This document shows positions 1 to 64,000 of a DNA stretch of 64,000 nt, piece after piece; position 1 is the stretch's first letter, and each line of letters opens with the position of its first letter. The notes beneath the pieces were generated by a model. The model saw only the letters and a program-made list of their open reading frames with translations. It had not been told where the DNA came from and ran no database searches. The stretch comes from Saprospiraceae bacterium (GTDB lineage Bacteria; Bacteroidota; Bacteroidia; Chitinophagales; Saprospiraceae): the NCBI GenBank assembly GCA_020631355.1, contig JAHDHL010000003.1, positions 186,001 through 250,000 on the forward strand. The letters are read 5' to 3'. The translations under genes were made by a program, and so were the position numbers.

Positions 1-2
1 TC

Positions 3-539
3 GGGGTGCTGGTATTATCTGAATACCTAGTGGCAAATGAAAAGGAAATTGTCATCAGAGCTTTTTCAGATTTTTATCACGAATTAACACCTAAACATCA
101 AAAACGTATCCAGTTACACTGGGTAGATGGTATGAAGTCCCAAGAGGACAATACCTCCCAACTTTTCAAAATTTTTGACATTCCTGAGAAAGTCATCGTA
201 CGTTCATCCTACAAGGAGAAATCAAATGCGATGAGGGTATCCAGTATCTTACTTCATCCCTCTCACCGCCATCTTAAAACGGTTATACCCGATTCATATT
301 CGTTCGGAATTCCAGTCATAGCTACGGATAGCGGTTCGACCAAGGACTATATCGACGTTACTTGTGGATTAATACTCAAAGGAAATTCCAGCGAACAATA
401 CGTCATTGAAATCACCAATCATCTTGAGATGTTGTATCATGACCAAGAAGTCCTTAGGCTGCTAGAAAAAGGAGCCTACGACCAATATGAAAAGAAATTC
501 GGATGGGGCTTGAAAGAATTCAGAAAGCCATTATTCTAA
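3..539 (+). CDS. Glycosyltransferase (GT4-like), C-terminal part, cut by window edge
   Basis: The reading frame is already open at the first base, so this is the C-terminal portion of a longer gene; the GTG at position 6 is unlikely to be the true start. The fragment looks like the nucleotide-sugar-binding lobe of a retaining GT-B enzyme: a mid-lobe strand/helix pattern, then the stretch SYSFGIPVIATDSGSTKDYI, which resembles the donor-binding segment of GT4 enzymes (conserved G-x-P-V-I-A/T followed by an acidic residue). The donor and acceptor cannot be told from this part. The stop overlaps the convergent downstream gene by 9 bp. Confidence 0.65.
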   Translation, partial: GVLVLSEYLVANEKEIVIRAFSDFYHELTPKHQKRIQLHWVDGMKSQEDNTSQLFKIFDIPEKVIVRSSYKEKSNAMRVSSILLHPSHRHLKTVIPDSYSFGIPVIATDSGSTKDYIDVTCGLILKGNSSEQYVIEITNHLEMLYHDQEVLRLLEKGAYDQYEKKFGWGLKEFRKPLF

Positions 540-1313
540 CTTTTCATCCACGAAGAAAATAGTTGCGAAATTTCTATAGACCTCATGCTCTTTACTAATG
601 CCGTGGTTATACATTTCAGATATTGCCCCGTCTAGGTAAAGAGCATTCTTACATTTAAGATTTTCCTTGAAAATAGTCGCCATATCATAGAAATTGGTCC
701 TTTGCCCAGAAATGACAAAATGAATGTTTCCATCATCATCCACTCCCACCCCATTTCTGATATGGAGGTTTTTGGAGCCTTCATTAAATGCTGGATGATA
801 GTCGCCATCTATGATAAGCATGGGCCCTGACTGGACTCCCATTGTAATCTGTGAAATATCTGCTTTCGCTACAAAAGCATTGGATTCCATCACATGGGCC
901 TCGCCCTTTTGAGTAAGATAAAAACAACCATTCGGTAACAAATGGAAATTGCCACTGGCATTCCTGAGATTGATATTCTGTATGACTTCTTTATTTTGGA
1001 TGAATAATCCTCCTGGATAATGATTCTTACCAAAAATTCCACCATTGGTTGCAAATAACAACTGTCTGCCGGATTGATAGAGGGAATCTCCCAACGACTT
1101 AATTTTCCGGATTCCATCAATATGATAACTGCACATCCTTAAATCTTTGGCCCGTACCGAAGTAATCCTATAATCAATGTTGTTATAGGATATATCACTT
1201 ACTTTTACATCCGGCCGATAAATGAAAGTAGTTGATTCCTCCTTTTCCTTTTCAAAACAACCTAGTATTAAGGATGTAAAACAAATGAACCAAATGCCTC
1301 GTATCATCATCAT
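531..1313 (-). CDS. Phosphodiester glycosidase family (NAGPA/DUF2233) lipoprotein
   Basis: A 260-residue protein whose N-terminus has a hydrophobic segment ending in a lipobox (SLILGC), so it is probably an exported lipoprotein. Family marks are the ATNGGIFG strand near residue 90, a GGLFIQNKEV turn, VQSGPMLIIDG, RNGVGVDDDGNIHFVIS and KNALYLDGAISEMY near the C-terminus. These are the conserved blocks of the NAGPA fold, which in known members cleaves sugar phosphodiesters; the substrate here is unknown. It is transcribed convergently with the glycosyltransferase fragment. Three ATG codons lie in a row at the start; the exact one is undecided. Confidence 0.75.
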   Translation of the reverse strand: MMMIRGIWFICFTSLILGCFEKEKEESTTFIYRPDVKVSDISYNNIDYRITSVRAKDLRMCSYHIDGIRKIKSLGDSLYQSGRQLLFATNGGIFGKNHYPGGLFIQNKEVIQNINLRNASGNFHLLPNGCFYLTQKGEAHVMESNAFVAKADISQITMGVQSGPMLIIDGDYHPAFNEGSKNLHIRNGVGVDDDGNIHFVISGQRTNFYDMATIFKENLKCKNALYLDGAISEMYNHGISKEHEVYRNFATIFFVDEKLE

Positions 1314-1456
1314 GTATCCTAATTTTCATCAAAATTCGAAATATTAAGTTAAATTTTCATCTAAACGATTTAGAATTAGGACTTTGATATAATATTTTTG
1401 CTGCTGATAACCTTAACAAATACAGCACAGATTTCCTTAAAAACGGAATCATACCT

Positions 1457-2641
1457 ATGAAAGTGATCACCACCTGTTGTTTATTCTTATTCATTTCTTT
1501 GTCGGCAATGGCTGTCGAACCCAATTATCTTACCATTCAACCCAAGGACGGGGATGGTATCATGTCCATTCTAAGGCGATACAATCTCCTTGGAAGTAAA
1601 TGCGATAAGGAACATTTCTATGAAATCAATAAGCTCAGTCAGAAATCCGTAATCTATACGGATAGAAAATACAAGCTTCCACTATTCATTTATGAATATG
1701 ATGGTACATCCATCCGATCTACCATTGGAGACAACAATTGGGATAAGGCTGTTCGAATAAGGGATTATAACATCAAGTTACACAAGGAGGGCGTCAAACC
1801 GACCATGTTCAATAAGGGCAAGAAAATTTTATGGGTTCCCTATCGGGAATTATATTGTGATGATGAAAAACCCGTTAAGATAGAACCTGTAAACAAGTCT
1901 AATAAAGTCAGGAACTTCCCCATTTTCGGTGATGACTACGCACACACGCCATTGGTTTCTAGTAAACTGAAAGGACAGGTTTTCTATATCGTAGGTGGTC
2001 ATGGAGGGCCTGACCCGGGTGCCATCGGGAATTACGCAGGTAATAAACTTTGTGAGGATGAATATGCATACGATGTATCATTAAGGCTATGCCGCAAACT
2101 CATACAGCACGGGGCTGTAGCCTATATGATTACTAGGGACAATAATGATGGCATCCGTTCCGGTAAAATCCTTAAATGCGATAAGGATGAAATCACTTGG
2201 AAAGACCAGAAAATGTTCAATGGTCAAAAACCCAGACTCAAACAACGCTCCAATGCCATAAACAAGCTATATGAAGCTCACAGGAAATCAGGGGCCAAGA
2301 AGCAGAAAATGATCAGCATCCATATTGATTCCAGAAGTCAAAGACATAGTACTGATGTGTTTTTCTATTATTATAGTGGAAGCCCCAATGGTAAGAAACT
2401 TGCCAGAAGGATGCATAAGAAGCTCAAGGAGAAATACGCCATACACAGAAAAAGTGGCAGTTATACAGGAACGGTCACCCCAAGGGATTTGCACATGCTA
2501 AGGGAAACCAAACCTACTTCCGTTTATGTAGAGTTGGGAAATATCAGAAATTCCAACGACCAGAAGCGATTTATATTAGAAAGTAACCGTGAAGTACTCG
2601 CAAAATGGCTTTTTGAAGGCATGACAGGCTTTGCTCCTTGA
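1457..2641 (+). CDS. N-acetylmuramoyl-L-alanine amidase (Amidase_3 type), secreted
   Basis: 394 residues. A signal peptide (about residues 1-19, ending SAMAVE) sends it to the periplasm, where this family cuts the amide bond between MurNAc and the stem peptide in cell division or wall turnover. Zinc-ligand motifs are visible in order: GGHGGPDPGA with His about 182, the acidic CEDEYAYD, SIHIDSRS, and the catalytic-Glu segment YVELGNIRN near the C-terminus. The N-terminal 150 residues contain a LysM-like stretch, expected to bind wall glycan. It stands alone, with about 140 bp free upstream. Confidence 0.85.
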   Translation: MKVITTCCLFLFISLSAMAVEPNYLTIQPKDGDGIMSILRRYNLLGSKCDKEHFYEINKLSQKSVIYTDRKYKLPLFIYEYDGTSIRSTIGDNNWDKAVRIRDYNIKLHKEGVKPTMFNKGKKILWVPYRELYCDDEKPVKIEPVNKSNKVRNFPIFGDDYAHTPLVSSKLKGQVFYIVGGHGGPDPGAIGNYAGNKLCEDEYAYDVSLRLCRKLIQHGAVAYMITRDNNDGIRSGKILKCDKDEITWKDQKMFNGQKPRLKQRSNAINKLYEAHRKSGAKKQKMISIHIDSRSQRHSTDVFFYYYSGSPNGKKLARRMHKKLKEKYAIHRKSGSYTGTVTPRDLHMLRETKPTSVYVELGNIRNSNDQKRFILESNREVLAKWLFEGMTGFAP

Positions 2642-2694
2642 TTTAAAATCATAAACTGCAAATTATCATTTTAGGATTATTACAGGGTCTTTCT

Positions 2695-2702
2695 TAGCTT
2701 TG
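2695..2702 (+). promoter_or_regulatory. Candidate -7 box upstream of fabH
   Basis: TAGCTTTG matches the Bacteroidota -7 consensus TAnnTTTG and lies 35 bp before the fabH start. No TTG -33 element is seen at the usual 17-23 bp spacing, so this is only a candidate. Confidence 0.35.
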
Positions 2703-2737
2703 CATACCTTTAATCATTTGTGAACTAAACTTTACTC

Positions 2738-3790
2738 ATGTTCAATTCAAAAATAGCTGGAATGGGTTACTACGTGCCAGAACGCGTGGTAACGAATAAC
2801 GATCTGTGTGAATACATGGAAACGTCTGATGAATGGATTCAGGAAAGAACCGGAATCAAGGAAAGACGTTATGCTAAGAAACACGAGGAAACAACCACTA
2901 CCATGGGTGCCATTGCCGCAAAGCGTGCCTGTGAGAATGCTGGTATAGCCGTAGAAGATATTGACTTCATCATATTCGCTACCCTTAGTCCTGATTACTA
3001 CTTCCCTGGTTGTGGTGTATTGGTACAAAGAGAACTTGGAATCCCTGGCGTTGGTGCATTGGACATCAGAAACCAATGTTCTGGCTTCATTTATGGATTA
3101 TCCATAGCTGACCAATTCGTCAAGTCTGGAATGTATAAGAATGTACTTTTGGTTGGTTCCGAATTTCATTCGTCCGGATTGGATTATTCCACTAGAGGTC
3201 GTAATGTGACCGTAATCTTTGGTGACGGTGCTGGTGCAGCAATCATCCAACCTACAAAGGAAGAAGGTAAGGGTATCCTTACCACCCATCTACATGCTGA
3301 CGGAACATATGCCGAACAACTGGCTTATATCAATCCAGGATGCCATGGTGGTAAGTTCCTAGGTAAGAAAGGATTCGGTTATCCGGATGAGGATAAGTTC
3401 GGTGGGATGTTCCTAACGGAACATATGGTGGAGAATGGATTAACCTATCCCAATATGAATGGTCCTGCCGTATTCAAATTCGCAGTTACCAAATTCCCTG
3501 AGGTCATCAAGGAAGCTTTGGAAGCAACGGGGCATACCACCGAAGATATAGATATGTTGGTACCACACCAAGCCAATCTAAGGATTAGCCAATTCGTTCA
3601 GAAGAAGCTGAGATTGCCCGATGAAAAGGTACATAACAATATACAGAAGTACGGAAATACAACTGCTGCTTCCATACCAATTGCACTTTGTGAAGCCATT
3701 GAAGAAGGAAAGGTGAAAGAGGGAGACCTTGTTTGTCTTGCTGCATTTGGTAGTGGATTCACTTGGGGATCTGCTTTGATTCGCTGGTAA
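2738..3790 (+). CDS. fabH: 3-oxoacyl-[acyl-carrier-protein] synthase III
   Basis: 350 residues, the usual KAS III length. It condenses an acyl-CoA with malonyl-ACP to start fatty acid synthesis. The catalytic triad is complete: Cys114 (RNQCSGFIYG), His277 (PHQANLRI) and Asn307 (YGNTTAAS), together with the C-terminal GSGFTWGS glycine loop. The N-terminus IAGMGYYVPERVVTN is typical. There is a moderately long insert around residues 185-225 before the second half. It is monocistronic, closed by a strong terminator and not beside other fab genes; fabG is 30 kb away. Confidence 0.92.
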   Translation: MFNSKIAGMGYYVPERVVTNNDLCEYMETSDEWIQERTGIKERRYAKKHEETTTTMGAIAAKRACENAGIAVEDIDFIIFATLSPDYYFPGCGVLVQRELGIPGVGALDIRNQCSGFIYGLSIADQFVKSGMYKNVLLVGSEFHSSGLDYSTRGRNVTVIFGDGAGAAIIQPTKEEGKGILTTHLHADGTYAEQLAYINPGCHGGKFLGKKGFGYPDEDKFGGMFLTEHMVENGLTYPNMNGPAVFKFAVTKFPEVIKEALEATGHTTEDIDMLVPHQANLRISQFVQKKLRLPDEKVHNNIQKYGNTTAASIPIALCEAIEEGKVKEGDLVCLAAFGSGFTWGSALIRW

Positions 3791-3812
3791 ACCCACTATT
3801 TAGAATCAATCT

Positions 3813-3849
3813 AAAAGCGGTTAAGGGAGCTTTCCTTAACCGCTTTTTT
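3813..3849 (+). terminator. Rho-independent terminator after fabH
   Basis: A perfect 14-bp stem (arms 3813-3826 and 3834-3847, core AAGCGGTTAAGG) with a 7-base loop is followed by T residues. Confidence 0.9.
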
Positions 3850-3893
3850 CTAAAATATGACATTTACTCCAAGCAGCTCAATCTTTAATTTAG

Positions 3894-3901
3894 TAATTTT
3901 G
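3894..3901 (+). promoter_or_regulatory. Candidate -7 box upstream of the glutaryl-CoA dehydrogenase gene
   Basis: TAATTTTG fits TAnnTTTG and lies 36 bp before the start codon, just after the fabH terminator, which is where a new promoter is expected. No clear -33 element is seen. Confidence 0.4.
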
Positions 3902-3937
3902 CATTGCTTTTAACCAAAATATGTTAAACCTAATCTT

Positions 3938-5167
3938 ATGGGTAAATTCGAGAATGGAGTCTCTACACTCGATGACTTCAAGGTATCAAGTAAGACAGAT
4001 CAGTTTCAAGGACACGACTATTACGCCGTTGATGACTTATTGACTGATGAACATAAAATAGCAAGGGATGCTGTAAGGGCTTGGGTCAAGCAATCTGTAT
4101 CCCCAATCATTGAGGATTGTGCTAATAGATCCCTTTGTCCTACCCACCTATTCAAGGAATTGGGAGAAATCGGTGCTTATGGACCGAGTATTCCTGCCAA
4201 GTATGGTGGTGGTGGCATGGATGATATCGCTTATGGTATCATCATGCAGGAATTGGAAAGAGGTGACTCCGGAATCCGTTCCATGGCTTCAGTGCAAGGG
4301 TCATTGGTCATGTATCCTATTTACAGGTTCGCTTCCGAAGAACAAAAGATGAAATGGTTGCCTAAACTGGGTTCAGGTGAACTCATCGGTTGTTTCGGAC
4401 TTACCGAACCTGACCATGGCTCCAATCCTGCAGGAATGGTTACGAATATCAAGGATGATGGCGATTGCTATATCCTGAACGGAGCCAAGATGTGGATTAC
4501 CAACTCTCCAGTAGCGGATATCGCTGTGGTATGGGCCAAGGATGAAGAAGGAAAGATTCGTGGAATGGTAGTGGAAAGTGATTCCAAAGGATTCTCTGCT
4601 CCTGAAATCCATGGAAAATGGTCCTTGAGAGCATCCGTAACAGGTGAACTTGTCTTTGAGGATGTAAGGGTACCTAAGGAAAATGTATTCCCGGAAATCA
4701 AGGGATTGAAAGGTCCACTTTCTTGTCTGACAAAAGCCAGATATGGTATCTCTTGGGGCGCAATCGGTGCAGCAATGGATTGCTATGATTCCGCTTTAAG
4801 GTATTCACAGGAAAGGGTTCAGTTCGGAAAGCCAATCGGTGCATTCCAATTAACGCAAAAGAAATTGGCTGAGATGATTACAGAAATCACTAAGGCCCAA
4901 TTGCTTTGTTGGAGACTGGGTTCTCTTATGAATAATGGCAAGGCAACACCTGCCCAAGTATCCATGGCCAAGCGTAACAATGTCAATATGGCATTGGAAA
5001 TCGCTAGGGAAGCGCGCCAGATACATGGTGGAATGGGTATCACGAACGAATACCCCATCATGCGTCATATGATGAATTTAGAGACAGTCCTCACTTATGA
5101 AGGTACACATGACATCCACCTCCTGATCACAGGTATGGATGTAACGGGTTTCAATGCCTTTAAATAA
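3938..5167 (+). CDS. gcdH: Glutaryl-CoA dehydrogenase (acyl-CoA dehydrogenase family)
   Basis: 409 residues with the full acyl-CoA dehydrogenase architecture: N-terminal helical domain, middle beta domain (CFGLTEPDHGSNP, KMWITNSPVADI) and C-terminal helical domain (YSQERVQFGKPIGAFQL, IHGGMGI). The catalytic base lies in TYEGTHDIHLLITG (Glu388), and the pairing of RSMASVQGSLVM with YEGTHDIH is characteristic of glutaryl-CoA dehydrogenases rather than straight-chain enzymes. These oxidise and decarboxylate glutaryl-CoA to crotonyl-CoA in lysine and tryptophan breakdown, using FAD. No other genes of that pathway adjoin it. Confidence 0.85.
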   Translation: MGKFENGVSTLDDFKVSSKTDQFQGHDYYAVDDLLTDEHKIARDAVRAWVKQSVSPIIEDCANRSLCPTHLFKELGEIGAYGPSIPAKYGGGGMDDIAYGIIMQELERGDSGIRSMASVQGSLVMYPIYRFASEEQKMKWLPKLGSGELIGCFGLTEPDHGSNPAGMVTNIKDDGDCYILNGAKMWITNSPVADIAVVWAKDEEGKIRGMVVESDSKGFSAPEIHGKWSLRASVTGELVFEDVRVPKENVFPEIKGLKGPLSCLTKARYGISWGAIGAAMDCYDSALRYSQERVQFGKPIGAFQLTQKKLAEMITEITKAQLLCWRLGSLMNNGKATPAQVSMAKRNNVNMALEIAREARQIHGGMGITNEYPIMRHMMNLETVLTYEGTHDIHLLITGMDVTGFNAFK

Positions 5168-5210
5168 GAGAGTTATATATTCTGTGTTTTCTTAAGGATA
5201 GGATTAAGGT

Positions 5211-5241
5211 CTTGTTAAATTCAAGCTTAATCCTATCTTTG
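5211..5241 (+). promoter_or_regulatory. Bacteroidota-type promoter for the OmpA-domain gene pair
   Basis: TTG at 5212-5214, a 19-bp spacer, then TATCTTTG at 5234-5241. Both elements and the spacing match the TTTG / TAnnTTTG consensus of the Bacteroidota primary sigma factor. The inferred start lies roughly 100 bases before the start codon at 5350. Confidence 0.65.
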
Positions 5242-5349
5242 TTTACAACTTTTCCTGTTATTTATACATCATTAAAGGTGTAATCAGACAGGATAACAAT
5301 TTTGACTGTTTGCACGTTCTATTCGAAACAAACCTCGCAGAGTTCAAAT

Positions 5350-6567
5350 ATGAAAAGTATACAAATCATACTTTTACTTCTTATGGGTCTTTCATTTACA
5401 GTGAATGCCCAAAAGGAAAGAATCAAACTTTCCAATCCATCATTTGAGGATATGCCAAGGCATAGCCAACCACCTATCGGCTGGTATAATTGTGGAATGG
5501 ATGGCGAATCACCTCCGGATGTCCAACCTGGTTCATTTGAAGTAAGACAAAAGGCCGTGGATGGCATGACCTATCTCGGAATGGTCACTCGTGATAATGA
5601 AACTTGGGAATCCGTGGGACAGCGCCTGTCTTCTTCTCTTATCGGTGGCAATTGTTACCAGTTCAGGATTTTCATGACCTATTCAGATGAATATTTCAGT
5701 ATCAGTAGGACTACACTGAAGAATGAATTCTTCATCAAACCTGTCAAACTCAGGATTTGGGCTGGCAATGGTTATTGTGATAAGCGTGAATTACTTGCTG
5801 AAAGCGGACTAGTGAGTTCAACAACATGGGAAGAATTCACATTCGTTCTAAAGCCCAAAAGGGATTACAAGTATATCGTATTGGAAGCTTTTTATAAGAC
5901 TCCTACGCTGTTCCCATACAATGGTAATATACTCCTTGACCATGCCTCTGATATCATCCTTAAGGAAAAATGTGATAAGAAAATTGACGAGACCATTTGG
6001 GAAGATGAACCCGAGGTAATAGCAGGAAACGACAATATCAATAAAAAACCGCCTAAGAAGCCAACACAACCAGATCCTGAACCCGACCCGGTCAAGCCTA
6101 CACCAGTCACGCCGGATCCTCCGATGACACCGGACCCACCTGCTAACGATCCGATTGTTGCAGCTCCGCCTAAAATCATGGATGAGTTATCTGATGTGTC
6201 CAAGATCAAGGAGGGCCAAACAATAAGAATCAAGCAATTGGATTTCCTAGCGGACGATTTCAAAATCAATGAATCCATGCATCCCGTATTGAATGAAATC
6301 TTTGCTTTCATGAGGAGCAATCCGAAAGTAGTGGTTGAAATCGGAGGACATACCAATAGGCTTCCATCACATGAATATTGTAATTGGTTGTCTAAGAAAA
6401 GAGCCGAATCAGTTACCAACTACCTACAGGAAAAAGGACTTGCTGATGCAAGAATCACTTTCAAGGGCTATGGAAAGACACAACCTATCGATACCAGTAA
6501 TACTGCCTCTGGAAGAAAGAAGAATCAGAGGGTGGAAATCAAGATACTTAGCTTGAAAGGAGGTTAA
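5350..6567 (+). CDS. OmpA-domain outer-membrane protein with N-terminal jelly-roll-like domain (copy 1)
   Basis: The start is set at the ATG at 5350 because a clear signal peptide follows (MKSIQIILLLLMGLSFTVNAQ ends at its cleavage site); an upstream in-frame ATG at 5302 would add 16 unlikely residues. About 405 residues: an N-terminal region of about 200 residues (SNPSFEDMPRHS ... LLDHASDI) that looks like a beta-sandwich ligand-binding domain, a proline/aspartate-rich linker (PDPEPDPVKPTPV), and a C-terminal OmpA peptidoglycan-binding domain (IGGHTNRLPS, LSKKRAESVTNYL, KGYGKTQPIDTS). The role is probably wall anchoring. It is a tandem paralogue of the next gene. Confidence 0.8.
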   Translation: MKSIQIILLLLMGLSFTVNAQKERIKLSNPSFEDMPRHSQPPIGWYNCGMDGESPPDVQPGSFEVRQKAVDGMTYLGMVTRDNETWESVGQRLSSSLIGGNCYQFRIFMTYSDEYFSISRTTLKNEFFIKPVKLRIWAGNGYCDKRELLAESGLVSSTTWEEFTFVLKPKRDYKYIVLEAFYKTPTLFPYNGNILLDHASDIILKEKCDKKIDETIWEDEPEVIAGNDNINKKPPKKPTQPDPEPDPVKPTPVTPDPPMTPDPPANDPIVAAPPKIMDELSDVSKIKEGQTIRIKQLDFLADDFKINESMHPVLNEIFAFMRSNPKVVVEIGGHTNRLPSHEYCNWLSKKRAESVTNYLQEKGLADARITFKGYGKTQPIDTSNTASGRKKNQRVEIKILSLKGG

Positions 6568-6586
6568 TCCAATTTTCAATCTTAAT

Positions 6587-6618
6587 GAACCCTTGCAGAT
6601 GCTAATCCGCAAGGGTTC
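6587..6618 (+). terminator. Hairpin between the two OmpA-domain genes
   Basis: Inverted repeat GAACCCTTGC / GCAAGGGTTC with a 12-base loop, but only a weak T-rich tail. It may terminate or attenuate between the paralogues. The core CCCTTG/CAAGGG recurs in the hairpin after the second copy, as if duplicated with the gene. Confidence 0.5.
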
Positions 6619-6637
6619 GTATTTATAGGATAATTAT

Positions 6638-7906
6638 ATGTGCATGAATAACTTCAAAATCTTACTTAGTTTATTAATAATGCTTGGGTTTTCAATGATG
6701 GGAATAAGCCAGACTACGAGAATCAGTTTGGATAACCCATCTTTCGAGGATATGCCAAGGCACAGCAAGGTTCCCCAAGGTTGGTTTGATTGTGGTATGC
6801 AGGGCGAATCCCCTCCGGATATCCAACCCGGTGCATTTGATGTCACTACTGCTCCTAAGGATGGCTTTTCATATATCGGCTTGGTGACTCGTGACAATGA
6901 GACCTGGGAGGGATTATCACAAAGACTATCCACCCCACTCAGACAAGGCAATTGCTATCAATTCAAAATTAGTCTCGCCTACTCGAAAGAATACTACAGT
7001 GCAAGTAGAACTACGGAAAAGGATGAGTTCTATACCAAACCTGTATTGTTGAGGATATGGGGAGGAAATACATACTGTGACAAAAAGGAAATTCTGGCCG
7101 AAAGTCCCATAGTCAAGAATGCCGCTTGGGAAGATAGGGCTTTCGTTTTCAAACCTCAAGGAAATTATAAATTCATCATTTTCGAAGCCTATTACAAGAC
7201 GCCTACGCTCTTTCCCTACAATGGGAATCTGCTACTGGATGACGCATCAGAAATCATCCAGAAAGAGCAGTGTGATGATATTATAGACACCTCAATCTGG
7301 GAAGAAAACCCCATTGCCAAAAAGGAAGAAACGCCCACGAAAAAAACTACTACCCCCAAGAAGAAAAACACGATTACCCCGAACAAAAAAGAGGAAAAAC
7401 CAAAAGAAGAAGTTGTAGTCCGAAATGATTCCTCACCTGCAAAAAAGAAAGAAGAAATAATCCCTACTAAAAAGGATGTGGCAAACCAGCCTAAGGAAAC
7501 ATCCAGCAAACCAGTGGTATCGAATGATATTAGGGATGTGACACAGGTGCAAGAAGGACAAATCATTCGTATCAACCAACTAGATTTTGCAGCTAATTCG
7601 CATGAAATCACTGAAGACATGCACAGCATCCTTGACGAGTTATACATATTCATCAAGGAACACCCGGGAATCATTGTGGAAATAGGTGGTCATACCAACA
7701 GGATACCATCCCATGACCATTGCAATAAACTATCAAAGAAAAGAGCTTTAGCTGTAACCAACTATCTCGTTGCCAAAGGTTTAACAAGTACTAGGCTAAA
7801 GTATAGAGGATACGGAAAAACACAGCCTATTGACACCAGTAATACACCCGCCGGAAGAAAGAAGAACCAAAGGGTAGAAATTAAAATCCTAAGTCTGAAA
7901 GGCTGA
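6638..7906 (+). CDS. OmpA-domain outer-membrane protein (copy 2)
   Basis: 422 residues, paralogous to the preceding protein over its whole length (SFEDMPRHSK, CGMQGESPPDIQPG, VTRDNETWEG, FYTKPVLLRIW, KTPTLFPYNG, and a C-terminal OmpA domain with IGGHTNRIPS and RGYGKTQPIDTS). It has a signal peptide ending near GISQT. The linker is very different from copy 1: about 90 residues rich in lysine, threonine and glutamate (PTKKTTTPKKKN). The start could be either ATG at 6638 or 6644. A periplasmic wall-binding role is inferred; the ligand of the N-terminal domain is unknown. Confidence 0.8.
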   Translation: MCMNNFKILLSLLIMLGFSMMGISQTTRISLDNPSFEDMPRHSKVPQGWFDCGMQGESPPDIQPGAFDVTTAPKDGFSYIGLVTRDNETWEGLSQRLSTPLRQGNCYQFKISLAYSKEYYSASRTTEKDEFYTKPVLLRIWGGNTYCDKKEILAESPIVKNAAWEDRAFVFKPQGNYKFIIFEAYYKTPTLFPYNGNLLLDDASEIIQKEQCDDIIDTSIWEENPIAKKEETPTKKTTTPKKKNTITPNKKEEKPKEEVVVRNDSSPAKKKEEIIPTKKDVANQPKETSSKPVVSNDIRDVTQVQEGQIIRINQLDFAANSHEITEDMHSILDELYIFIKEHPGIIVEIGGHTNRIPSHDHCNKLSKKRALAVTNYLVAKGLTSTRLKYRGYGKTQPIDTSNTPAGRKKNQRVEIKILSLKG

Positions 7907-7926
7907 CACGATTTTTTGTTAATTTT

Positions 7927-7962
7927 ACAAACCCTTGTGGATAATAAACCACAAGGGTTTGT
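7927..7962 (+). terminator. Terminator after OmpA copy 2
   Basis: A perfect 14-bp stem (arms 7927-7940 and 7949-7962, core AAACCCTTGTGG) with an 8-base loop and a short CATTT tail. Confidence 0.75.
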
Positions 7963-8034
7963 CATTTAAAGATTATTCGGAAATTGGGTAGCATATCCAC
8001 ATTCCTATTCATTGTCACACCAATCAATCAACGT

Positions 8035-11000
8035 ATGAAAAAATGCTTGGCATCCATTTTCACCATGATGATTATCACACTTGCTTCTGCCCAGGAAACA
8101 AGCTTGTATGATATAAAACTGAATGATTTCCATGACGGAAAGAATTTCTTTGAGGAGGGCCTTTATCTTCAAGCCAAATCATCACTCGAGGGATTCATTG
8201 ACATGAATCGAAACCATTCCAATAATACTGTCCAAATACAAGAGGCAGAACTGATGATTGCCAAATCATCCATCTATATGAGAATGAATGATGGTGAGCA
8301 ACTACTTCTTTCTTTCATTAGAAAATATCATCCTGAAAAAGTAGCCTTGGATGCCATCATGGAATTGGCAGAATATTATTTCGATAATAAGATGTATCAG
8401 GAATCCATTCGCTATTATGAAATGCTGGATGGGAATGAACTCGATAACAACACCAAAGCCAAGGTTAAATTCAAACAGGGATACGCCTACTTTGTCAAGG
8501 ATGAAAAAGCAAAGGCAAAGGAAGCTTTTACCTCCATCCAATACCTCAAAGGTCCTCATTATGAGGAAACCAATTACTATCTGGGTATTCTTGCATTTGA
8601 GGATAATGAATATGATACTGCCATCTCCGCATTCAAGAATGCAAACACAAGAGGTAAGTACAACAAGGTTGTTCCCTATTATCTTTGCCAAATTCACTTT
8701 GCCAATGGGGAATTTGATGATGTCATCGAAATCGGTGAGGAAGCATTGGATTCAAAGGACGAGATTGATTATGAGAATAGTGTGGTACACCTCGTTGCTA
8801 AGTCTTACTTCGAACTCAATCAATATGGTAAGGCACTACCCTATTTTGAGATTTATTCCAATAATGCTAAAAAACTCAGGGCGCAGGATTTGTACCAAGT
8901 AGCTTTCACTAGATACAAGATGGGACAATATGAGGGCGCCATTAAGGATTTTGAGGAATTGAAGACATCTGATAATGAAATGGGTCAGAATGCATTATAT
9001 AATCTTGGGGATAGCTACCTGAAGAATGGGGATAAATTCTCCGCAAGGAATGCTTTCTATGGTGCTTCAAAAAAGGATTATGATGAGGAAATTCAAAAAG
9101 AATCCCATTATTTGTACGCAAAGCTTTCCTATGATTTAGGATTCGACCGTGAAGCTATTGCAGCACTCCAGAACATCCCGGCAACATCCCCGTACCATGT
9201 CGAGTCGCAGGAAATGTTAGGTAGGATTTTCATGAATACCAAGGATTATGACAAGGCTATTCAGATGATGGAAAGCATCCCTAATAAGACGGCCACCATC
9301 AAGGAAGCGTATCAGAAAGTCACCTTTTTCAAAGGGGTACAACTCTTTAATGACAATAATTTCAATGAATCCAAGATTTATTTGAATATGTCATTGAAAA
9401 CCACTCCCAATGTGATGAATAAGGCGCAGGCACAATATTACTTGGGTGAAATAGCTCACAAACAAAAGCAATACGACAAGAGTATACAATACCTGAATGA
9501 ATTCATCAATATGGCCAAGGGCTATTTTGGTTTACCAGAGGAAACATCCATTGAGATGGCCAATTATATCCAAGGATATAACTACCTCAAGAAAAAGAAC
9601 TATTCCAAGAGTGGTTCTTTCTTCGATAATACCATTTCAGGATTGATTAATAGTTGGGATGAATCACTGAATGATGATATCAAAATCAGGATATTCCCTG
9701 ATGCAGTACTGCGTGCAGGTGATGCTTATTTCATGCTAAAGAATTATGATAAATCCCTTTCTTACTACCAGACCTCCATTAATTACAAATACCAAGGTTA
9801 TGACTACGCCTTATTCCAAAAGGCAAGAATAGAATATGTACGAGGCAATACAATCGACCAAGTCACGAGCCTCAAGATTTTGAGCAATGATTTACCCAAT
9901 TCCACCTATGCTGATGATGCACTATTACAACTCGGAACGACCTATTTCAGAGAGAGACAATTTGGATTGGCTGAATCCACCACACTAAAATTAGTCAACA
10001 ATTACAAGCAAACTTCGAATTTGGTCAACAAGGGATACATCCTCCTTGGGTTGGTTAGTTTCAATCAGAATGATAGCGAAAAATCCCTGATGTACTACGA
10101 AAAGGTCTTCGCCAACAACCCTACTCAGGAAGAACAGGCCACGGCCCTGCAAAGTATCCGTGAAATCTATATTGATAATAATAATCCTGATGGATTCATT
10201 GACTTCCAGGAAAGGGTCTTGGGTAAGGAGGTTTCTACAGAAGACAGAGAAGCCATAACTTACAGAGCTGCCGAACTTCAGTATGAAAATTCCGAATTCG
10301 AGGCTGCCATAGCAGCATATACCAAGTATATCAATAAGTATCCCAACGGACTCTACACCCTTCAGGCTCATTACAATAGAGGAGAAAGCCATCTGGCTTC
10401 CAAGTCTTATTCATCTGCCCTGCCAGATTATGATTATGTCGTTTCCAAAGGAAATAGTAGCTTCTATGAAAAAGCACTGACTAAGGCCGCATCAATCAGT
10501 TATAATTATAATAAGAGTTTCCGTAAGGCTTATGATTATTATGCCGCACTGGCCAAGGTAGCTACGGATGATGATAAGAAATTCGATGCGCACCTGGGTG
10601 CTTTGAGAAGTGCTTTCAAATCCGGTTACAAATCAGGTGTCTATTCTTCAGCTGATGACGTAATCAAGAGTGACAAGTCGACCAATGAGCAGAAATCCAC
10701 AGCTCATTTCTACAAGGCCAAAATGGCATTGGATGCAGATGATTACAATACCGCTTTGGTGCATTTTAGAAGTTCTTCTAATTCCAATAATGCTCAAGGT
10801 GCGGAATCCAGATACCAGATCGCTTACATCTATTATCTACAAAGGGATTTGACAGTGGCCCGTGAACTGTGTATGGCCCATTTGAAAAAGAGCAAGAACT
10901 ACGAGTCATGGGTAGCTCGTGGATTATTACTCTTATCCGATATCACTTTCGAACAGGGGGATTTATTCAATGCAAGGGCAGCCTTGGAAACATTGATTGA

Positions 11001-11106
11001 AAATTATGATGATACGAATGATCCCGGCATCATTGATACAGCCAAGGAAAAACTGAAAAAAATCGAGGAAAGAGAAAGTGATGACTCCAGAATCATTCCG
11101 GAATAA
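8035..11106 (+). CDS. Large secreted tetratricopeptide-repeat protein
   Basis: The start is placed at the ATG at 8035, which opens a signal peptide (MKKCLASIFTMMIITLASAQ); the longer frame begins at an unlikely TTG at 7984. The mature protein of about 1000 residues is almost wholly TPR-like helix pairs (for example YQESIRYYEMLDGNELDNN, YDKSIQYLNEFI, YDKSLSYYQTSINYKYQGYD, FEAAIAAYTKYINKYPNG), ending in an acidic/lysine-rich tail. Such proteins act as periplasmic scaffolds; no enzymatic motif is visible. It probably shares a transcript with the barrel protein that begins 16 bp after its stop. Confidence 0.8.
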   Translation: MKKCLASIFTMMIITLASAQETSLYDIKLNDFHDGKNFFEEGLYLQAKSSLEGFIDMNRNHSNNTVQIQEAELMIAKSSIYMRMNDGEQLLLSFIRKYHPEKVALDAIMELAEYYFDNKMYQESIRYYEMLDGNELDNNTKAKVKFKQGYAYFVKDEKAKAKEAFTSIQYLKGPHYEETNYYLGILAFEDNEYDTAISAFKNANTRGKYNKVVPYYLCQIHFANGEFDDVIEIGEEALDSKDEIDYENSVVHLVAKSYFELNQYGKALPYFEIYSNNAKKLRAQDLYQVAFTRYKMGQYEGAIKDFEELKTSDNEMGQNALYNLGDSYLKNGDKFSARNAFYGASKKDYDEEIQKESHYLYAKLSYDLGFDREAIAALQNIPATSPYHVESQEMLGRIFMNTKDYDKAIQMMESIPNKTATIKEAYQKVTFFKGVQLFNDNNFNESKIYLNMSLKTTPNVMNKAQAQYYLGEIAHKQKQYDKSIQYLNEFINMAKGYFGLPEETSIEMANYIQGYNYLKKKNYSKSGSFFDNTISGLINSWDESLNDDIKIRIFPDAVLRAGDAYFMLKNYDKSLSYYQTSINYKYQGYDYALFQKARIEYVRGNTIDQVTSLKILSNDLPNSTYADDALLQLGTTYFRERQFGLAESTTLKLVNNYKQTSNLVNKGYILLGLVSFNQNDSEKSLMYYEKVFANNPTQEEQATALQSIREIYIDNNNPDGFIDFQERVLGKEVSTEDREAITYRAAELQYENSEFEAAIAAYTKYINKYPNGLYTLQAHYNRGESHLASKSYSSALPDYDYVVSKGNSSFYEKALTKAASISYNYNKSFRKAYDYYAALAKVATDDDKKFDAHLGALRSAFKSGYKSGVYSSADDVIKSDKSTNEQKSTAHFYKAKMALDADDYNTALVHFRSSSNSNNAQGAESRYQIAYIYYLQRDLTVARELCMAHLKKSKNYESWVARGLLLLSDITFEQGDLFNARAALETLIENYDDTNDPGIIDTAKEKLKKIEERESDDSRIIPE

Positions 11107-11122
11107 AAACACCTTTGACAAA

Positions 11123-12745
11123 ATGAGATTACAGCATATCATATATAGTTTGGTTTTGATCCTCATAGCCGTACAAATACAGGCACAACAGGATAGTCTT
11201 CCCTCTGATGAGGTGCAAATCATCAAGGAATTCGATGCACAACTCAATGACGTGGATAAGGTGGATATCTTTGCTCCTTTACCTGAATTGGATACGACCA
11301 GACCGATAAGCACCTATCAAGTAGACCCCAAATTCCTTACGCTGACTTATGATGCTCCAAGTATCCAACCCTTGATGATGAAACCTGAAGCCTTACCTGA
11401 AAATTTTGACGGCTATGTAAGAATTGGTTTCGGTTATCCTATCATGCCTTGGATTGAGGGAGGATACCAGCACCAACAGGATAATCTTACGGTAGGTGGT
11501 AAGGCCAGATATCTTGGCGCTTTTGACCTCAACCAATTAGATAACCAACAATTCATGGATATCGATACGGATATCAATGCAGAATATCAATTTGACCAAG
11601 GATTTTCATTGGGTGGTCACATGGGTTATGATTATGACCAAAGATTCTTCTATGGTTATGATCACGATTCCTTATCATTCGAAGCTGAGGATGTCAAACA
11701 GTATTTCTCTACCATCAATGGAGGCATATTCTTCAAGAATACGGATAAGACGTACAATGATATCCACTACTCCATTGCTTCCGACATTTATTCCATTACG
11801 GATAATTATACAGCTGCCGAATGGGGTAATCACTCCAAGGCAAATTTCGGTAAGTACATCAAGGAGAAACATCTTATCGATATAAGCCTTGATAATGAAT
11901 TCATCAAGAACACGGCAGATACAAGCCTGACCAACAATGTCCTCAGTATCATGCCCTCATTTACTTATCATCATAACAAGTTCAGGGTAAAGGCGGGTGT
12001 GAATGCATCATTACTCAACAAGAATTTTAAAATCTATCCTGATGTCAAGGCCTTGGCTAATATTTACAAGAATAATATTGCATTCTATTTGGGTTGGAAA
12101 GGTTGGGCAGAAGCTTTTTCTTTCAGAAAATTAACGGACACGAATCCGTTCCTCATTTCTAATCCCGAACTGAACATCAAGGAAACTCAGTATCCGCATG
12201 GTGGTCTGGAATTCGACTTCAATAAGATACAAGTCGGAATCGAAAGTGGTTATCAAATGGTCAGGAATCAGGCACTTTTCGTGAATGATTACACAAATGA
12301 CGAAAAGCGATTCAGGGTCATATATGATAATGTCGATTATATCATTACGCAGATTCATGCCAAAGCCGAACCGATTGAGGACCTTACCCTGGGATTGAAT
12401 CTAAGGTTTCAGAACGCTAAACTGGATTCCCTGTCAGAGAACTACCATGACAGACCTGATCTAAGTGCGAACATTGATTTGGGGTACCATGCACTATCCC
12501 AAGGGAAACTATCAGTAGGAACGACCATCATTGTCTCTAACGGTACACCTTTCCTTACCGCAACAGGAACTGATGATAAGGTCAAGGGATTCGTAGACCT
12601 AAACCTTTATACCCGTTATAGATTGAATGATAAGTCTCATGTATTCCTCAATTTGAATAATGTAACCAATCAGAAATACCAACAATGGAATGCCTATCCT
12701 AATTATGGCTTCAATGCATTGGTAGGATTCATGTATAAATTTTAA
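11123..12745 (+). CDS. Outer-membrane beta-barrel protein (TonB-dependent-receptor-like barrel)
   Basis: The start is placed at 11123, giving a signal peptide (MRLQHIIYSLVLILIAVQIQAQ); the frame extends upstream into the TPR gene without a better start. About 540 residues of alternating-hydrophobicity beta strands with aromatic girdles, ending in NNVTNQKYQQWNAYPNYGFN and a C-terminal Phe, the typical end of TonB-dependent receptor barrels. It is shorter than a normal receptor, and I see no plug-domain motif, so it may be a plugless barrel. It follows the TPR gene closely, suggesting a joint role at the outer membrane. Confidence 0.7.
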   Translation: MRLQHIIYSLVLILIAVQIQAQQDSLPSDEVQIIKEFDAQLNDVDKVDIFAPLPELDTTRPISTYQVDPKFLTLTYDAPSIQPLMMKPEALPENFDGYVRIGFGYPIMPWIEGGYQHQQDNLTVGGKARYLGAFDLNQLDNQQFMDIDTDINAEYQFDQGFSLGGHMGYDYDQRFFYGYDHDSLSFEAEDVKQYFSTINGGIFFKNTDKTYNDIHYSIASDIYSITDNYTAAEWGNHSKANFGKYIKEKHLIDISLDNEFIKNTADTSLTNNVLSIMPSFTYHHNKFRVKAGVNASLLNKNFKIYPDVKALANIYKNNIAFYLGWKGWAEAFSFRKLTDTNPFLISNPELNIKETQYPHGGLEFDFNKIQVGIESGYQMVRNQALFVNDYTNDEKRFRVIYDNVDYIITQIHAKAEPIEDLTLGLNLRFQNAKLDSLSENYHDRPDLSANIDLGYHALSQGKLSVGTTIIVSNGTPFLTATGTDDKVKGFVDLNLYTRYRLNDKSHVFLNLNNVTNQKYQQWNAYPNYGFNALVGFMYKF

Positions 12746-12787
12746 TAGGGTCTTAACATCCGTGTAGACATATTTTTCGTCTACTAT

Positions 12788-12815
12788 TCAGATACTCGCT
12801 AGAGCGAGTATCTGA
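12788..12815 (+). terminator. Hairpin after the barrel gene
   Basis: A near-perfect palindrome (arms TCAGATACTCGCT and AGCGAGTATCTGA) is followed by TCCTTTAT. The T-tract is weak, so it is a probable rather than certain terminator. Confidence 0.55.
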
Positions 12816-12853
12816 TCCTTTATGCAGATTTTTCAAAACACCTATTCATTACA

Positions 12854-14269
12854 ATGAGAAAGGCCCTCCTGTTCCTAATACTTGGCTTGTATTTCCTACC
12901 AGCAAACGCTTCCACAACTTATTTGAACTTTGAAGTGGAAGCCCCGCAAAAGACCAAGATTCAAATCAAAATGAAAAAACCAGATTCAGAGGAATTCAAT
13001 ATTTTCATGATTGATCTGAAATCTGATAATAAGGTAAGTACAGTAGTGGAGATCCAAAATGCCACTTTTGCTGATATACAACATGATTTGGATGAGTTCA
13101 GGGTTTATTTGAAACCCGGGGACGATATCTATATCAAATTCCTTGCAAATGCAGCCCAAACTACGCTTTCATTTTCCGGTAAGGGGGCAAAAGACAATCA
13201 ATTACTGGCCGATTATGAAAGTCGGTATAAAACGGGTGGCCATTGGGATTATGAGGCATCTTATATCAAGACCAGTGTCATGTATAAGAACTATGAACGT
13301 TCCGAAAAATCCCCGGCTGAATATTATAGGCTGATTGGCCAAGAAAACCAGGAACAACTGGCATTCCTGCTGGAGAAAAAAAATAAAGAAGACATCAGTC
13401 CCAATATAATCGAATACATCTCCAATGACATCAAGTACACATATGAGACACAAAAGATAGCATACCTCATCATCAATCAGAAAAGAATGGGGCCGGGTGA
13501 CTTCGAAAGGGTTGCCAATCATTACCAACTAAAAAAGGATGCCAATACCATTTCGGTGGATTTAATGAATCATCCGGCTTACTTCAATTATGTGCATGCC
13601 TATGCTCACTTCTTATTCCTACCCAAGAAAACCAATTCTGTGGCTGTGGAATTACAATACTACAATAAGATTGATGAACATATGTCTGGTAGGGCCAAGT
13701 ACTATCTCCTTTCGAAGCTGATTCGGAACGTATATACCTATGAGGGAACAACGGATTTGGCCAAGAAGAAATTTGCAGGACTCAAGAAAGAATGTCCGTA
13801 CGAAGAATACATATTAGCAATCGAACAATTGTATGGTGACCTCATCATTGAGATGCCTGATATTGATGCTCCTGATTTCATTGTTAGGGATGAGAACGGT
13901 ATCGGAAGAAGCCTGTCCAATTATCGCGGACAAGTGGTTTATGTCAGTTTTTGGGCTCATTGGTGTAAACCTTGTATCAGAAATTTTGAGAAATCCGTAC
14001 AACTGAGGGCCCAACTCAAGAAGATGGGAGTCGTACTCCTGAACGTTTCCATCGATGATCTGGACGAGCAATGGAAGACCGCACTTGCCAAACATGACAT
14101 TTACGGATACAACGTAATTGCACAAAATGTGGATGAAGTAAAGCAATTATATGGGTTAAGTACCCTTCCTGCGTACTATATTATCAATAAAAAAGGAAAA
14201 TTCGCTTATCTTTCGGACGAAGAAAACCGGGACATACTACAGGAATTCCGGGATTTGGTGAATGAATAA
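12854..14269 (+). CDS. Secreted TlpA-like thioredoxin-fold protein
   Basis: 471 residues with a signal peptide (ending LPANAS), an N-terminal beta-rich domain of about 110 residues, a helical middle, and a C-terminal thioredoxin domain from about residue 335. The redox motif is W-C-K-P-C at residues 370-374 (WAHWCKPCIRNF), followed by the cis-proline segment STLPAYYIINKKG. Such proteins reduce or isomerise disulfides in the periplasm. The architecture matches DUF4369/TlpA-type Bacteroidota proteins; the partner is unknown. The next gene begins 15 bp downstream and may be co-transcribed. Confidence 0.8.
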   Translation: MRKALLFLILGLYFLPANASTTYLNFEVEAPQKTKIQIKMKKPDSEEFNIFMIDLKSDNKVSTVVEIQNATFADIQHDLDEFRVYLKPGDDIYIKFLANAAQTTLSFSGKGAKDNQLLADYESRYKTGGHWDYEASYIKTSVMYKNYERSEKSPAEYYRLIGQENQEQLAFLLEKKNKEDISPNIIEYISNDIKYTYETQKIAYLIINQKRMGPGDFERVANHYQLKKDANTISVDLMNHPAYFNYVHAYAHFLFLPKKTNSVAVELQYYNKIDEHMSGRAKYYLLSKLIRNVYTYEGTTDLAKKKFAGLKKECPYEEYILAIEQLYGDLIIEMPDIDAPDFIVRDENGIGRSLSNYRGQVVYVSFWAHWCKPCIRNFEKSVQLRAQLKKMGVVLLNVSIDDLDEQWKTALAKHDIYGYNVIAQNVDEVKQLYGLSTLPAYYIINKKGKFAYLSDEENRDILQEFRDLVNE

Positions 14270-14284
14270 CCTTTTGAGTGTCCG

Positions 14285-15307
14285 ATGCACCACCCCTTGT
14301 TCAAAATTAGAGAAAACGGAAAATACGGCTTTATTAGCGTTCATGGCGACATCGTCATTGAACCCCAATACTATGATGCGGAGGATTTCTATCATGGATT
14401 CTCAAGGGTATTGATTAATAATAAACCGACCCATCTTGATTTTTTGGGTAGGCCGTTACTTAAGCATGTCTTCAATTTCGTAGGCCTTTTCGAAGAACAA
14501 CTGGCCAAGGTTCAATTGGTAAAAAAATGGGGCTTCATCGACGAACGGGGAAACATGATCATCGACCCCATATTCGATTGGGTGGATGACTTTTCGGAGG
14601 GATACGCACCAGCACAATACCAAGGAAAGTACGGTTTTATCGACCAGAAAGGACAATTCACGATTCCTCCCCACTTCACAGATGCCAATATATTCAAGGA
14701 GGGAATGGCACCCGTAACGAATGGTAGTACACGTTGGGGCTTCATTGATATGGAGGGGGAATATGTCATCAAACCCAGCTTCGAATATGCTTTCCCGTTC
14801 CAAAAGGACTTGGCTGTCATCGTAGAGGAACAGAAATGGGGCTTGATTGATACCAGTGGTGATATTGTAGTCGAACCACGTTTTGAGTTCATTGAGGGGC
14901 ATTCCGAAGGTCGTTTCTACGAGGGTTTCGCTGTTTTCACCAATGATGAAAAATATGGTGTCATTAATCACTTGGGTGATGTTATCCTGAAAGCCAACCT
15001 AGATTTCATCGGTGATTTTAATGAAGAAAAAGCATTGGTTGAATACAAGGGTAAATTTGGCTATATCGATACCAATGTCCAGGTTATCATTCCCCCACTC
15101 TATGAGGATGCTGGTGGTTTTTCACAGAATCTGGCCCAAGTCAAGGTCGATGGAAAATGGGGTTTCATCAATGAGGAGGATGAATTCGTAATCGACCCTG
15201 AATTTGAGGAAGTCATGCCATTCAAAGATGGATTAGCCTGGGCATCCTTGGGTGACAAATGGATTTACATCAATCAGAATGGAGAAAGTGTCTGGGAAGA
15301 AAGATAA
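14285..15307 (+). CDS. WG-repeat protein
   Basis: 340 residues made of about eight repeats of roughly 40 residues, each with the pattern (W/Y)GFI/D-x-x-G-x-(I/V)-I-x-P-x-F-(D/E), for example KWGFIDERGNMIIDPIFD and KYGFIDQKGQFTIPPHF. No signal peptide or membrane segment is seen, so it is probably cytoplasmic. WG repeats form beta-propeller-like or solenoid folds and are presumed to bind proteins; no catalytic function can be claimed. It lies between a thioredoxin-fold protein and MnmD. Confidence 0.8.
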   Translation: MHHPLFKIRENGKYGFISVHGDIVIEPQYYDAEDFYHGFSRVLINNKPTHLDFLGRPLLKHVFNFVGLFEEQLAKVQLVKKWGFIDERGNMIIDPIFDWVDDFSEGYAPAQYQGKYGFIDQKGQFTIPPHFTDANIFKEGMAPVTNGSTRWGFIDMEGEYVIKPSFEYAFPFQKDLAVIVEEQKWGLIDTSGDIVVEPRFEFIEGHSEGRFYEGFAVFTNDEKYGVINHLGDVILKANLDFIGDFNEEKALVEYKGKFGYIDTNVQVIIPPLYEDAGGFSQNLAQVKVDGKWGFINEEDEFVIDPEFEEVMPFKDGLAWASLGDKWIYINQNGESVWEER

Positions 15308-15362
15308 GGCCCTGAACCTAATGGCACCTGCTTTGTTCTATCTCGAAATAATCTGGTAGAAA

Positions 15363-16028
15363 TTGTCCAATCAAATCATTAATACAAGGGATGGTTCCCA
15401 CTCCATCCAATCCGAAAAATTCGGTGTTTCCTATCATTCCATTCATGGAGCCATACAGGAAACCCAACACGTTTTCATTGATGCGGGACTCAATCAAAAA
15501 AAGGAATTGGAGACCATATCCATCCTTGAAATCGGGATGGGTACGGCATTGAATATATATATGACTTGGTTGGAAAATCATGAGTTGAACCGACAGATAC
15601 AATTCGTATCCTATGAGGCCTATCCCATCAGAATCGAACAGGCAGAAAGCCTAAACTATCCATCCATCTTCAATCAACCAACTGATTCTTTCCTACAATT
15701 CCACCAATTGGAATGGAATATTGGACACCAATTATCCAATGGATTTCATTTCACCAAATACCAAAAGGATTTCCAGGAAATCAATGATGTGGAGCAATAC
15801 GACATCATCTACTTTGATGCCTTTGCCCCTAATGCCCAGGCAGAATTTTGGGAAGAACCTTTCTTAGCCAAAATGTTCAATGCCCTTAAGCCCGCTGGTA
15901 TACTGGTCACCTATTGTGCCAAGGGATCATTCAAAAGGGCCTTGAAAGGAGTGGGGTTCCAAGTTGAAAAATTACCCGGCCCTCCCGGAAAAAGAGAAAT
16001 GACACGGGCCATCAAACCATCAGTATAA
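15363..16028 (+). CDS. mnmD: tRNA 5-methylaminomethyl uridine methyltransferase, stand-alone MnmD type
   Basis: About 221 residues. The start is a TTG at 15363: the frame is closed by a TAA at 15348-15350, no ATG occurs before about residue 60, and the expected N-terminal TRDGSHSIQ block follows at once. Motifs are YHSIHGAIQETQHVFI, the SAM-binding ILEIGMGTALN, SYEAYPI, the catalytic YFDAFAPNAQAEFW, and the C-terminal PGPPGKREMTRA. The family methylates nm5U at the tRNA wobble position. It lacks the FAD oxidase half of MnmC, as usual outside the gammaproteobacteria. Confidence 0.85.
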   Translation: MSNQIINTRDGSHSIQSEKFGVSYHSIHGAIQETQHVFIDAGLNQKKELETISILEIGMGTALNIYMTWLENHELNRQIQFVSYEAYPIRIEQAESLNYPSIFNQPTDSFLQFHQLEWNIGHQLSNGFHFTKYQKDFQEINDVEQYDIIYFDAFAPNAQAEFWEEPFLAKMFNALKPAGILVTYCAKGSFKRALKGVGFQVEKLPGPPGKREMTRAIKPSV

Positions 16029-16144
16029 TAGGCTCCCTACATACGGATTCCCATTCTTAGGAACCAATACTATCTACTTATTTCTGTAATTTCTATATTT
16101 ACAGCAATCTGGGATTTACCTTGATATAACTAAATAGTAGGATT

Positions 16145-17467
16145 ATGAAAATAGCCTTGCACTGGCAGATATTAATCGGAATGGTATTGGGTATTGGATT
16201 CGGTATCCTTATGAGTCAATTCGATGCCGGAAAAAATTTCGTAGGTAATTGGATTGCACCATTTGGTACCATCTTCATCAAATTACTCAAACTTATCGCC
16301 ATCCCCCTAATATTCGCCTCTCTCATCAAGGGAATCGCTGATTTACAGGATATTTCCAAATTTTCCAAAATTGGTGGCAAAACGATATTTACTTATATCA
16401 TCACGACCTTATTTGCTATCATTATTGGTCTGACATTAGTCAATATCATCAATCCAGGGGACAACATCCCTCCTGAAACCATTGAGACGCTTACAGCCAA
16501 GTATCAGAATGATTCATCCGTACAAAAGAAACTGGCTACAGCTACATCTACAGCGAGTTCAGGGCCCTTACAATTTCTGGTAGATATCGTCCCGGATAAT
16601 ATATTCAAGGCTTCATCCAATAATGGCTCCATGCTACAAGTCATCTTTTTTGCCATTCTATTCGGTATCGGATTATTACTCATAGAAAAAGAAAAGGCCA
16701 AACCCGTGGTCGATGTCATAGACGGAATCAATGACGTTATTCTTAAGATAGTGGATCTTATCATGCTAATTGCACCATTTGCGGTATTCGCACTTTTGGC
16801 CAAGGTAATTACAACTACATCAGACCCGCAACTGCTACTTTCATTGGTCCAATATGCATTGGTTGTTGTGACGGGTCTGATACTGATGATTGGCTTCTAT
16901 ATGCTCATCATAGGTGTTTTTGTCAAAAAGAATCCACTATGGTTCCTACAAAAAATCAGTCCGGCACAATTGCTCGCATTTTCTACCAGTTCAAGTGCTG
17001 CCACCCTTCCCGTGACCATGGAACGGGTTACGGAACATGTAGGTGTGGATAAGGAAGTTTCATCATTCGTCCTGCCTGTCGGTGCGACAATAAACATGGA
17101 TGGTACAAGCTTATACCAAGCCGTTGCAGCAGTATTCATTTGTACGGCATTGGATCACGATATCACTTTTGCAGATCAATTGACCATTGTATTAACAGCA
17201 TTATTGGCATCCATTGGTTCGGCAGCTGTTCCGGGTGCTGGTATGGTCATGCTAGTCATTGTTTTGGAATCCATCGACTTCCCTGCTGATAAATTAGCGG
17301 TCGGATTGGCATTAATCTTTGCAGTGGATAGACCTTTGGATATGTGCAGAACTGTGGTTAATGTTACGGGTGATGCCACGGTAGCCACACTCATAGCAAA
17401 GACAGAAGGCAAGCTCGGAGAACCTGAAGTGAAAAATTGGAACGATAATTATGGTAAAGAATCGTAA
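16145..17467 (+). CDS. Dicarboxylate/amino acid:cation symporter (glutamate/aspartate type)
   Basis: 440 residues with the DAACS topology: eight hydrophobic helices and two re-entrant hairpins. The signature motifs are the serine-rich FSTSSSAATLPVT of hairpin 1, the NMDGT of TM7, the second hairpin SIGSAAVPGAG, and DRPLDMCRTVVNVTGD in TM8. The arginine in MCRT matches the residue that binds the side-chain carboxylate in acidic amino acid transporters, which favours glutamate or aspartate over plain C4-dicarboxylates (inference). It stands alone with about 115 bp of upstream DNA. Confidence 0.85.
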   Translation: MKIALHWQILIGMVLGIGFGILMSQFDAGKNFVGNWIAPFGTIFIKLLKLIAIPLIFASLIKGIADLQDISKFSKIGGKTIFTYIITTLFAIIIGLTLVNIINPGDNIPPETIETLTAKYQNDSSVQKKLATATSTASSGPLQFLVDIVPDNIFKASSNNGSMLQVIFFAILFGIGLLLIEKEKAKPVVDVIDGINDVILKIVDLIMLIAPFAVFALLAKVITTTSDPQLLLSLVQYALVVVTGLILMIGFYMLIIGVFVKKNPLWFLQKISPAQLLAFSTSSSAATLPVTMERVTEHVGVDKEVSSFVLPVGATINMDGTSLYQAVAAVFICTALDHDITFADQLTIVLTALLASIGSAAVPGAGMVMLVIVLESIDFPADKLAVGLALIFAVDRPLDMCRTVVNVTGDATVATLIAKTEGKLGEPEVKNWNDNYGKES

Positions 17468-17520
17468 TATGTTTTGTTGGCCCTAAAGGCCACATCAATC
17501 TTAACTCAAATCATTGCTAC

Positions 17521-18048
17521 ATGAGCGAATTATTAGGAATCGGTTCTAGGGTCAAGCATCCTGCTTTCGGAGATGGCGTAATCGTAAAAGTGGACGTAAT
17601 GGCATACAAGGTCAGTTTCCTGACCTATGGCCTAAAGGACGTGGGTAAAACCTATGAAAAATGGGAAATCATCGAAAAAATTGAACCAGAAGGTGGTGTT
17701 ACATTCAACGATGCGGAAAAAGCGTTGTTAAAGATACTGAGAACTTATAATGGCGTAGAGGAAAAAGTCGATTTAGGAAGTAAATGGGTAGGCGGCAAAA
17801 TGTTACTCCAACCCAAGGACGAGGAATTAAAAGCCAAGGAAATTCCAATCGAAACCTTTTTCCACAAGATTGTCATGGTAAGGGACAGATTGAGAGTAAT
17901 GGAACAACGTATCAATAGTAGTGGGCTTGAACCTGAGGAAAAGGTTAACCTCCAACAATACATTACTAGGATTTATGGTAGTCTCACTACTTTCAATGTA
18001 CTTTTTAAGGACAAGGATGATGCTTTCAAAGGGGAGTCATCCAAATAA
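17521..18048 (+). CDS. Conserved hypothetical protein with N-terminal SH3-like strand motif
   Basis: 175 residues. The first 60 contain GIGSRVKHPAFGDGVIVKV, the G-x-x-V-x-H-x-x-F-G-x-G-x-V motif of small beta-barrel segments also seen at the C-terminus of UvrD helicases and in transcription-associated proteins. The rest is mostly helical, with charged segments. No signal peptide. I do not recognise the function; nucleic-acid or protein binding is a guess from the motif. The downstream lipoprotein gene starts 14 bp later. Confidence 0.6.
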   Translation: MSELLGIGSRVKHPAFGDGVIVKVDVMAYKVSFLTYGLKDVGKTYEKWEIIEKIEPEGGVTFNDAEKALLKILRTYNGVEEKVDLGSKWVGGKMLLQPKDEELKAKEIPIETFFHKIVMVRDRLRVMEQRINSSGLEPEEKVNLQQYITRIYGSLTTFNVLFKDKDDAFKGESSK

Positions 18049-18062
18049 TGTAATTTTCATTT

Positions 18063-19388
18063 ATGAGACTGAATCTGAGTCTGTTTTTCTTCATTACCCT
18101 TGTGGGTATCACATCATGTATCAAAGTGCCGGATCAATTCGCAGGGCCACCTCCGGGTATTTGGAGAGCTACCCTTAATCTAGATGGAGTCAGAAGACCC
18201 CTGAACAAGGATGCCAAACCAAAAAATACGGATTTACTCAAATTCGAGGAAGTCACCGACGGTGAGCTACCATTTAATTTCGAACTGATTTATGATTCAC
18301 CGGAAAAGATCAGCATCAACATATTCAATGGTTCTGAAACCATTAAGGTAACGGATGTAGATTTCGGCTGGGAACGTTCTACTGGAGACGATAGTATCAG
18401 AATCAATTTTCCACACTATGATTCCTATATCACTGCCCTGTTCGAAGAAGGTGTTATCGAAGGAAAATATGTCGTGACAACACGAGATAACTACTCTATT
18501 CCATTTTTGGCTCGCTTTGGTGAGGGACATCGTTTCTCCACATTGAAGAAGCAACCCATCATTGATATTTCTGGGAAATGGGAAGTGGAATTCGGTATCG
18601 AATCCGATGACCCCTACCCTGCTATCGGAGAATTCAAACAGGAAGGCAATCAACTTACAGGTACTTTCCTTACCGAAACCGGCGATTACCGCTACCTTGA
18701 TGGAACCATTCAGGATGATAAGATTTATCTATCCTGTTTTGATGGTTCACACGCATTCCTATTCGAAGCCAAAATCATGGAGGATAAGGAAAATATGCTG
18801 GGAACATTCAGGAGTGGATCTCATTATACAACAAATTTTTCAGCCAAAAGGAATGATGGTTTCCAGTTGGGTAATCCCGAAGCACTCACCTACCTTAAGG
18901 ATGGATACAAGCAGTTTGCATTTGAATTCGAGGATGAGAATGGCCAAATGGTTTCACTGAACGATCCATCATTCAAGGGAAAGAATAAGATTGTCCAAAT
19001 CCTAGGTACTTGGTGTCCCAACTGTGCGGATGAAACCGAATTCCTAAGGGAATATTTTGAAAAGCACCCTAACGAAAACGTTGCGGTCATCGGTCTGGCT
19101 TTTGAAAAACACAAAGAAAAAGATAAGGCCTATCAGGCTATCCGGACTTTCAAGAACAGATTTGGTATCGAATATCCCATACTATGGGCAGGAAGTCATA
19201 AAAAGGAATTGGCTTCTCAGCAATTACCCATGCTCAATAAGGTAATTTCCTACCCTACGATGATATTTTTGGACCAGAACAATCAGGTCCTAAAAATTCA
19301 TACAGGATTCTTCGGGCCCGCAACTTCAAAGTATTCTGAATTCGAAGAAGAATTTCATGCATTCGTACAAAACTTAGCTAAGGATTAG
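18063..19388 (+). CDS. TlpA-like thioredoxin-fold lipoprotein
   Basis: 441 residues. The N-terminus is a lipoprotein signal (GITSC lipobox, Cys about 19). The central part is beta-rich (GKWEVEFGIES, GEFKQEGNQLTGTFLTETGD). The C-terminal thioredoxin/TlpA domain carries W-C-P-N-C at residues 317-321 (GTWCPNCADET), VAVIGLAFEKH, and the cis-proline region VISYPTMIFLDQNN. It is expected to be a membrane-anchored periplasmic thiol-disulfide reductase. The central beta domain resembles that of other Bacteroidota TlpA lipoproteins; the substrate is unknown. Confidence 0.8.
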   Translation: MRLNLSLFFFITLVGITSCIKVPDQFAGPPPGIWRATLNLDGVRRPLNKDAKPKNTDLLKFEEVTDGELPFNFELIYDSPEKISINIFNGSETIKVTDVDFGWERSTGDDSIRINFPHYDSYITALFEEGVIEGKYVVTTRDNYSIPFLARFGEGHRFSTLKKQPIIDISGKWEVEFGIESDDPYPAIGEFKQEGNQLTGTFLTETGDYRYLDGTIQDDKIYLSCFDGSHAFLFEAKIMEDKENMLGTFRSGSHYTTNFSAKRNDGFQLGNPEALTYLKDGYKQFAFEFEDENGQMVSLNDPSFKGKNKIVQILGTWCPNCADETEFLREYFEKHPNENVAVIGLAFEKHKEKDKAYQAIRTFKNRFGIEYPILWAGSHKKELASQQLPMLNKVISYPTMIFLDQNNQVLKIHTGFFGPATSKYSEFEEEFHAFVQNLAKD

Positions 19389-19432
19389 TATCTTACACCT
19401 TTGAACTATCAGCCATGTGTACTAACGAACCC

Positions 19433-19469
19433 GCTACTAAACCATTGAATTTGGTTTAGTAGCTTTCTT
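19433..19469 (+). terminator. Rho-independent terminator after the TlpA lipoprotein gene
   Basis: A perfect 12-bp stem GCTACTAAACCA / TGGTTTAGTAGC with a 7-base loop and a TTTCTT tail. Confidence 0.85.
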
Positions 19470-19519
19470 AATGAAAAACAGGAATCATTTTTGACAACCT
19501 AAACAAGTACGCTACCTTA

Positions 19520-19527
19520 TAATTTTG
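19520..19527 (+). promoter_or_regulatory. Candidate -7 box upstream of the TIR-TPR-SDR gene
   Basis: TAATTTTG matches TAnnTTTG, 26 bp before the start codon. A TTGACA lies 26 bp further upstream, longer than the usual spacing, so the -33 element is uncertain. Confidence 0.4.
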
Positions 19528-19553
19528 TCTTAAACATTAAAAAAACATTACTG

Positions 19554-22500
19554 ATGCATGCATTCCTAGTTTACTGTCCAGAAAACTCAAATGTTGCCGA
19601 AAACATCACAGTAAACCTGAAAAAGGGAGGGGTTGATCTTTCTCATGATACAAGGAGATTATCCGATAGGATGAATGAATACAAAGCTTTCAGTGCCAAT
19701 GCGGGTGATCCCATTATTCTACTAATCAGTGACAATTTCCTTAAGGATAAGGCCTGTATGTTCGAGGCATTGAATTTCCTACAAAATCCATCACTAAAGA
19801 ATAGGATTGTCCCTGTAATCGCAGACGGAAGGACAGTCGATAGTAGAGGTAAGGTAAATTATAGTACTACGAAATTCGAGCGTGTAAGCAATGTAATCCA
19901 TTACATGAATTTCTGGCAGGACCAATATTTGGAACTTAGGAAAAGAAAAAGGGATGAGCAAATTGAAAATGAGGATGAATTCAATCAGAACCTAACCATC
20001 ATCAGGGCCATTTCTTCGGAGATTGGTGAGTTCCTACGCATTCTCCGTTCAACCCAATATGTGGAGTTTGATTCTTTTTATGATAATAAGTATGAACCAT
20101 TCTACAGAAAAGCAGGATGGAATAATGCCTTTGCCCAATCTCGTGAATTGGAGTTGGTACCATTCCTCAAGGAAGATGTTTCTGAACAGGAAATAGATGT
20201 GGATATCAATAGTATTCCCGGAATACAGATGTTAAGTGATAAGGTTCAAAAGGAAGATGTCATCAAGGAAGAAATCCTAGAAGTATTGGAAGAACCTCCA
20301 ATTGAGACTGAAAAGGAGCAAGTTCTCGAAGCCGTTACTGAAGTAAAGGATGTCATCCAAACTGAAAAGGAAGAAACACTTGACAAAGCGGAAGAACTCG
20401 TTGAAGCCGTTGTGGAGGAATCCAGTGTAGAGGGCTCCAATCTACTGAATAAAGTCTCGGATTATAAGAACAACCTGAAAAGCGATGTAGCTGATGCAAT
20501 GGACGAAGCATCAGATAAGATAGATGAAGTCGTTGAGGATGCGGTTGAAGAAACTACCGATGTAGTCGAATCAGTCGTAACTCAAGAAGACACAGAGGTC
20601 AGTGATGACCTATCTAATGATGAGCGAAAGGAAAAGGAAGAATTCGAAAAAGAAGGCCTTTCCTATCAGGATAAATCATCATATGATTTATTGGTTTCCC
20701 TATTTGAAGACGAGCCTCCGGCTAACGGTGATGTACAACCTACTGAAGACAACAATATTCTCAAAGCGGTAGAATCCGAACCCAATAGTGTCGTCAATGA
20801 AGTAGATCTAGAGGAAGTCATCGAAGAAGTAATTGAGAATGAGATTGCTACAGAGGAAGTTATCGAAGAAGTAACTGAAAAGGTCGCAGAAGAAACGGAA
20901 ACAGAGGATCATTCTGCCATGATTGAGGAAATTAAGAATGATATCGTAGCCATTCAGGATGAGCTTGAAAACCCATCAGAGGAAATCCAAGAACCCGTAG
21001 AGGAAGAAGTAGTTGTCAATATTTATGATAGTGCCAATATACAAACGCTCTTGAGCCAGGGAGATACTTTGGCTGCCATGAAAATCCTTAAGGAAGTACT
21101 GACAGAGCAACCTGAAAATATTGATGCACGCTACCAGTATGCCTTGGTGTTGTCCGACCAGATCAATAATTATTCTGAAGCGCAGGAACAACTGAAGACA
21201 GTTATTTCCTTGGCTCCAGACCACATTGAAGCACAATTGAGATTGGCAGAATTACAGGAACTGGATCAGGATTTCATCAATGCGAAACATAGCTATGAAA
21301 AGGCCATTGATGCGAATTCTGACTACCCCGGCCTACATTTCAAATACGCCAACCTACTCTATAACCAGTTCCGCGCACAGAAAAAGAATGCTATCAAGCA
21401 TTATAAGGTAGCTGTTGAACAGGATGAAAACAATATTGATGCCTTATATCAATTGGCTGTAGCCCAATACGAATTCATGGGCAAGCCTAAAAAAGCATTG
21501 AAAAAGTTCCAAAAAGTCATTCAGATGGAGCCAAATCATGCTTTTGCCAATTATGATATCGCCGTATTGTATTATGAATTGGATAAGCCTAAGTTGGCCG
21601 CCCAATATTATTATGATGCATATCAGAATAATCCTGAATTAAGGACAGATAAGAATGATGAGGCTTTCAAGGTTGATAAATATCTATTTGCTCCTCAAGA
21701 GGAAGTGCTGGAAGAAATCACCATTGATGATGTTTCTGATTTGAATGGGACCTACGAATTGACATCAGAGGACCAGAATGCCGTTGCACCTAATGATAAG
21801 GGCATTACCTACGAGAAGATTGAGGAACTCCTAGAGGAAGAAGATACTTTCGAAGAATTGGAGGATGAATCTGCAGTAATCGAATCGAAAACGGAGGAAC
21901 CTATTGAATCTGTTGAGGATATCTTGGATGAAATCACTGAGGAGGCAACAGAGGAGATAGTCGAGGATGATGCTGATGATACGCCTTTGGAATTAGCTAA
22001 CAATGCTGATATTACCGAAGAAGCTGAAACAGATGTAGAGGAAACTACGGAAGAAGCTATCACGGATAAAACAACAGAGGAAGGTACCGAGGAACAAGTT
22101 GAAGATAAGAGTGGAAGCGAAGATGATGAAGAATGGGAACTTCCAGGTATTCCTAAGGAATTCGTCAAGCCATATGTCAAGAAAGAACGAGAAGATGAAG
22201 TCGTTCGTGAAACCAAAGGTGTCATCATGATTACTGGTGCTACATCCGGTATCGGATATGCCACTGCACAGTTATTCGCATTTCATGGATATGATCTAAT
22301 CATTACTGGTCGAAGAATCAAACGATTGGAAGAACTAAGGGAAAATTTCAGGAACACATATGATTCTGATGTCGAGATTCTATGTTTCGATGTAAGAAAT
22401 GCCGACGCTTGCCAGTCCGCTATGGAACGTATGGGAGAAAAATTCCAGAATATTGACATCCTAATCAATAATGCCGGACTTGCCAGAGGCCTTGACCCCG

Positions 22501-22982
22501 TTCATGAGGGTGATATCGAACATTGGGATGATATGATTGATACCAATATCAAGGGATTACTCTACATGACACGATTGGTTAGCCCGGGGATGGTCAAGCG
22601 AGGTAAGGGACATATTGTGAATATTGGTTCTATCGCAGCCAAGGAAGTGTATCCTAAGGGTAACGTGTATTGCGCCACCAAACATGCTGTGGACGCATTG
22701 ACCAAAGGGATGCGTATTGACCTAGTTCCTCATGGTATCAAGGTTAGTGCTATCCATCCCGGAGCTGTCGAAGAAACTGAATTCTCAATGGTAAGGCATG
22801 GTCAGGATGAAAACAAAGCCAAGGATTATCAGGATTTCACTCCTGTCAATGCTAGGGATATCGCTGAAACGATTCACTTCATTGTAACTCGTCCTGCTCA
22901 TGTGAACATCCAGGATTTACTCATCATGGGAACCCAACAGGCATCTGCTAGCATCGCAGATAAGTCGGGTCGGAAATTCTAA
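19554..22982 (+). CDS. TIR-like / TPR / short-chain dehydrogenase fusion protein
   Basis: One uninterrupted 1142-residue frame. Residues 1 to about 130 look like a TIR domain: MHAFLVYCPEN strand, NVAENITVNLKKGG helix, DPIILLISDNFLKDKACMFE and RIVPVIAD. Glu71 (CMFEAL) sits where TIR NADases carry their catalytic Glu. Residues about 215-490 and 713-885 are low-complexity and acidic (Glu/Val/Thr-rich). Residues about 492-712 hold TPR-like helix pairs. Residues 889-1142 are a complete classical SDR: cofactor loop GATSGIG (895-901), INNAG, and Ser1026, Tyr1039, Lys1043. TGRR after strand 2 suggests NADPH. No signal peptide. A scaffolded NAD(P)-linked sensor or enzyme is inferred; the substrate is unknown. 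Confidence 0.75.
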   Translation: MHAFLVYCPENSNVAENITVNLKKGGVDLSHDTRRLSDRMNEYKAFSANAGDPIILLISDNFLKDKACMFEALNFLQNPSLKNRIVPVIADGRTVDSRGKVNYSTTKFERVSNVIHYMNFWQDQYLELRKRKRDEQIENEDEFNQNLTIIRAISSEIGEFLRILRSTQYVEFDSFYDNKYEPFYRKAGWNNAFAQSRELELVPFLKEDVSEQEIDVDINSIPGIQMLSDKVQKEDVIKEEILEVLEEPPIETEKEQVLEAVTEVKDVIQTEKEETLDKAEELVEAVVEESSVEGSNLLNKVSDYKNNLKSDVADAMDEASDKIDEVVEDAVEETTDVVESVVTQEDTEVSDDLSNDERKEKEEFEKEGLSYQDKSSYDLLVSLFEDEPPANGDVQPTEDNNILKAVESEPNSVVNEVDLEEVIEEVIENEIATEEVIEEVTEKVAEETETEDHSAMIEEIKNDIVAIQDELENPSEEIQEPVEEEVVVNIYDSANIQTLLSQGDTLAAMKILKEVLTEQPENIDARYQYALVLSDQINNYSEAQEQLKTVISLAPDHIEAQLRLAELQELDQDFINAKHSYEKAIDANSDYPGLHFKYANLLYNQFRAQKKNAIKHYKVAVEQDENNIDALYQLAVAQYEFMGKPKKALKKFQKVIQMEPNHAFANYDIAVLYYELDKPKLAAQYYYDAYQNNPELRTDKNDEAFKVDKYLFAPQEEVLEEITIDDVSDLNGTYELTSEDQNAVAPNDKGITYEKIEELLEEEDTFEELEDESAVIESKTEEPIESVEDILDEITEEATEEIVEDDADDTPLELANNADITEEAETDVEETTEEAITDKTTEEGTEEQVEDKSGSEDDEEWELPGIPKEFVKPYVKKEREDEVVRETKGVIMITGATSGIGYATAQLFAFHGYDLIITGRRIKRLEELRENFRNTYDSDVEILCFDVRNADACQSAMERMGEKFQNIDILINNAGLARGLDPVHEGDIEHWDDMIDTNIKGLLYMTRLVSPGMVKRGKGHIVNIGSIAAKEVYPKGNVYCATKHAVDALTKGMRIDLVPHGIKVSAIHPGAVEETEFSMVRHGQDENKAKDYQDFTPVNARDIAETIHFIVTRPAHVNIQDLLIMGTQQASASIADKSGRKF

Positions 22983-23019
22983 CTAGAATAATCATTCACC
23001 TGAAAAGGTCAACAATACA

Positions 23020-23050
23020 AAAGGGCTGTAAGATATTCTTACAGCCCTTT
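23020..23050. terminator. Bidirectional terminator between the fusion gene and rpoD
   Basis: A perfect 13-bp stem (AAAGGGCTGTAAG / CTTACAGCCCTTT) with a 5-base loop lies between two convergent genes; the A/T ends serve both directions. Confidence 0.85.
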
Positions 23051-23083
23051 CGATTTATTGAGAAATATGATTTCAAATATCTC

Positions 23084-23956
23084 TTATTGCCCCAGATAGG
23101 ACTTCATTGCATTCCTATTGTAGGATTTCCTTAATCTTCTGATGGCTCTCTCCTTGATTTGTCTTACACGCTCCCTTGTGAGTCCGTATAATTCGCCTAT
23201 TTCCTCCAGTGTCAATGACTTATTCCCCTCTAATCCGTAGTAGGAAGAAAGCACTTCGACTTCCCTGGGTGATAATAAGGATAATCCATGTGCAACTTCC
23301 TCCTTGAGTGACTGCTTCATCAACTCATTGTCAGGAGATGCATCACTACCATTCAGGGACATTACATCCAGCATCGTAGATGAACCTTCCTCAGAAGATA
23401 TCGGTGCATCAAACGAAAGATGCTTCTTACCTCCCTTGAGCATATTGGTGATGTCCTTCGGACGAAGATTCAACAAGTCAGCCAATTCCTCGGTAGTGGG
23501 TTCACGTTCGAATTCCTGAACAAAGGATAAATATGCCTCATTCACCTTGTTATAAGAACCTACCTTGTTCAAAGGAAGTCTTACGATTCTGGAATATTCA
23601 ACGATGGCTTGTAATATCGACTGCCTAATCCACCATACAGCATAGGAAATAAACTTGAAACCCTTGGTTTCATCAAAACGTTTTGCAGCTTTCATCAGGC
23701 CTACATTACCCTCATTAATCAAATCACTCAATGAAAGTCCTTGATTCTGGTATTGCTTCGCCACAGACACGACAAAACGAAGATTGGCCTTGGTCATTCT
23801 TTCTAATGCAGCCTGGTCTCCCTCCCTAATTCTTCTGGCTAATTCTGCTTCTTCATCAGCGGTGAGCATGGTAATCTTACCAATATCGTTGAGATATTTG
23901 TCAAGTGCCAAACTTTCCCGGGCAGTAATCTTATTTGTGATCTTGAGTTGTCTCAT
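23084..23956 (-). CDS. rpoD: RNA polymerase primary sigma factor (short Bacteroidota type)
   Basis: 290 residues, the length of the Bacteroidota primary sigma factor, which lacks the long N-terminal 1.1 region. Region 1.2 (LDKYLNDIGKITMLTADEE), region 2 (NLRFVVSVAKQYQNQGLSL, DLINEGNVGLMKAAKRFD, FISYAVWWIRQSI), region 3 and region 4 (LSPREVEVLSSYYGLEG, the helix-turn-helix LTLEEIGELYGLTRERVRQI) are all present. It directs core polymerase to the TTTG / TAnnTTTG promoters, of which several occur in this window. It is monocistronic. The upstream 240 bp contain no gene; I could not identify its own promoter with confidence. Confidence 0.93.
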   Translation of the reverse strand: MRQLKITNKITARESLALDKYLNDIGKITMLTADEEAELARRIREGDQAALERMTKANLRFVVSVAKQYQNQGLSLSDLINEGNVGLMKAAKRFDETKGFKFISYAVWWIRQSILQAIVEYSRIVRLPLNKVGSYNKVNEAYLSFVQEFEREPTTEELADLLNLRPKDITNMLKGGKKHLSFDAPISSEEGSSTMLDVMSLNGSDASPDNELMKQSLKEEVAHGLSLLSPREVEVLSSYYGLEGNKSLTLEEIGELYGLTRERVRQIKERAIRRLRKSYNRNAMKSYLGQ

Positions 23957-24175
23957 AATTCTTTTTTGATATCATATAACTAATATTGTATACGCAAAAA
24001 CCACTGTTAAAGTTTCACATTTGAGAAAGAAAACTTGACTTTTTGCAAAAAAAGGACTAAACCCTATCAAAACTATCTATTTGTTAGGGTTTTATGGAAT
24101 TTTCGAACAATAAATTTGTCCGGAATCATCTCCCTCCTCATACCAACTACTCCAATTTTATTGCCAATTATTCCA

Positions 24176-24183
24176 TATATTTG
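24176..24183 (+). promoter_or_regulatory. Candidate -7 box for the thiamine operon
   Basis: TATATTTG matches TAnnTTTG and ends about 13 bp before the TPP riboswitch, the right place for its promoter. No matching TTG is seen at the normal distance upstream. Confidence 0.45.
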
Positions 24184-24196
24184 CGAAGCATTACTT

Positions 24197-24275
24197 TAGG
24201 GGTGTTCGAAAACGAACTGAGATTATACCCTTTGTACCTGATACAGTTCATACTGTCGTAGGGAAAAGTTGATAA
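24197..24275 (+). promoter_or_regulatory. TPP riboswitch (THI element)
   Basis: The conserved THI-box blocks occur in order: AGGGGTG, ACTGAGATTATACCCTTTG, ACCTGATACAGTT and CGTAGGGAA. They form the pyrimidine- and pyrophosphate-binding arms of the TPP aptamer. It lies about 65 bp before thiS and heads the thi operon, so thiamine pyrophosphate should repress the downstream genes. The short region after it (24285-24305) holds a small CAGTC/GACTG hairpin that could belong to the expression platform; whether control is on transcription or translation cannot be told. Confidence 0.93.
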
Positions 24276-24340
24276 TACACCATTCAGTCCATTCCGACTG
24301 GGTCATTCTCCTATCGTCATGCTGGTATAATGCGTTACCT

Positions 24341-24544
24341 ATGCTAGTGACTATCAATAATAAAAGAGTAGAAATCAAGGCACCATCATCCATTTCGGAT
24401 ATTTTGGTGCATCAAAACTACCAACAATTGCAAGGTATTGCTGTTGCAATCAATGATATGGTTATCCCTAAATCTCAATGGGATGATACCCAAATTCAGG
24501 AAGAAGACCATATCCTTATCATTACAGCTACCGCAGGTGGCTGA
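24341..24544 (+). CDS. thiS: Sulfur carrier protein ThiS
   Basis: 67 residues from the ATG at 24341; the longer frame back to 24269 runs into the riboswitch and is not used. A beta-grasp protein (MLVTINNKRVEIKAP ... HILIITATAGG) ending in the Gly-Gly that is adenylated and converted to a thiocarboxylate, the sulfur donor for the thiazole ring. It is the first gene of the operon. No thiF adjoins it, so its activating E1 enzyme must come from elsewhere; the E1-rhodanese at 45823 is a candidate. Confidence 0.93.
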   Translation: MLVTINNKRVEIKAPSSISDILVHQNYQQLQGIAVAINDMVIPKSQWDDTQIQEEDHILIITATAGG

Positions 24545-24563
24545 TTTATTGGTTCTTAATTAA

Positions 24564-26435
<1,872 letters not shown>

Positions 26436-26453
26436 GAATATTATAGTCGAGGG

Positions 26454-27062
26454 ATGAAATGGATTCTGATTACCCCACCCTACTTCAGATCTGATGAAGC
26501 CATCATACTGCATCACGCCTTTGAAATAGGAGTTCATAGGATTCATATCAGAAAACCAGAGATTTCATCCCTCGAACAAATGGAGACATACTTGGATACA
26601 TTGGAGGAAACCATTTTTCATACGTCATCTATGCATTATTGGGAAGAATGGCTTGGAAAATACCCTTTCAACGGATTTCATTTATCGAAAATTCAGAGAA
26701 AGAAAATATTAGATGAGGAAAGTAAAATTACAAAGGATAAAAATATTCTTTTAAGTTCTTCATTTCATTCTCCAAATGAGCTGGAGAATGAATCCAATGA
26801 CTTTAATTATGGATTTTGTAGTCCGGTATTTACAAGTATCTCAAAACAAGCTTATTACCCTAAATTCAACTGGAATTTGAACAACACCAAGGCATCCATT
26901 AATACATTTGCCTTGGGAGGAATTACATTGGATAAAATTGCTAATTGTAAGGAAAAGGGATTCGATGGAATTGCCATTTTAGGAACCATTTGGCAACACA
27001 AAACTAAAGATGCTATGATTCAACTAGATAAAATAAATAAAGAATGCGACCATTTGTCCTAA
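26454..27062 (+). CDS. TenI/ThiE-like protein of the thiamine operon
   Basis: 202 residues with a divergent thiamine phosphate synthase (TIM-barrel) fold: HRIHIRKPE near residue 30, NGFHLSKIQ near residue 75, CSPVFTSISKQAYYP near residue 125 and the phosphate-binding ALGGIT / GFDGIAILG. It lacks several residues of the true ThiE that follows (no HLGQ-D-M block), so it more likely resembles TenI, which in Bacillus tautomerises the thiazole intermediate. It overlaps thiD by 19 bp, so translation may be coupled. Confidence 0.7.
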   Translation: MKWILITPPYFRSDEAIILHHAFEIGVHRIHIRKPEISSLEQMETYLDTLEETIFHTSSMHYWEEWLGKYPFNGFHLSKIQRKKILDEESKITKDKNILLSSSFHSPNELENESNDFNYGFCSPVFTSISKQAYYPKFNWNLNNTKASINTFALGGITLDKIANCKEKGFDGIAILGTIWQHKTKDAMIQLDKINKECDHLS

Positions 27063-27784
27063 GTATTGCCGGATTCGACCCCAGTGGAGGTGCGGGTGTA
27101 CTGGCAGATATCAAGACGTTCGAAAGTGTAGGGGTGCAAGGCTTTGGAGTATGTACGGCCATTACCTACCAAAGAGATGACCATGTCGCTGATATTGATT
27201 GGTTGTCAGCAGAACGTATCATTCGACAGATTGATGTTCTAATGGAAAAATTCGAAATCCCTTTTTGTAAGATAGGGCTAATCGAATCGATACAATCCCT
27301 ATCCCAAGTATTGGACTATTTAAGACAAAAATCAGTACAGGTCATCCTTGACCCAATCCTTGTAACCAGTTCGGGTTTTGGCATCCATCACCAACCCAAA
27401 GCATTGGTACCACAACTGAAAGATGTATTCTTATTGACGCCCAATTTCAATGAAATGAATGCCATATTTGATGGCCAGGTCAAGGGTGAGGCACTGAAAT
27501 CCGTATTGGATACTACTCATATATTCCTAAAAGGAGGTCATCATCCGAAACGATTGGGAACAGATTATCTCTTTACCAAGGAAAAGGCATTTCCATATGC
27601 ACCCAAGAAAGGAAACTACTCCACCAAACATGGTTCGGGATGTATTCTTTCAGCTGCAATAACCGCCTATCTAGCGCAAGGGAATGATTTGAAAACAGCA
27701 TGTTTCAAGGGCAAGGAGTATGTTTCCAATGCTCTACAAAGCAATGAATCATTATTGGCTTATCATAATCTCAGTATGACATGA
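27044..27784 (+). CDS. thiD: Hydroxymethylpyrimidine/phosphomethylpyrimidine kinase
   Basis: 246 residues of the ribokinase-like ThiD family, which phosphorylates HMP to HMP-P and then HMP-PP. Motifs are VLSIAGFDPSGGAGVLADIK at the N-terminus, ILDPILVTSSG, LLTPNFNEM, LKGGHH and the C-terminal anion-hole/catalytic KHGSGCILSAAI, where many homologues read HGTGC. It overlaps the TenI-like gene upstream and ends in an ATGA overlap with thiE. Confidence 0.9.
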   Translation: MRPFVLSIAGFDPSGGAGVLADIKTFESVGVQGFGVCTAITYQRDDHVADIDWLSAERIIRQIDVLMEKFEIPFCKIGLIESIQSLSQVLDYLRQKSVQVILDPILVTSSGFGIHHQPKALVPQLKDVFLLTPNFNEMNAIFDGQVKGEALKSVLDTTHIFLKGGHHPKRLGTDYLFTKEKAFPYAPKKGNYSTKHGSGCILSAAITAYLAQGNDLKTACFKGKEYVSNALQSNESLLAYHNLSMT

Positions 27785-28428
27785 TACTTCCCAAATGGCA
27801 ATATATCACCCAAGGGAATACGCCTAGTGTCCATATAGGATTGGCTAGGAAAGTACTGGAAGCTGGCTGTCCATGGATTCAGTTGAGGATGAAAGATGCA
27901 GATGCAAAGGAAATACTTGCCGTAGCCAAGGAATTAAGGGAATTGACATCGGTGTATAATGCATTATTATTCATCAATGATCATGTAGGTATTGCATTGG
28001 AATCCAAGGCGGATGGTGTGCATTTAGGACAAAATGACATGCATCCTACGGAAGCCAAAAATATTCTTGGGGATGATTTTATAATTGGTGGTACTGCGAA
28101 TACGCTTGGGCATATCCGGGCCCTTGCAGAAGCCAATGTGGATTACATTGGTTTGGGACCTTACCGATTCACATCCACCAAAAAGAAACTAAGCCCCGTA
28201 TTGGGACTCAATGGGTACGAATCCATTATCAAGTCAATGAGACAAATTGATATACATCTACCCGTATATGCCATTGGAGGTATCCAGACAAAGGATATTT
28301 CACCAATCCTTGGCACAGGTGTTTATGGAATAGCCCTTTCGGGATTATTGGCGAATAGCAAGGAAATTCCCCAAACAGCCCTACAAATCCAAGCCCAATT
28401 CAAAACCAATCAAAAAACGGTACAATGA
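27781..28428 (+). CDS. thiE: Thiamine-phosphate synthase
   Basis: 215 residues. It joins HMP-PP and thiazole phosphate to give thiamine phosphate. Conserved blocks are [60 protein letters not shown] and the phosphate-binding [12 protein letters not shown]. The start overlaps the thiD stop (ATGA) and the stop overlaps the thiG start by the same 4-bp arrangement, so the three are very probably translated in series. Confidence 0.93.
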
Positions 28429-29195
28429 AACCATTAGTGATTGCAGACAAGACTTTTCATTCCAGATTATTCACAGGAACCGGTAAGTTCAGTTCCAATG
28501 AATTAATGGGACAGGCATTAAAAGCATCCGGCTCCGAGCTTGTGACGGTGGCACTGAAGCGTGTTGATATGGCGGATAAGGCCGACCCCATTCTGAATCA
28601 TTTGAATGATAGTCAATTCAATCTACTTCCTAATACTTCGGGAGTAAGGACTGCCAAGGAAGCGGTATTTGCTGCCCAACTGGCAAGGGAAGCACTTCAA
28701 ACCAATTGGTTGAAACTAGAAATCCATCCGGACCCCAAATATTTGATGCCTGATCCGATAGAAACCTTAAAGGCCGCAGAGGAATTGGTCAAATTAGGAT
28801 TTGTGGTACTACCCTATTGTCATGCCGACCCTGTACTTTGTAAGAGATTGGAAGAAGTGGGAACTGCTGCTGTAATGCCATTGGGCTCCCCCATTGGTAG
28901 CAACAAGGGATTGAAAAGTATTGATTTCCTTGAAATCATCATAGACCAGGCCACTGTGCCGGTAGTGGTTGATGCAGGTATAGGTGCCCCTTCTGATGCA
29001 GCAAAGGCATTCGAAATTGGTGCCGATGCCGTATTGGTCAATACTGCCATAGCAGTATCAGACCATCCGGTGGAAATGGCCAAGGCATTCAAAATGGCAG
29101 TAGAGGCCGGTAGGATGGCCTATGAGGCAAAACTAGGCAGTCAGCAAAGCAAGGCCGTTGCAAGTAGCCCTTTAACGGCATTTTTAGATGATTAG
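28425..29195 (+). CDS. thiG: Thiazole synthase
   Basis: 256 residues, TIM barrel. It forms thiazole phosphate from deoxyxylulose phosphate, dehydroglycine and the ThiS thiocarboxylate. Visible blocks are [44 protein letters not shown] (the Schiff-base lysine region), [32 protein letters not shown] and [12 protein letters not shown]. The dehydroglycine should come from ThiH, encoded two genes downstream. Confidence 0.95.
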
Positions 29196-29283
29196 TCGAA
29201 ATTCAAATCCAAAAGAAGTGCCATTCCGCATCAATTTTGCCGATTCACTTGTCCATAATGGAAAGTATTATTACCATTAGCTT

Positions 29284-29778
29284 ATGGAATCCATAAAAGA
29301 ATTCTTACATATTAAACTCACTTGGGAAAAGGACCCATACCAACGAAAAATCTGGACCTTGAAGTTCGATGATGATGTATTGGTTGAAATGAAACAGGGC
29401 GGCTGGTTTTTCAGTAAATATTATTTTGCTACCTCTGCTGCTGGTGAATGGCGCATCAAGAAACATGGAAATGAGCCTTATCTATTCGAATTCAAAAAGA
29501 AGAATCTGGTAGGTAAGAAAGAATTCGAAATTGGTTTTAAGAAGAAGTCCACTCTGGGCATGTTCAATCCCACCAAAGCGGATTCATTTCTTTGGAAAAA
29601 ACTGGAGGGCGGTGCTAAGGGAATGGGATGGCACCAGGATGATTTGGAAGTGGTTAGATTTGAAAAAATCGGGCGTAGTTTCAGCAAGTTCAATTATCAG
29701 GCCTCAGTAGTCAATGGCCGACTGGATGAAAGATGGCTATCCGCCATGCTCATCAGCGGATTCCTCGCTTTGAAATAG
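29284..29778 (+). CDS. Unknown protein encoded between thiG and thiH
   Basis: 164 residues, basic and aromatic-rich, without signal peptide or membrane segment. The pattern of short strands (WTLKFDDDVLVEMKQGGWFF, GEWRIKKHGNEPYLFEFKKK) and the final helix (RWLSAMLISGFLALK) resembles a small beta-barrel closed by a hydrophobic helix, as in tubby-like/LURP folds, but this is only an impression. It starts 88 bp after thiG and ends 9 bp before thiH, so it is probably in the thiamine operon. No thiamine function can be assigned. Confidence 0.6.
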   Translation: MESIKEFLHIKLTWEKDPYQRKIWTLKFDDDVLVEMKQGGWFFSKYYFATSAAGEWRIKKHGNEPYLFEFKKKNLVGKKEFEIGFKKKSTLGMFNPTKADSFLWKKLEGGAKGMGWHQDDLEVVRFEKIGRSFSKFNYQASVVNGRLDERWLSAMLISGFLALK

Positions 29779-29787
29779 AGATATACA

Positions 29788-30900
29788 ATGGGTACTTTCA
29801 AGGAAATATTCAATCAATATGATTGGGATGCAGTAAGTCATTCCATCTATAATAAGACCTCGCAGGATGTTAAGGTAGCATTAGGAAAGGAAAGGATTGA
29901 CCTCAATGATTTCCAGGCCCTCATTTCTCCTGCGGCACTCCCATTTTTGGAACAGATGGCCATTAGAAGCCATATGATTACCCAGAAAAGATTCGGGAAA
30001 ACCATACAGATGTATGCCCCGATGTACCTTTCCAATGAATGTCAGAATATCTGTACCTATTGCGGATTCAGCCTGGACAATAAGATTCGGAGGAAGACCC
30101 TATCGGGTGCGGAAATCCTAAGAGAGGTCATGGCTATCAAGTCCCTGGGATATGACCACATTCTTTTGGTTACGGGTGAAGCCAATAGAACTGTCGGAAT
30201 GGACTATTTCCAACAAGCTTTGGAAATCATCAAACCCCATTTTTCTCATATATCCATGGAAGTCCAGCCACTGGACGAGGAAGATTATGCCTTGCTGAAT
30301 GAATGGGGTGTGAATACCATTCTGGTGTATCAGGAAACTTATCATCAAGCGGAATATAAAAAACACCATCCCAAGGGTAAGAAATCCAATTTCAATTATC
30401 GTCTGGATACTCCGGACAGGATAGGTAAGGCGGGAATGTATAAAATCGGTCTGGGAGCCTTATTCGGTCTTGAGGATTGGAGGGCCGATAGCTTTTTTAC
30501 GGCCTTGCATCTTGACTATCTGGAGAGAACCTATTGGCAGACCAAATATTCCATTTCATTCCCAAGGCTAAGACCTTTCTCCGGAGGATTAGAACCCAAG
30601 GTAGAAATGACCGATAAGGATTTGGTACAATTGATTTGTGCCTATCGCATTCTGAATGAGGAGGTCGAACTATCCCTTTCCACAAGAGAGTCGGAAAAAT
30701 TCAGGAACAATGCCATTAAGATTGGTATTACTTCCATCAGTGCCGGTTCCAAAACCAATCCTGGTGGCTATACCGTAGAACCCCAATCTCTGGAGCAATT
30801 CGAAATTTCAGATGAAAGAAGTCCAGAAGAAATGGCTAAGGTCATTCAGGATGCAGGCTATGAAGCCGTCTGGAAAAACTGGGATAAGGTGCTAGTTTGA
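29788..30900 (+). CDS. thiH: 2-iminoacetate synthase (tyrosine lyase)
   Basis: 370 residues. This radical SAM enzyme cleaves tyrosine to dehydroglycine (2-iminoacetate) and p-cresol, supplying the thiazole precursor in anaerobe-type thiamine synthesis. The cluster motif C-x3-C-x2-C is in SNECQNICTYCGFSLDNKI (about residue 77). Other family blocks are RKTLSGAEILREV, VTGEANRTVGMDYF, VYQETYHQAEYKKHHPKG and GITSISAGSKTNPGGY. Last gene of the thi operon; its end overlaps the convergent lipoprotein gene by 9 bp. Confidence 0.94.
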   Translation: MGTFKEIFNQYDWDAVSHSIYNKTSQDVKVALGKERIDLNDFQALISPAALPFLEQMAIRSHMITQKRFGKTIQMYAPMYLSNECQNICTYCGFSLDNKIRRKTLSGAEILREVMAIKSLGYDHILLVTGEANRTVGMDYFQQALEIIKPHFSHISMEVQPLDEEDYALLNEWGVNTILVYQETYHQAEYKKHHPKGKKSNFNYRLDTPDRIGKAGMYKIGLGALFGLEDWRADSFFTALHLDYLERTYWQTKYSISFPRLRPFSGGLEPKVEMTDKDLVQLICAYRILNEEVELSLSTRESEKFRNNAIKIGITSISAGSKTNPGGYTVEPQSLEQFEISDERSPEEMAKVIQDAGYEAVWKNWDKVLV

Positions 30901-31269
30901 TAGATTGATCTTTTCTGAAAGCATTCTATATTTCGGACAATGCATGTTTATGCTCTCATTAACTTCCCCGTTATAGGGTTGGCTAAAATCAATCCCTGGA
31001 TATATCTCTGATAACCCAAGGATGCACTGTTCGGATTTGACCGCTTGCTCCTGCATTTGGGTCATGAACCGGGTCATGTTATCTTCCGGAGGATTTTGTT
31101 CCAATTGTAGGGACATGTCCATGATTGTATCCAAACACTCGCAGATATCATGTGCCAATCCCTCTAAACGTTCTTGTTGAGTGTGGTTTTCTCCTTGGTT
31201 CCCAGTTGTGCAAGACAACAGAAGGAGTACATATAATGAGAATAAAAATCGAATGATTCTCAATGTCAA
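30892..31269 (-). CDS. Small four-cysteine lipoprotein of unknown function
   Basis: 125 residues with a lipobox ending LLLSC (Cys20). The mature part has one copy of a module with cysteines at 43, 45, 82 and 111 (DICECLDTIMDM ... SEQCILGLSEIYPG ... MHCPKY). The upstream gene has two copies of the same module with nearly equal spacing. Disulfides or metal binding are possible. The start overlaps the stop of the upstream gene by 4 bp, so the two form an operon. Confidence 0.7.
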   Translation of the reverse strand: MTLRIIRFLFSLYVLLLLSCTTGNQGENHTQQERLEGLAHDICECLDTIMDMSLQLEQNPPEDNMTRFMTQMQEQAVKSEQCILGLSEIYPGIDFSQPYNGEVNESINMHCPKYRMLSEKINLSN

Positions 31270-32024
31270 TCCATCATTTTCACGCCCATCAAATCATTAT
31301 AATCCGGGCATGCTGCCTGAATGGCTTTGATGGCTTTAGTTCTCTTATCAATGGAACCATCTATTCCATCCGTATAATTCCGTTCTACCTTATCCAAACA
31401 GGAATAGAATTCTGGATAATTATCTTGCATGGTTCTCCTGAATGCAGTTTGCTTGGCATCCTTATCCTCGCCTGAAAGGGACTGGTACTTTTCCATAACT
31501 TCATTATGCGTATTCACACAGTCACAAACCTGATTTGCGAATCCCTCATAGTAAGCATCACTATAAACTTCCTCTATTGCCACATCTGCTATATCCACAT
31601 CCACATAACTCTCATCATCCTCCAATGTCGTATCCTCTAGACTGGCAGGTTCTTCAGAAGCTTCAAATGTTTCCCCTGTACTTTCCATTGCCTTTATGAA
31701 TTTTGGACAAACAACCCTTAAGGCATCCAGTGTTCTTTTCTCATATTCGGGATTGGTATTGATTTCAGGATATTTTTTTTCCAATACTGAAATACAAGTA
31801 TTCAATTTCAATTCTTCCTCCTCCAGATTCGCAATAATCTTTTCGGCTTGTTGTACATCTCCTTTTTGCGCAGCACTCATCACTTTATCCATCAATTCTA
31901 AGAAAGGTGTGGAGCAATCACATAATTCAATGGCCAATTGCTCAAAATAGGCATCATCCTTCTCTTGTGCGCTAAGGGAAAAAGCAATTATAAGTAGTGC
32001 AAAAAGGCAGCTTGTGAATTTCAT
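31266..32024 (-). CDS. Secreted protein with two four-cysteine modules
   Basis: 252 residues with a signal peptide ending FSLSAQ. Two modules follow: cysteines 35, 37, 77, 106 and 167, 169, 209, 239, each beginning (L/V)CDC and ending with a Cys-Pro (VVCPKF, AACPDY). A Glu/Asp-rich linker (about residues 117-152) separates them. I do not recognise the family. The spacing C-x-C-x39-C-x28-29-C is almost the same in both copies, so the fold is repeated. Its gene leads the two-gene operon. Confidence 0.75.
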   Translation of the reverse strand: MKFTSCLFALLIIAFSLSAQEKDDAYFEQLAIELCDCSTPFLELMDKVMSAAQKGDVQQAEKIIANLEEEELKLNTCISVLEKKYPEINTNPEYEKRTLDALRVVCPKFIKAMESTGETFEASEEPASLEDTTLEDDESYVDVDIADVAIEEVYSDAYYEGFANQVCDCVNTHNEVMEKYQSLSGEDKDAKQTAFRRTMQDNYPEFYSCLDKVERNYTDGIDGSIDKRTKAIKAIQAACPDYNDLMGVKMMD

Positions 32025-32156
32025 GATTTCCTTATTTATTGATAATGTGAATCAGAATTCATTATTCGAAACAAACAATAAAGTGATTCAGACACAAGTT
32101 AAGTAATTTGTCAATTCCATATGAGATTATAATCCAGATTAACGAACTCCTAACGC

Positions 32157-32636
32157 ATGAAAAGGTTCTTCAAATTCATCCTCAAATGTCTATTATTCAT
32201 TATCATATTAGCCCTAATCCCTTCGCTCCTATTCTGGATTCAGGCCATTAGTCTGAATGGTGTGGAACCAAAGGTCATCGAGTATAACCAACAATTGAAA
32301 AAACAGTTGAAAGCTGATGGATATAAGGCCAATTATATCATTACCAGTGCCAAACGATGGAAATGGCATAATGATTTCCTTGTATGGACTGGCAGCGGGG
32401 CCGCTAAGAAAAGTCAACATCTCCATGGTCGGGCCATTGATATCATGGTATTGGATGTCAATGGTGACGGTAATGCCAATAAGGAGGATGTAGATATTGT
32501 ATATAGTATCCTAGATAAGAAAATCATCAGGAACAAAGGTGGTATCGGAACCTATTATAAAAATGCAGGAAATTTCTTTGACCGACAGATGGTACATTTC
32601 GATGCCCGTGGCAAACGAGCCAGATGGAGAAGATAA
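32157..32636 (+). CDS. Membrane-anchored M15-type peptidase (VanY/DUF882-like)
   Basis: 159 residues. An N-terminal hydrophobic helix (residues about 5-28) anchors it. The zinc-binding pattern of D,D-carboxypeptidases of the hedgehog/VanY fold is visible: SQHLHGRAIDI (H and D ligands) and a later MVHFDARG supplying the last histidine. The usual SxHxxGxAxD appears as SQHLHGRAID. The likely activity is trimming of peptidoglycan stem peptides at the periplasmic face. It is shorter than classical VanY, as in M15A-type members. Confidence 0.75.
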   Translation: MKRFFKFILKCLLFIIILALIPSLLFWIQAISLNGVEPKVIEYNQQLKKQLKADGYKANYIITSAKRWKWHNDFLVWTGSGAAKKSQHLHGRAIDIMVLDVNGDGNANKEDVDIVYSILDKKIIRNKGGIGTYYKNAGNFFDRQMVHFDARGKRARWRR

Positions 32637-32640
32637 TTAT

Positions 32641-33885
32641 CTATTCCGTTTCCGTTTTTTGGTAAATTAATACCGAACAATTCTCTTTGTTGAGGTATTG
32701 GTTAGCTACCCTAAGAATATCATTTACATTGACTTTTTCGTAACGTTCCTTTTCGGTATTAATCATTTCCACATTTCCTAGACTGGAAAAGAATGCCAAG
32801 GTCATCGCCCGATTCAGAATATTACATTCATTGAATATCAGACCACTGATGGCCTTATTCTTATATTTCTGTAATTCTTCCTCCGCTACCAATTCCTCCT
32901 TGATGGTCTCCAGTATCTTCCAAATCTCTGCTTCTGCGACTGAGGCATCAACACCCTCGGACAATCGGCCTTCGATAACCAATAATCCGGGGTCAAAATT
33001 ACCTGTGATGTAAGCATCTATGTCTGCAAACAAATGCAATTTTTTCTTTAGAATCTTATACAGTCTGGAAGATTTACCATTACATAATACATCTGAAAGA
33101 AGGTCAACACTGTAATAATCCTCATGCATTCTTTCAACTACATGGAATACCATGTAAATCGCATCCAAAGGAACATCAGACATTGCCTTATCCTGTCTGA
33201 AATCAGATTGGACAGGTTCCTGTGGCAATTGTTTCTCCTTATATTGAATGCTGGGTATATCTCCGAAATGCTTTTCCACCAAGGTTCTTACCCTTTCCAA
33301 TTTTACATTCCCGGCAACAACAAGCGTTGCATTATTAGGTGAATAGTGTTTTTGATAGAATGAACGGACATCTTCCAAACTTGCATCATGAATATGCTGT
33401 GGTTCCAAACCAATCGTAGGCCAACGATAAGGATGCTCCCTGAAAGCCATTCTTGAAATCCTATGCCAAGCATCGCCATAAGGAATATTCAGACAGGTTT
33501 CATTAAATTCCTCAACCACGACCTTTCTTTGGACATCCAATGATTTTTCATTGATATTCAATGAGGACATCCTATCCGCTTCCAGCCATAGTGCAGTCTC
33601 TAGGTTCTCAGCCGGTATGGTTTCGTAATAATTCGTGATATCATTATTGGTGAATGCATTGCAATCACCTCCTGCATTCTGGATATAGGTATCAAAATCA
33701 GGTACATTGGCTGAGCCGGAAAACATGAGATGCTCGAAAAGATGGGCAAACCCGGTTTTTTCAGGTGACTCATCCCTCGCTCCGACATTATATAGGATAT
33801 TGACAGCAGCCATTGGAGTGCTGCCATCCTCGTGTACGATGACCCGGAGGCCATTTTCCAACTGGAATTGACTGAATTCTACCAT
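32641..33885 (-). CDS. M16 family zinc metallopeptidase
   Basis: 414 residues. The inverted zinc motif H-x-x-E-H is in GFAHLFEHLMFSGSANV near residue 50, and a second Glu ligand lies about 75 residues later (RKVVVEEFNE). It therefore looks like the catalytic half of the usual two-protein M16B arrangement; no inactive partner gene is adjacent. No signal peptide is seen. Related proteins process secreted or imported peptides. It is convergent with the peptidase M15-like gene. Confidence 0.85.
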   Translation of the reverse strand: MVEFSQFQLENGLRVIVHEDGSTPMAAVNILYNVGARDESPEKTGFAHLFEHLMFSGSANVPDFDTYIQNAGGDCNAFTNNDITNYYETIPAENLETALWLEADRMSSLNINEKSLDVQRKVVVEEFNETCLNIPYGDAWHRISRMAFREHPYRWPTIGLEPQHIHDASLEDVRSFYQKHYSPNNATLVVAGNVKLERVRTLVEKHFGDIPSIQYKEKQLPQEPVQSDFRQDKAMSDVPLDAIYMVFHVVERMHEDYYSVDLLSDVLCNGKSSRLYKILKKKLHLFADIDAYITGNFDPGLLVIEGRLSEGVDASVAEAEIWKILETIKEELVAEEELQKYKNKAISGLIFNECNILNRAMTLAFFSSLGNVEMINTEKERYEKVNVNDILRVANQYLNKENCSVLIYQKTETE

Positions 33886-33937
33886 AAGGAATCGTAAGGG
33901 TTTTCTCCTGTTACTATTTTAGAGTCAGATTGCTGAA

Positions 33938-34678
33938 TTAGCAACACATGGCTCCACAAACATTAATCGTTTGTCCTGAAACATATGATGACAAATCGGA
34001 TGCCAAGAAAACGCATGCATTGGCTACTTCGTCCCCTCTACCCAATCGTTTCATTGGGATATTACCCAAATATGCTTCCTTTGTTTTTTCATCCAGCTCG
34101 TCAGTCATATCGGTTTCTATGAATCCGGGCGCAATGGCATTACATCGGATACCCCTGGAACCAACTTCCTTGGCTACGGTTTTGGTAAAACCGATTACGC
34201 CTGCCTTGGATGCGACATAATTGGCTTGTCCCGGATTCCCCATTACACCAACTACGGAGCTGATGTTGATAATGGAACCTCCCCTTGCTTTCATCATGGG
34301 TCTCATGATATTCTTGGTAAGATTGAAAACAGATTTCAGATTGGTATTGATGACTGCATCCCATTGATCCTCTGACATTCTCATCAGTAATGTATCCTTG
34401 GTAATGCCCGCGTTGTTCACCAATACGTCTATCTTACCCATATCATTCATCACATCCTTAATCAATGCTTCAGAACTGGCGTATGATGCGGCATCCGACT
34501 GATAAGCAGTGACCTTATCCGCTCCCAATTCAGCAACGATTTCCTCCGCTCTTTTTGAAGATGATCTGTAAGTGAATGCAACTCTGGCACCCTCCTCTAC
34601 AAATCTCCTAACAATAGCTTCTCCGATTCCTCTGGAACCGCCTGTGATTAATGCAACCTTATCTTGTAATAAACCCAT
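33938..34678 (-). CDS. fabG: 3-oxoacyl-[acyl-carrier-protein] reductase
   Basis: 246 residues from the ATG at 34678; the longer frame to 34756 would cross the promoter and is rejected. A classical SDR: cofactor loop ITGGSRGIGEAIV, VNNAGITKDTLLMRM, the catalytic SSVVGVMGNPGQANYVASK (Ser, Tyr, Lys) and APGFIETDMTD. It reduces beta-ketoacyl-ACP with NADPH in fatty acid elongation. It has its own good promoter, so it is separately transcribed from the Nudix/kdsB genes upstream. Confidence 0.9.
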   Translation of the reverse strand: MGLLQDKVALITGGSRGIGEAIVRRFVEEGARVAFTYRSSSKRAEEIVAELGADKVTAYQSDAASYASSEALIKDVMNDMGKIDVLVNNAGITKDTLLMRMSEDQWDAVINTNLKSVFNLTKNIMRPMMKARGGSIINISSVVGVMGNPGQANYVASKAGVIGFTKTVAKEVGSRGIRCNAIAPGFIETDMTDELDEKTKEAYLGNIPMKRLGRGDEVANACVFLASDLSSYVSGQTINVCGAMCC

Positions 34679-34693
34679 TTTCAGAAATTTTCG

Positions 34694-34723
34694 CAAAGGT
34701 ACGATTAGTAAAATAAATGCAAA
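34694..34723 (-). promoter_or_regulatory. Promoter of fabG
   Basis: On the minus strand TTTG (34723-34720), an 18-bp spacer and TACCTTTG (34701-34694) fit the Bacteroidota consensus well. The -7 box ends only 15 bp before the start codon, giving a very short untranslated leader. Confidence 0.7.
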
Positions 34724-34773
34724 TGAATTATGATAACTGAATTCAAATATCACCACATTTTTTCAAGGTAGCC

Positions 34774-35307
34774 TTATAAGTCCAAGAAGCCCGTATGGAT
34801 TTCGTGACGTCCCTTTCGCCTATCCTCAAAGAAATGTTTTAATGTGAATGTGGACGAGGTGAATGCTATCTTGTCCCAAGGTATCTCAGATTCCTTGAAT
34901 AACTGAACATCCATGCTTTCTATTCCACTCTTGTAATTGAGGTCTAACAGTTGGCCCCAAAAATGAATATAAACCTGATTGATGTGAGGTATGCTGTATA
35001 AGGATACCACCCCCTTGATATCCACCTTGGCCTCTGCTTCTTCCCACACTTCACGCTTGGCACCCTCCTCTACTGTCTCTCCATTTTCCATATAACCAGC
35101 GGGAACATTCCAGTATCCTTTCATTGGCGGTATGGCTCTCATGGCCAATAGGACCTTATCCTCCCAAACAGGGAGACAACCCGTCACTATCTTAGGATTG
35201 GAATAATGGATGGTTTGGCAATTACCACATATGAATCTATCATGGACATCGCCCTTGGGTTTTCTAAAACGGATATCGGAAGATCCACAGTGACTACAAA
35301 AATTCAT
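34774..35307 (-). CDS. Nudix hydrolase with N-terminal zinc ribbon
   Basis: 177 residues. The N-terminal zinc ribbon has two Cys pairs (CSHC and CGNC). The Nudix box G-x5-E-x7-REVxEE-x-A is complete (GYMENGETVEEGAKREVWEE). Such proteins hydrolyse nucleoside diphosphate derivatives such as NADH or ADP-ribose; the substrate is not determined here. The start overlaps the kdsB stop by 4 bp, suggesting translational coupling. Confidence 0.85.
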   Translation of the reverse strand: MNFCSHCGSSDIRFRKPKGDVHDRFICGNCQTIHYSNPKIVTGCLPVWEDKVLLAMRAIPPMKGYWNVPAGYMENGETVEEGAKREVWEEAEAKVDIKGVVSLYSIPHINQVYIHFWGQLLDLNYKSGIESMDVQLFKESEIPWDKIAFTSSTFTLKHFFEDRRKGRHEIHTGFLDL

Positions 35308-36029
35308 ATCTGACCATTTTTTTCAAGGAAAGTTAACACCTTTTCCATATCTGACGGAACATCCACACTTGGTGATTCGAAACTTGTCCATTCCACACCG
35401 ATACGGTAACCATTATCCATCCATCGCAATTGCTCTAGGCTGAGTTCCCTTTCATTTTCTGTTGGCTCCAGTTTAACCAAATCCAATAGGACATTCCGTT
35501 TAAAGCCATATATGCCTACATGTTTGCCAATTGTTTCGGAATAGCCCGACCTTATGATGCGATGGAACGAAACTGCTTCTTTCTCATTCATTCTAACCTT
35601 GACTGCATTCCTATTTTCGTACAATTGGGCATCATCCAGCCTTTTAGCCATGGTTACAATATCAAATTCCTCATTCCTTTTCAGGAATTCACCTAATAAA
35701 TCAATCTGTCGGGGATGAATACAAGGTTCATCTCCCTGTATATTAATTATCCAATCAGTATCCGTAAGATTTTGTGCTACTTCAGCAATTCTCTCCGTAC
35801 CATTGAGATGATGTTCACTCGTCATGATGGCCTCCATTCCTAAGCTATCCTTAAGATGTGAGGCAATTCGGTCATCATCCGTAGCGACGATGACCTGATC
35901 CAAGACTTTGGACTTCCGACAGGATTCCACTACTCTGGTTATCATCGATTTGCCGTTTATATCAGCCAAAGGCTTTCCTGGAAATCGACTGGAGTCGTAT
36001 CTAGCGGGTATTATTCCTATGACTTTCAT
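35304..36029 (-). CDS. kdsB: 3-deoxy-manno-octulosonate cytidylyltransferase
   Basis: 241 residues. It activates Kdo with CTP for lipid A core synthesis. Diagnostic motifs are IIPARYDSSRFPGKPLADI at the N-terminus, VIVATDDDRIA, INIQGDEPCIHP and HVGIYGFKRNVL. The length is normal. First gene of a pair with the Nudix hydrolase. Its presence shows that the cell makes Kdo-containing lipopolysaccharide, as expected for a Gram-negative member of Bacteroidota. Confidence 0.93.
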   Translation of the reverse strand: MKVIGIIPARYDSSRFPGKPLADINGKSMITRVVESCRKSKVLDQVIVATDDDRIASHLKDSLGMEAIMTSEHHLNGTERIAEVAQNLTDTDWIINIQGDEPCIHPRQIDLLGEFLKRNEEFDIVTMAKRLDDAQLYENRNAVKVRMNEKEAVSFHRIIRSGYSETIGKHVGIYGFKRNVLLDLVKLEPTENERELSLEQLRWMDNGYRIGVEWTSFESPSVDVPSDMEKVLTFLEKNGQI

Positions 36030-36097
36030 TTAACTGTGAATATATTTTGCTTCAGAATCCAACTCATAACGTATCGGAAAGGCTTATTAACATTAAT

Positions 36098-36131
36098 TTT
36101 GTCCATATTTTGTTTACAATATGTATTTTTG
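36098..36131 (+). promoter_or_regulatory. Candidate promoter of the LysM gene
   Basis: TTTG at 36098-36101 and TATTTTTG at 36124-36131 are separated by 22 bp, slightly long but within the reported range. An alternative TAATTTTG lies at 36094-36101. Confidence 0.4.
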
Positions 36132-36152
36132 GCTAAATCGCCCTTTTGAATT

Positions 36153-37013
36153 ATGAGATACCTTTACATTGCTATCCTAAGTGTTTTCTGTAGTACAGCC
36201 AGTTTTGCTACTGGAGACAGCCTTAATTATCTCACTCCCCAAGATACTGTTTTATTAGAGATCAATTTCAGGGGACAGAAGTTATTCCAACACCAACTAG
36301 AAAAAGGACAAACCCTTTATTCAATGGCCAAATTCTATGGTTTATCGTTGGACATGCTTTTCGATTATAATCCCCAACTCAAAGGAAAGGTCATCCATCC
36401 CGGACAACACATCACTGTTCCCATTCCCAATAAATCCATTATCAGGGTATTGAAAAATGGAATGGATTCGAGTAAGTTGGTACCTCTTTGCTATAGGGTA
36501 AAAAAAGGTGACACCATGTATGGTGTAGCTAAAAGATCCTTTAGGATTCCCGTTCAAACTCTTATGGAAAAGAACAATTTGACCTCACATACACTTACCG
36601 TAGGACAAGTCCTGAATATTGGGTGGATGAAGACAGACCCGATAAACAAGGATTGGCAATACCCTGCCGGCCCCCCAACTGAAATCAGGGTGGAAAATGG
36701 GAAAAATAAGGCTGATTTCCTTTCCAAAAGTTACAAGGGGGAAACCAAGATAGAAAAAGGTAAGGCCCAATGGAATTCGAATGACAACTTCAGTTTGAAA
36801 GGATTGTATTGTTTGCATCCACATGCCGCCCCGGGTTCAGTCATCCGACTCGAAAATCCGATAACCAAAAATGTAGCCTATGCCAAGGTGGTCGGAAAAA
36901 TCCCGTATAACTACGAACAATGGGTCGTCGTCGTTGTATCCAAGGATGTAGCTAAGGCACTCAAGGCCATTGATTCCCAGTTTTTCATTAAGGTGGAGTA
37001 TTTTCCGGGATAA
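36153..37013 (+). CDS. Secreted double LysM protein with C-terminal RlpA-like domain
   Basis: 286 residues with a signal peptide (ending ASFATG). Two LysM domains: HQLEKGQTLYSMAKFYGLSL (about 48-95) and YRVKKGDTMYGVAKRSFRIP (about 114-165). The C-terminal 90 residues (GKAQWNSNDNFSLKGL ... KVVGKIP) resemble the double-psi beta-barrel of RlpA-type proteins, although the usual catalytic Asp is not obvious. A periplasmic wall-binding protein is inferred. Confidence 0.75.
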   Translation: MRYLYIAILSVFCSTASFATGDSLNYLTPQDTVLLEINFRGQKLFQHQLEKGQTLYSMAKFYGLSLDMLFDYNPQLKGKVIHPGQHITVPIPNKSIIRVLKNGMDSSKLVPLCYRVKKGDTMYGVAKRSFRIPVQTLMEKNNLTSHTLTVGQVLNIGWMKTDPINKDWQYPAGPPTEIRVENGKNKADFLSKSYKGETKIEKGKAQWNSNDNFSLKGLYCLHPHAAPGSVIRLENPITKNVAYAKVVGKIPYNYEQWVVVVVSKDVAKALKAIDSQFFIKVEYFPG

Positions 37014-37046
37014 TTTCCGTGGCCATCTAACTTTAATCCAACTGAA

Positions 37047-37073
37047 TTGTAATACATTGGAATCACATTACAA
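37047..37073. promoter_or_regulatory. Inverted repeat just upstream of bshC
   Basis: TTGTAAT (37047-37053) and ATTACAA (37067-37073) are perfect 7-base arms with a 13-base spacer, ending 8 bp before the bshC start codon. It could be an operator or an mRNA hairpin over the ribosome start region. Confidence 0.35.
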
Positions 37074-37081
37074 TCAGAATC

Positions 37082-38677
37082 ATGTTAGAATGCGCTCACA
37101 TAGGATTTAGGGAAACGAATAGTTTTTCACACAATGATACATCCTATGTCACATTAGACCCAGGCCTCAAAACATTCTATAGGCATCGTCCAGAAATCGA
37201 ACAATTTGGTGAAGTCATCAAATTGAAGCAACAGACCATTGTGGATAGGGAATTATTGGTTTCGGGACTAAGAAAACAGTACGAGGGTTTCGAGATGACC
37301 GAAATTGTGGAAAAGCATATCGAAGCACTGAATCAACCGAATACCTTTACGATAACCACTGCTCATCAACCCAGTCTGTTTACGGGTCCCTTGTATTACA
37401 TCTATAAGATTGTGTCCGTAATTAATCTGGTTGAACAGCTAGAAGAACACTACCCCTCATATCAATTTGTCCCTATCTTCTGGACAGGCGGTGAAGACCA
37501 TGATTTTGAGGAAATCAATCATGTGAAGATTTTCAGGGAACAATTGGTGTGGGAGAATGACGAATCGGGAAGTGTGGGCCAAATGAAGACTGCTCCAATA
37601 CAAGAACTTATAGACCAATTGGAAGCCGTCTTAGGAACATCAGAGCATGCTGATTCCATCCTTCGTATCCTTAGGAAAGTATTTACAAAAAATGAAACTT
37701 ATGGCAGAGCTGCCCTTGAATTAACACATGAGTTGTTCAAGGATAAAGGGCTCGTAGTCATAGATGCATCAGCATCTTATTTTAAGAAAGTTGCCATACC
37801 ACTCTTTAAGAAAGAGTTGTTGGAATTCCCATCTGAATCATTGGTACTGAAAGCGCAGGAACAACTTGTTCGCGCGGGGTTTAAGGCCCAGGCACATCCA
37901 AGGAAAATCAATCTTTTTTATCTCGGAAATGGATTTAGGGAGCGTATCATCCATGAGGAGGGAATGTATAAGGTATTGAATACTGATATATCATTCGGTC
38001 AAGAAACATTGATGAAGGAATTGGAAGAACATCCTGAGCGATTCAGTCCTAATGTAGTATTAAGACCACTGTACCAAGAAGTCCTGCTTCCCAATTTGGC
38101 TTACATCGGTGGTGGAGGTGAATTGGCCTATTGGTTGGAAAGACTCGAACAATTCGATGTTTTTGGCATCCCTTATCCCATGCTCATCAGACGGGATTCC
38201 GTATTATGGATAGATAAGTCATCCAAGAAAAAAATGGACAAAATCCAATTGGAACTTGATGATATCTGGAATCCGGCGCAACAACTCATCCAAGAACGTG
38301 CCAAGGCTACCTTGGATGAATCATTGGAATTGGTTACTGAAAAACAACAACTTGAATCCCTATACCAAATCATTCTGGATAAGGCCAAGAAGGTTGACCC
38401 TACACTGAAAGCAGCCGTTGAGGGAGAAATGAAAAGGACACTAAAGAGTTTGGATGGAATAGCACATAAGTTCGTTAAGGCTGAAAAACGTAAGAACGAC
38501 ACCACCAACCAACAAATAATGGCCTTGAAAGACAAGTTATTTCCCAAAGGGAATCTACAGGAAAGGAAAGATAATTTTATTCCTTTCTATCTCAAATACG
38601 GTAAAGTATACTTTGAAACGTTATTCCGGCATTTGAACCCTCTGGACAGGCGGGTCAAAGTGATTATTGAAAAGTAA
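37082..38677 (+). CDS. bshC: Bacillithiol biosynthesis cysteine-adding enzyme
   Basis: 531 residues, the BshC/YllA family. It adds cysteine to glucosaminyl-malate, the last step of bacillithiol synthesis. Recognisable blocks are TITTAHQPSLFTGPLYYIYK, VPIFWTGGEDHDFEEINHV, RPLYQEVLLPNLAYIGGGGE and the coiled-coil-rich C-terminal part. bshA and bshB are not in this window. It links this cell's thiol chemistry to cysteine supply from the operon at 45.8-49.1 kb. Confidence 0.92.
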   Translation: MLECAHIGFRETNSFSHNDTSYVTLDPGLKTFYRHRPEIEQFGEVIKLKQQTIVDRELLVSGLRKQYEGFEMTEIVEKHIEALNQPNTFTITTAHQPSLFTGPLYYIYKIVSVINLVEQLEEHYPSYQFVPIFWTGGEDHDFEEINHVKIFREQLVWENDESGSVGQMKTAPIQELIDQLEAVLGTSEHADSILRILRKVFTKNETYGRAALELTHELFKDKGLVVIDASASYFKKVAIPLFKKELLEFPSESLVLKAQEQLVRAGFKAQAHPRKINLFYLGNGFRERIIHEEGMYKVLNTDISFGQETLMKELEEHPERFSPNVVLRPLYQEVLLPNLAYIGGGGELAYWLERLEQFDVFGIPYPMLIRRDSVLWIDKSSKKKMDKIQLELDDIWNPAQQLIQERAKATLDESLELVTEKQQLESLYQIILDKAKKVDPTLKAAVEGEMKRTLKSLDGIAHKFVKAEKRKNDTTNQQIMALKDKLFPKGNLQERKDNFIPFYLKYGKVYFETLFRHLNPLDRRVKVIIEK

Positions 38678-38702
38678 TAGGAAAACAAATCGTGATGTAC
38701 AA

Positions 38703-39155
38703 TCATGCTTTGGGAATTTCCTTTTCAAGGAAAATCTTACCCGGGACACATTCCCCTATAACTGATTTTCCCTGCCAGAAACCTTCCAATTTGTGTTGGT
38801 CATCTTTCTTTTTGAGCAGCAATTGGGCTTTCTTGATGCACCACTCCATATCCTCATGCTTCTTGTGGTCAACGATACGGGTTTCTTCCAACAACAGGAC
38901 CTTTCCTCCCTTGACCTTACCCTTGAGTTCCATGATAGCAAAGATATCGTCTATGAAAACATAAGACCTACCGGTTACTTCATTACCTTTTTGAGTAAGA
39001 TAAATCTCGAATTCGTATGAAGTCTTGTACCCTCCTTCATTTTGGGTGATCTTGCCTTTCCATTGCCCGGTAACATCCATTTTGGAATTCTTATTCTGGG
39101 CTCCGACAGAAAGGAACAAAAGAGAACACAAGGCTGTTAGTAGGATATATCGCAT
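38703..39155 (-). CDS. Small secreted beta-rich protein of unknown function
   Basis: 150 residues with a signal peptide ending SVGAQ. The mature part alternates short strands (VTGQWKGKITQNEGGYKTSY, FEIYLTQKGNEVTGRSYVF, LEGFWQGKSV) with the G-x-W and Q-x-G-x-x-(L/V)-T-G pattern typical of small lipocalin-like or calycin barrels in Bacteroidota. The substrate is unknown. It is convergent with bshC. Confidence 0.65.
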   Translation of the reverse strand: MRYILLTALCSLLFLSVGAQNKNSKMDVTGQWKGKITQNEGGYKTSYEFEIYLTQKGNEVTGRSYVFIDDIFAIMELKGKVKGGKVLLLEETRIVDHKKHEDMEWCIKKAQLLLKKKDDQHKLEGFWQGKSVIGECVPGKIFLEKEIPKA

Positions 39156-39235
39156 AACATCAATTTAGGCTGCAAATTACCTAATAAGCTCCTACAATTG
39201 AAAAATTCCCAAAACAATAAAGAAAAATTAACGAA

Positions 39236-39922
39236 TTGAGAAAATTTGCCATATCAGATATACACGGATGTAACAAAACCTTTAACGAAGCTCTCGAGAA
39301 TATCGGATTAAACAAAGATGACCAACTTTTTCTTCTTGGTGATTATATAGACAGAGGGCCCGACTCGAAAGGGGTGATTGATACCATTTTCAAATTAAGG
39401 GAAGATGGCTATCATGTAGAATGTCTACTAGGAAATCATGAGAAAATGCTCCTAGAGGCATTAAAACGTTGTGACTTCAGTTATACAAGACGATGGTTGA
39501 TTCATGGTGGTGCGCAGACAGTGGATAGTTTCGGAGGATTATCCATCGATAAGTTGGGTACCAAATACAGATCATTCTTTTCATCACTACCCTATCATAC
39601 GATATCGGATGATTTCATTCTGGTACATGCAGGATTGAATTTTGATACGAATGAAGATCCTATGAGCTTGGATCATTCCAAAATTTGGATTAGGAATTGG
39701 TACCCATCCATTGATTATAAATGGCTCGATCAGAAAATCATCATTCATGGACATACTCCGAGGGAAAAGGATGAAATCATAAGAATGAATGATGATATTG
39801 AATTCATGAGGTATCAGGATATTGATGCGGGATGTTGTTATAGGAATGTAAGAGGTCTCGGACATTTATGTGTGATGGAATTAGATTCCAGAAAACTCTT
39901 TTTCCAAAAGAATTTGGATTAA
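39236..39922 (+). CDS. Metallophosphoesterase (PrpA/ApaH-like)
   Basis: 228 residues. The start is a TTG at 39236: a TAA at 39218-39220 closes the frame and the DIHG motif begins eight residues in. Metallophosphatase motifs are complete: FAISDIHGC, LLGDYIDRGPDSKGV, LLGNHEKM, LVHAGL and IIHGHTPR. Homologues are protein phosphatases or dinucleoside tetraphosphatases; the specificity cannot be told. The next gene begins 9 bp after the stop. Confidence 0.85.
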   Translation: MRKFAISDIHGCNKTFNEALENIGLNKDDQLFLLGDYIDRGPDSKGVIDTIFKLREDGYHVECLLGNHEKMLLEALKRCDFSYTRRWLIHGGAQTVDSFGGLSIDKLGTKYRSFFSSLPYHTISDDFILVHAGLNFDTNEDPMSLDHSKIWIRNWYPSIDYKWLDQKIIIHGHTPREKDEIIRMNDDIEFMRYQDIDAGCCYRNVRGLGHLCVMELDSRKLFFQKNLD

Positions 39923-39931
39923 TATAGGTCA

Positions 39932-40435
39932 ATGAAGCAAAGACCCATCATACACATTCCTTTGACTAATGCTCAGAAAGTCCAGAAAGCGTTATCCTTT
40001 TTTTGGATTATCATTTCTTTCGGATTGGTTTTTTGGTATTATAACCAACTACCAGAACGTATTCCGTCTCATTATAATCTTAGTGGCGAACCGGATGGTT
40101 ATTCCGGTAAGGCCATCCTCATATTATTACCCATCATCAGTTCTGTGCTTGTCATACTGATGACTACCCTAGCCAAATACCCTCACACATTCAATTATCA
40201 TGTACCCCTGACACCTGAGAATACCCAGCAACTTTATACCAAAGCTGTTAAGCTGGTTTCAGACCTGACTTACTCCATTTCCTTCATCTTTCTATTGATA
40301 ATCAGTAGTATTCTATATACGGCCATGAATGTCGGAAATACATTATTGGGAAAAGCACTCATCCCTTTGATTCTCATTCTTATTTTCTATCCAATCATCA
40401 AGTATTTCCTATCTTTGAAAGCGTCTGAATCCTAA
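39932..40435 (+). CDS. DUF1648-domain integral membrane protein (SdpI-like)
   Basis: 167 residues with four hydrophobic helices. The N-terminal loop YYNQLPERIPSHYNLSGEPD between helices 1 and 2 is the DUF1648 signature. Family members include the Bacillus SdpI immunity protein, but most are uncharacterised. It is probably co-transcribed with the phosphoesterase upstream. Confidence 0.75.
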   Translation: MKQRPIIHIPLTNAQKVQKALSFFWIIISFGLVFWYYNQLPERIPSHYNLSGEPDGYSGKAILILLPIISSVLVILMTTLAKYPHTFNYHVPLTPENTQQLYTKAVKLVSDLTYSISFIFLLIISSILYTAMNVGNTLLGKALIPLILILIFYPIIKYFLSLKASES

Positions 40436-40536
40436 CTATTTTCTGTCCCTTCCGATATAAATTCATTATATTCATACTTATTTGTAATTTTGTTCTGAAA
40501 ACTTAGGAGATCAACCAAACAGGAATCAACCCATCT

Positions 40537-41145
40537 ATGAAGAATGATAATGACATCAACAGGCTCGACCATCTCATTGATGAAATTGACCAGGGACATG
40601 TAGTCAAAAGACGCAGGAATGTTATTCTATTTGGTTTACTCATAGGAGTGATGGCTTTCACCTCTTACTTATCATTTAGCCAGAACTCATCGGCCTTGGC
40701 TGCACAATCCGAATCACCAACAATCGGTGATGATATTCCCATAGATAAGATCAATGCTGCTCCCAACAAGGAAGATCAGCTTTCTGTATTACCCGTCGGT
40801 ATACAATCCAATATCGAGGAGCCCGATCACGAGACAGTCGGTACGAATAATGTCGGAGCACAATTCCCCGGCGGCTCCAATGGTGTGGCCCAATATCTTA
40901 AGGAACATATCGAATATCCGGACTTGGCATTTGATAAGGAAATAGAGGGCAAGGTACTGGTACAGGTTACCATTGATGAAACAGGTGAAGTTAGTTCCCC
41001 AATCATTGTAGAGGGACTTGGATACGGATGTGATGAGGAAGTAATCAGGGTTTTATCAAATATGCCAATCTGGCAACCCGCAAAGGTGAATAATGTTCCT
41101 GTGAAGAAGTCTTACATCCTTACGGTTACATTTTCCTTGAGCTAA
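40537..41145 (+). CDS. TonB-like energy transducer (copy 1)
   Basis: 202 residues: a short cytoplasmic N-terminus (about residues 1-28, basic RRR), one transmembrane helix (VILFGLLIGVMAFTSYL), a short periplasmic linker, and a C-terminal TonB domain from FPGGSNGVAQYLKEHIEYP to the end (VLVQVTIDETGEVSSP, AKVNNVPVKKSYILTV). It would couple the proton gradient to an outer-membrane receptor, given ExbB/ExbD, which are not here. Paralogous to the next gene. Confidence 0.8.
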   Translation: MKNDNDINRLDHLIDEIDQGHVVKRRRNVILFGLLIGVMAFTSYLSFSQNSSALAAQSESPTIGDDIPIDKINAAPNKEDQLSVLPVGIQSNIEEPDHETVGTNNVGAQFPGGSNGVAQYLKEHIEYPDLAFDKEIEGKVLVQVTIDETGEVSSPIIVEGLGYGCDEEVIRVLSNMPIWQPAKVNNVPVKKSYILTVTFSLS

Positions 41146-41328
41146 ATCCCCATTTCAAGTATTCACACATGCTTTGGCAATTATATATGTTATCCTAGCA
41201 TATAATGATTACCTTTGGCCAAACATTGAATTATTTGTGATTCTACCCCTTTATGTCTATATTGGAATTGTGAATCAAACGAACTCTTACATACTTTAAG
41301 TAGAGAATAATTACAAAATTCTAAAACT

Positions 41329-42366
41329 ATGTCACAGATTGATAAGTCTAGTCAAATTGATGCATATTTAGATCAAATTGATAAGAAATCTGGTTCTAGT
41401 CAGAAGAAAATGATGTTCCTCCTATTGGGACTCATTCTAATTGCAGTCGTTGGTCTGTTCGGCTATACCCAGTTTGGTGCAGATGGAAATCCTACTGCAT
41501 CAGTGAGTCCATCGGAGATAGATGGTTCTGAAGCTTCCACTGTCATTCCCATTACCGTTAATAATGACAATGTGAATACACCCGATGAAAATGAGTTGCC
41601 TTTGGATGGTGAAAATCCAGATGAGCTTGATCCAGCCGATGATAATAACCCAATCGCTGAAGCAGCTGGTGCCAATAACAATAATGAGGCAGCAAACAAT
41701 AACGAAAGTAACAACGCTGATGATGATGATAACTCAGGGGGAATCAGTGAGAGAAGTTTCACCGCAGATGAGGTAGCTAATATGCCTTCAGCAAGAACTT
41801 TCAACGAGGGAGGTTCTGCTTCAAACGAAAACAATGACAGTGCTTCATCATCCAATGATAAGCCTGCTAATACCAATGAATCACCCAGCCAACCGAACGC
41901 TGAAGATGACAAACCATCCCAGCCAAAAGCGGTAGCGAGTAACAGTGGTAATTCCTCTGAAGATGAATTGACTGAAAAGTCTCCTACACAACCAACTGCA
42001 TCTGCTGAAAAGCCAGCTGCAACACCAGCGGCACCAAAGCCATCAGCTAGTAGTTCAAGGGGTGCGACAAAGAATCCTTCTTTCCCAGGTGGCGAATCCA
42101 GAATGAGACAATATTTCGCTAGAAAAATTACTTACCCATCCAGAGCCTTGAATAACGGCGTAGAGGGAAATGTGAATGTAAGGGTCAAGGTGAACGAAAG
42201 TGGAAAGATTGTAGATTCAAAAGTTGTAAATGGTATCGGAATGGGTTGTGATCGTGAAGTACTCAAGGCAATTAACAAGATGCCCAAATGGGAACCAGGC
42301 CTTACTGATGGTAAGCCGACTGCCAAGTACTACATGATATCCGTAGCATTCAAATTACCTGAATAA
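41329..42366 (+). CDS. TonB-like energy transducer with long Asn/Asp/Ala-rich linker (copy 2)
   Basis: 345 residues. The N-terminal KSSQIDAYLDQIDKKSG and the transmembrane helix (MMFLLLGLILIAVVGLFGYT) parallel copy 1. The linker is about 180 residues of low complexity, rich in N, D, A, S and P, long enough to span the periplasm. The C-terminal TonB domain begins at SFPGGESRMRQYFARKITYP. Two tandem tonB-like genes without exbBD probably serve different receptors. Confidence 0.8.
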   Translation: MSQIDKSSQIDAYLDQIDKKSGSSQKKMMFLLLGLILIAVVGLFGYTQFGADGNPTASVSPSEIDGSEASTVIPITVNNDNVNTPDENELPLDGENPDELDPADDNNPIAEAAGANNNNEAANNNESNNADDDDNSGGISERSFTADEVANMPSARTFNEGGSASNENNDSASSSNDKPANTNESPSQPNAEDDKPSQPKAVASNSGNSSEDELTEKSPTQPTASAEKPAATPAAPKPSASSSRGATKNPSFPGGESRMRQYFARKITYPSRALNNGVEGNVNVRVKVNESGKIVDSKVVNGIGMGCDREVLKAINKMPKWEPGLTDGKPTAKYYMISVAFKLPE

Positions 42367-42384
42367 ACTAGGGTCGTGATATAA

Positions 42385-42424
42385 AAAAGGGGAATGAACA
42401 GCTGTTCATTCCCCTTTTGTTTTT
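42385..42424. terminator. Bidirectional terminator between tonB-like copy 2 and the aldo/keto reductase
   Basis: A 34-base perfect palindrome (arms 42385-42401 and 42402-42418, core GGGGAATGAACAG) with A- and T-rich ends lies between two convergent genes. Confidence 0.9.
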
Positions 42425-43406
42425 AGAATTGAGGCCTTATGGGTTTGTTTCCTAAAATCGTTTCAATTCTTTCATTTACCTCATCATTTAATAAAGGAAC
42501 AACTTCCATTGACTCCAATGTTTCAGCAAGATGATGCACTTTGGAAGCTCCTAAAATAACCGTACTGACCCTTGGATTTTTTGCGCACCAAGCGATAGCC
42601 AATTTAGGCAGGGAAGTTCCCAATTCATCAGCAACATTCTTCAATTGCCTTACCTTATCCAATCTTTCTTCGGTCAATGATCTTTCCTTTAGCCACTCCA
42701 GTCCCTTGATGCCCAAACGGGTATCCTCTGGGAATTCATCCAAGTACTTTCCTGTCAAAACACCAGAAGCCAAAGGCGACCAAATTGTAGTTCCCAATCC
42801 AACGGTCTTATAAATTTGGTCATACTCCATTTCTACCCTATCCCGATGAAACATATTGTATTGCGGTTGCTCCATTGTAGGGCCAATCAAACCATATTTC
42901 TCAGCTACCATATGTGCTTCCATGATTTCCTGTGCTGACCATTCGGATGTGCCCCAATAGAATATTTTCCCTTGGGAAATGAGATCGTTCATTGTTCTTA
43001 CGGTCTCCTCTATTGGTGTATTCTTATCGGGTCTGTGGCAATAAAACAAGTCAATATAATCCAATTGGAATCGTTTTAATGCACCATGACATCCCTCTAT
43101 GATATGCTTTCTGCTTAGTCCGAACTGATTGGGTAGTTTGCCTCCTGTTCCAAAGAATACCTTACTGGAAACCAAATAGGATGACCTGTCCCAGCCCATT
43201 TTTTTCAGGATATTCCCCATAATCAATTCGGATTGCCCTCTGGCATAGATTTCTGCATTATCAAAGAAGTTCACTCCCTTGTCATATGCGGTAATCATGA
43301 GTTTCTCTGCTACATCATTACCAATCTGCTTTCCGAAAGTAAGCCAGGAGCCAAGTGATAATGCACTGACCTGTACGCCTGCATTACCGAGTCTTCTATA
43401 TTCCAT
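42423..43406 (-). CDS. Aldo/keto reductase (AKR6, potassium channel beta-subunit-like)
   Basis: 327 residues, an (alpha/beta)8 oxidoreductase. Visible blocks are YRRLGNAGVQVSALSLGSW, NFFDNAEIYARGQSE (catalytic Asp and Tyr), YLVSSKVFFG (Lys), FYCHRPDKNTPIEET (His) and YWGTSEWSAQEI, with the C-terminal GASKVHHLAETLE. It probably uses NADPH to reduce aldehydes. The block pattern is closest to the Kv-beta/YghZ-type group. It is not obviously connected to its neighbours. Confidence 0.88.
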   Translation of the reverse strand: MEYRRLGNAGVQVSALSLGSWLTFGKQIGNDVAEKLMITAYDKGVNFFDNAEIYARGQSELIMGNILKKMGWDRSSYLVSSKVFFGTGGKLPNQFGLSRKHIIEGCHGALKRFQLDYIDLFYCHRPDKNTPIEETVRTMNDLISQGKIFYWGTSEWSAQEIMEAHMVAEKYGLIGPTMEQPQYNMFHRDRVEMEYDQIYKTVGLGTTIWSPLASGVLTGKYLDEFPEDTRLGIKGLEWLKERSLTEERLDKVRQLKNVADELGTSLPKLAIAWCAKNPRVSTVILGASKVHHLAETLESMEVVPLLNDEVNERIETILGNKPIRPQF

Positions 43407-43467
43407 AATTTTTCCTCGTTTTATCTTATAACAAGATTAGGAAATAAAAGATGAGATAAAAAGATAG

Positions 43468-45642
43468 TTATTTTGAATTCAGATCCTTGATGAGTTGACG
43501 GACTTCCTGAACGGACATGATATTATACTTTGCAATCGTTTGTTGTAGACCTACCTTGAGGGTGTAGGCTGAATCGGGTAAAACCTTGAATATATCCTCA
43601 TCGGTTTGGTCATCACCTATGGCAATAATGAAATCCCAATCTGATTTCCTCAACCAACTGGCAGTAGCCTTGCCCTTATTGACTCCGGAATTCTTAATTT
43701 CCACTACCTTGTTACCCTCTAACACCTGTAAGTCCAGATTAGCGGTTAGATATTGGAGTACATCCCTATATTCCCTGATTCTCTTTTCACCCAAATCCTT
43801 ATCAATCTTACGATAATGCCACGCTAGGGAATAATCCTTTTCCTCGATGAAAGATCCGGGTGTTCGTTCTACCAAATCCTCAAGGATAGGTAGTACATCT
43901 ACTTTCCAACTCTTGAAAAGACTTCGACTGGCTTTCCATTTGTCATTCCGTTTCATCCAAACCCCATGTTCGGCAGCCATATCTATTCCTAGAGGGGATA
44001 ACCAAGTATCCAAGGTTTCCCTATCCCTTCCACTGATAACAACCAACTTATTCCGTTCATCGTTGTTGAGTTCGGATAATATTTCCATCAACTCATCATC
44101 GGGTTTGACTGCTTGTGGATCAGTATGGAAATCCATCAGGGTGCCATCATAATCCAGGATAATCAATCGATTGGTTGAAGTTCCATAATGATTCAACAAT
44201 GCTTCTCTTTGTTCGGAATCAACCTCAAGTGATTGTATATGTTTATTACTGAATTCAGTCATGATGATTTGTTCTTTGATGAATGTTTCGGCCCAATGAG
44301 AAACAGTATGTTTTCTCATTCGGGATTGCATGATGGATAGTCGATTGGCTTGGTCTTCCTCCGGCATTTCCAAGGCAATCAATAAGTTATTGATGACATC
44401 CTTGACATCATTCGGATTCACAATCAGGGCTTCTGTTAATTGGTCTGCAGCTCCTGCCATCTCACTCAGGATCAATACCCCTTTCTGGCTGGTTTCCTTG
44501 GACGCAATGAATTCCTTGGCAACCAAATTCATACCATCCCTAAGTGGTGTGATGAGTGCTATATCGGCAGCCTTGAACAAGGCCGTCAAATCCTCAAATG
44601 GAAAGGATCTGTAGAAATATTGAATGGGCTCCCAGTCAAAGGTGCCATAAGTCCCCACCAGACTACCTACCAATGTATCAATTTCGTTCTTCAGTTCCTG
44701 ATATTGGTCTACATTGGAACGGGATGGCACCACAATCATAGCCATCGTGACTTGGCCGATGTATTCAGGATATTCTTCCAGAAACTGGGCATATGCCTTA
44801 ATCCGTTCTGGAATCCCCTTGGTGTAATCCAATCGGTCAATGGAAAGAATGAGTTTTCTTCCATCTCTGATATAACGTTCAGGATGAATCTCCTTGCCTA
44901 GATATCTTTCCGGGTTTGCATATTTTTGGTAGTCAATTCCCATAGGGAATACATCCACATTTATGATTCTATTATCTACCGTAAGTTTTCCAAAATTGTG
45001 TTCGTGACCTGATATCCTGTAAACAGCACTTAGGAAGTGACGCATATAACCAAAGGTATGGAAGCCGATTTGGTCTGCGCCCAGTAACCCATCCAGAATA
45101 GGTTTTCTATAGGGCAATATCCTGAATACCTCATAACTTGGGAACGGAATATGTAGGAAAAATCCGATGGATACCTTGGGGTGTTGTTCTCTGATATAGG
45201 CTGGCAGTAACATCAGTTGATAATCGTGTACCCAGACGATATCTCCTTCTTCAATGATGTTATTGACCTCATCAGCAAACTTCTGATTCACCTCTTGGTA
45301 TACCAACCAGTATTGGTCATCATATGTCGCATATTCCGTGAAATAATGGAAAAGTGGCCAAATCACCTTATTGCTGAATCCCTCATAAAAGAGTTCGGTT
45401 TCATCCTGACTTAGGAAAACGGGAATGAGCCCCTGGCGTTCCAAGTCCTTTTGGATAGCGGGAATTTCCCATTCATCCTCGATTACTTTGCCTGGCCATC
45501 CTACCCATATCTTATCCATATCATCATCCAAGGACTTCAATCCTGTAGCTAAACCTCCTGCACTTGGGTGATAAAACAGTTCTCCATCTTTCCTATCTAT
45601 GGTCACAGGGAGTCTGTTGGATATGATAATCAGTTTCGGCAT
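43468..45642 (-). CDS. Bifunctional trehalose-6-phosphate synthase/phosphatase
   Basis: 724 residues with both enzymes in one chain. The N-terminal part (about residues 1-465) is a GT20 synthase (IIISNRLPV, GGLATGLKSL, VWVHDYQLMLLP, FFLHIPFPS, GVDRLDYTKG-like SIDRLDYTKGIPER). The C-terminal part (from about 490) is a HAD phosphatase: the DxDGT motif is at Asp497/Asp499 (DYDGTLMDF), then VISGRD, AAEHGVW and GDDQTDEDIF. It makes trehalose from UDP-glucose and glucose-6-phosphate in one polypeptide, an osmoprotectant. Fusions of this kind are known in Bacteroidota. Confidence 0.92.
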   Translation of the reverse strand: MPKLIIISNRLPVTIDRKDGELFYHPSAGGLATGLKSLDDDMDKIWVGWPGKVIEDEWEIPAIQKDLERQGLIPVFLSQDETELFYEGFSNKVIWPLFHYFTEYATYDDQYWLVYQEVNQKFADEVNNIIEEGDIVWVHDYQLMLLPAYIREQHPKVSIGFFLHIPFPSYEVFRILPYRKPILDGLLGADQIGFHTFGYMRHFLSAVYRISGHEHNFGKLTVDNRIINVDVFPMGIDYQKYANPERYLGKEIHPERYIRDGRKLILSIDRLDYTKGIPERIKAYAQFLEEYPEYIGQVTMAMIVVPSRSNVDQYQELKNEIDTLVGSLVGTYGTFDWEPIQYFYRSFPFEDLTALFKAADIALITPLRDGMNLVAKEFIASKETSQKGVLILSEMAGAADQLTEALIVNPNDVKDVINNLLIALEMPEEDQANRLSIMQSRMRKHTVSHWAETFIKEQIIMTEFSNKHIQSLEVDSEQREALLNHYGTSTNRLIILDYDGTLMDFHTDPQAVKPDDELMEILSELNNDERNKLVVISGRDRETLDTWLSPLGIDMAAEHGVWMKRNDKWKASRSLFKSWKVDVLPILEDLVERTPGSFIEEKDYSLAWHYRKIDKDLGEKRIREYRDVLQYLTANLDLQVLEGNKVVEIKNSGVNKGKATASWLRKSDWDFIIAIGDDQTDEDIFKVLPDSAYTLKVGLQQTIAKYNIMSVQEVRQLIKDLNSK

Positions 45643-45751
45643 ATAATGTTATAACATCGGATTGAAAGTGCAAATATGCACAAGTAGATGCATATAAATC
45701 CAGTTACATGCAATTATAATGTGAAGAAAATTTTCATATGTAGTTTCAAAT

Positions 45752-45791
45752 ATCAAAAAGAAATAGGGGCAAATCCATTTCTGCCCCTATT
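45752..45791 (-). terminator. Terminator of the cysteine operon
   Basis: On the minus strand, 31 bp after the E1-rhodanese stop: arms 45791-45782 and 45771-45762 (core AATAGGGGCA), a 10-base loop, then a T-rich run (TTTCTTTTTG). Confidence 0.8.
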
Positions 45792-45822
45792 ATCATCAAA
45801 ACTAAATCATTGTATTCTTATT

Positions 45823-46953
45823 CTAATAAGTGGGAATATTCGTGTCTATTTCCTTGGCGTAGGCCAATATCCCTCCTTTCAGATTGTAAAGGTTGGAGAA
45901 AGGATAAAGTGCTTCCAATTCCCGGATGGCCGTTTCACTCCTTTTGCCACTCTTACAATGTACGATGACTTTCTTATCCCTAGGAATCCGCTCAACATGC
46001 TGGCTAATTGTTGAGAGAGGTATCAATTCCGCTCCGATATTGGCAATTTCAAATTCATGGGGTTCCCTTACATCTATGATATGGTAATCGTGACCTAAAT
46101 TCTGAAGTTTCTCCAATTCATGAACGGTTATTTCCTTGACTGCATCCTGTTCCTGATTCAATCCACAAAAAGATTCATAATCGATGAGTTCATTGATAAT
46201 AACTTCTTGTTGGGCATTGATTTTAAGCGTCCTTGTTTGGAAAGCGGCTACATCAAACAAGAATAATCTTCCTACCAAAGGCTCTCCGACTCCAGTAATG
46301 ACCTTAATGACTTCCGAAGCCTGTATACTACCTATGATTCCCGGCAATACTCCCAATACACCACCCTCTGCACAATTCGGTACCAATCCCGGTGGTGGCG
46401 GTTCCGGAAACATATGCCTATAATTAGGGCCTCTTGTTCCATCCTCATTCAAGTAATTAAAAACTGAAACCTGACCCTCAAACCTGAATATGGATGCATA
46501 TACATTCGTTTTTCCAGCCAGAACACAAGCATCATTCACCAGATATCTAGTCGGAAAGTTATCGGTACCATCTGCAACAATATCATAATCCGCAATGATA
46601 CTCAGTGCATTTTCTATTGTGAATGCCGTTTCGAACACCTTGATTTCAATGTGGGGATTCAAAGCTTGAAGTTTTAGCTTGGCTGTCTGGGCCTTGGATT
46701 TTCCAATGTCATCCACATTAAACAACACTTGTCTCTGCAAATTGGAATCATCGACAACATCAAAGTCCACAATTCCTATGTGTCCTACTCCGGCTGCGGC
46801 CAAATACAATAAAACAGGACTTCCCAATCCTCCGGAACCAATAACCAATACCTTGGCTTTCTTCAGTTTCTCTTGGCCCTGAACTCCAAATTCAGGTATG
46901 GTAATATGACGTGCATACCGTGCTAATTCTTCCTTGGATAATAAGTTCGACAT
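45823..46953 (-). CDS. ThiF/MoeB-family E1 adenylyltransferase with C-terminal rhodanese domain
   Basis: 376 residues. The E1 part has the ATP-binding GSGGLGSPVLLYLAAAGVG, the Mg-binding ADGTDNFPTRY (Asp130 region) and Cys194 in VPNCAEGGVLGVLPG. I see no Zn-binding CxxC pairs of classical MoeB. The C-terminal rhodanese has the active-site loop HCKSGKRSE (Cys333). Proteins of this build (MoeZ/MOCS3-like) adenylate the C-terminal Gly of a small beta-grasp carrier and transfer sulfur to it. Last gene of the cysteine operon, 20 bp after the carrier gene; a likely partner of that carrier and perhaps of ThiS. Confidence 0.88.
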   Translation of the reverse strand: MSNLLSKEELARYARHITIPEFGVQGQEKLKKAKVLVIGSGGLGSPVLLYLAAAGVGHIGIVDFDVVDDSNLQRQVLFNVDDIGKSKAQTAKLKLQALNPHIEIKVFETAFTIENALSIIADYDIVADGTDNFPTRYLVNDACVLAGKTNVYASIFRFEGQVSVFNYLNEDGTRGPNYRHMFPEPPPPGLVPNCAEGGVLGVLPGIIGSIQASEVIKVITGVGEPLVGRLFLFDVAAFQTRTLKINAQQEVIINELIDYESFCGLNQEQDAVKEITVHELEKLQNLGHDYHIIDVREPHEFEIANIGAELIPLSTISQHVERIPRDKKVIVHCKSGKRSETAIRELEALYPFSNLYNLKGGILAYAKEIDTNIPTY

Positions 46954-46973
46954 AATGTAAAGATACGATAAGG

Positions 46974-47270
46974 TTAATTAAATGGTGTTTCCAGGCCTCC
47001 TGCAATCGCAGGTACAATACTCAGTATCTCATGCTCTCCCAAGGATGTTTTCTCCTGTTCAAGTGCAGAAATATCTTCCTCGCCAACAAATAAACGAATG
47101 AAAGACCGAATCCTACCCTCATCATCCAATAGATGTTGTCTAAGTTTTGGATGCTGATTTGTCAAATCATTTAAGGCAGCCGAGACTGAGTTCGCTTGCG
47201 TAAGTACTGTCGAGGAATTATCCGTGAATTTCCTCAAAGGTGATGGAATTATAATCTTTGCCATTTTCAA
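46974..47270 (-). CDS. MoaD/ThiS-family sulfur carrier, CysO-like, with masked C-terminus
   Basis: 98 residues, a beta-grasp fold with IIPSPLRKF and DLTNQHPKL near the N-terminus and HEILSIVPAIAGG near the end. The functional Gly-Gly is at residues 91-92 but is followed by six more residues (LETPFN). Carriers of the HcyS/QbsE type also end beyond GG and are trimmed by a JAMM protease before thiocarboxylation. It sits between a tRNA-Cys and an E1-rhodanese gene and near cysM and a JAMM gene, so a CysO-like role in cysteine synthesis is inferred. An alternative start is 47264. Confidence 0.85.
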   Translation of the reverse strand: MKMAKIIIPSPLRKFTDNSSTVLTQANSVSAALNDLTNQHPKLRQHLLDDEGRIRSFIRLFVGEEDISALEQEKTSLGEHEILSIVPAIAGGLETPFN

Positions 47271-47288
47271 TATATTTTATGAATGAGA

Positions 47289-47361
47289 GGTGATGGGGGG
47301 ATTCGAACCCCCGAATACTGCTTTTGCAGAGCAGTGCATTAGGCCGCTATGCTACATCACC
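47289..47361 (-). tRNA. tRNA-Cys (anticodon GCA)
   Basis: A 73-nt cloverleaf on the minus strand. Acceptor stem GGTGATG/CATCACC, D stem GCAT/ATGC, anticodon stem CTGCT/AGCAG with loop CTGCAAA (anticodon GCA, reads UGC and UGU), TATTC variable region, and T stem GGGGG/CCCCC with loop TTCGAAT. All stems are fully paired. CCA is not encoded. It is 8 bp after the JAMM gene and 18 bp before the carrier gene, inside the same-strand cysteine operon. No separate promoter or terminator is visible in either gap. Confidence 0.95.
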
Positions 47362-47369
47362 TTTAGGAG

Positions 47370-47810
47370 CTAGTATGTCAATGCTGATGCATCCACCCAT
47401 ACTTTTTCTTCTTGGAACACCCTTTTGTCCTCCTTTAATTTCCATGATTTCACATCATCAGCCAAGCCGTCCCTAACAGAAACGATTACATATGAGAAGT
47501 AAGGCATGGCTACGGCCAAATCATGGCTAGAAGCTATTGCAGGATGATTGGGGTGGGAATGGTATATGCCTAAAAGCTGTATATCATTCTCTATGGCATA
47601 TTGTTCTGCCTTGATATAATCCAAAGCTGAGATTTCGAATCTTCTACTTTGGTCACCCGCCTTAGCATTTTCAACAGGAATAGCCTTTTGGATATATCGA
47701 CTTCCGTTTTCCTTTCCGTATAGAAAACCACACCCTTCATTCGGAAATACCTGTTCTAAGTGTTGGTGCATTGCTTCCAAGGATTCTACTGACATGATTA
47801 TTTCTGACAT
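47370..47810 (-). CDS. JAMM/MPN+ metalloprotease (Mec/HcyD-like)
   Basis: 146 residues. The JAMM metal motif is intact: Glu25 (PNEGCGFL), then His84-x-His86-P (GIYHSHPNHP) and Ser94-x-x-Asp97 (ASSHDLA). Homologues next to sulfur-carrier genes either cleave cysteine from a CysO-cysteine adduct (Mec in Mycobacterium) or remove residues after the carrier's Gly-Gly (HcyD, QbsD). Both roles are possible here because the carrier has a six-residue tail. It follows cysM by 8 bp. Confidence 0.9.
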   Translation of the reverse strand: MSEIIMSVESLEAMHQHLEQVFPNEGCGFLYGKENGSRYIQKAIPVENAKAGDQSRRFEISALDYIKAEQYAIENDIQLLGIYHSHPNHPAIASSHDLAVAMPYFSYVIVSVRDGLADDVKSWKLKEDKRVFQEEKVWVDASALTY

Positions 47811-47818
47811 ACTATATG

Positions 47819-48757
47819 TTATTTGAAAATTGATTGAATGATTTCTGAATATTTGGAGGCATCATCAGCTAAAGTGGTTACAATGACACCCTGCTCTATC
47901 TGTTCCGCCACCTGTATGGCCCCCGCAATACTTGCAGCTGCTGATGGACTCAAAATCAAGCCCTCTTTTTTTGCAACTCGTTTTATGATTTGGTATGCTT
48001 CCAAGGTATCCACAACATTTTTCTGGTCTGCTAGATGGCTATCATAAATTCCAGGAACCAAAGCAGTTTCCAAATGTTTCCATCCCTCTAGGCCATGCAT
48101 GGGTTGTTGGGGTTGTAGGGAAATCAGTTGGATATCTGGTTTTAATTCTTTAAGTCTCTTACCTGTTCCTACAAATGTCCCTGTTGTTCCCAAAGCGTTC
48201 ACGAAATGGGTAATCCTCCCTTGGGTTTGTTGGAATATCTCATCCCCAGTACCATTCTCATAATGGGCTTTCCAATTATATTCGTTAGCATATTGATTGG
48301 CATAGAAATAGGATTGAGGATTACTTTCTGCCATCATTCTGGCAATTAGTTGAGCTCCATCCGTTCCTTCAAACTTAGAGGTCAGCACCAATTCCGCACC
48401 TAGTGCTTTCAACAATTGCTTTCTTTCCTTGGAAGCATTCTCAGGCAAGGCCAACTTAACCTTAATACCCAAGGCGGCCCCTATCGAAGCATAAGCAATA
48501 CCTGTATTCCCACTTGTTGCGTCAAGGAGTGTTTTCTCATGATCCAATTGATGATTCAGAATCGCATTCTTAATAATATTGAATGCCGGCCGAGCTTTCA
48601 CGCTACCTCCGAATTGTTGCCATTCCAATTTGGCAAGTATCCTTACTCCCTTTTTCCTGTAGATTCTATCCAAAGGGAACAAGGGGGTATTACCTATCTG
48701 AAGTGAAAGCTTCTGAAGACGAATGAGACCCGATTTTGGTATGGTTAAAGATGTCAT
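47819..48757 (-). CDS. cysM: Cysteine synthase, CysM type (PLP-dependent)
   Basis: 312 residues, fold type II. The PLP lysine is in GGSVKARPAFN, the phosphate-binding loop in DATSGNTGIAYASIGAALGI, and the substrate loop in NALGTTGTFVGTGKRLK. The MHGLEGWKHLETA block occurs in many CysM proteins that sit beside JAMM and MoaD-like genes. It would make cysteine from an activated serine (acetyl- or phosphoserine) and a sulfur donor, here probably the thiocarboxylated carrier. First structural gene after the two attenuators. The start ATG at 48757 lies 24 bp after the second terminator. Confidence 0.88.
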   Translation of the reverse strand: MTSLTIPKSGLIRLQKLSLQIGNTPLFPLDRIYRKKGVRILAKLEWQQFGGSVKARPAFNIIKNAILNHQLDHEKTLLDATSGNTGIAYASIGAALGIKVKLALPENASKERKQLLKALGAELVLTSKFEGTDGAQLIARMMAESNPQSYFYANQYANEYNWKAHYENGTGDEIFQQTQGRITHFVNALGTTGTFVGTGKRLKELKPDIQLISLQPQQPMHGLEGWKHLETALVPGIYDSHLADQKNVVDTLEAYQIIKRVAKKEGLILSPSAAASIAGAIQVAEQIEQGVIVTTLADDASKYSEIIQSIFK

Positions 48758-48780
48758 TTGAATATTTTATAAGATGTTAG

Positions 48781-48822
48781 AAAATGAAAAAGCGCCTTTC
48801 CAATTCATTTGGAAAGGCGCTT
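48781..48822 (-). terminator. Attenuator terminator 2 with competing antiterminator
   Basis: On the minus strand, arms AAGCGCCTTTCCAA (48822-48809) and TTGGAAAGGCGCTT (48803-48790) form a 14-bp stem with a 5-base loop, then TTTTTCATTTT-type tail. The 5' arm can instead pair with TTTGGAAAAGG in leader ORF 2 (48872-48862, one bulged A). That segment and the following GTAGCAAG can in turn pair with the cysteine-codon region (CTTGCT, 48909-48904; TACC and TTCC, 48887-48879). These are the 3:4, 2:3 and 1:2 pairings of a classical attenuator. Confidence 0.9.
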
Positions 48823-48847
48823 GTAGTCAAGAATCTCAGAATCTATA

Positions 48848-48931
48848 CTATAGCTTGCTACCCTTTTCCAAATCAATGGGAATGGTACAACAACAAGGAC
48901 AACAGCAAGTATTTTGATTCTTATTTTTCAT
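48848..48931 (-). CDS. Cysteine-rich leader peptide 2
   Basis: A 27-codon ORF too short for the usual ORF track. It begins MKNKNQNT and residues 9-15 read CCCPCCC (TGC TGT TGT CCT TGT TGT TGT); the rest ends EKGSKL-TAG. Six of seven consecutive codons are cysteine. It lies between two terminators and upstream of cysM, so it is a sensor rather than a functional product: shortage of Cys-tRNA should stall the ribosome over the 1:2 pairing region, freeing the antiterminator. No Shine-Dalgarno site is visible, as usual in this phylum. Confidence 0.85.
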   Translation of the reverse strand: MKNKNQNTCCCPCCCTIPIDLEKGSKL

Positions 48932-48950
48932 TATATCGTATATGCTTTCT

Positions 48951-48992
48951 AAAACGAAAAGGCGCCTCTCCAAGTTCATTTGGAGAGGCGCC
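48951..48992 (-). terminator. Attenuator terminator 1 with competing antiterminator
   Basis: On the minus strand, arms GGCGCCTCTCCAA (48992-48980) and TTGGAGAGGCGCC (48973-48961), loop 6, then TTTTCGTTTT. Within the leader transcript TGGAGAG (49033-49027) can pair with CTCTCCA of the terminator's 5' arm (48987-48981), preventing termination. TGGAGAG can also pair with CTCTCATC (49046-49039), which directly follows the four Cys codons. A small perfect hairpin (TTTGTC/GACAAA, 49015-49002) lies between, which would bring regions 2 and 3 together. Confidence 0.9.
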
Positions 48993-49033
48993 TCTTAGGT
49001 CTTTGTCAAGACAAATATGCAGCTTACTCTCCA

Positions 49034-49084
49034 TCAAGGATGAGAGCAACAACAACAAATGATATTTGACAAATTTCTATACAT
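49034..49084 (-). CDS. Cysteine-rich leader peptide 1
   Basis: A 16-residue ORF, MYRNLSNIICCCCSHP, with four consecutive Cys codons (TGT TGT TGT TGC) and a TGA stop. The ATG is 19 bp after the -7 box of a good promoter, so it is the first ORF of the transcript. The Cys codons sit immediately before region 1 of the attenuator structure and the stop codon falls in the 1:2 hairpin loop, exactly the layout of ribosome-sensed attenuators. An overlapping ORF from 49110 in another frame has only scattered Cys codons and was not chosen. Confidence 0.85.
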   Translation of the reverse strand: MYRNLSNIICCCCSHP

Positions 49085-49103
49085 CTTGGATAATTGTATG
49101 AAA

Positions 49104-49134
49104 CAAACATAGTTTCCTTTTTTTATAAAAGCAA
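49104..49134 (-). promoter_or_regulatory. Promoter of the cysteine leader/operon
   Basis: On the minus strand TTG (49134-49132), a 20-bp spacer and TATGTTTG (49111-49104) match the Bacteroidota TTTG / TAnnTTTG consensus. Transcription would begin about 10 bases before leader peptide 1. No other good promoter is seen between here and cysM. Confidence 0.75.
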
Positions 49135-49159
49135 TAGTTTAGCATAAATTTTAACACTT

Positions 49160-51244
49160 TTACAAATTTCGATTCAGTTCTATCCATGTCCCATTTCCCA
49201 TTGAAATCAAACTGAGCGAGCTGTTGGTATTCGAGGTGAATCCACTGCTTAGATTGATATAGACTCCATCTAATACACTCACACCTGATTGATTGAAAAT
49301 CAAGTGGATAACCGTTCCTTTCGGAAAACGGTTTGGAGAAGACTGATTGATTCTGTGTATATCAGTTGTACCTGTCAAAAAGAATGTGTTTCCCTCCAAT
49401 GGCAGTACGATAAAATTCGAATTATTATTAAAATCCGATGAACCTTGTGTCAATGTTCCAGTGATAATTCCTCCAGAAGAAGTAATCGGCTTAGCTGATA
49501 ATTTCACGGATTCCATTCCAAAATTCAATGTAGGTGTGGTTATATAAACCTCTAAATTGGCTCCTGTATTATTATTGATTTCCAGTCGGGTGTCCAAAAT
49601 TGTGGAAGTATTTACTAAATTAGCCGTACTTACGAAATGCCATTCACCATCGCCAGGATGACTTTGGGATACTGTTACACCATTAGGAGAATTAGTCCTG
49701 ATATAGGCAACTCCAGGTGTTGAAATTCTGACGTGCATACCTGCATTGACCTGCTGATAAATACCCAAATCCTTTATCTCGGGAATTTGTGGTACCGAGG
49801 GTTCCAAATTGGCAATAATCCCACTAGGTATCGTTAATTTCAATACGTTATGTTCAGGTAATAATTCAGGAGATTGAATCTCTGCCATCACACCAGCACC
49901 AGTAATATCCCAAAAAGGTAAGTTGGCTCCGTCAAATCCATAAAAGGTTGAATTCTCATACAAGTTGTCCTCAGCATTCCTGAAAAGGGCTGCTTTTCCT
50001 GAGCGGAATGCTACATAATTATTGCCTTTGTCCACGGTCAAACCACCTGCATATGTACCCTCAATTCTGGAATTCTTGGTATTTGTTTTCATCAGTACCA
50101 AAGGCCTGTCAGCTGGTTGTCCATTGCCCTCAATCCTGATATCCTCGCATTGAATTTCCCCCTCGTTCACTACGATATGTCCATATGTCGTTTCGTATGG
50201 TTCCATGATTGTTCCGTAAAACTGATTATTATTCCCACCATCGACAAGTAGGCAATAGTCATATCCTCCACCGGATATGGCACCATGATGGAATACATTC
50301 GAATTCGTGAATGATGGTCCGTCTTCTGTAATGTGCACACCTATTTTTGCATTTCGAATCCTTACATTATAGAATGTTGCATAAGCTATTCCTCCGGCAT
50401 TGATACTTTCCAATTTAAGGGCGGTACCTGCTGTAAAATCAAACAGTAACAAATTATTCAAACGAATACTTTCCACTAACTCTCCATCTGCCTTTACATG
50501 TATAGCACCGTCTGCCGAGCCAGTTGGTATATCCTTGATGACCATATCCCTCACTCCCGAAGTATGTCCACTGATTTCAATAGCATAACCTGAAGTACCA
50601 TGATATCTTATTGCCGAACCATTGTATTGTCCCGATAAAGGACTGGATCCCACTCCCTCCCCTACCAAAGTAACACCATCAGGAATCACCAAAGTTGAGG
50701 TAATCTTATAATTACCCACCGGTACAAAAACTTTTCTTCCCATTGCCGTTGCTGCCACCAAAGCATCATTAAATGCTTGTGTATCGTCTGTACTATCATC
50801 TCCGACAGCACCATAGTCCTTGACGTTGATGCCAAAACTGTGCTCTAGTGATTTGGTCTTCTCAGCATACATGGCCTTGGGTACAGATAACAATTCCGTA
50901 GTTCCCATATCCGTATACGAGGAACCGCCATTCTCATCTACCTCTACCTTAATGTAGGTCGAAGCACTCCAATCAATCGTATTGAAAGTACCAGAAACTA
51001 CAGTTCCATTACCCACCGTAATGTTGATGACACCATAATCATTGGATAAGGTTGTTTGGGTTTCCTGATAAACGGTTGTTCCTGTAATACTCCCCTGAAT
51101 CAAAGTGAATCTCAGTCCGATATTCTGATTGGTAATCACATTACCCGAATTATCACGGATAACGGCTTGGTAACTGAATCCGGTTTGAGCCAAAAGATTC
51201 ATTGACATCAATACAAAAATGGAAACGAAAAGAAAGATTCTCAT
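49160..51244 (-). CDS. Secreted pectate-lyase-like beta-helix protein
   Basis: About 694 residues from the ATG at 51244, which gives a clean signal peptide (MRIFLFVSIFVLMSMNLLAQ) directly after the upstream stop; the frame extends 6 residues further. The N-terminal 120 residues (FSYQAVIRDNSGNVIT, TELLSVPKAMYAE) are the leading domain common in Bacteroidota secreted proteins. Then comes a Pectate_lyase_3-type right-handed beta-helix from VKDYGAVGDDSTDDTQAFN with GNYKITSTLVIPDGVTLVGE. The tail is beta-rich, with no sorting domain recognised. It may bind or cleave polysaccharide; the catalytic residues are not identified. Confidence 0.75.
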   Translation of the reverse strand: MRIFLFVSIFVLMSMNLLAQTGFSYQAVIRDNSGNVITNQNIGLRFTLIQGSITGTTVYQETQTTLSNDYGVINITVGNGTVVSGTFNTIDWSASTYIKVEVDENGGSSYTDMGTTELLSVPKAMYAEKTKSLEHSFGINVKDYGAVGDDSTDDTQAFNDALVAATAMGRKVFVPVGNYKITSTLVIPDGVTLVGEGVGSSPLSGQYNGSAIRYHGTSGYAIEISGHTSGVRDMVIKDIPTGSADGAIHVKADGELVESIRLNNLLLFDFTAGTALKLESINAGGIAYATFYNVRIRNAKIGVHITEDGPSFTNSNVFHHGAISGGGYDYCLLVDGGNNNQFYGTIMEPYETTYGHIVVNEGEIQCEDIRIEGNGQPADRPLVLMKTNTKNSRIEGTYAGGLTVDKGNNYVAFRSGKAALFRNAEDNLYENSTFYGFDGANLPFWDITGAGVMAEIQSPELLPEHNVLKLTIPSGIIANLEPSVPQIPEIKDLGIYQQVNAGMHVRISTPGVAYIRTNSPNGVTVSQSHPGDGEWHFVSTANLVNTSTILDTRLEINNNTGANLEVYITTPTLNFGMESVKLSAKPITSSGGIITGTLTQGSSDFNNNSNFIVLPLEGNTFFLTGTTDIHRINQSSPNRFPKGTVIHLIFNQSGVSVLDGVYINLSSGFTSNTNSSLSLISMGNGTWIELNRNL

Positions 51245-51246
51245 AA

Positions 51247-52020
51247 TTATAATTTTATCCATTGAATGGGTTCGGATACAATTGATGCACTACTTACTTG
51301 GAGGATATAGATACCACTGGGTATTTCCTCGTTCAATTTGATACTGATGGGAGAAGAAATCGTCATATTCTCCTGACGATGGACGGTTTCGCCATTCAGA
51401 TTCCATATCTCGATATGGATTGCATTCATTTCAAAATTGGATTGGAGTTGGATACTGAAATCGCCACGGGATGGATTCGGGTCCAGAGTAACCGATAAGT
51501 TTTTCTTGATAGGCGGAACGACCCTCAATTCCGTATAGGTGTAAGAACCATCCAAATCCTCTTGTTTCAAACGGTAGTATGTAGGGTAATACTCACTATT
51601 GGAATCCGTAAAGGAGTAAGTCTTTCGTTCTGTGGATTGGATTGCACCATTCACGAATCCGACTGTACTGAATTCTTCTTCATCATGATTTTTCCTTTCA
51701 ATATGAAAACCCTTGTTATTGATTTCAGACGCTGTTTCCCATCCCAGGATAGCTACTTCATCATTACTTCTTTCCGCCGAGAAAGTAATCAGTTCAACAG
51801 GAACTATGGAAGGGTCATATTCTCCTTGTTGGAATCCCTCATTCCAGTGGAATGCCAAACCCTTGTCATGTGAAATCCTTGTTTCTCCTATGGTATATCC
51901 GAGGCTTATGCCATTGGCAGAGTAACCTCCTGCAGAACCGATCACAGCACGTTCTATGGTTTGCGCATTAAGCGTCAAGGCTAAGAATAATATAGGAATG
52001 AATGCTATGGGTTCTTTCAT
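51247..52020 (-). CDS. Secreted protein with type IX secretion C-terminal sorting domain
   Basis: 257 residues with a signal peptide ending TLNAQ. The middle contains a single Ig/fibronectin-like region (PVELITFSAERSNDEVAILG, YYRLKQEDLDGSYTYTEL). The last 80 residues are a T9SS type A sorting domain (LDPNPSRGDFSIQLQS, IPSGIYILQV). It would be exported to the surface by the type IX system. The adjoining beta-helix gene starts 3 bp downstream of its stop, so the two are co-transcribed. Confidence 0.85.
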   Translation of the reverse strand: MKEPIAFIPILFLALTLNAQTIERAVIGSAGGYSANGISLGYTIGETRISHDKGLAFHWNEGFQQGEYDPSIVPVELITFSAERSNDEVAILGWETASEINNKGFHIERKNHDEEEFSTVGFVNGAIQSTERKTYSFTDSNSEYYPTYYRLKQEDLDGSYTYTELRVVPPIKKNLSVTLDPNPSRGDFSIQLQSNFEMNAIHIEIWNLNGETVHRQENMTISSPISIKLNEEIPSGIYILQVSSASIVSEPIQWIKL

Positions 52021-52159
52021 ATCTTATCAAAAAATGCACAAATTATTCAATCATCATTCCCTTTCAAAGAAAAGAAAAGATATTTTTGAATCCGATTTGG
52101 AACGGATAGGTTCCAAATTAAATCAATCAACCATATTATTACATTCATATTCTTATCAA

Positions 52160-53602
52160 ATGAATAAAATTCTAGTTGCCAACAGAGGGGAAATTGCATT
52201 AAGAGTCATGAAATCAGCTAAGAAAATGGGAATTGCTACCGTAGCTGTTTATTCGGAAGCTGACCGGAATGCTCCACATGTCAGATTTGCTGATGAAGCC
52301 ATCTGTTTGGGGCCTGCCCCTTCCAACCAATCCTACCTTTTGGGAGAGAAGATTATTGAGAAAGCGCTGGAATTGAATGTGGATGGTATTCATCCCGGAT
52401 ATGGTTTTTTGAGTGAGAATGCAGGTTTTGTTGAAAAAGTGAATCAGTCAGGAATCACATTTATCGGACCATCCCCATATTCCGTTAAGGTAATGGGAAG
52501 TAAATTGGCTGCCAAGGATGCTGTAAAAGCTTTCGGCATTCCGATGGTTCCCGGAACAGATACTGCATTGACAGATGTGGAAGAAGCCAAACAGATTGCT
52601 GAAAAAATCGGGTTCCCCATCCTAATCAAGGCATCTGCGGGTGGTGGTGGAAAAGGAATGAGAATCGTGGAGCATTCGAATGAATTCGAGGAGCAATTGG
52701 AAAGGGCAGTCAGTGAAGCGGAATCATCCTTTGGGGATGGCTCGGTTTTCATCGAGAAGTTCGTGACCAACCCAAGGCATATTGAAATACAAATCCTTGC
52801 TGATACGCATGGCAATACGGTGTACCTTTTCGAAAGGGAATGTAGTATTCAAAGGAGGCATCAAAAAGTAGTTGAGGAAGCACCATCAGCCATACTGACA
52901 CCTGAAATCAGAAAGGCCATGGGAGAAAGCGCAGTTGATGTAGCCAAGTCCGTTGACTATGTAGGTGCCGGAACAGTAGAATTCTTGGTTGATGATGACC
53001 TGAATTATTATTTCCTTGAGATGAATACACGTTTGCAAGTGGAACATCCCGTAACTGAAATGATTACAGGAGTAGACTTGGTAGAACAACAAATCAAGGT
53101 TGCAAGAGGTGAAAAACTCAGTTTCAGTCAGGAGGATTTGAGAATCAATGGCCATTCCTTAGAACTCAGGGTGTATGCAGAGGATCCATTTGAGAATTTC
53201 ATGCCGAGTACCGGAAATTTGGAAACCTATATCAGACCAGTTGGCGAGGGTGTGAGAGTCGATGACGGATATGATGAGGGAATGGATATTCCTGTATATT
53301 ATGACCCTATGATTGCAAAATTGGTTTCCTATGGTTCCACTAGGGCCGAGGCTATTCAAATCATGCTGAAAGCCATAGAGGATTACAAAATTGAGGGAGT
53401 GATGACTACCCTACCATTCGGAACTTTTGTATTGAATCACGATGCATTCAAATCCGCGAAGTTCGATACCAATTTTGTCAAGAAATTCTATGGTAAGGAT
53501 ACATTGAAGAAAGCGTCAGAGAATACGGCTGAAATAGCTGGTTTATTGGCTACTTTCGTTTACCAGGAAGACAAGAAAATCTTGAAAGTTCCCAATTCAT
53601 AA
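52160..53602 (+). CDS. accC: Biotin carboxylase subunit of acetyl-CoA (or acyl-CoA) carboxylase
   Basis: 480 residues from the ATG at 52160 (MNKILVANRGEIALRVM), the family's usual start; the frame runs further upstream without support. ATP-grasp motifs are present: the glycine-rich ASAGGGGKGMRIV, VFIEKFVTNPRHIEIQILAD, ECSIQRRHQKVVEEAP and EMNTRLQVEHPVTE. It carboxylates biotin on a carrier protein in the first step of fatty acid synthesis or in propionyl-CoA metabolism. No accB or carboxyltransferase gene adjoins it, so the complex cannot be fixed. Confidence 0.88.
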   Translation: MNKILVANRGEIALRVMKSAKKMGIATVAVYSEADRNAPHVRFADEAICLGPAPSNQSYLLGEKIIEKALELNVDGIHPGYGFLSENAGFVEKVNQSGITFIGPSPYSVKVMGSKLAAKDAVKAFGIPMVPGTDTALTDVEEAKQIAEKIGFPILIKASAGGGGKGMRIVEHSNEFEEQLERAVSEAESSFGDGSVFIEKFVTNPRHIEIQILADTHGNTVYLFERECSIQRRHQKVVEEAPSAILTPEIRKAMGESAVDVAKSVDYVGAGTVEFLVDDDLNYYFLEMNTRLQVEHPVTEMITGVDLVEQQIKVARGEKLSFSQEDLRINGHSLELRVYAEDPFENFMPSTGNLETYIRPVGEGVRVDDGYDEGMDIPVYYDPMIAKLVSYGSTRAEAIQIMLKAIEDYKIEGVMTTLPFGTFVLNHDAFKSAKFDTNFVKKFYGKDTLKKASENTAEIAGLLATFVYQEDKKILKVPNS

Positions 53603-53611
53603 TCCTATTCC

Positions 53612-54667
53612 ATGAACAACAATAAGCCCTCTAAGAAGAAAATCCCATACCCTGTCAATACCTATCTTGATGAATACCTTTTCAAGTACAATAGGCGGAC
53701 GGAATTACCTTTGGATTATAAGGACTTATTGCGGTTTACACAAGCCATTCCCTTATTGGATTCCAATGGGAATGATACCCATTGGCAAACGGTTTTTTTT
53801 GCGCCAAGTGATATAGATGAAATTTATGATGCGCTCAAAAAGATTTATGCACTACTCAAAACGGATGGCGATACACAGGTTCACGAACACCTTGAAGTAG
53901 CTAGGGTTGACCATTGTCTTTATGGCAATTCGAAACCATTCAGGGTCAGGATTATTAATCGTTTGAATGATAATTATGACCATTACTATGTCAAAAGGAC
54001 TGATGCATCGAGAATTTTCGGCTTGGAATTGGAACACCTGCTTTCTCCGGATTTCATTCAATATTTGGTAGATGGTGATACATTAGTGGAAGAACACATT
54101 GCCGGGCTTCCCGGAGATGATTTCATTGCCCGGGAATTAGAAACGGTAGAATTCAATCAAATTAGAATTGCCAAGGAATTCGTAAAGTTCAATGAACGCT
54201 GCTTTGTAAGATTATTGGGTGATATGAGGTCCTACAACTATGTAGTCGATATCACGCCTGATATCGAGGGTAATCAATACCGAATGAGGGCCATTGACTT
54301 TGACCAGCAATCGTATGAGGGTAAAAAACGGTTTTATCTCCCGCAATATTTCAAGGAGAACAATCCTATCATCTTCTTGGGTATCAAACATATGAGTCTG
54401 GAGACGGTCAAACAATATCAGATGGAAGAAAGGAGTCTGATTGCTGCTCGTGTAAAATCTTCCTTAGAACGGACTCAGGAGTTATTGGGCATCATGAAAG
54501 AATCGCAGATATCCTCACCTGAGAAAGTAGCTATGCTCAAGGAGGAACTGACCAAACATCACAAGAACGAGGTCTTTCTTTCCTGCCAGAATATGGGTGA
54601 AATCGTATTGGCCAATATCCAATTGCTCCTAAGAAAAGATTTCAAACAAAGTATCCTTACATTCTAA
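53612..54667 (+). CDS. Conserved hypothetical protein with kinase-like C-terminal motifs
   Basis: 351 residues, no signal peptide. I do not recognise the family with certainty. Around residue 200 the string RLLGDMRSYNYVVD resembles the HGDxxxxN catalytic loop of aminoglycoside/choline-type kinases, and about 25 residues later RAIDFDQQSYEG resembles the DFD/DFG metal-binding motif. The N-terminal third is charged. A phosphotransferase fold is an inference from these motifs only. It begins 9 bp after accC and overlaps the convergent gene by 4 bp. Confidence 0.55.
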   Translation: MNNNKPSKKKIPYPVNTYLDEYLFKYNRRTELPLDYKDLLRFTQAIPLLDSNGNDTHWQTVFFAPSDIDEIYDALKKIYALLKTDGDTQVHEHLEVARVDHCLYGNSKPFRVRIINRLNDNYDHYYVKRTDASRIFGLELEHLLSPDFIQYLVDGDTLVEEHIAGLPGDDFIARELETVEFNQIRIAKEFVKFNERCFVRLLGDMRSYNYVVDITPDIEGNQYRMRAIDFDQQSYEGKKRFYLPQYFKENNPIIFLGIKHMSLETVKQYQMEERSLIAARVKSSLERTQELLGIMKESQISSPEKVAMLKEELTKHHKNEVFLSCQNMGEIVLANIQLLLRKDFKQSILTF

Positions 54668-55944
54668 TCTACATTCTTGCAAAATGCTTTTGCAAAAGCA
54701 TATAAATCCTTGAATTGCAAATCAATATCCTCATGTTTTGCAAGTTCTACTTCTTCCACTGTCTTTGTTTCCAAAAAGACACTGAACATTCCCAACCTCT
54801 TACCGAATTGGATATCAGAAACAGAGTCTCCCACAATGATGGACTTTGAAAAATCAATCTTAGGAAAATCCCGTTGAGCGTCCAATCCCATACCGATATT
54901 GGGTTTTCTTGTTTTGGGGTCCAGTTTGGATAAGCCGGGAGCATAATAACACTTATCAATCTTACCTCCTAGTTCGGCAATACAATCACACATATGCTGA
55001 TGTACATCATTCAATAGTTGGGCCCTGACCAAATTCTTACCTACTCCTTGTTGGTTGGTAACCAAAACAGTCTGGTCAAAAAATGGGGATAATTGGGCTA
55101 CAGCCTTATCACTATCAGGAATGAAAAGGAACTCCTTGACATATTTCACATAATTGCCGGGGATTCTTTGATTGATTACCCCATCCCTATCCAAGAATAA
55201 GGTCCAACCACCTTGTAGAACCCGTTTCCGCAAATCCGTTATTGATTGGATGCCGAAATCAGATTGAGCTTTTTCATAATCATCAGGAATACCTATATCT
55301 ATAAAATAAGACGAAGTACTGACTGCCATTACATTCATATTCTGAATGTGCGATTCTAAAATATCCTTTTCGAATGAGAATATTCTTGGTAAATCCGTAA
55401 TCCCAAAGAGACTATTATCCATCAGATAAATACCACCATTAATGACTCCCTTGGCTTTCAACTGATTCTTCTCCTTGAATGATAGAATCCTGTCTTCTTT
55501 GATATTCAAGGAACCATATCTGGAAACATTATCAAGCGGTTTGACTGCCATAACCATATCTGCGGAATGGCTATTCCAAATTCGTTCCATCTCCTGCAAA
55601 TCCGCATAAAAGAGTGTATCCCCATTGAAAACGAAGTACGGCTCGATTCCAAAATATTCTCCTGCATGCTGAATGGCACCACCAGTACCCAAAGGTTCCT
55701 GTTCTATGGCATATCTGATTTTTATTCCTCTATATACATCACCAAAATGAGTGATGATTACCTCTTTCTTGTATCCGACGGATAAGACCACCTCTTTGAA
55801 ACCATAATTGTATAGCATATCCATCAAATACTCCAAGAATGGTTTTCCTGCTACTTCAGCCATAGGCTTGGGAATATCCTTAATGACACTGGATAACCTT
55901 GTACCTTTCCCACCTGCCAATATGACGGCCTTGTTCAACTTCAT
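54664..55944 (-). CDS. Heptose-1-phosphate nucleotidyltransferase fused to heptose-bisphosphate phosphatase (HddC-GmhB type)
   Basis: About 426 residues from the ATG at 55944 (MKLNKAVILAGGKGTRLSS). The N-terminal nucleotidyltransferase (AVILAGGKGTRL, IPKPMAEVAGKPFLEY, YFVFNGDTLFY) activates a sugar-1-phosphate. The C-terminal HAD phosphatase has LDRDGVINQR, VTNQQGVG, RKPNIGM and IIVGDSVSDIQFG. The order fits LPS heptose synthesis. The Cys/His zinc loop of GmhB before RKP is largely lost (only CYYAPG remains). Its 3' end overlaps the kinase-like gene by 4 bp. Confidence 0.82.
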   Translation of the reverse strand: MKLNKAVILAGGKGTRLSSVIKDIPKPMAEVAGKPFLEYLMDMLYNYGFKEVVLSVGYKKEVIITHFGDVYRGIKIRYAIEQEPLGTGGAIQHAGEYFGIEPYFVFNGDTLFYADLQEMERIWNSHSADMVMAVKPLDNVSRYGSLNIKEDRILSFKEKNQLKAKGVINGGIYLMDNSLFGITDLPRIFSFEKDILESHIQNMNVMAVSTSSYFIDIGIPDDYEKAQSDFGIQSITDLRKRVLQGGWTLFLDRDGVINQRIPGNYVKYVKEFLFIPDSDKAVAQLSPFFDQTVLVTNQQGVGKNLVRAQLLNDVHQHMCDCIAELGGKIDKCYYAPGLSKLDPKTRKPNIGMGLDAQRDFPKIDFSKSIIVGDSVSDIQFGKRLGMFSVFLETKTVEEVELAKHEDIDLQFKDLYAFAKAFCKNVD

Positions 55945-56085
55945 ACAATCTATTTTGGGTAAAAATATAGGATTTGGGAACGAATTGGTATATCTATCCA
56001 TTAAGTCTTTGGCAGGAATTCAAAAAATTCTATTCTGAAGCCAATTCTAAGCATAGCTTAGGATTCAAACAACTATCATTGTATC

Positions 56086-56751
56086 ATGGATAAGCAATTT
56101 TACAAGGCATTGCAGGAGGAAATGGCCGAACAGGTCATCATTCCGGAAAACAAGGATTTCAAAATCAGGAAACAACAACTGATTTTTACATTCGATATCC
56201 AATACCAAGGAGATAAGGGTTTTGTAGCCATTGATGTTCAATCATATGGTGGTCAACAAAAGGGTGTCCATACTTATGAATTGGATGTACTGGTTGAATA
56301 CCAACCCGGGTACTTTGCTTTCAGGGAGGGGCCCTTGCTATTGGAAGCCATGGAGAAATTGATTGCTAGTGAGGGATATGAGCCGAGTCTATTGGTCATA
56401 GATGGTCACGGTACAGCACATCCAAGGAAACTAGGTGTAGCATCTTGGTTGGGTATCAAGAGTGGTGTGCCTAGTATTGGTGTAGCCAAGGAACCATTGC
56501 TGAAGACTGAATACAAGACCCTACTGGAAGAAGCAGCGGGTGCCAAAGTTGATGTCACACTCGGAGATGAGACGGTTGGATTTGTATTGAGAAGCCAGAC
56601 GGGTGTAAAGCCTATTTTCGTAAGTGCGGGACATCAAATTAGCCAAAGTGAGGCATTGCGTATCAGCAAGAAACTAAGAGGCCCGTATAGAATATTGGAA
56701 CCTATAAGGAGAGCAGACCAAGCTGCCAGGCAAGCAGCCAGAACATCATAA
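56086..56751 (+). CDS. nfi: Endonuclease V
   Basis: 221 residues. It nicks DNA one base 3' to deaminated bases (inosine). Active-site blocks are conserved: VAIDVQSYGG (first Asp), FAFREGPLLLEA (Glu), LLVIDGHGTAHPRKLG (Asp) and VKPIFVSAGHQIS. The length is normal. It has its own terminator and faces the acyl-CoA dehydrogenase gene. Confidence 0.9.
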   Translation: MDKQFYKALQEEMAEQVIIPENKDFKIRKQQLIFTFDIQYQGDKGFVAIDVQSYGGQQKGVHTYELDVLVEYQPGYFAFREGPLLLEAMEKLIASEGYEPSLLVIDGHGTAHPRKLGVASWLGIKSGVPSIGVAKEPLLKTEYKTLLEEAAGAKVDVTLGDETVGFVLRSQTGVKPIFVSAGHQISQSEALRISKKLRGPYRILEPIRRADQAARQAARTS

Positions 56752-56752
56752 A

Positions 56753-56785
56753 AAAAGCCAAGGAATCATTCCTTGGCTTTTCAAT
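56753..56785. terminator. Terminator between endonuclease V and acyl-CoA dehydrogenase genes
   Basis: A 13-bp stem AAAAGCCAAGGAA / TTCCTTGGCTTTT with a 3-base loop and T-rich ends lies between convergent genes and may serve both. Confidence 0.85.
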
Positions 56786-56809
56786 TTTATTATGGTGAAG
56801 AAATTCTTC

Positions 56810-58600
56810 TTACAAGAAATATTCATTCTTCTCGATAAATGCCTCTCCTACCTTTCTTCTGGTAATCATGGAATTAATCGGAACATACTTGGCATAACGC
56901 TTCACTCCCATAACAAGGGTTTTCAGCATGTCACCTTGTGCCCAGGCACATACCGTTCTCCTAGCATTCAATGAACATCTTTCCATTGCATCATCAAGGT
57001 ATACCCTAGCAATATTCAATTCGACCTCAGCAGCTGCCTCACCTTTTGTATTGGCTAGTTTAATCGCCCTGAACATTGCTGACTCAGCGACATAAATATC
57101 ACCCATTACATCCGCCAACATGATTAGGATTTCTTGTTCCTTTTCCAATTCAGTCATGAAGTTCTGAACGGTAGCACCAGCCACCAACAAGAACATTTTC
57201 TTCATGTTGGACAACATCTTCAGTTCTCTACCATACTTACCCTCCGGAGAAGACATATCAGGCATACCTGTCAGTTCTTTCTGAACGGCCATTGCCGGAG
57301 TCATCATATCGATTTGTCCTTTCAATGCTTTCTTCAATAATCTATCGACGGATAACATTCTGTTGATTTCAGATGTCCCCTCGAATATCCTATTGATACG
57401 AGCATCCCTGTAAGCAGATGCCATCGGAGCTTCTTCCGAATATCCCATGCCGCCATGTACCTGAAGGCCCTCATCAACCACATAATCCAAACACTCAGAA
57501 CCCCATACTTTCAAAATTGCACATTCGATGGCATATTCCTCAGCTGCTCCCAATAAGGCCTTTGATAAAGGCTCACCTTTTTCAAGGGATTGGTGCTCCA
57601 TGATCTTGATATCATTGGATGCCCTATATACTGCAGACTCTACAGCCCATGTACGAATGGCCTGCTCAGCAATCTTATATTTTATCGCACCGAAATTAGA
57701 AATCGGTTGCTTGAACTGATGTCTTTCATTTGCATAATTGATGGTCTGAGTTGAAAGTAACTTGCAAGCACCCAATACACCGGCACCCAACTTGATACGA
57801 CCAATGTTCAGGATATTGAATGCAATTCTATGGCCTTTCCCAATCTCACCCAATACATTCTCTACGGGAACCTTTACATTTTCGAAGAAAACCTGTCTTG
57901 TAGATGAGCCCTTGATACCTAACTTTTGTTCCTCTGCACCTGTTGTAACTCCTCCAAAGTCTCTTTCAACTATGAAACCAGTGAATTTCTCACCATCAAT
58001 TTTGGCGAAAACAACGAATACATCCGCAAAACCACCATTGGTGATCCACATCTTTTGTCCATTGATGATGTAATGTTTTCCATCATCTGATAATACCGCC
58101 TTAGTCTTGGCTGCAAGTGCATCAGAACCCGAACCCGGCTCAGTAAGACAGTAAGCTGCGAACTTCTTACCCTCTATCAATGTCGGTAAGTATTTGGATT
58201 TTTGTTCCTCATTACCAAAATAAAGTATGGGTAACATTCCGATACCCGTATGCGCACCTTGGGATAGTGCAAATGACTTCGCCTTGGAGAAACATTCCGT
58301 AAGCAACATATTGGTTACGAAATCCTGCATGGAACCACCATACTTCTCAGGAAAGGCAGTACCCAGTAAACCGAATTCACCCGCTTTGGTTAATAATTGT
58401 TTGGTCAGTTCGATATCCAATTTTTCCAATTGGGTCTGTTGTGGGATGATGAAATTATCTACGAAGTCATTCACCATATCCTTTACCATCAACTGTTCTT
58501 CCGTGTAATCCTCAGGAATGAACATATTCATTGGGTCTTGGTCCTTTACCAAAAACTCGCCACCTCTTAATGCAGTTATTTTCTCAATTGTCTCCATCAA
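56810..58600 (-). CDS. Acyl-CoA dehydrogenase (long-chain/VLCAD-like, 596 residues)
   Basis: 596 residues. The core 420 residues have the standard dehydrogenase blocks: CLTEPGSGSDALAAKTKAVL, KMWITNGGFADVF, ERDFGGVTTGAEEQKLGIKG, LQVHGGMGYSEEAP and INRIFEGTSEINRML, where the Glu-Gly-Thr holds the catalytic base. The extra C-terminal part of about 150 residues is that of long-chain/VLCAD-type enzymes. It would oxidise long-chain acyl-CoA in beta-oxidation, using FAD. Two similar palindromes lie upstream of its start. Confidence 0.88.
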   Translation of the reverse strand: MMETIEKITALRGGEFLVKDQDPMNMFIPEDYTEEQLMVKDMVNDFVDNFIIPQQTQLEKLDIELTKQLLTKAGEFGLLGTAFPEKYGGSMQDFVTNMLLTECFSKAKSFALSQGAHTGIGMLPILYFGNEEQKSKYLPTLIEGKKFAAYCLTEPGSGSDALAAKTKAVLSDDGKHYIINGQKMWITNGGFADVFVVFAKIDGEKFTGFIVERDFGGVTTGAEEQKLGIKGSSTRQVFFENVKVPVENVLGEIGKGHRIAFNILNIGRIKLGAGVLGACKLLSTQTINYANERHQFKQPISNFGAIKYKIAEQAIRTWAVESAVYRASNDIKIMEHQSLEKGEPLSKALLGAAEEYAIECAILKVWGSECLDYVVDEGLQVHGGMGYSEEAPMASAYRDARINRIFEGTSEINRMLSVDRLLKKALKGQIDMMTPAMAVQKELTGMPDMSSPEGKYGRELKMLSNMKKMFLLVAGATVQNFMTELEKEQEILIMLADVMGDIYVAESAMFRAIKLANTKGEAAAEVELNIARVYLDDAMERCSLNARRTVCAWAQGDMLKTLVMGVKRYAKYVPINSMITRRKVGEAFIEKNEYFL

Positions 58601-58642
58601 AATTCTCTATTTGAGTTAAACTATCTATTCTAATTCATGATA

Positions 58643-58720
58643 ATTGGCGAAAATTCGCCAATCTATATCAAATTTAAAGTAAAAATTGGGATGAATCAAG
58701 AATTTTAAGCGAAAATTCGC
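58643..58720. promoter_or_regulatory. Pair of GCGAAAATTCGC palindromes upstream of the acyl-CoA dehydrogenase gene
   Basis: Core GCGAAAATTCGC occurs at 58647-58658 (extended to a 20-base inverted repeat, ATTGGCGAA-AA-TTCGCCAAT, 58643-58662) and again at 58709-58720. Their centres are 62 bp apart, about six helical turns. They lie 43-120 bp upstream of the dehydrogenase start, suitable for a dimeric repressor such as a TetR-family regulator. The 320 bp between the two divergent genes hold no other feature that I can see. Confidence 0.5.
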
Positions 58721-58921
58721 TAAAACATTTATCTCCTTGCCGACAATCCGCAATCACTAATGGTACAAAACATGATGAATTGTCTCATTACTTGCCAGAA
58801 CAAGAAAAATTAGAAAAGGGGGTGTAACCAATGAACAATTATGTCATTATGGGATGGAAAGGAAGTTGGAATATCAGGGTTAATCAAAGTCAGATAACCC
58901 GATGTGTATGAAAATCATAGA

Positions 58922-59560
58922 ATGAAAGGAAACACCATATCATCTAATTCTAAAATAAATCGTAACATTACAGGTAACGATAATATTAAATCATTTGCCT
59001 CTGTGAAAACGATTTCAAATAGTGATATGGATGCAGAATGGGTACTCATACAGGAGGCCCAGAAGAATCCTGCACGTTTTAGACCGTTGTATGAAAAGTA
59101 CTATGTCCCCATCTTCCGTTTCGTTTTGAAAAGAGTCGGTGAAGAAGACCTTGCAGCTGATATCACCTCGCAGGTTTTTCTTAAGGCCATGAAAAAAATC
59201 GGGAAATACGAATACCGAGGTGTTCCTTTTTCCGCTTGGCTTTATAGAATTGCCAGTAATGAGGTTACCCAACATTTCAGGCAATCCAGTAAGAACCGAG
59301 TAGTCAGTATCAGTGACAATCATCTCTCTGGTCTGGTGGATGAGTCCTACTCCGACAACTTTGAGGAACAGAAAAAAATCATGATTTCAATGCTTTCCGA
59401 TTTAAAGGAAAGTGATCTTATTATGATTGAATTGAGATTCTTCGAACAAAGGTCATTCAAGGAAATTGCCGATATCCTTGATATGACTGAAAGCAATGCC
59501 AAGGTAAAGACTTACCGAATCATTGAAAGGATGAAGAAAAAAGTACGAAAAACAAATTGA
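58922..59560 (+). CDS. ECF-type RNA polymerase sigma factor
   Basis: About 212 residues from the ATG at 58922; a GTG at 58904 would add six more. The first 40 residues are a polar extension. Region 2 (RFRPLYEKYYVPIFRFVLKR, ADITSQVFLKAMKKIGKY, FSAWLYRIASNEVTQHFR) and region 4 (LKESDLIMIELRFFEQRSF, KEIADILDMTESNAKVKTYR) are complete. It probably directs a small stress or envelope regulon. The gene downstream encodes a single-pass membrane protein, probably its partner. Confidence 0.9.
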   Translation: MKGNTISSNSKINRNITGNDNIKSFASVKTISNSDMDAEWVLIQEAQKNPARFRPLYEKYYVPIFRFVLKRVGEEDLAADITSQVFLKAMKKIGKYEYRGVPFSAWLYRIASNEVTQHFRQSSKNRVVSISDNHLSGLVDESYSDNFEEQKKIMISMLSDLKESDLIMIELRFFEQRSFKEIADILDMTESNAKVKTYRIIERMKKKVRKTN

Positions 59561-59596
59561 TACAACATACTGATGCCCCTTAAATAGATATGATAT

Positions 59597-61270
59597 ATGA
59601 AGCAAGATTACGATATAAGATTTAATCCATCAGAGCCTAGCGATGAGCAAATCAAAAGTCACATGGACTTTGATGCCTTATTGCAGCAGATGGATGTTCC
59701 GATCAAGGAGAATAAGGAAGCCAAACGGGTTTCGTTATGGCCCAAATGGGCAGGTGGAATTGCTGTCGCAGCCACTGTTGCAGGAATCATTTTCGCAGGT
59801 CCTTTCTTCCAAGGTGGTAATGATATCGAATATCAGACTGCCTCCACACAGTATTTCAACCAGCAACCATTCATTCAGCCTCCTTTCGAGCAGGCACAAC
59901 CCAGATTGATGTCATATGATGTCAATGCAGGTAATGGTGGTACCATTAAGGTGAATAACAATACGAATATCAATGTATTGCCATCCACATTCCTGGATGA
60001 GAATGGCCAGGCTGTAAATGGTAAGGTGAATATCAAGTACAGGAACATGAACGACATCAGTGAGTATTTCATGTCAGGTATTCCCTTGAGTCTTCAGTCC
60101 GACCAATTGGGTACTGAACAATTATACGAAATCTATGCAGAAAAAGATGGTAAGCGTCTTGTAATTGACCCTGAGAAAGGATTGGAAATCATCATGACCG
60201 AAAGGCAAATGAATGCAGATTTCAAACCTGAGGCAAAGCAAGTATACCAATTGGATGTCCAGGGCAAGAAATGGGTACTCAAAGGACAATCAGAATATAA
60301 GGTAAATGTTATTCGTTCGGGAAAATCCAGTTCCAATGCTTCATCTGACCTAAGTGGCATAACGCAACTTGAACAAGCATTCGAAGCTGCAAAATTGGAT
60401 TTGGAAGGAAAATTCAAAGCAAGTCCGCTACCTACTGCCCCAAGAAAATTCGACCCTCAGAAAACTGTATTCGATTTGGATCTGGATCCATCCCTGAGCC
60501 AACAATTCAGTGCATTCAAAAATCTGAAATGGCAACCTATCGGAAATGAGAACGCCATCAAAATGGTTACCAAAATAGAATGGTACGAAGATGAGATTGA
60601 ATTGATGAAGGTGAGTGATAATCTATTCAAAATCAAATTCGATAATGGCAAGCAACAAGTGGAGCTTGATGCTATACCTGTACTAACGGGCAGTGAATAC
60701 CAATCTGCATTGAATCAGTACAATTCGGATAAGAGTAGAATTGAAGCGGAAAATAAGACTAAGGAAGCGGAAAAAGCAGCCGCTTTGGGTAAATTGAAAA
60801 CTCAATTCGAAACAGATAAGAATCTGGCATTATCCCAGAACGATGCGCCATCTAATCCAACTGAAGAAATTGTTGAGCAAGTAGTTGAGCATGTCTTCAA
60901 GGTAAAGGAATTGGGAATCTGGAACTTTAGTAACGCCATTACCAAACCTGCTGATCTAAAGCAAGTTGTTTGTAAAAATAATGCTGGAAAGGCATATCAG
61001 AATACAACACTATATGTGGCCAATCTAACTGATGGTACCCTTTCTAAATATTATCATGGAAAATTTGCCCTTATCGATATCAAGGCAAATAAGGAATACC
61101 AAATGTGGGTAGTGAATGAGAACCAAACCTTGTCCATTATATTCCCTGATGAAGTGAAACAAATGAATTGGTCAGATAGAGAGAATAGTATTCAATTCAA
61201 TCCTCCGAGTGATCAAATCAATAGTGAGGCTGATGTCTATAAGGCATTGAAATTGGGTTCGCCCATGTAA
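59597..61270 (+). CDS. Single-pass membrane protein downstream of an ECF sigma factor (possible anti-sigma)
   Basis: 557 residues. A cytoplasmic N-terminus of about 50 residues, a transmembrane helix (about 52-70, WAGGIAVAATVAGIIFAGP), then a large periplasmic part of about 480 residues with beta-rich segments and a charged helix (EAENKTKEAEKAAALGK). The gene order after a sigma factor and the topology suggest an anti-sigma factor, but I see no recognisable anti-sigma zinc motif. The periplasmic part resembles large Bacteroidota sensor domains; the ligand is unknown. Confidence 0.65.
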   Translation: MKQDYDIRFNPSEPSDEQIKSHMDFDALLQQMDVPIKENKEAKRVSLWPKWAGGIAVAATVAGIIFAGPFFQGGNDIEYQTASTQYFNQQPFIQPPFEQAQPRLMSYDVNAGNGGTIKVNNNTNINVLPSTFLDENGQAVNGKVNIKYRNMNDISEYFMSGIPLSLQSDQLGTEQLYEIYAEKDGKRLVIDPEKGLEIIMTERQMNADFKPEAKQVYQLDVQGKKWVLKGQSEYKVNVIRSGKSSSNASSDLSGITQLEQAFEAAKLDLEGKFKASPLPTAPRKFDPQKTVFDLDLDPSLSQQFSAFKNLKWQPIGNENAIKMVTKIEWYEDEIELMKVSDNLFKIKFDNGKQQVELDAIPVLTGSEYQSALNQYNSDKSRIEAENKTKEAEKAAALGKLKTQFETDKNLALSQNDAPSNPTEEIVEQVVEHVFKVKELGIWNFSNAITKPADLKQVVCKNNAGKAYQNTTLYVANLTDGTLSKYYHGKFALIDIKANKEYQMWVVNENQTLSIIFPDEVKQMNWSDRENSIQFNPPSDQINSEADVYKALKLGSPM

Positions 61271-61328
61271 AAAAGAGATTACAACCTATTCCTATATATA
61301 ACTAACCTTCGAATTTTAGTCAGTTGAG

Positions 61329-61357
61329 AAAGCCATGTTTATGCATGGCTTTTTTTT
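61329..61357. terminator. Terminator after the sigma/membrane-protein pair
   Basis: A 9-bp stem AAAGCCATG / CATGGCTTT with a 6-base loop and eight T residues. Confidence 0.85.
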
Positions 61358-61985
61358 AATCCATAAAGGATGTATCTCCTGCACCCTGCCTGATGATTAC
61401 AGGTGACCTATCGGTAAAATCAATGACAGTGGATGCTTCCGTACGTCCATACCCTCCGTCTATGATAATATCCACCTCATGGTCATATTCCTCATATATC
61501 TCATAAGGATCCGTATGGTATTCCATAAAATCGTCATCATTCCTCAAAGATGCGGAGAGAATGGGACGGCCCAAACCCTCCAGAATGGCTTTGGTGATAT
61601 TATTATTCTGAATCCTAACACCTACTGTCCGTTTTTTATTCTTGAACATCTTAGGCACTTTCTTACTTGCTTTGAGAATGTAAGTGTAAGGACCGGGCAA
61701 TGTCGCTTTCATTGTACGGAATGCCTCATTACTGAATGGCAACGTATAATCTGCTACATGGGAAAGATTTTCACAGATAAAGGAGAAGTTGGCCTTGTCA
61801 GGTTTGATGCCCCTGATGCGGCATATCCTTTCATAGGCTTTCTGATTCGTGATATCGCATCCCAATCCATAAACCGTATCCGTTGGATAGATGATTACAC
61901 CTCCTTTCTCCAAGGTTTCTATGACTTGTTTGATTTTTCTCGGATTGGGATTATCCGAATTGATTTCCAATAGCATATCATTCAA
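61356..61985 (-). CDS. YciO-type Sua5/YrdC family protein
   Basis: 209 residues. It has the YrdC fold motifs IIYPTDTVYGLGCDI, PGPYTYILKAS and RTVGVRI. The stretch DKANFSFICENLSHVADYT matches YciO of Enterobacteria more closely than TsaC, and YciO-type proteins are much weaker in threonylcarbamoyl-AMP synthesis. It may supply t6A formation or have another role. The gene overlaps the terminator of the convergent sigma/membrane operon. Confidence 0.85.
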   Translation of the reverse strand: MNDMLLEINSDNPNPRKIKQVIETLEKGGVIIYPTDTVYGLGCDITNQKAYERICRIRGIKPDKANFSFICENLSHVADYTLPFSNEAFRTMKATLPGPYTYILKASKKVPKMFKNKKRTVGVRIQNNNITKAILEGLGRPILSASLRNDDDFMEYHTDPYEIYEEYDHEVDIIIDGGYGRTEASTVIDFTDRSPVIIRQGAGDTSFMD

Positions 61986-61989
61986 GATT

Positions 61990-62023
61990 AAAATTCAAAA
62001 GCCGGATGAATTCATCCGGCTTT
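61990..62023 (-). terminator. Terminator of the Hsp70-like protein gene
   Basis: On the minus strand, a perfect 13-bp palindromic stem (AAAGCCGGATGAA / TTCATCCGGCTTT) followed by a T-rich run, 60 bp after the stop codon. Confidence 0.8.
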
Positions 62024-62082
62024 CGTTAAGGCTCCTTAGTTCTTGAGCCATAGTTTTGTTTTAGAACTCAGTATTAAAACTA

Positions 62083-63972
62083 CTAAATGGAAAACTTCTT
62101 ACGCAAATTTTGGTATATCTTCTTTCCGAAGAGTTGAAGTAATACCTTATGCATCTTATCTTCCATTTGCTTCTTAGATATTTCCTTAGCCTTAAAGTTA
62201 ACTAATTTAATATCCATTTCTCTTTTCAAGGACCATGTTAATTTAGAAAGGATGATGATATCATCAGCTTCCAAATCATAACTATGGTCTAAGTTAGTCA
62301 CTTCTTTCCAGATTTTAAGAATCAATTTCAAATCTTGGCTGGACCATTTTTCGATATCGGACTTGAATCTGGCTGCATTCTTCTTTACATATTCCGAAAT
62401 CGGTTCGCCCTCTACAGATTCCCTGTAATAATACTTACCAAAATCAGCTCCGTGAATCGGGCTCGTATTTTCGTAATACATGGACTCTTTTGTATGCAAA
62501 TTCTCAAAACTCGCTTTCATGTTAGAATTCTTCAAATCCGAATTGGAAATGAAACGTAGGACTTTTTCACCGGGTTGGTGCACCAGCTCTCCGACTTGTG
62601 CATCAAATCCGATGTTACCCAACTTCGACTTCGTCTTGAATACATTACTCAATTGTGTTCCAGAGGAAGCTTTCGATCGACCTGTGTTGGTAGCCGGTTT
62701 AGGCGTTTCTTTCTTAGCAACAGGTTTAGGTGCAGGCTTTGGTGTCTCCTTTTTGGCTTCCGGTTTTGGAGCAGGTGTTGGTTCCGGAGTTGGTGGCGTG
62801 GAAGTAACGATAGGTTCAGTCCTGGTTATCTTTTCCACACTAGAGGATGAAATCACTGGGATTTCAGTCTTCTTGCCCAATTCCTGTTCTAATTCGAGTG
62901 TGTCAACGATTTCGTCAATATTCCACATGACTACTTCCCTTGGGATACCTAAGTCATCTGCTTTCTTTCCGAACTTAGACTTATATTCATCAACCTTACT
63001 CGGGTCAACAACTGTCTGTCTGATTTCAAGTAACAAGGATTCCCTTGCATGCTTGGCCTCACGCTTACGCTTAAGGTTTGCAATCCTTTCTTCTTCGGCA
63101 CGCTCTGCACCCAAGAATTTTTCTATCCCACCGAATCCGACACTGGAAGCACCAACAACGATATCCTTTCTTGAGATGTAGGAATTCTTATTGATATAAG
63201 AGGATAACTGAAGTTCCTTATTCAGATAATCCTGTATCACCTGATTATCGAAGTAGTCACCCATCAGGATAACTTCCTTTAGGTTCTTGGATCCCTGGAG
63301 AATCTTAGGATGCAAATACTTGGAAAGCAAGGACCGTTTTTCGGTCAATTTGTCCTCATAATCCCCTTTGGAAACATTAATGGAAGCATCAATTGTAATT
63401 CCGCCACTTTTCTTCTGAATGGAATACTTCCCACCCTTTCCTCCTCGGGATATTTGTTGTAATAATTGCTTTTCCTGGTCACCACCCAACATCAAACCTT
63501 CCTTTGCGAATTCCGCAACCACATAATCAGTGATTTTCTTTAGGCCATCATCCGTATTCATTTCTGGAATATTGGATACCTGGGAGTTACCCTGTGACTT
63601 GTAGAAGAACAATTCACTACCCTTTCCCTGATTCTCAAGGATGACATAATCAGAATTTTCGGTATCCTTTCCTACACCCCTTAGGTATGAACTCGCCAGA
63701 TTGTCCTCAAAGACAATCCTTACATCATTTTCGTATTTCTTCTTGAATGCGTCCACTTTCTGTCTCCAACCACTGTCATTGAACGGTAGGATAATTGCTG
63801 TGGGAATGGGTTTGATTGCTTTCCAGCCCTTTTTCATGGCAGATTTAATGGACTCATCCAAACAAGCCCCCAAATCTCCTGTAATTTTTGAGTGTGATAA
63901 TACAGCCGAATCGTTCCTCCTTTTGATTAGGTTATGTATTTCATCCTTTGTTATAACAATGGTAAGTAACAT
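62083..63972 (-). CDS. Large protein with Hsp70-like segments and a proline-rich linker
   Basis: 629 residues; an in-frame TAA just upstream shows that the ATG at 63972 is the true start region. The parts before residue 110 (ITKDEIHNLI, KPIPTAIILPFND, DNLASSYLRGVG) and around residue 245 (VILMGDYFDNQVIQDYLN, IVVGASSVGFGG) resemble the nucleotide-binding lobes of Hsp70/actin-like proteins, but no phosphate-1 or phosphate-2 motif is clear. A proline/lysine-rich linker (TPKPAPKPVAKKETPKP) leads to a C-terminal domain of about 200 residues that I do not recognise. The function is unknown. Confidence 0.6.
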   Translation of the reverse strand: MLLTIVITKDEIHNLIKRRNDSAVLSHSKITGDLGACLDESIKSAMKKGWKAIKPIPTAIILPFNDSGWRQKVDAFKKKYENDVRIVFEDNLASSYLRGVGKDTENSDYVILENQGKGSELFFYKSQGNSQVSNIPEMNTDDGLKKITDYVVAEFAKEGLMLGGDQEKQLLQQISRGGKGGKYSIQKKSGGITIDASINVSKGDYEDKLTEKRSLLSKYLHPKILQGSKNLKEVILMGDYFDNQVIQDYLNKELQLSSYINKNSYISRKDIVVGASSVGFGGIEKFLGAERAEEERIANLKRKREAKHARESLLLEIRQTVVDPSKVDEYKSKFGKKADDLGIPREVVMWNIDEIVDTLELEQELGKKTEIPVISSSSVEKITRTEPIVTSTPPTPEPTPAPKPEAKKETPKPAPKPVAKKETPKPATNTGRSKASSGTQLSNVFKTKSKLGNIGFDAQVGELVHQPGEKVLRFISNSDLKNSNMKASFENLHTKESMYYENTSPIHGADFGKYYYRESVEGEPISEYVKKNAARFKSDIEKWSSQDLKLILKIWKEVTNLDHSYDLEADDIIILSKLTWSLKREMDIKLVNFKAKEISKKQMEDKMHKVLLQLFGKKIYQNLRKKFSI

Positions 63973-64000
63973 TTTTGTCTGTTTACTTTTTTAAAAACCT

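Follow-up and report, generated by a model that had tools for sequence, protein, structure and literature searches.

The leader region of a cysM operon in a Saprospiraceae bacterium holds two short open reading frames (ORFs) with runs of cysteine codons, each followed by a hairpin, and raises the question of whether one operon can be governed by two serial attenuators that read the same amino acid. Classical ribosome-mediated attenuators control the his, leu and trp operons. The region shares with them an amino-acid-rich leader ORF, an intrinsic terminator and a mutually exclusive antiterminator, and it differs from them in that cysteine is the amino acid apparently sensed and in that two complete units stand in series. 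An earlier note on this DNA, made from the sequence alone, had proposed tandem ribosome-mediated attenuation sensing cysteine. Here we analyse this region in the window (the whole 64,000-nt stretch of DNA) together with its counterparts in related genomes. We conclude that a single transcript very probably carries two classical ribosome-mediated attenuators one after the other, each of them responding to charged tRNA-Cys; the leaders, the terminators, their conservation and a predicted pairing that depends on ribosome position all support the proposal.

Architecture of the leader region and operon

On the minus strand, a promoter motif is followed by leader 1, terminator T1, leader 2, terminator T2 and cysM, which starts at 48757 (Table 1). 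Both short ORFs translate as the earlier note stated, leader 2 with the run CCCPCCC. The note had also placed a promoter 5′ of the leaders, and a TTG-N20-TATGTTTG motif, with a spacing of 20 nt between its elements, indeed lies there (49134–49104); the motif is of the type used in Bacteroidota, a phylum to which a sigma-70 promoter scan is unsuited. The predicted −7 box starts 27 nt 5′ of the leader-1 ATG, so a short 5′ UTR is expected; mycobacterial poly-Cys leader ORFs are reportedly leaderless (Canestrari 2020). In attenuator 1, region 2 lies directly 3′ of the leader-1 stop codon; in attenuator 2 it lies inside the leader-2 ORF, 14 nt past the last Cys codon. A comparison of positions 48700–49300 with Rfam gave eight matches, none of which reached the gathering score.

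Behind T2, Pfam gives PALP, Prok-JAB, ThiS and ThiF plus rhodanese domains together, a set that makes up the CysO-thiocarboxylate pathway of cysteine synthesis and that agrees with the thiocarboxylate-type cysteine operon described before. The ThiS-like protein ends in AGGLETPFN; the residues past the GG would have to be removed before activation, a task that may fall to the adjacent JAMM peptidase.

Table 1 Features of the leader region and downstream operon in the window
Feature	Position	Strand	Basis
−33 element TTG, putative Bacteroidota-type promoter	49132..49134	-	read from sequence
Predicted −7 element TATGTTTG (TAnnTTTG)	49104..49111	-	read from sequence
Leader 1 ORF, MYRNLSNIICCCCSHP then stop	49034..49084	-	translation
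Leader 1, four Cys codons	49046..49057	-	sequence
Attenuator 1 region 1, CTCTC, overlapping last Cys and Ser codons	49042..49046	-	sequence, fold
Attenuator 1 region 2, TGGAGAG, complementary to 48987–48981	49027..49033	-	antiterminator fold
Terminator hairpin T1 (5′ arm 48995–48980, 3′ arm 48973–48958)	48958..48995	-	fold
T1 T-rich tail	48957–48951	-	sequence
Leader 2 ORF, MKNKNQNTCCCPCCCTIPIDLEKGSKL then stop	48848..48931	-	translation
Leader 2, six Cys codons (CCCPCCC)	48887..48907	-	sequence
Attenuator 2 region 2, TTTGGAAAAGG, complementary to 48817–48808	48862..48872	-	antiterminator fold
Terminator hairpin T2	48790..48822	-	terminator scan, fold
T2 T-rich tail	48789–48781	-	sequence
cysM-like cysteine synthase (PALP)	47819..48757	-	Pfam
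JAMM peptidase (Prok-JAB, Mec+-like)	47370..47810	-	Pfam
ThiS-family sulfur carrier (CysO-like)	46974..47270	-	Pfam
ThiF and rhodanese (MoeZ-like) activating enzyme	45823..46953	-	Pfam
Terminator-like hairpin, operon end	45762..45791	-	terminator scan
Fused trehalose-phosphate synthase and phosphatase gene, 3′ of operon	43468–45642		Pfam

Folding of the two putative attenuators

The proposed terminators, each with a 5′ arm able to pair instead with region 2, are borne out by folding. T1 has a predicted stability of −31.1 kcal/mol (z −7.7) and T2 of −22.8 kcal/mol (z −7.9; −23.1 in the cross-pairing comparison below), and for neither was any of 200 shuffles equally stable. Antiterminator 1 (49034..48980) folds at −18.4 kcal/mol (z −3.1), a value equalled by 1 of 200 shuffles, and antiterminator 2 (48875..48807) at −17.8 kcal/mol (z −2.1), equalled by 6 of 200. 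Terminators and antiterminators would compete for the 5′ arms of T1 and T2, as the mutually exclusive folding of both leaders requires. When the RNA is cut back from its 5′ end to 14 nt beyond the first base of the stop codon, antiterminator 1 drops to −7.0 and antiterminator 2 to −1.1 kcal/mol. On the assumption that roughly 13 nt are protected downstream of the ribosomal A site, a ribosome with the last Cys codon of leader 1 in its A site frees region 2, and one at the stop codon covers it; in leader 2, the same stop-codon position would hide region 2 in part.

T1 and T2 of the window are near copies of each other, and the 3′ arm of T1, once freed, has the complementarity to bind the 5′ arm of T2 (−21.7 kcal/mol, against −23.1 for T2 itself). 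We considered cross-talk that would couple the two switches and rejected it: across the 35 tandem loci described below, pairing is −10.2 within loci and −9.4 between them (p = 0.23), and T1 and T2 of one locus resemble each other no more than those of different loci do (p = 0.50). As cross-pairing is not stronger within loci, cross-talk is no general mechanism.

Conservation of leaders and terminators

To survey cysM loci, we took CysM relatives from the family of the window (33 of 150 genomes at 1e-60), from its order (58 of 298 at 1e-80), from the phylum (40 of 395 at 1e-80) and from named genome contigs (the best 80 of 521). After removal of loci with less than 45% identity, with less than 450 nt upstream or with identical last 250 nt upstream, 164 of 201 loci were kept. 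The earlier note had named loss of the Cys runs from retained operons as the observation that would tell against its reading; poly-Cys leaders and terminators instead recur upstream of cysM in relatives. A strict definition (ATG start, at most 45 amino acids, at least three consecutive Cys) finds a Cys-run micro-ORF in 118 of the 164 loci, with a terminator behind it in 105 and two such units in 32, and all three counts are zero in one dinucleotide shuffle per locus. Runs of other amino acids occur in at most 11 of the 164 loci each, except for Leu (40 loci with a micro-ORF, 30 with a terminator, 2 with two units), an exception most simply explained by shifted-frame reading of TGYTGY. The Cys runs mix codons (TGT 611, TGC 208), a mixture that points to conservation of the amino acid and not of a nucleotide string.

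By a wider criterion, 35 of the 164 loci are tandem, 75 are single and 54 lack a leader–terminator pair, the last comprising 14 with a leader whose terminator went undetected and 40 without any leader by the criteria used. At least four of these 40 (L015, L114, L225 and L227) have a poly-Cys ORF just beyond the length or distance limits, and among the 14, L120, L122, L123 and L125 have terminator-like imperfect stems followed by TTTTTT that the simple scan missed. One genome, G040, has a peroxiredoxin gene preceding cysM, and there the leader sits before that peroxiredoxin (L011, L283).

Terminators scoring at least 12 are present in 119 of the 164 loci, as against 6 in shuffles. Together with the z values below −7 of both window terminators, this abundance argues against incidental hairpins in a system governed by Rho-dependent termination or translation, as proposed in mycobacteria, an account to which we give almost no credence, even though six f44 loci (L112, L113, L115, L116, L117 and L119) lend it some support. 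Their leaders end in CCCCCCS or CCCS directly before the stop codon and are followed by a hairpin-like repeat, in several cases with no clear U-tract; judging from these sequences, the mechanism in f44 may differ and involve Rho or translation.

Predicted dependence of antitermination on ribosome position

Ribosome-mediated attenuation demands that a stalled ribosome, and no other state, favour the antiterminator. For 145 leader–terminator pairs from 111 loci, with 20 shuffles per pair, we computed the fraction of the terminator 5′ arm that is engaged by upstream RNA as long as the 3′ arm is still to be transcribed, using a ribosome mask that disregards any RNA 5′ of the ribosome. A ribosome on the first Cys codon gives a fraction of 0.61 against 0.42 in shuffles (p about 1e-17), and on the last Cys codon it is 0.64 against 0.43 (p about 1e-19), p-values that are descriptive because the loci are related and independence is overstated. 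The fraction is 0.39 against 0.40 with no ribosome and 0.15 against 0.14 with the ribosome at the stop codon. Stalled states alone exceed the controls, which is the pattern demanded by ribosome-mediated attenuation; by folding prediction, the antiterminator would exclude the terminator and would depend on where the ribosome stands. The further claim that region 2 pairs with region 1 has less behind it than the note suggested: adding the leader lowers arm pairing from 0.61 to 0.39 in real sequences and from 0.42 to 0.40 in shuffled ones, but the protector hairpins of the window on their own fold at the level of shuffles, with z about 0 (−0.26 and +0.29).

Region 2 is also matched to its own terminator. 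Ranked among the regions of all loci, the own region 2 reaches a mean percentile of 0.755 against its own arm and falls in the top tenth in 55 of 145 pairs, a high rank indicating that arm and region 2 change together; the pairing averages −11.2 kcal/mol, compared with −7.35 for shuffled and −8.25 for cross-locus combinations. Taken one by one, 44 of the 145 pairs score above every one of the 20 shuffles made from them. Leader 2 of the window has a value of 0.34 with the ribosome on its first Cys codon, reached by 14 of 20 shuffles, and of 0.75 with the ribosome on the third Cys codon of the first run.

Evidence for a single transcript

Serial action requires both units to lie on one RNA. The 110 nt that precede leader 1 contain a full promoter motif in 20 of the 35 tandem loci, where shuffles predict 0.4, and the stretch between T1 and leader 2 contains one in none of the 35 (1452 nt in total, a shorter stretch, with 0.1 expected). 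A single −7-like box lies between the units, in L006, which has none before leader 1, as compared with 1.6 expected across the 35 loci. Of the 75 single loci, 7 have the full motif, against 0.75 expected, and 30 have the −7 box, against 6 expected; the motif is thus an incomplete detector. On these promoter motifs, the two units probably share one transcript.

The same data bear on the idea that one attenuator alone acts on cysM, the other being a relic or part of a separate transcript, with a second promoter in between. The preponderance of single loci would fit this idea, as would the L006 box and the 15 of 35 tandem loci without a recognised full promoter motif before leader 1. Set against these are the absence of the full motif between the units in all 35 tandem loci, the recurrence of the tandem layout at sulfite reductase genes (see below) and the fact that both antiterminators of the window fold better than most shuffles. 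We regard a lone working attenuator as very unlikely and proceed with two units in series.

A model for serial attenuation

In the proposed mechanism, plentiful cysteine would let the ribosome pass the Cys codons and reach the stop codon, where it would mask region 2, so that the terminator hairpin (3:4) forms. When cysteine is short, the ribosome would halt on the Cys codons and mask region 1, and the free region 2 would capture the terminator 5′ arm, allowing RNA polymerase to read on. Readthrough would be needed at T1 and then again at T2 before cysM, JAMM, ThiS and ThiF/rhodanese are transcribed. Provided that the leaders are translated, that termination occurs in vivo and that both units respond to cysteine, two serial readthrough steps would multiply down the leakage at plentiful cysteine and multiply up the dynamic range.

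Ribosome-mediated attenuation, cysteine attenuators and tandem attenuators are each known, and it is the same-input tandem form and its recurrence that appear to be new. The following comparisons draw on excerpted texts of the reports cited. The mgtCBR leader RNA of Salmonella likewise carries two leader ORFs, which have separate attenuation responses (Lee and Groisman 2012, PMC3641672), and resembles the window with its two leader–terminator units in series. The mgtCBR leaders, however, sense different signals, ATP and proline, and were termed a singular example (PMC3641672), whereas in the window both leaders have Cys runs, and their arrangement is found again in many genomes and at two kinds of operon. 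In Rhodobacterales, uORFC-8-2 before cysS combines two adjacent Cys codons with an intrinsic terminator, and attenuation was predicted (PMC8632094); that system is alphaproteobacterial, and no doubling is mentioned for it in the excerpt, whereas the first gene of the window is a PALP gene and its unit is doubled. Short Cys-run ORFs also precede cys operons or cbs in Mycobacterium, Propionibacterium and Bifidobacterium (PMC1262725). The window resembles these actinobacterial leaders in its ORFs and additionally has terminator hairpins, of which no conserved ones were described for the mycobacterial leaders (PMC1262725).

The rimP leader of several Gammaproteobacteria has a second, tandem terminator, one of the two with a potential antiterminator (PMC2965389); its two serial terminators recall the window, although the excerpt mentions no amino-acid leader ORF for rimP, and the word stem Bacteroid- does not occur in the text of PMC2965389. 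Within Bacteroidota, to which the window also belongs, clues of leader peptides before amino-acid operons led to suspected attenuation in Flavobacterium psychrophilum (PMC9723704), the excerpt naming neither cysteine attenuation nor a tandem layout, and there are general hints of leader peptides in Bacteroides (PMC7366714). In the open PubMed Central library, with sources taken as excerpts, we found no cysteine attenuators in Bacteroidota and no same-amino-acid tandem attenuators.

Distribution of tandem and single forms

By the wider criterion, the tandem form occurs at 16 of 31 cysM loci in the family of the window and at 4 of 15 in f12 of the same order. It is found in 10 of 17 records named Saprospiraceae, in 3 of 10 named Chitinophagaceae, in one named Flavobacteriales and in one named Bacteroidia. 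Single units are spread over many families, including records named Flammeovirgaceae, Splendidivirgaceae, Reichenbachiellaceae, Microscillaceae and Cyclobacteriaceae. The phylum search beyond the order of the window, with 36 loci, yielded no tandem units, 5 single ones, 14 leaders without a detected terminator and 17 loci with none; there the unit is recurrent and far from universal. One Chitinophagaceae-labelled metagenome-assembled genome carries cysM at two loci (L203 and L251), both times behind tandem short CCC leaders.

On a FastTree CysM tree from which rows without a leader were left out, a minimum of 14 changes is needed to explain the tandem state, a count inflated by missed terminators (L005, L016 and L019 were scored single despite two leaders or two terminators), and we therefore draw no history of gains and losses. 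The leaders themselves are more informative. Median lengths are 24 amino acids for leader 2, 26 for single leaders and 17 for leader 1, and the residues after the last Cys pair number 9, 12 and 4, respectively; average Cys content is 5.66 in leader 2 and 4.54 in leader 1 (p = 0.0005). Leader 2 thus resembles single leaders and leader 1 does not, so that attenuator 1 is probably the one that was added. If the model is true, these loci hold a recurrent Bacteroidota cysteine sensor built solely of micro-ORFs and hairpins, and its natural single and double versions allow a clean test of whether same-input serial attenuators yield a multiplied range, a threshold or a graded response.

Predicted attenuators at other cysteine and histidine genes

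We searched the genome of the window for further units with 4-Cys and 5-Cys patterns, examining 30 of 50 places and 24 of 24 places, respectively. Among these there is one further convincing unit, the leader MNTIECTSIHSTCCCCCTTVQQWKGV and its terminator (L047:1465-1656, G000:C66), 110 nt before a gene for an AhpC-TSA/1-cysPrx_C peroxiredoxin. Similar leaders precede peroxiredoxin homologues in other genomes (L283 and L284, with two in L284). They are not general: of 30 homologue loci, only L259 (that of the window's genome), L283 and L284 have a leader with at least three consecutive Cys followed by a terminator. A 5-Cys search of 20 relatives, in which 30 loci and 20 chosen regions were examined among the matches listed, found, apart from those at cysM, tandem units before sulfite reductase in G072 and G102, a unit in G033 before a PAPS reductase gene starting 522 nt downstream and a unit in G074 before a RimK-type ATP-grasp gene. 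At L309:1468-1551, a poly-Cys leader and terminator precede a RimK-like ATP-grasp ligase gene; at a guess, this ligase is possibly an enzyme of thiol compounds.

Several candidates were unconvincing: L085, in the genome of the window, has a weak hairpin 138 nt past the ORF; L295/L314 has a non-ATG start, a terminator that overlaps the ORF end and no gene found behind it; L300, with the leader MCMCCCCMCMMSG before a gene presumed to be MetY-like, has a weak hairpin; and L322, a poly-Cys ORF before a PAPS-reductase-like gene, has no terminator that we could find. The poly-TGY stretch G033:C156 (L328) yielded no leader.

Sulfite reductase is encoded in 53 of the 150 family genomes; the genome of the window has none at 1e-60. 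Of 30 sulfite reductase loci of the family (L339–L368), 23 are preceded by one or more units, 14 of them by two. We consider it reasonably likely that Bacteroidota have a phylum-wide cysteine attenuation regulon that includes the CysM/thiocarboxylate operon, sulfite reductase, PAPS reductase and peroxiredoxin, and that Saprospiraceae and some other Chitinophagales have turned its attenuators, by doubling, into serial switches with a common input whose regulatory range is squared. Such a predicted regulon would tie a peroxiredoxin to sulfur assimilation and to the thiocarboxylate route, and many of its micro-ORFs are likely to be missed by ordinary gene finding.

Sensing by the nascent peptide has been proposed for Cys-containing regulatory upstream ORFs of other bacteria. 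Here, poly-Cys peptides might stall chemically on a metal, persulfide or oxidant rather than for want of charged tRNA-Cys, as Cys runs of up to 11 codons (in the sulfite reductase leader of L363) and the poly-Cys leaders before peroxiredoxin genes could indicate. Residues beyond the Cys run are highly variable, however, antiterminator pairing is predicted to depend on ribosome position, and among the genes behind the leaders are those that a role in cysteine supply would call for: cysM and the genes for sulfite reductase and PAPS reductase. In the same family, moreover, his operons show an analogous design with His codons. On balance, peptide sensing is highly improbable, and tRNA-Cys charging remains our reading of these leaders.

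The his operons also provide a comparison for the tandem form. One common criterion was applied to all three gene sets, with 3 of 30 hisG loci dropped for contig ends and 2 of 30 sulfite reductase loci for having less than 450 nt upstream. Attenuation is then seen at 19 of 27 hisG loci (2 tandem; at least two terminators in 5 of 27), compared with 22 of 28 sulfite reductase loci (14 tandem; p = 0.001 against his) and 26 of 31 family cysM loci (14 tandem; p = 0.004 against his). Tandem units thus make up 14 of 22 and 14 of 26 attenuated loci at sulfite reductase and cysM and 2 of 19 at hisG, and are favoured at, though not exclusive to, cysteine genes. Upstream of hisG in L371 and L392 there are tandem poly-His leaders with a terminator after each, so the same-input tandem form extends beyond cysteine.
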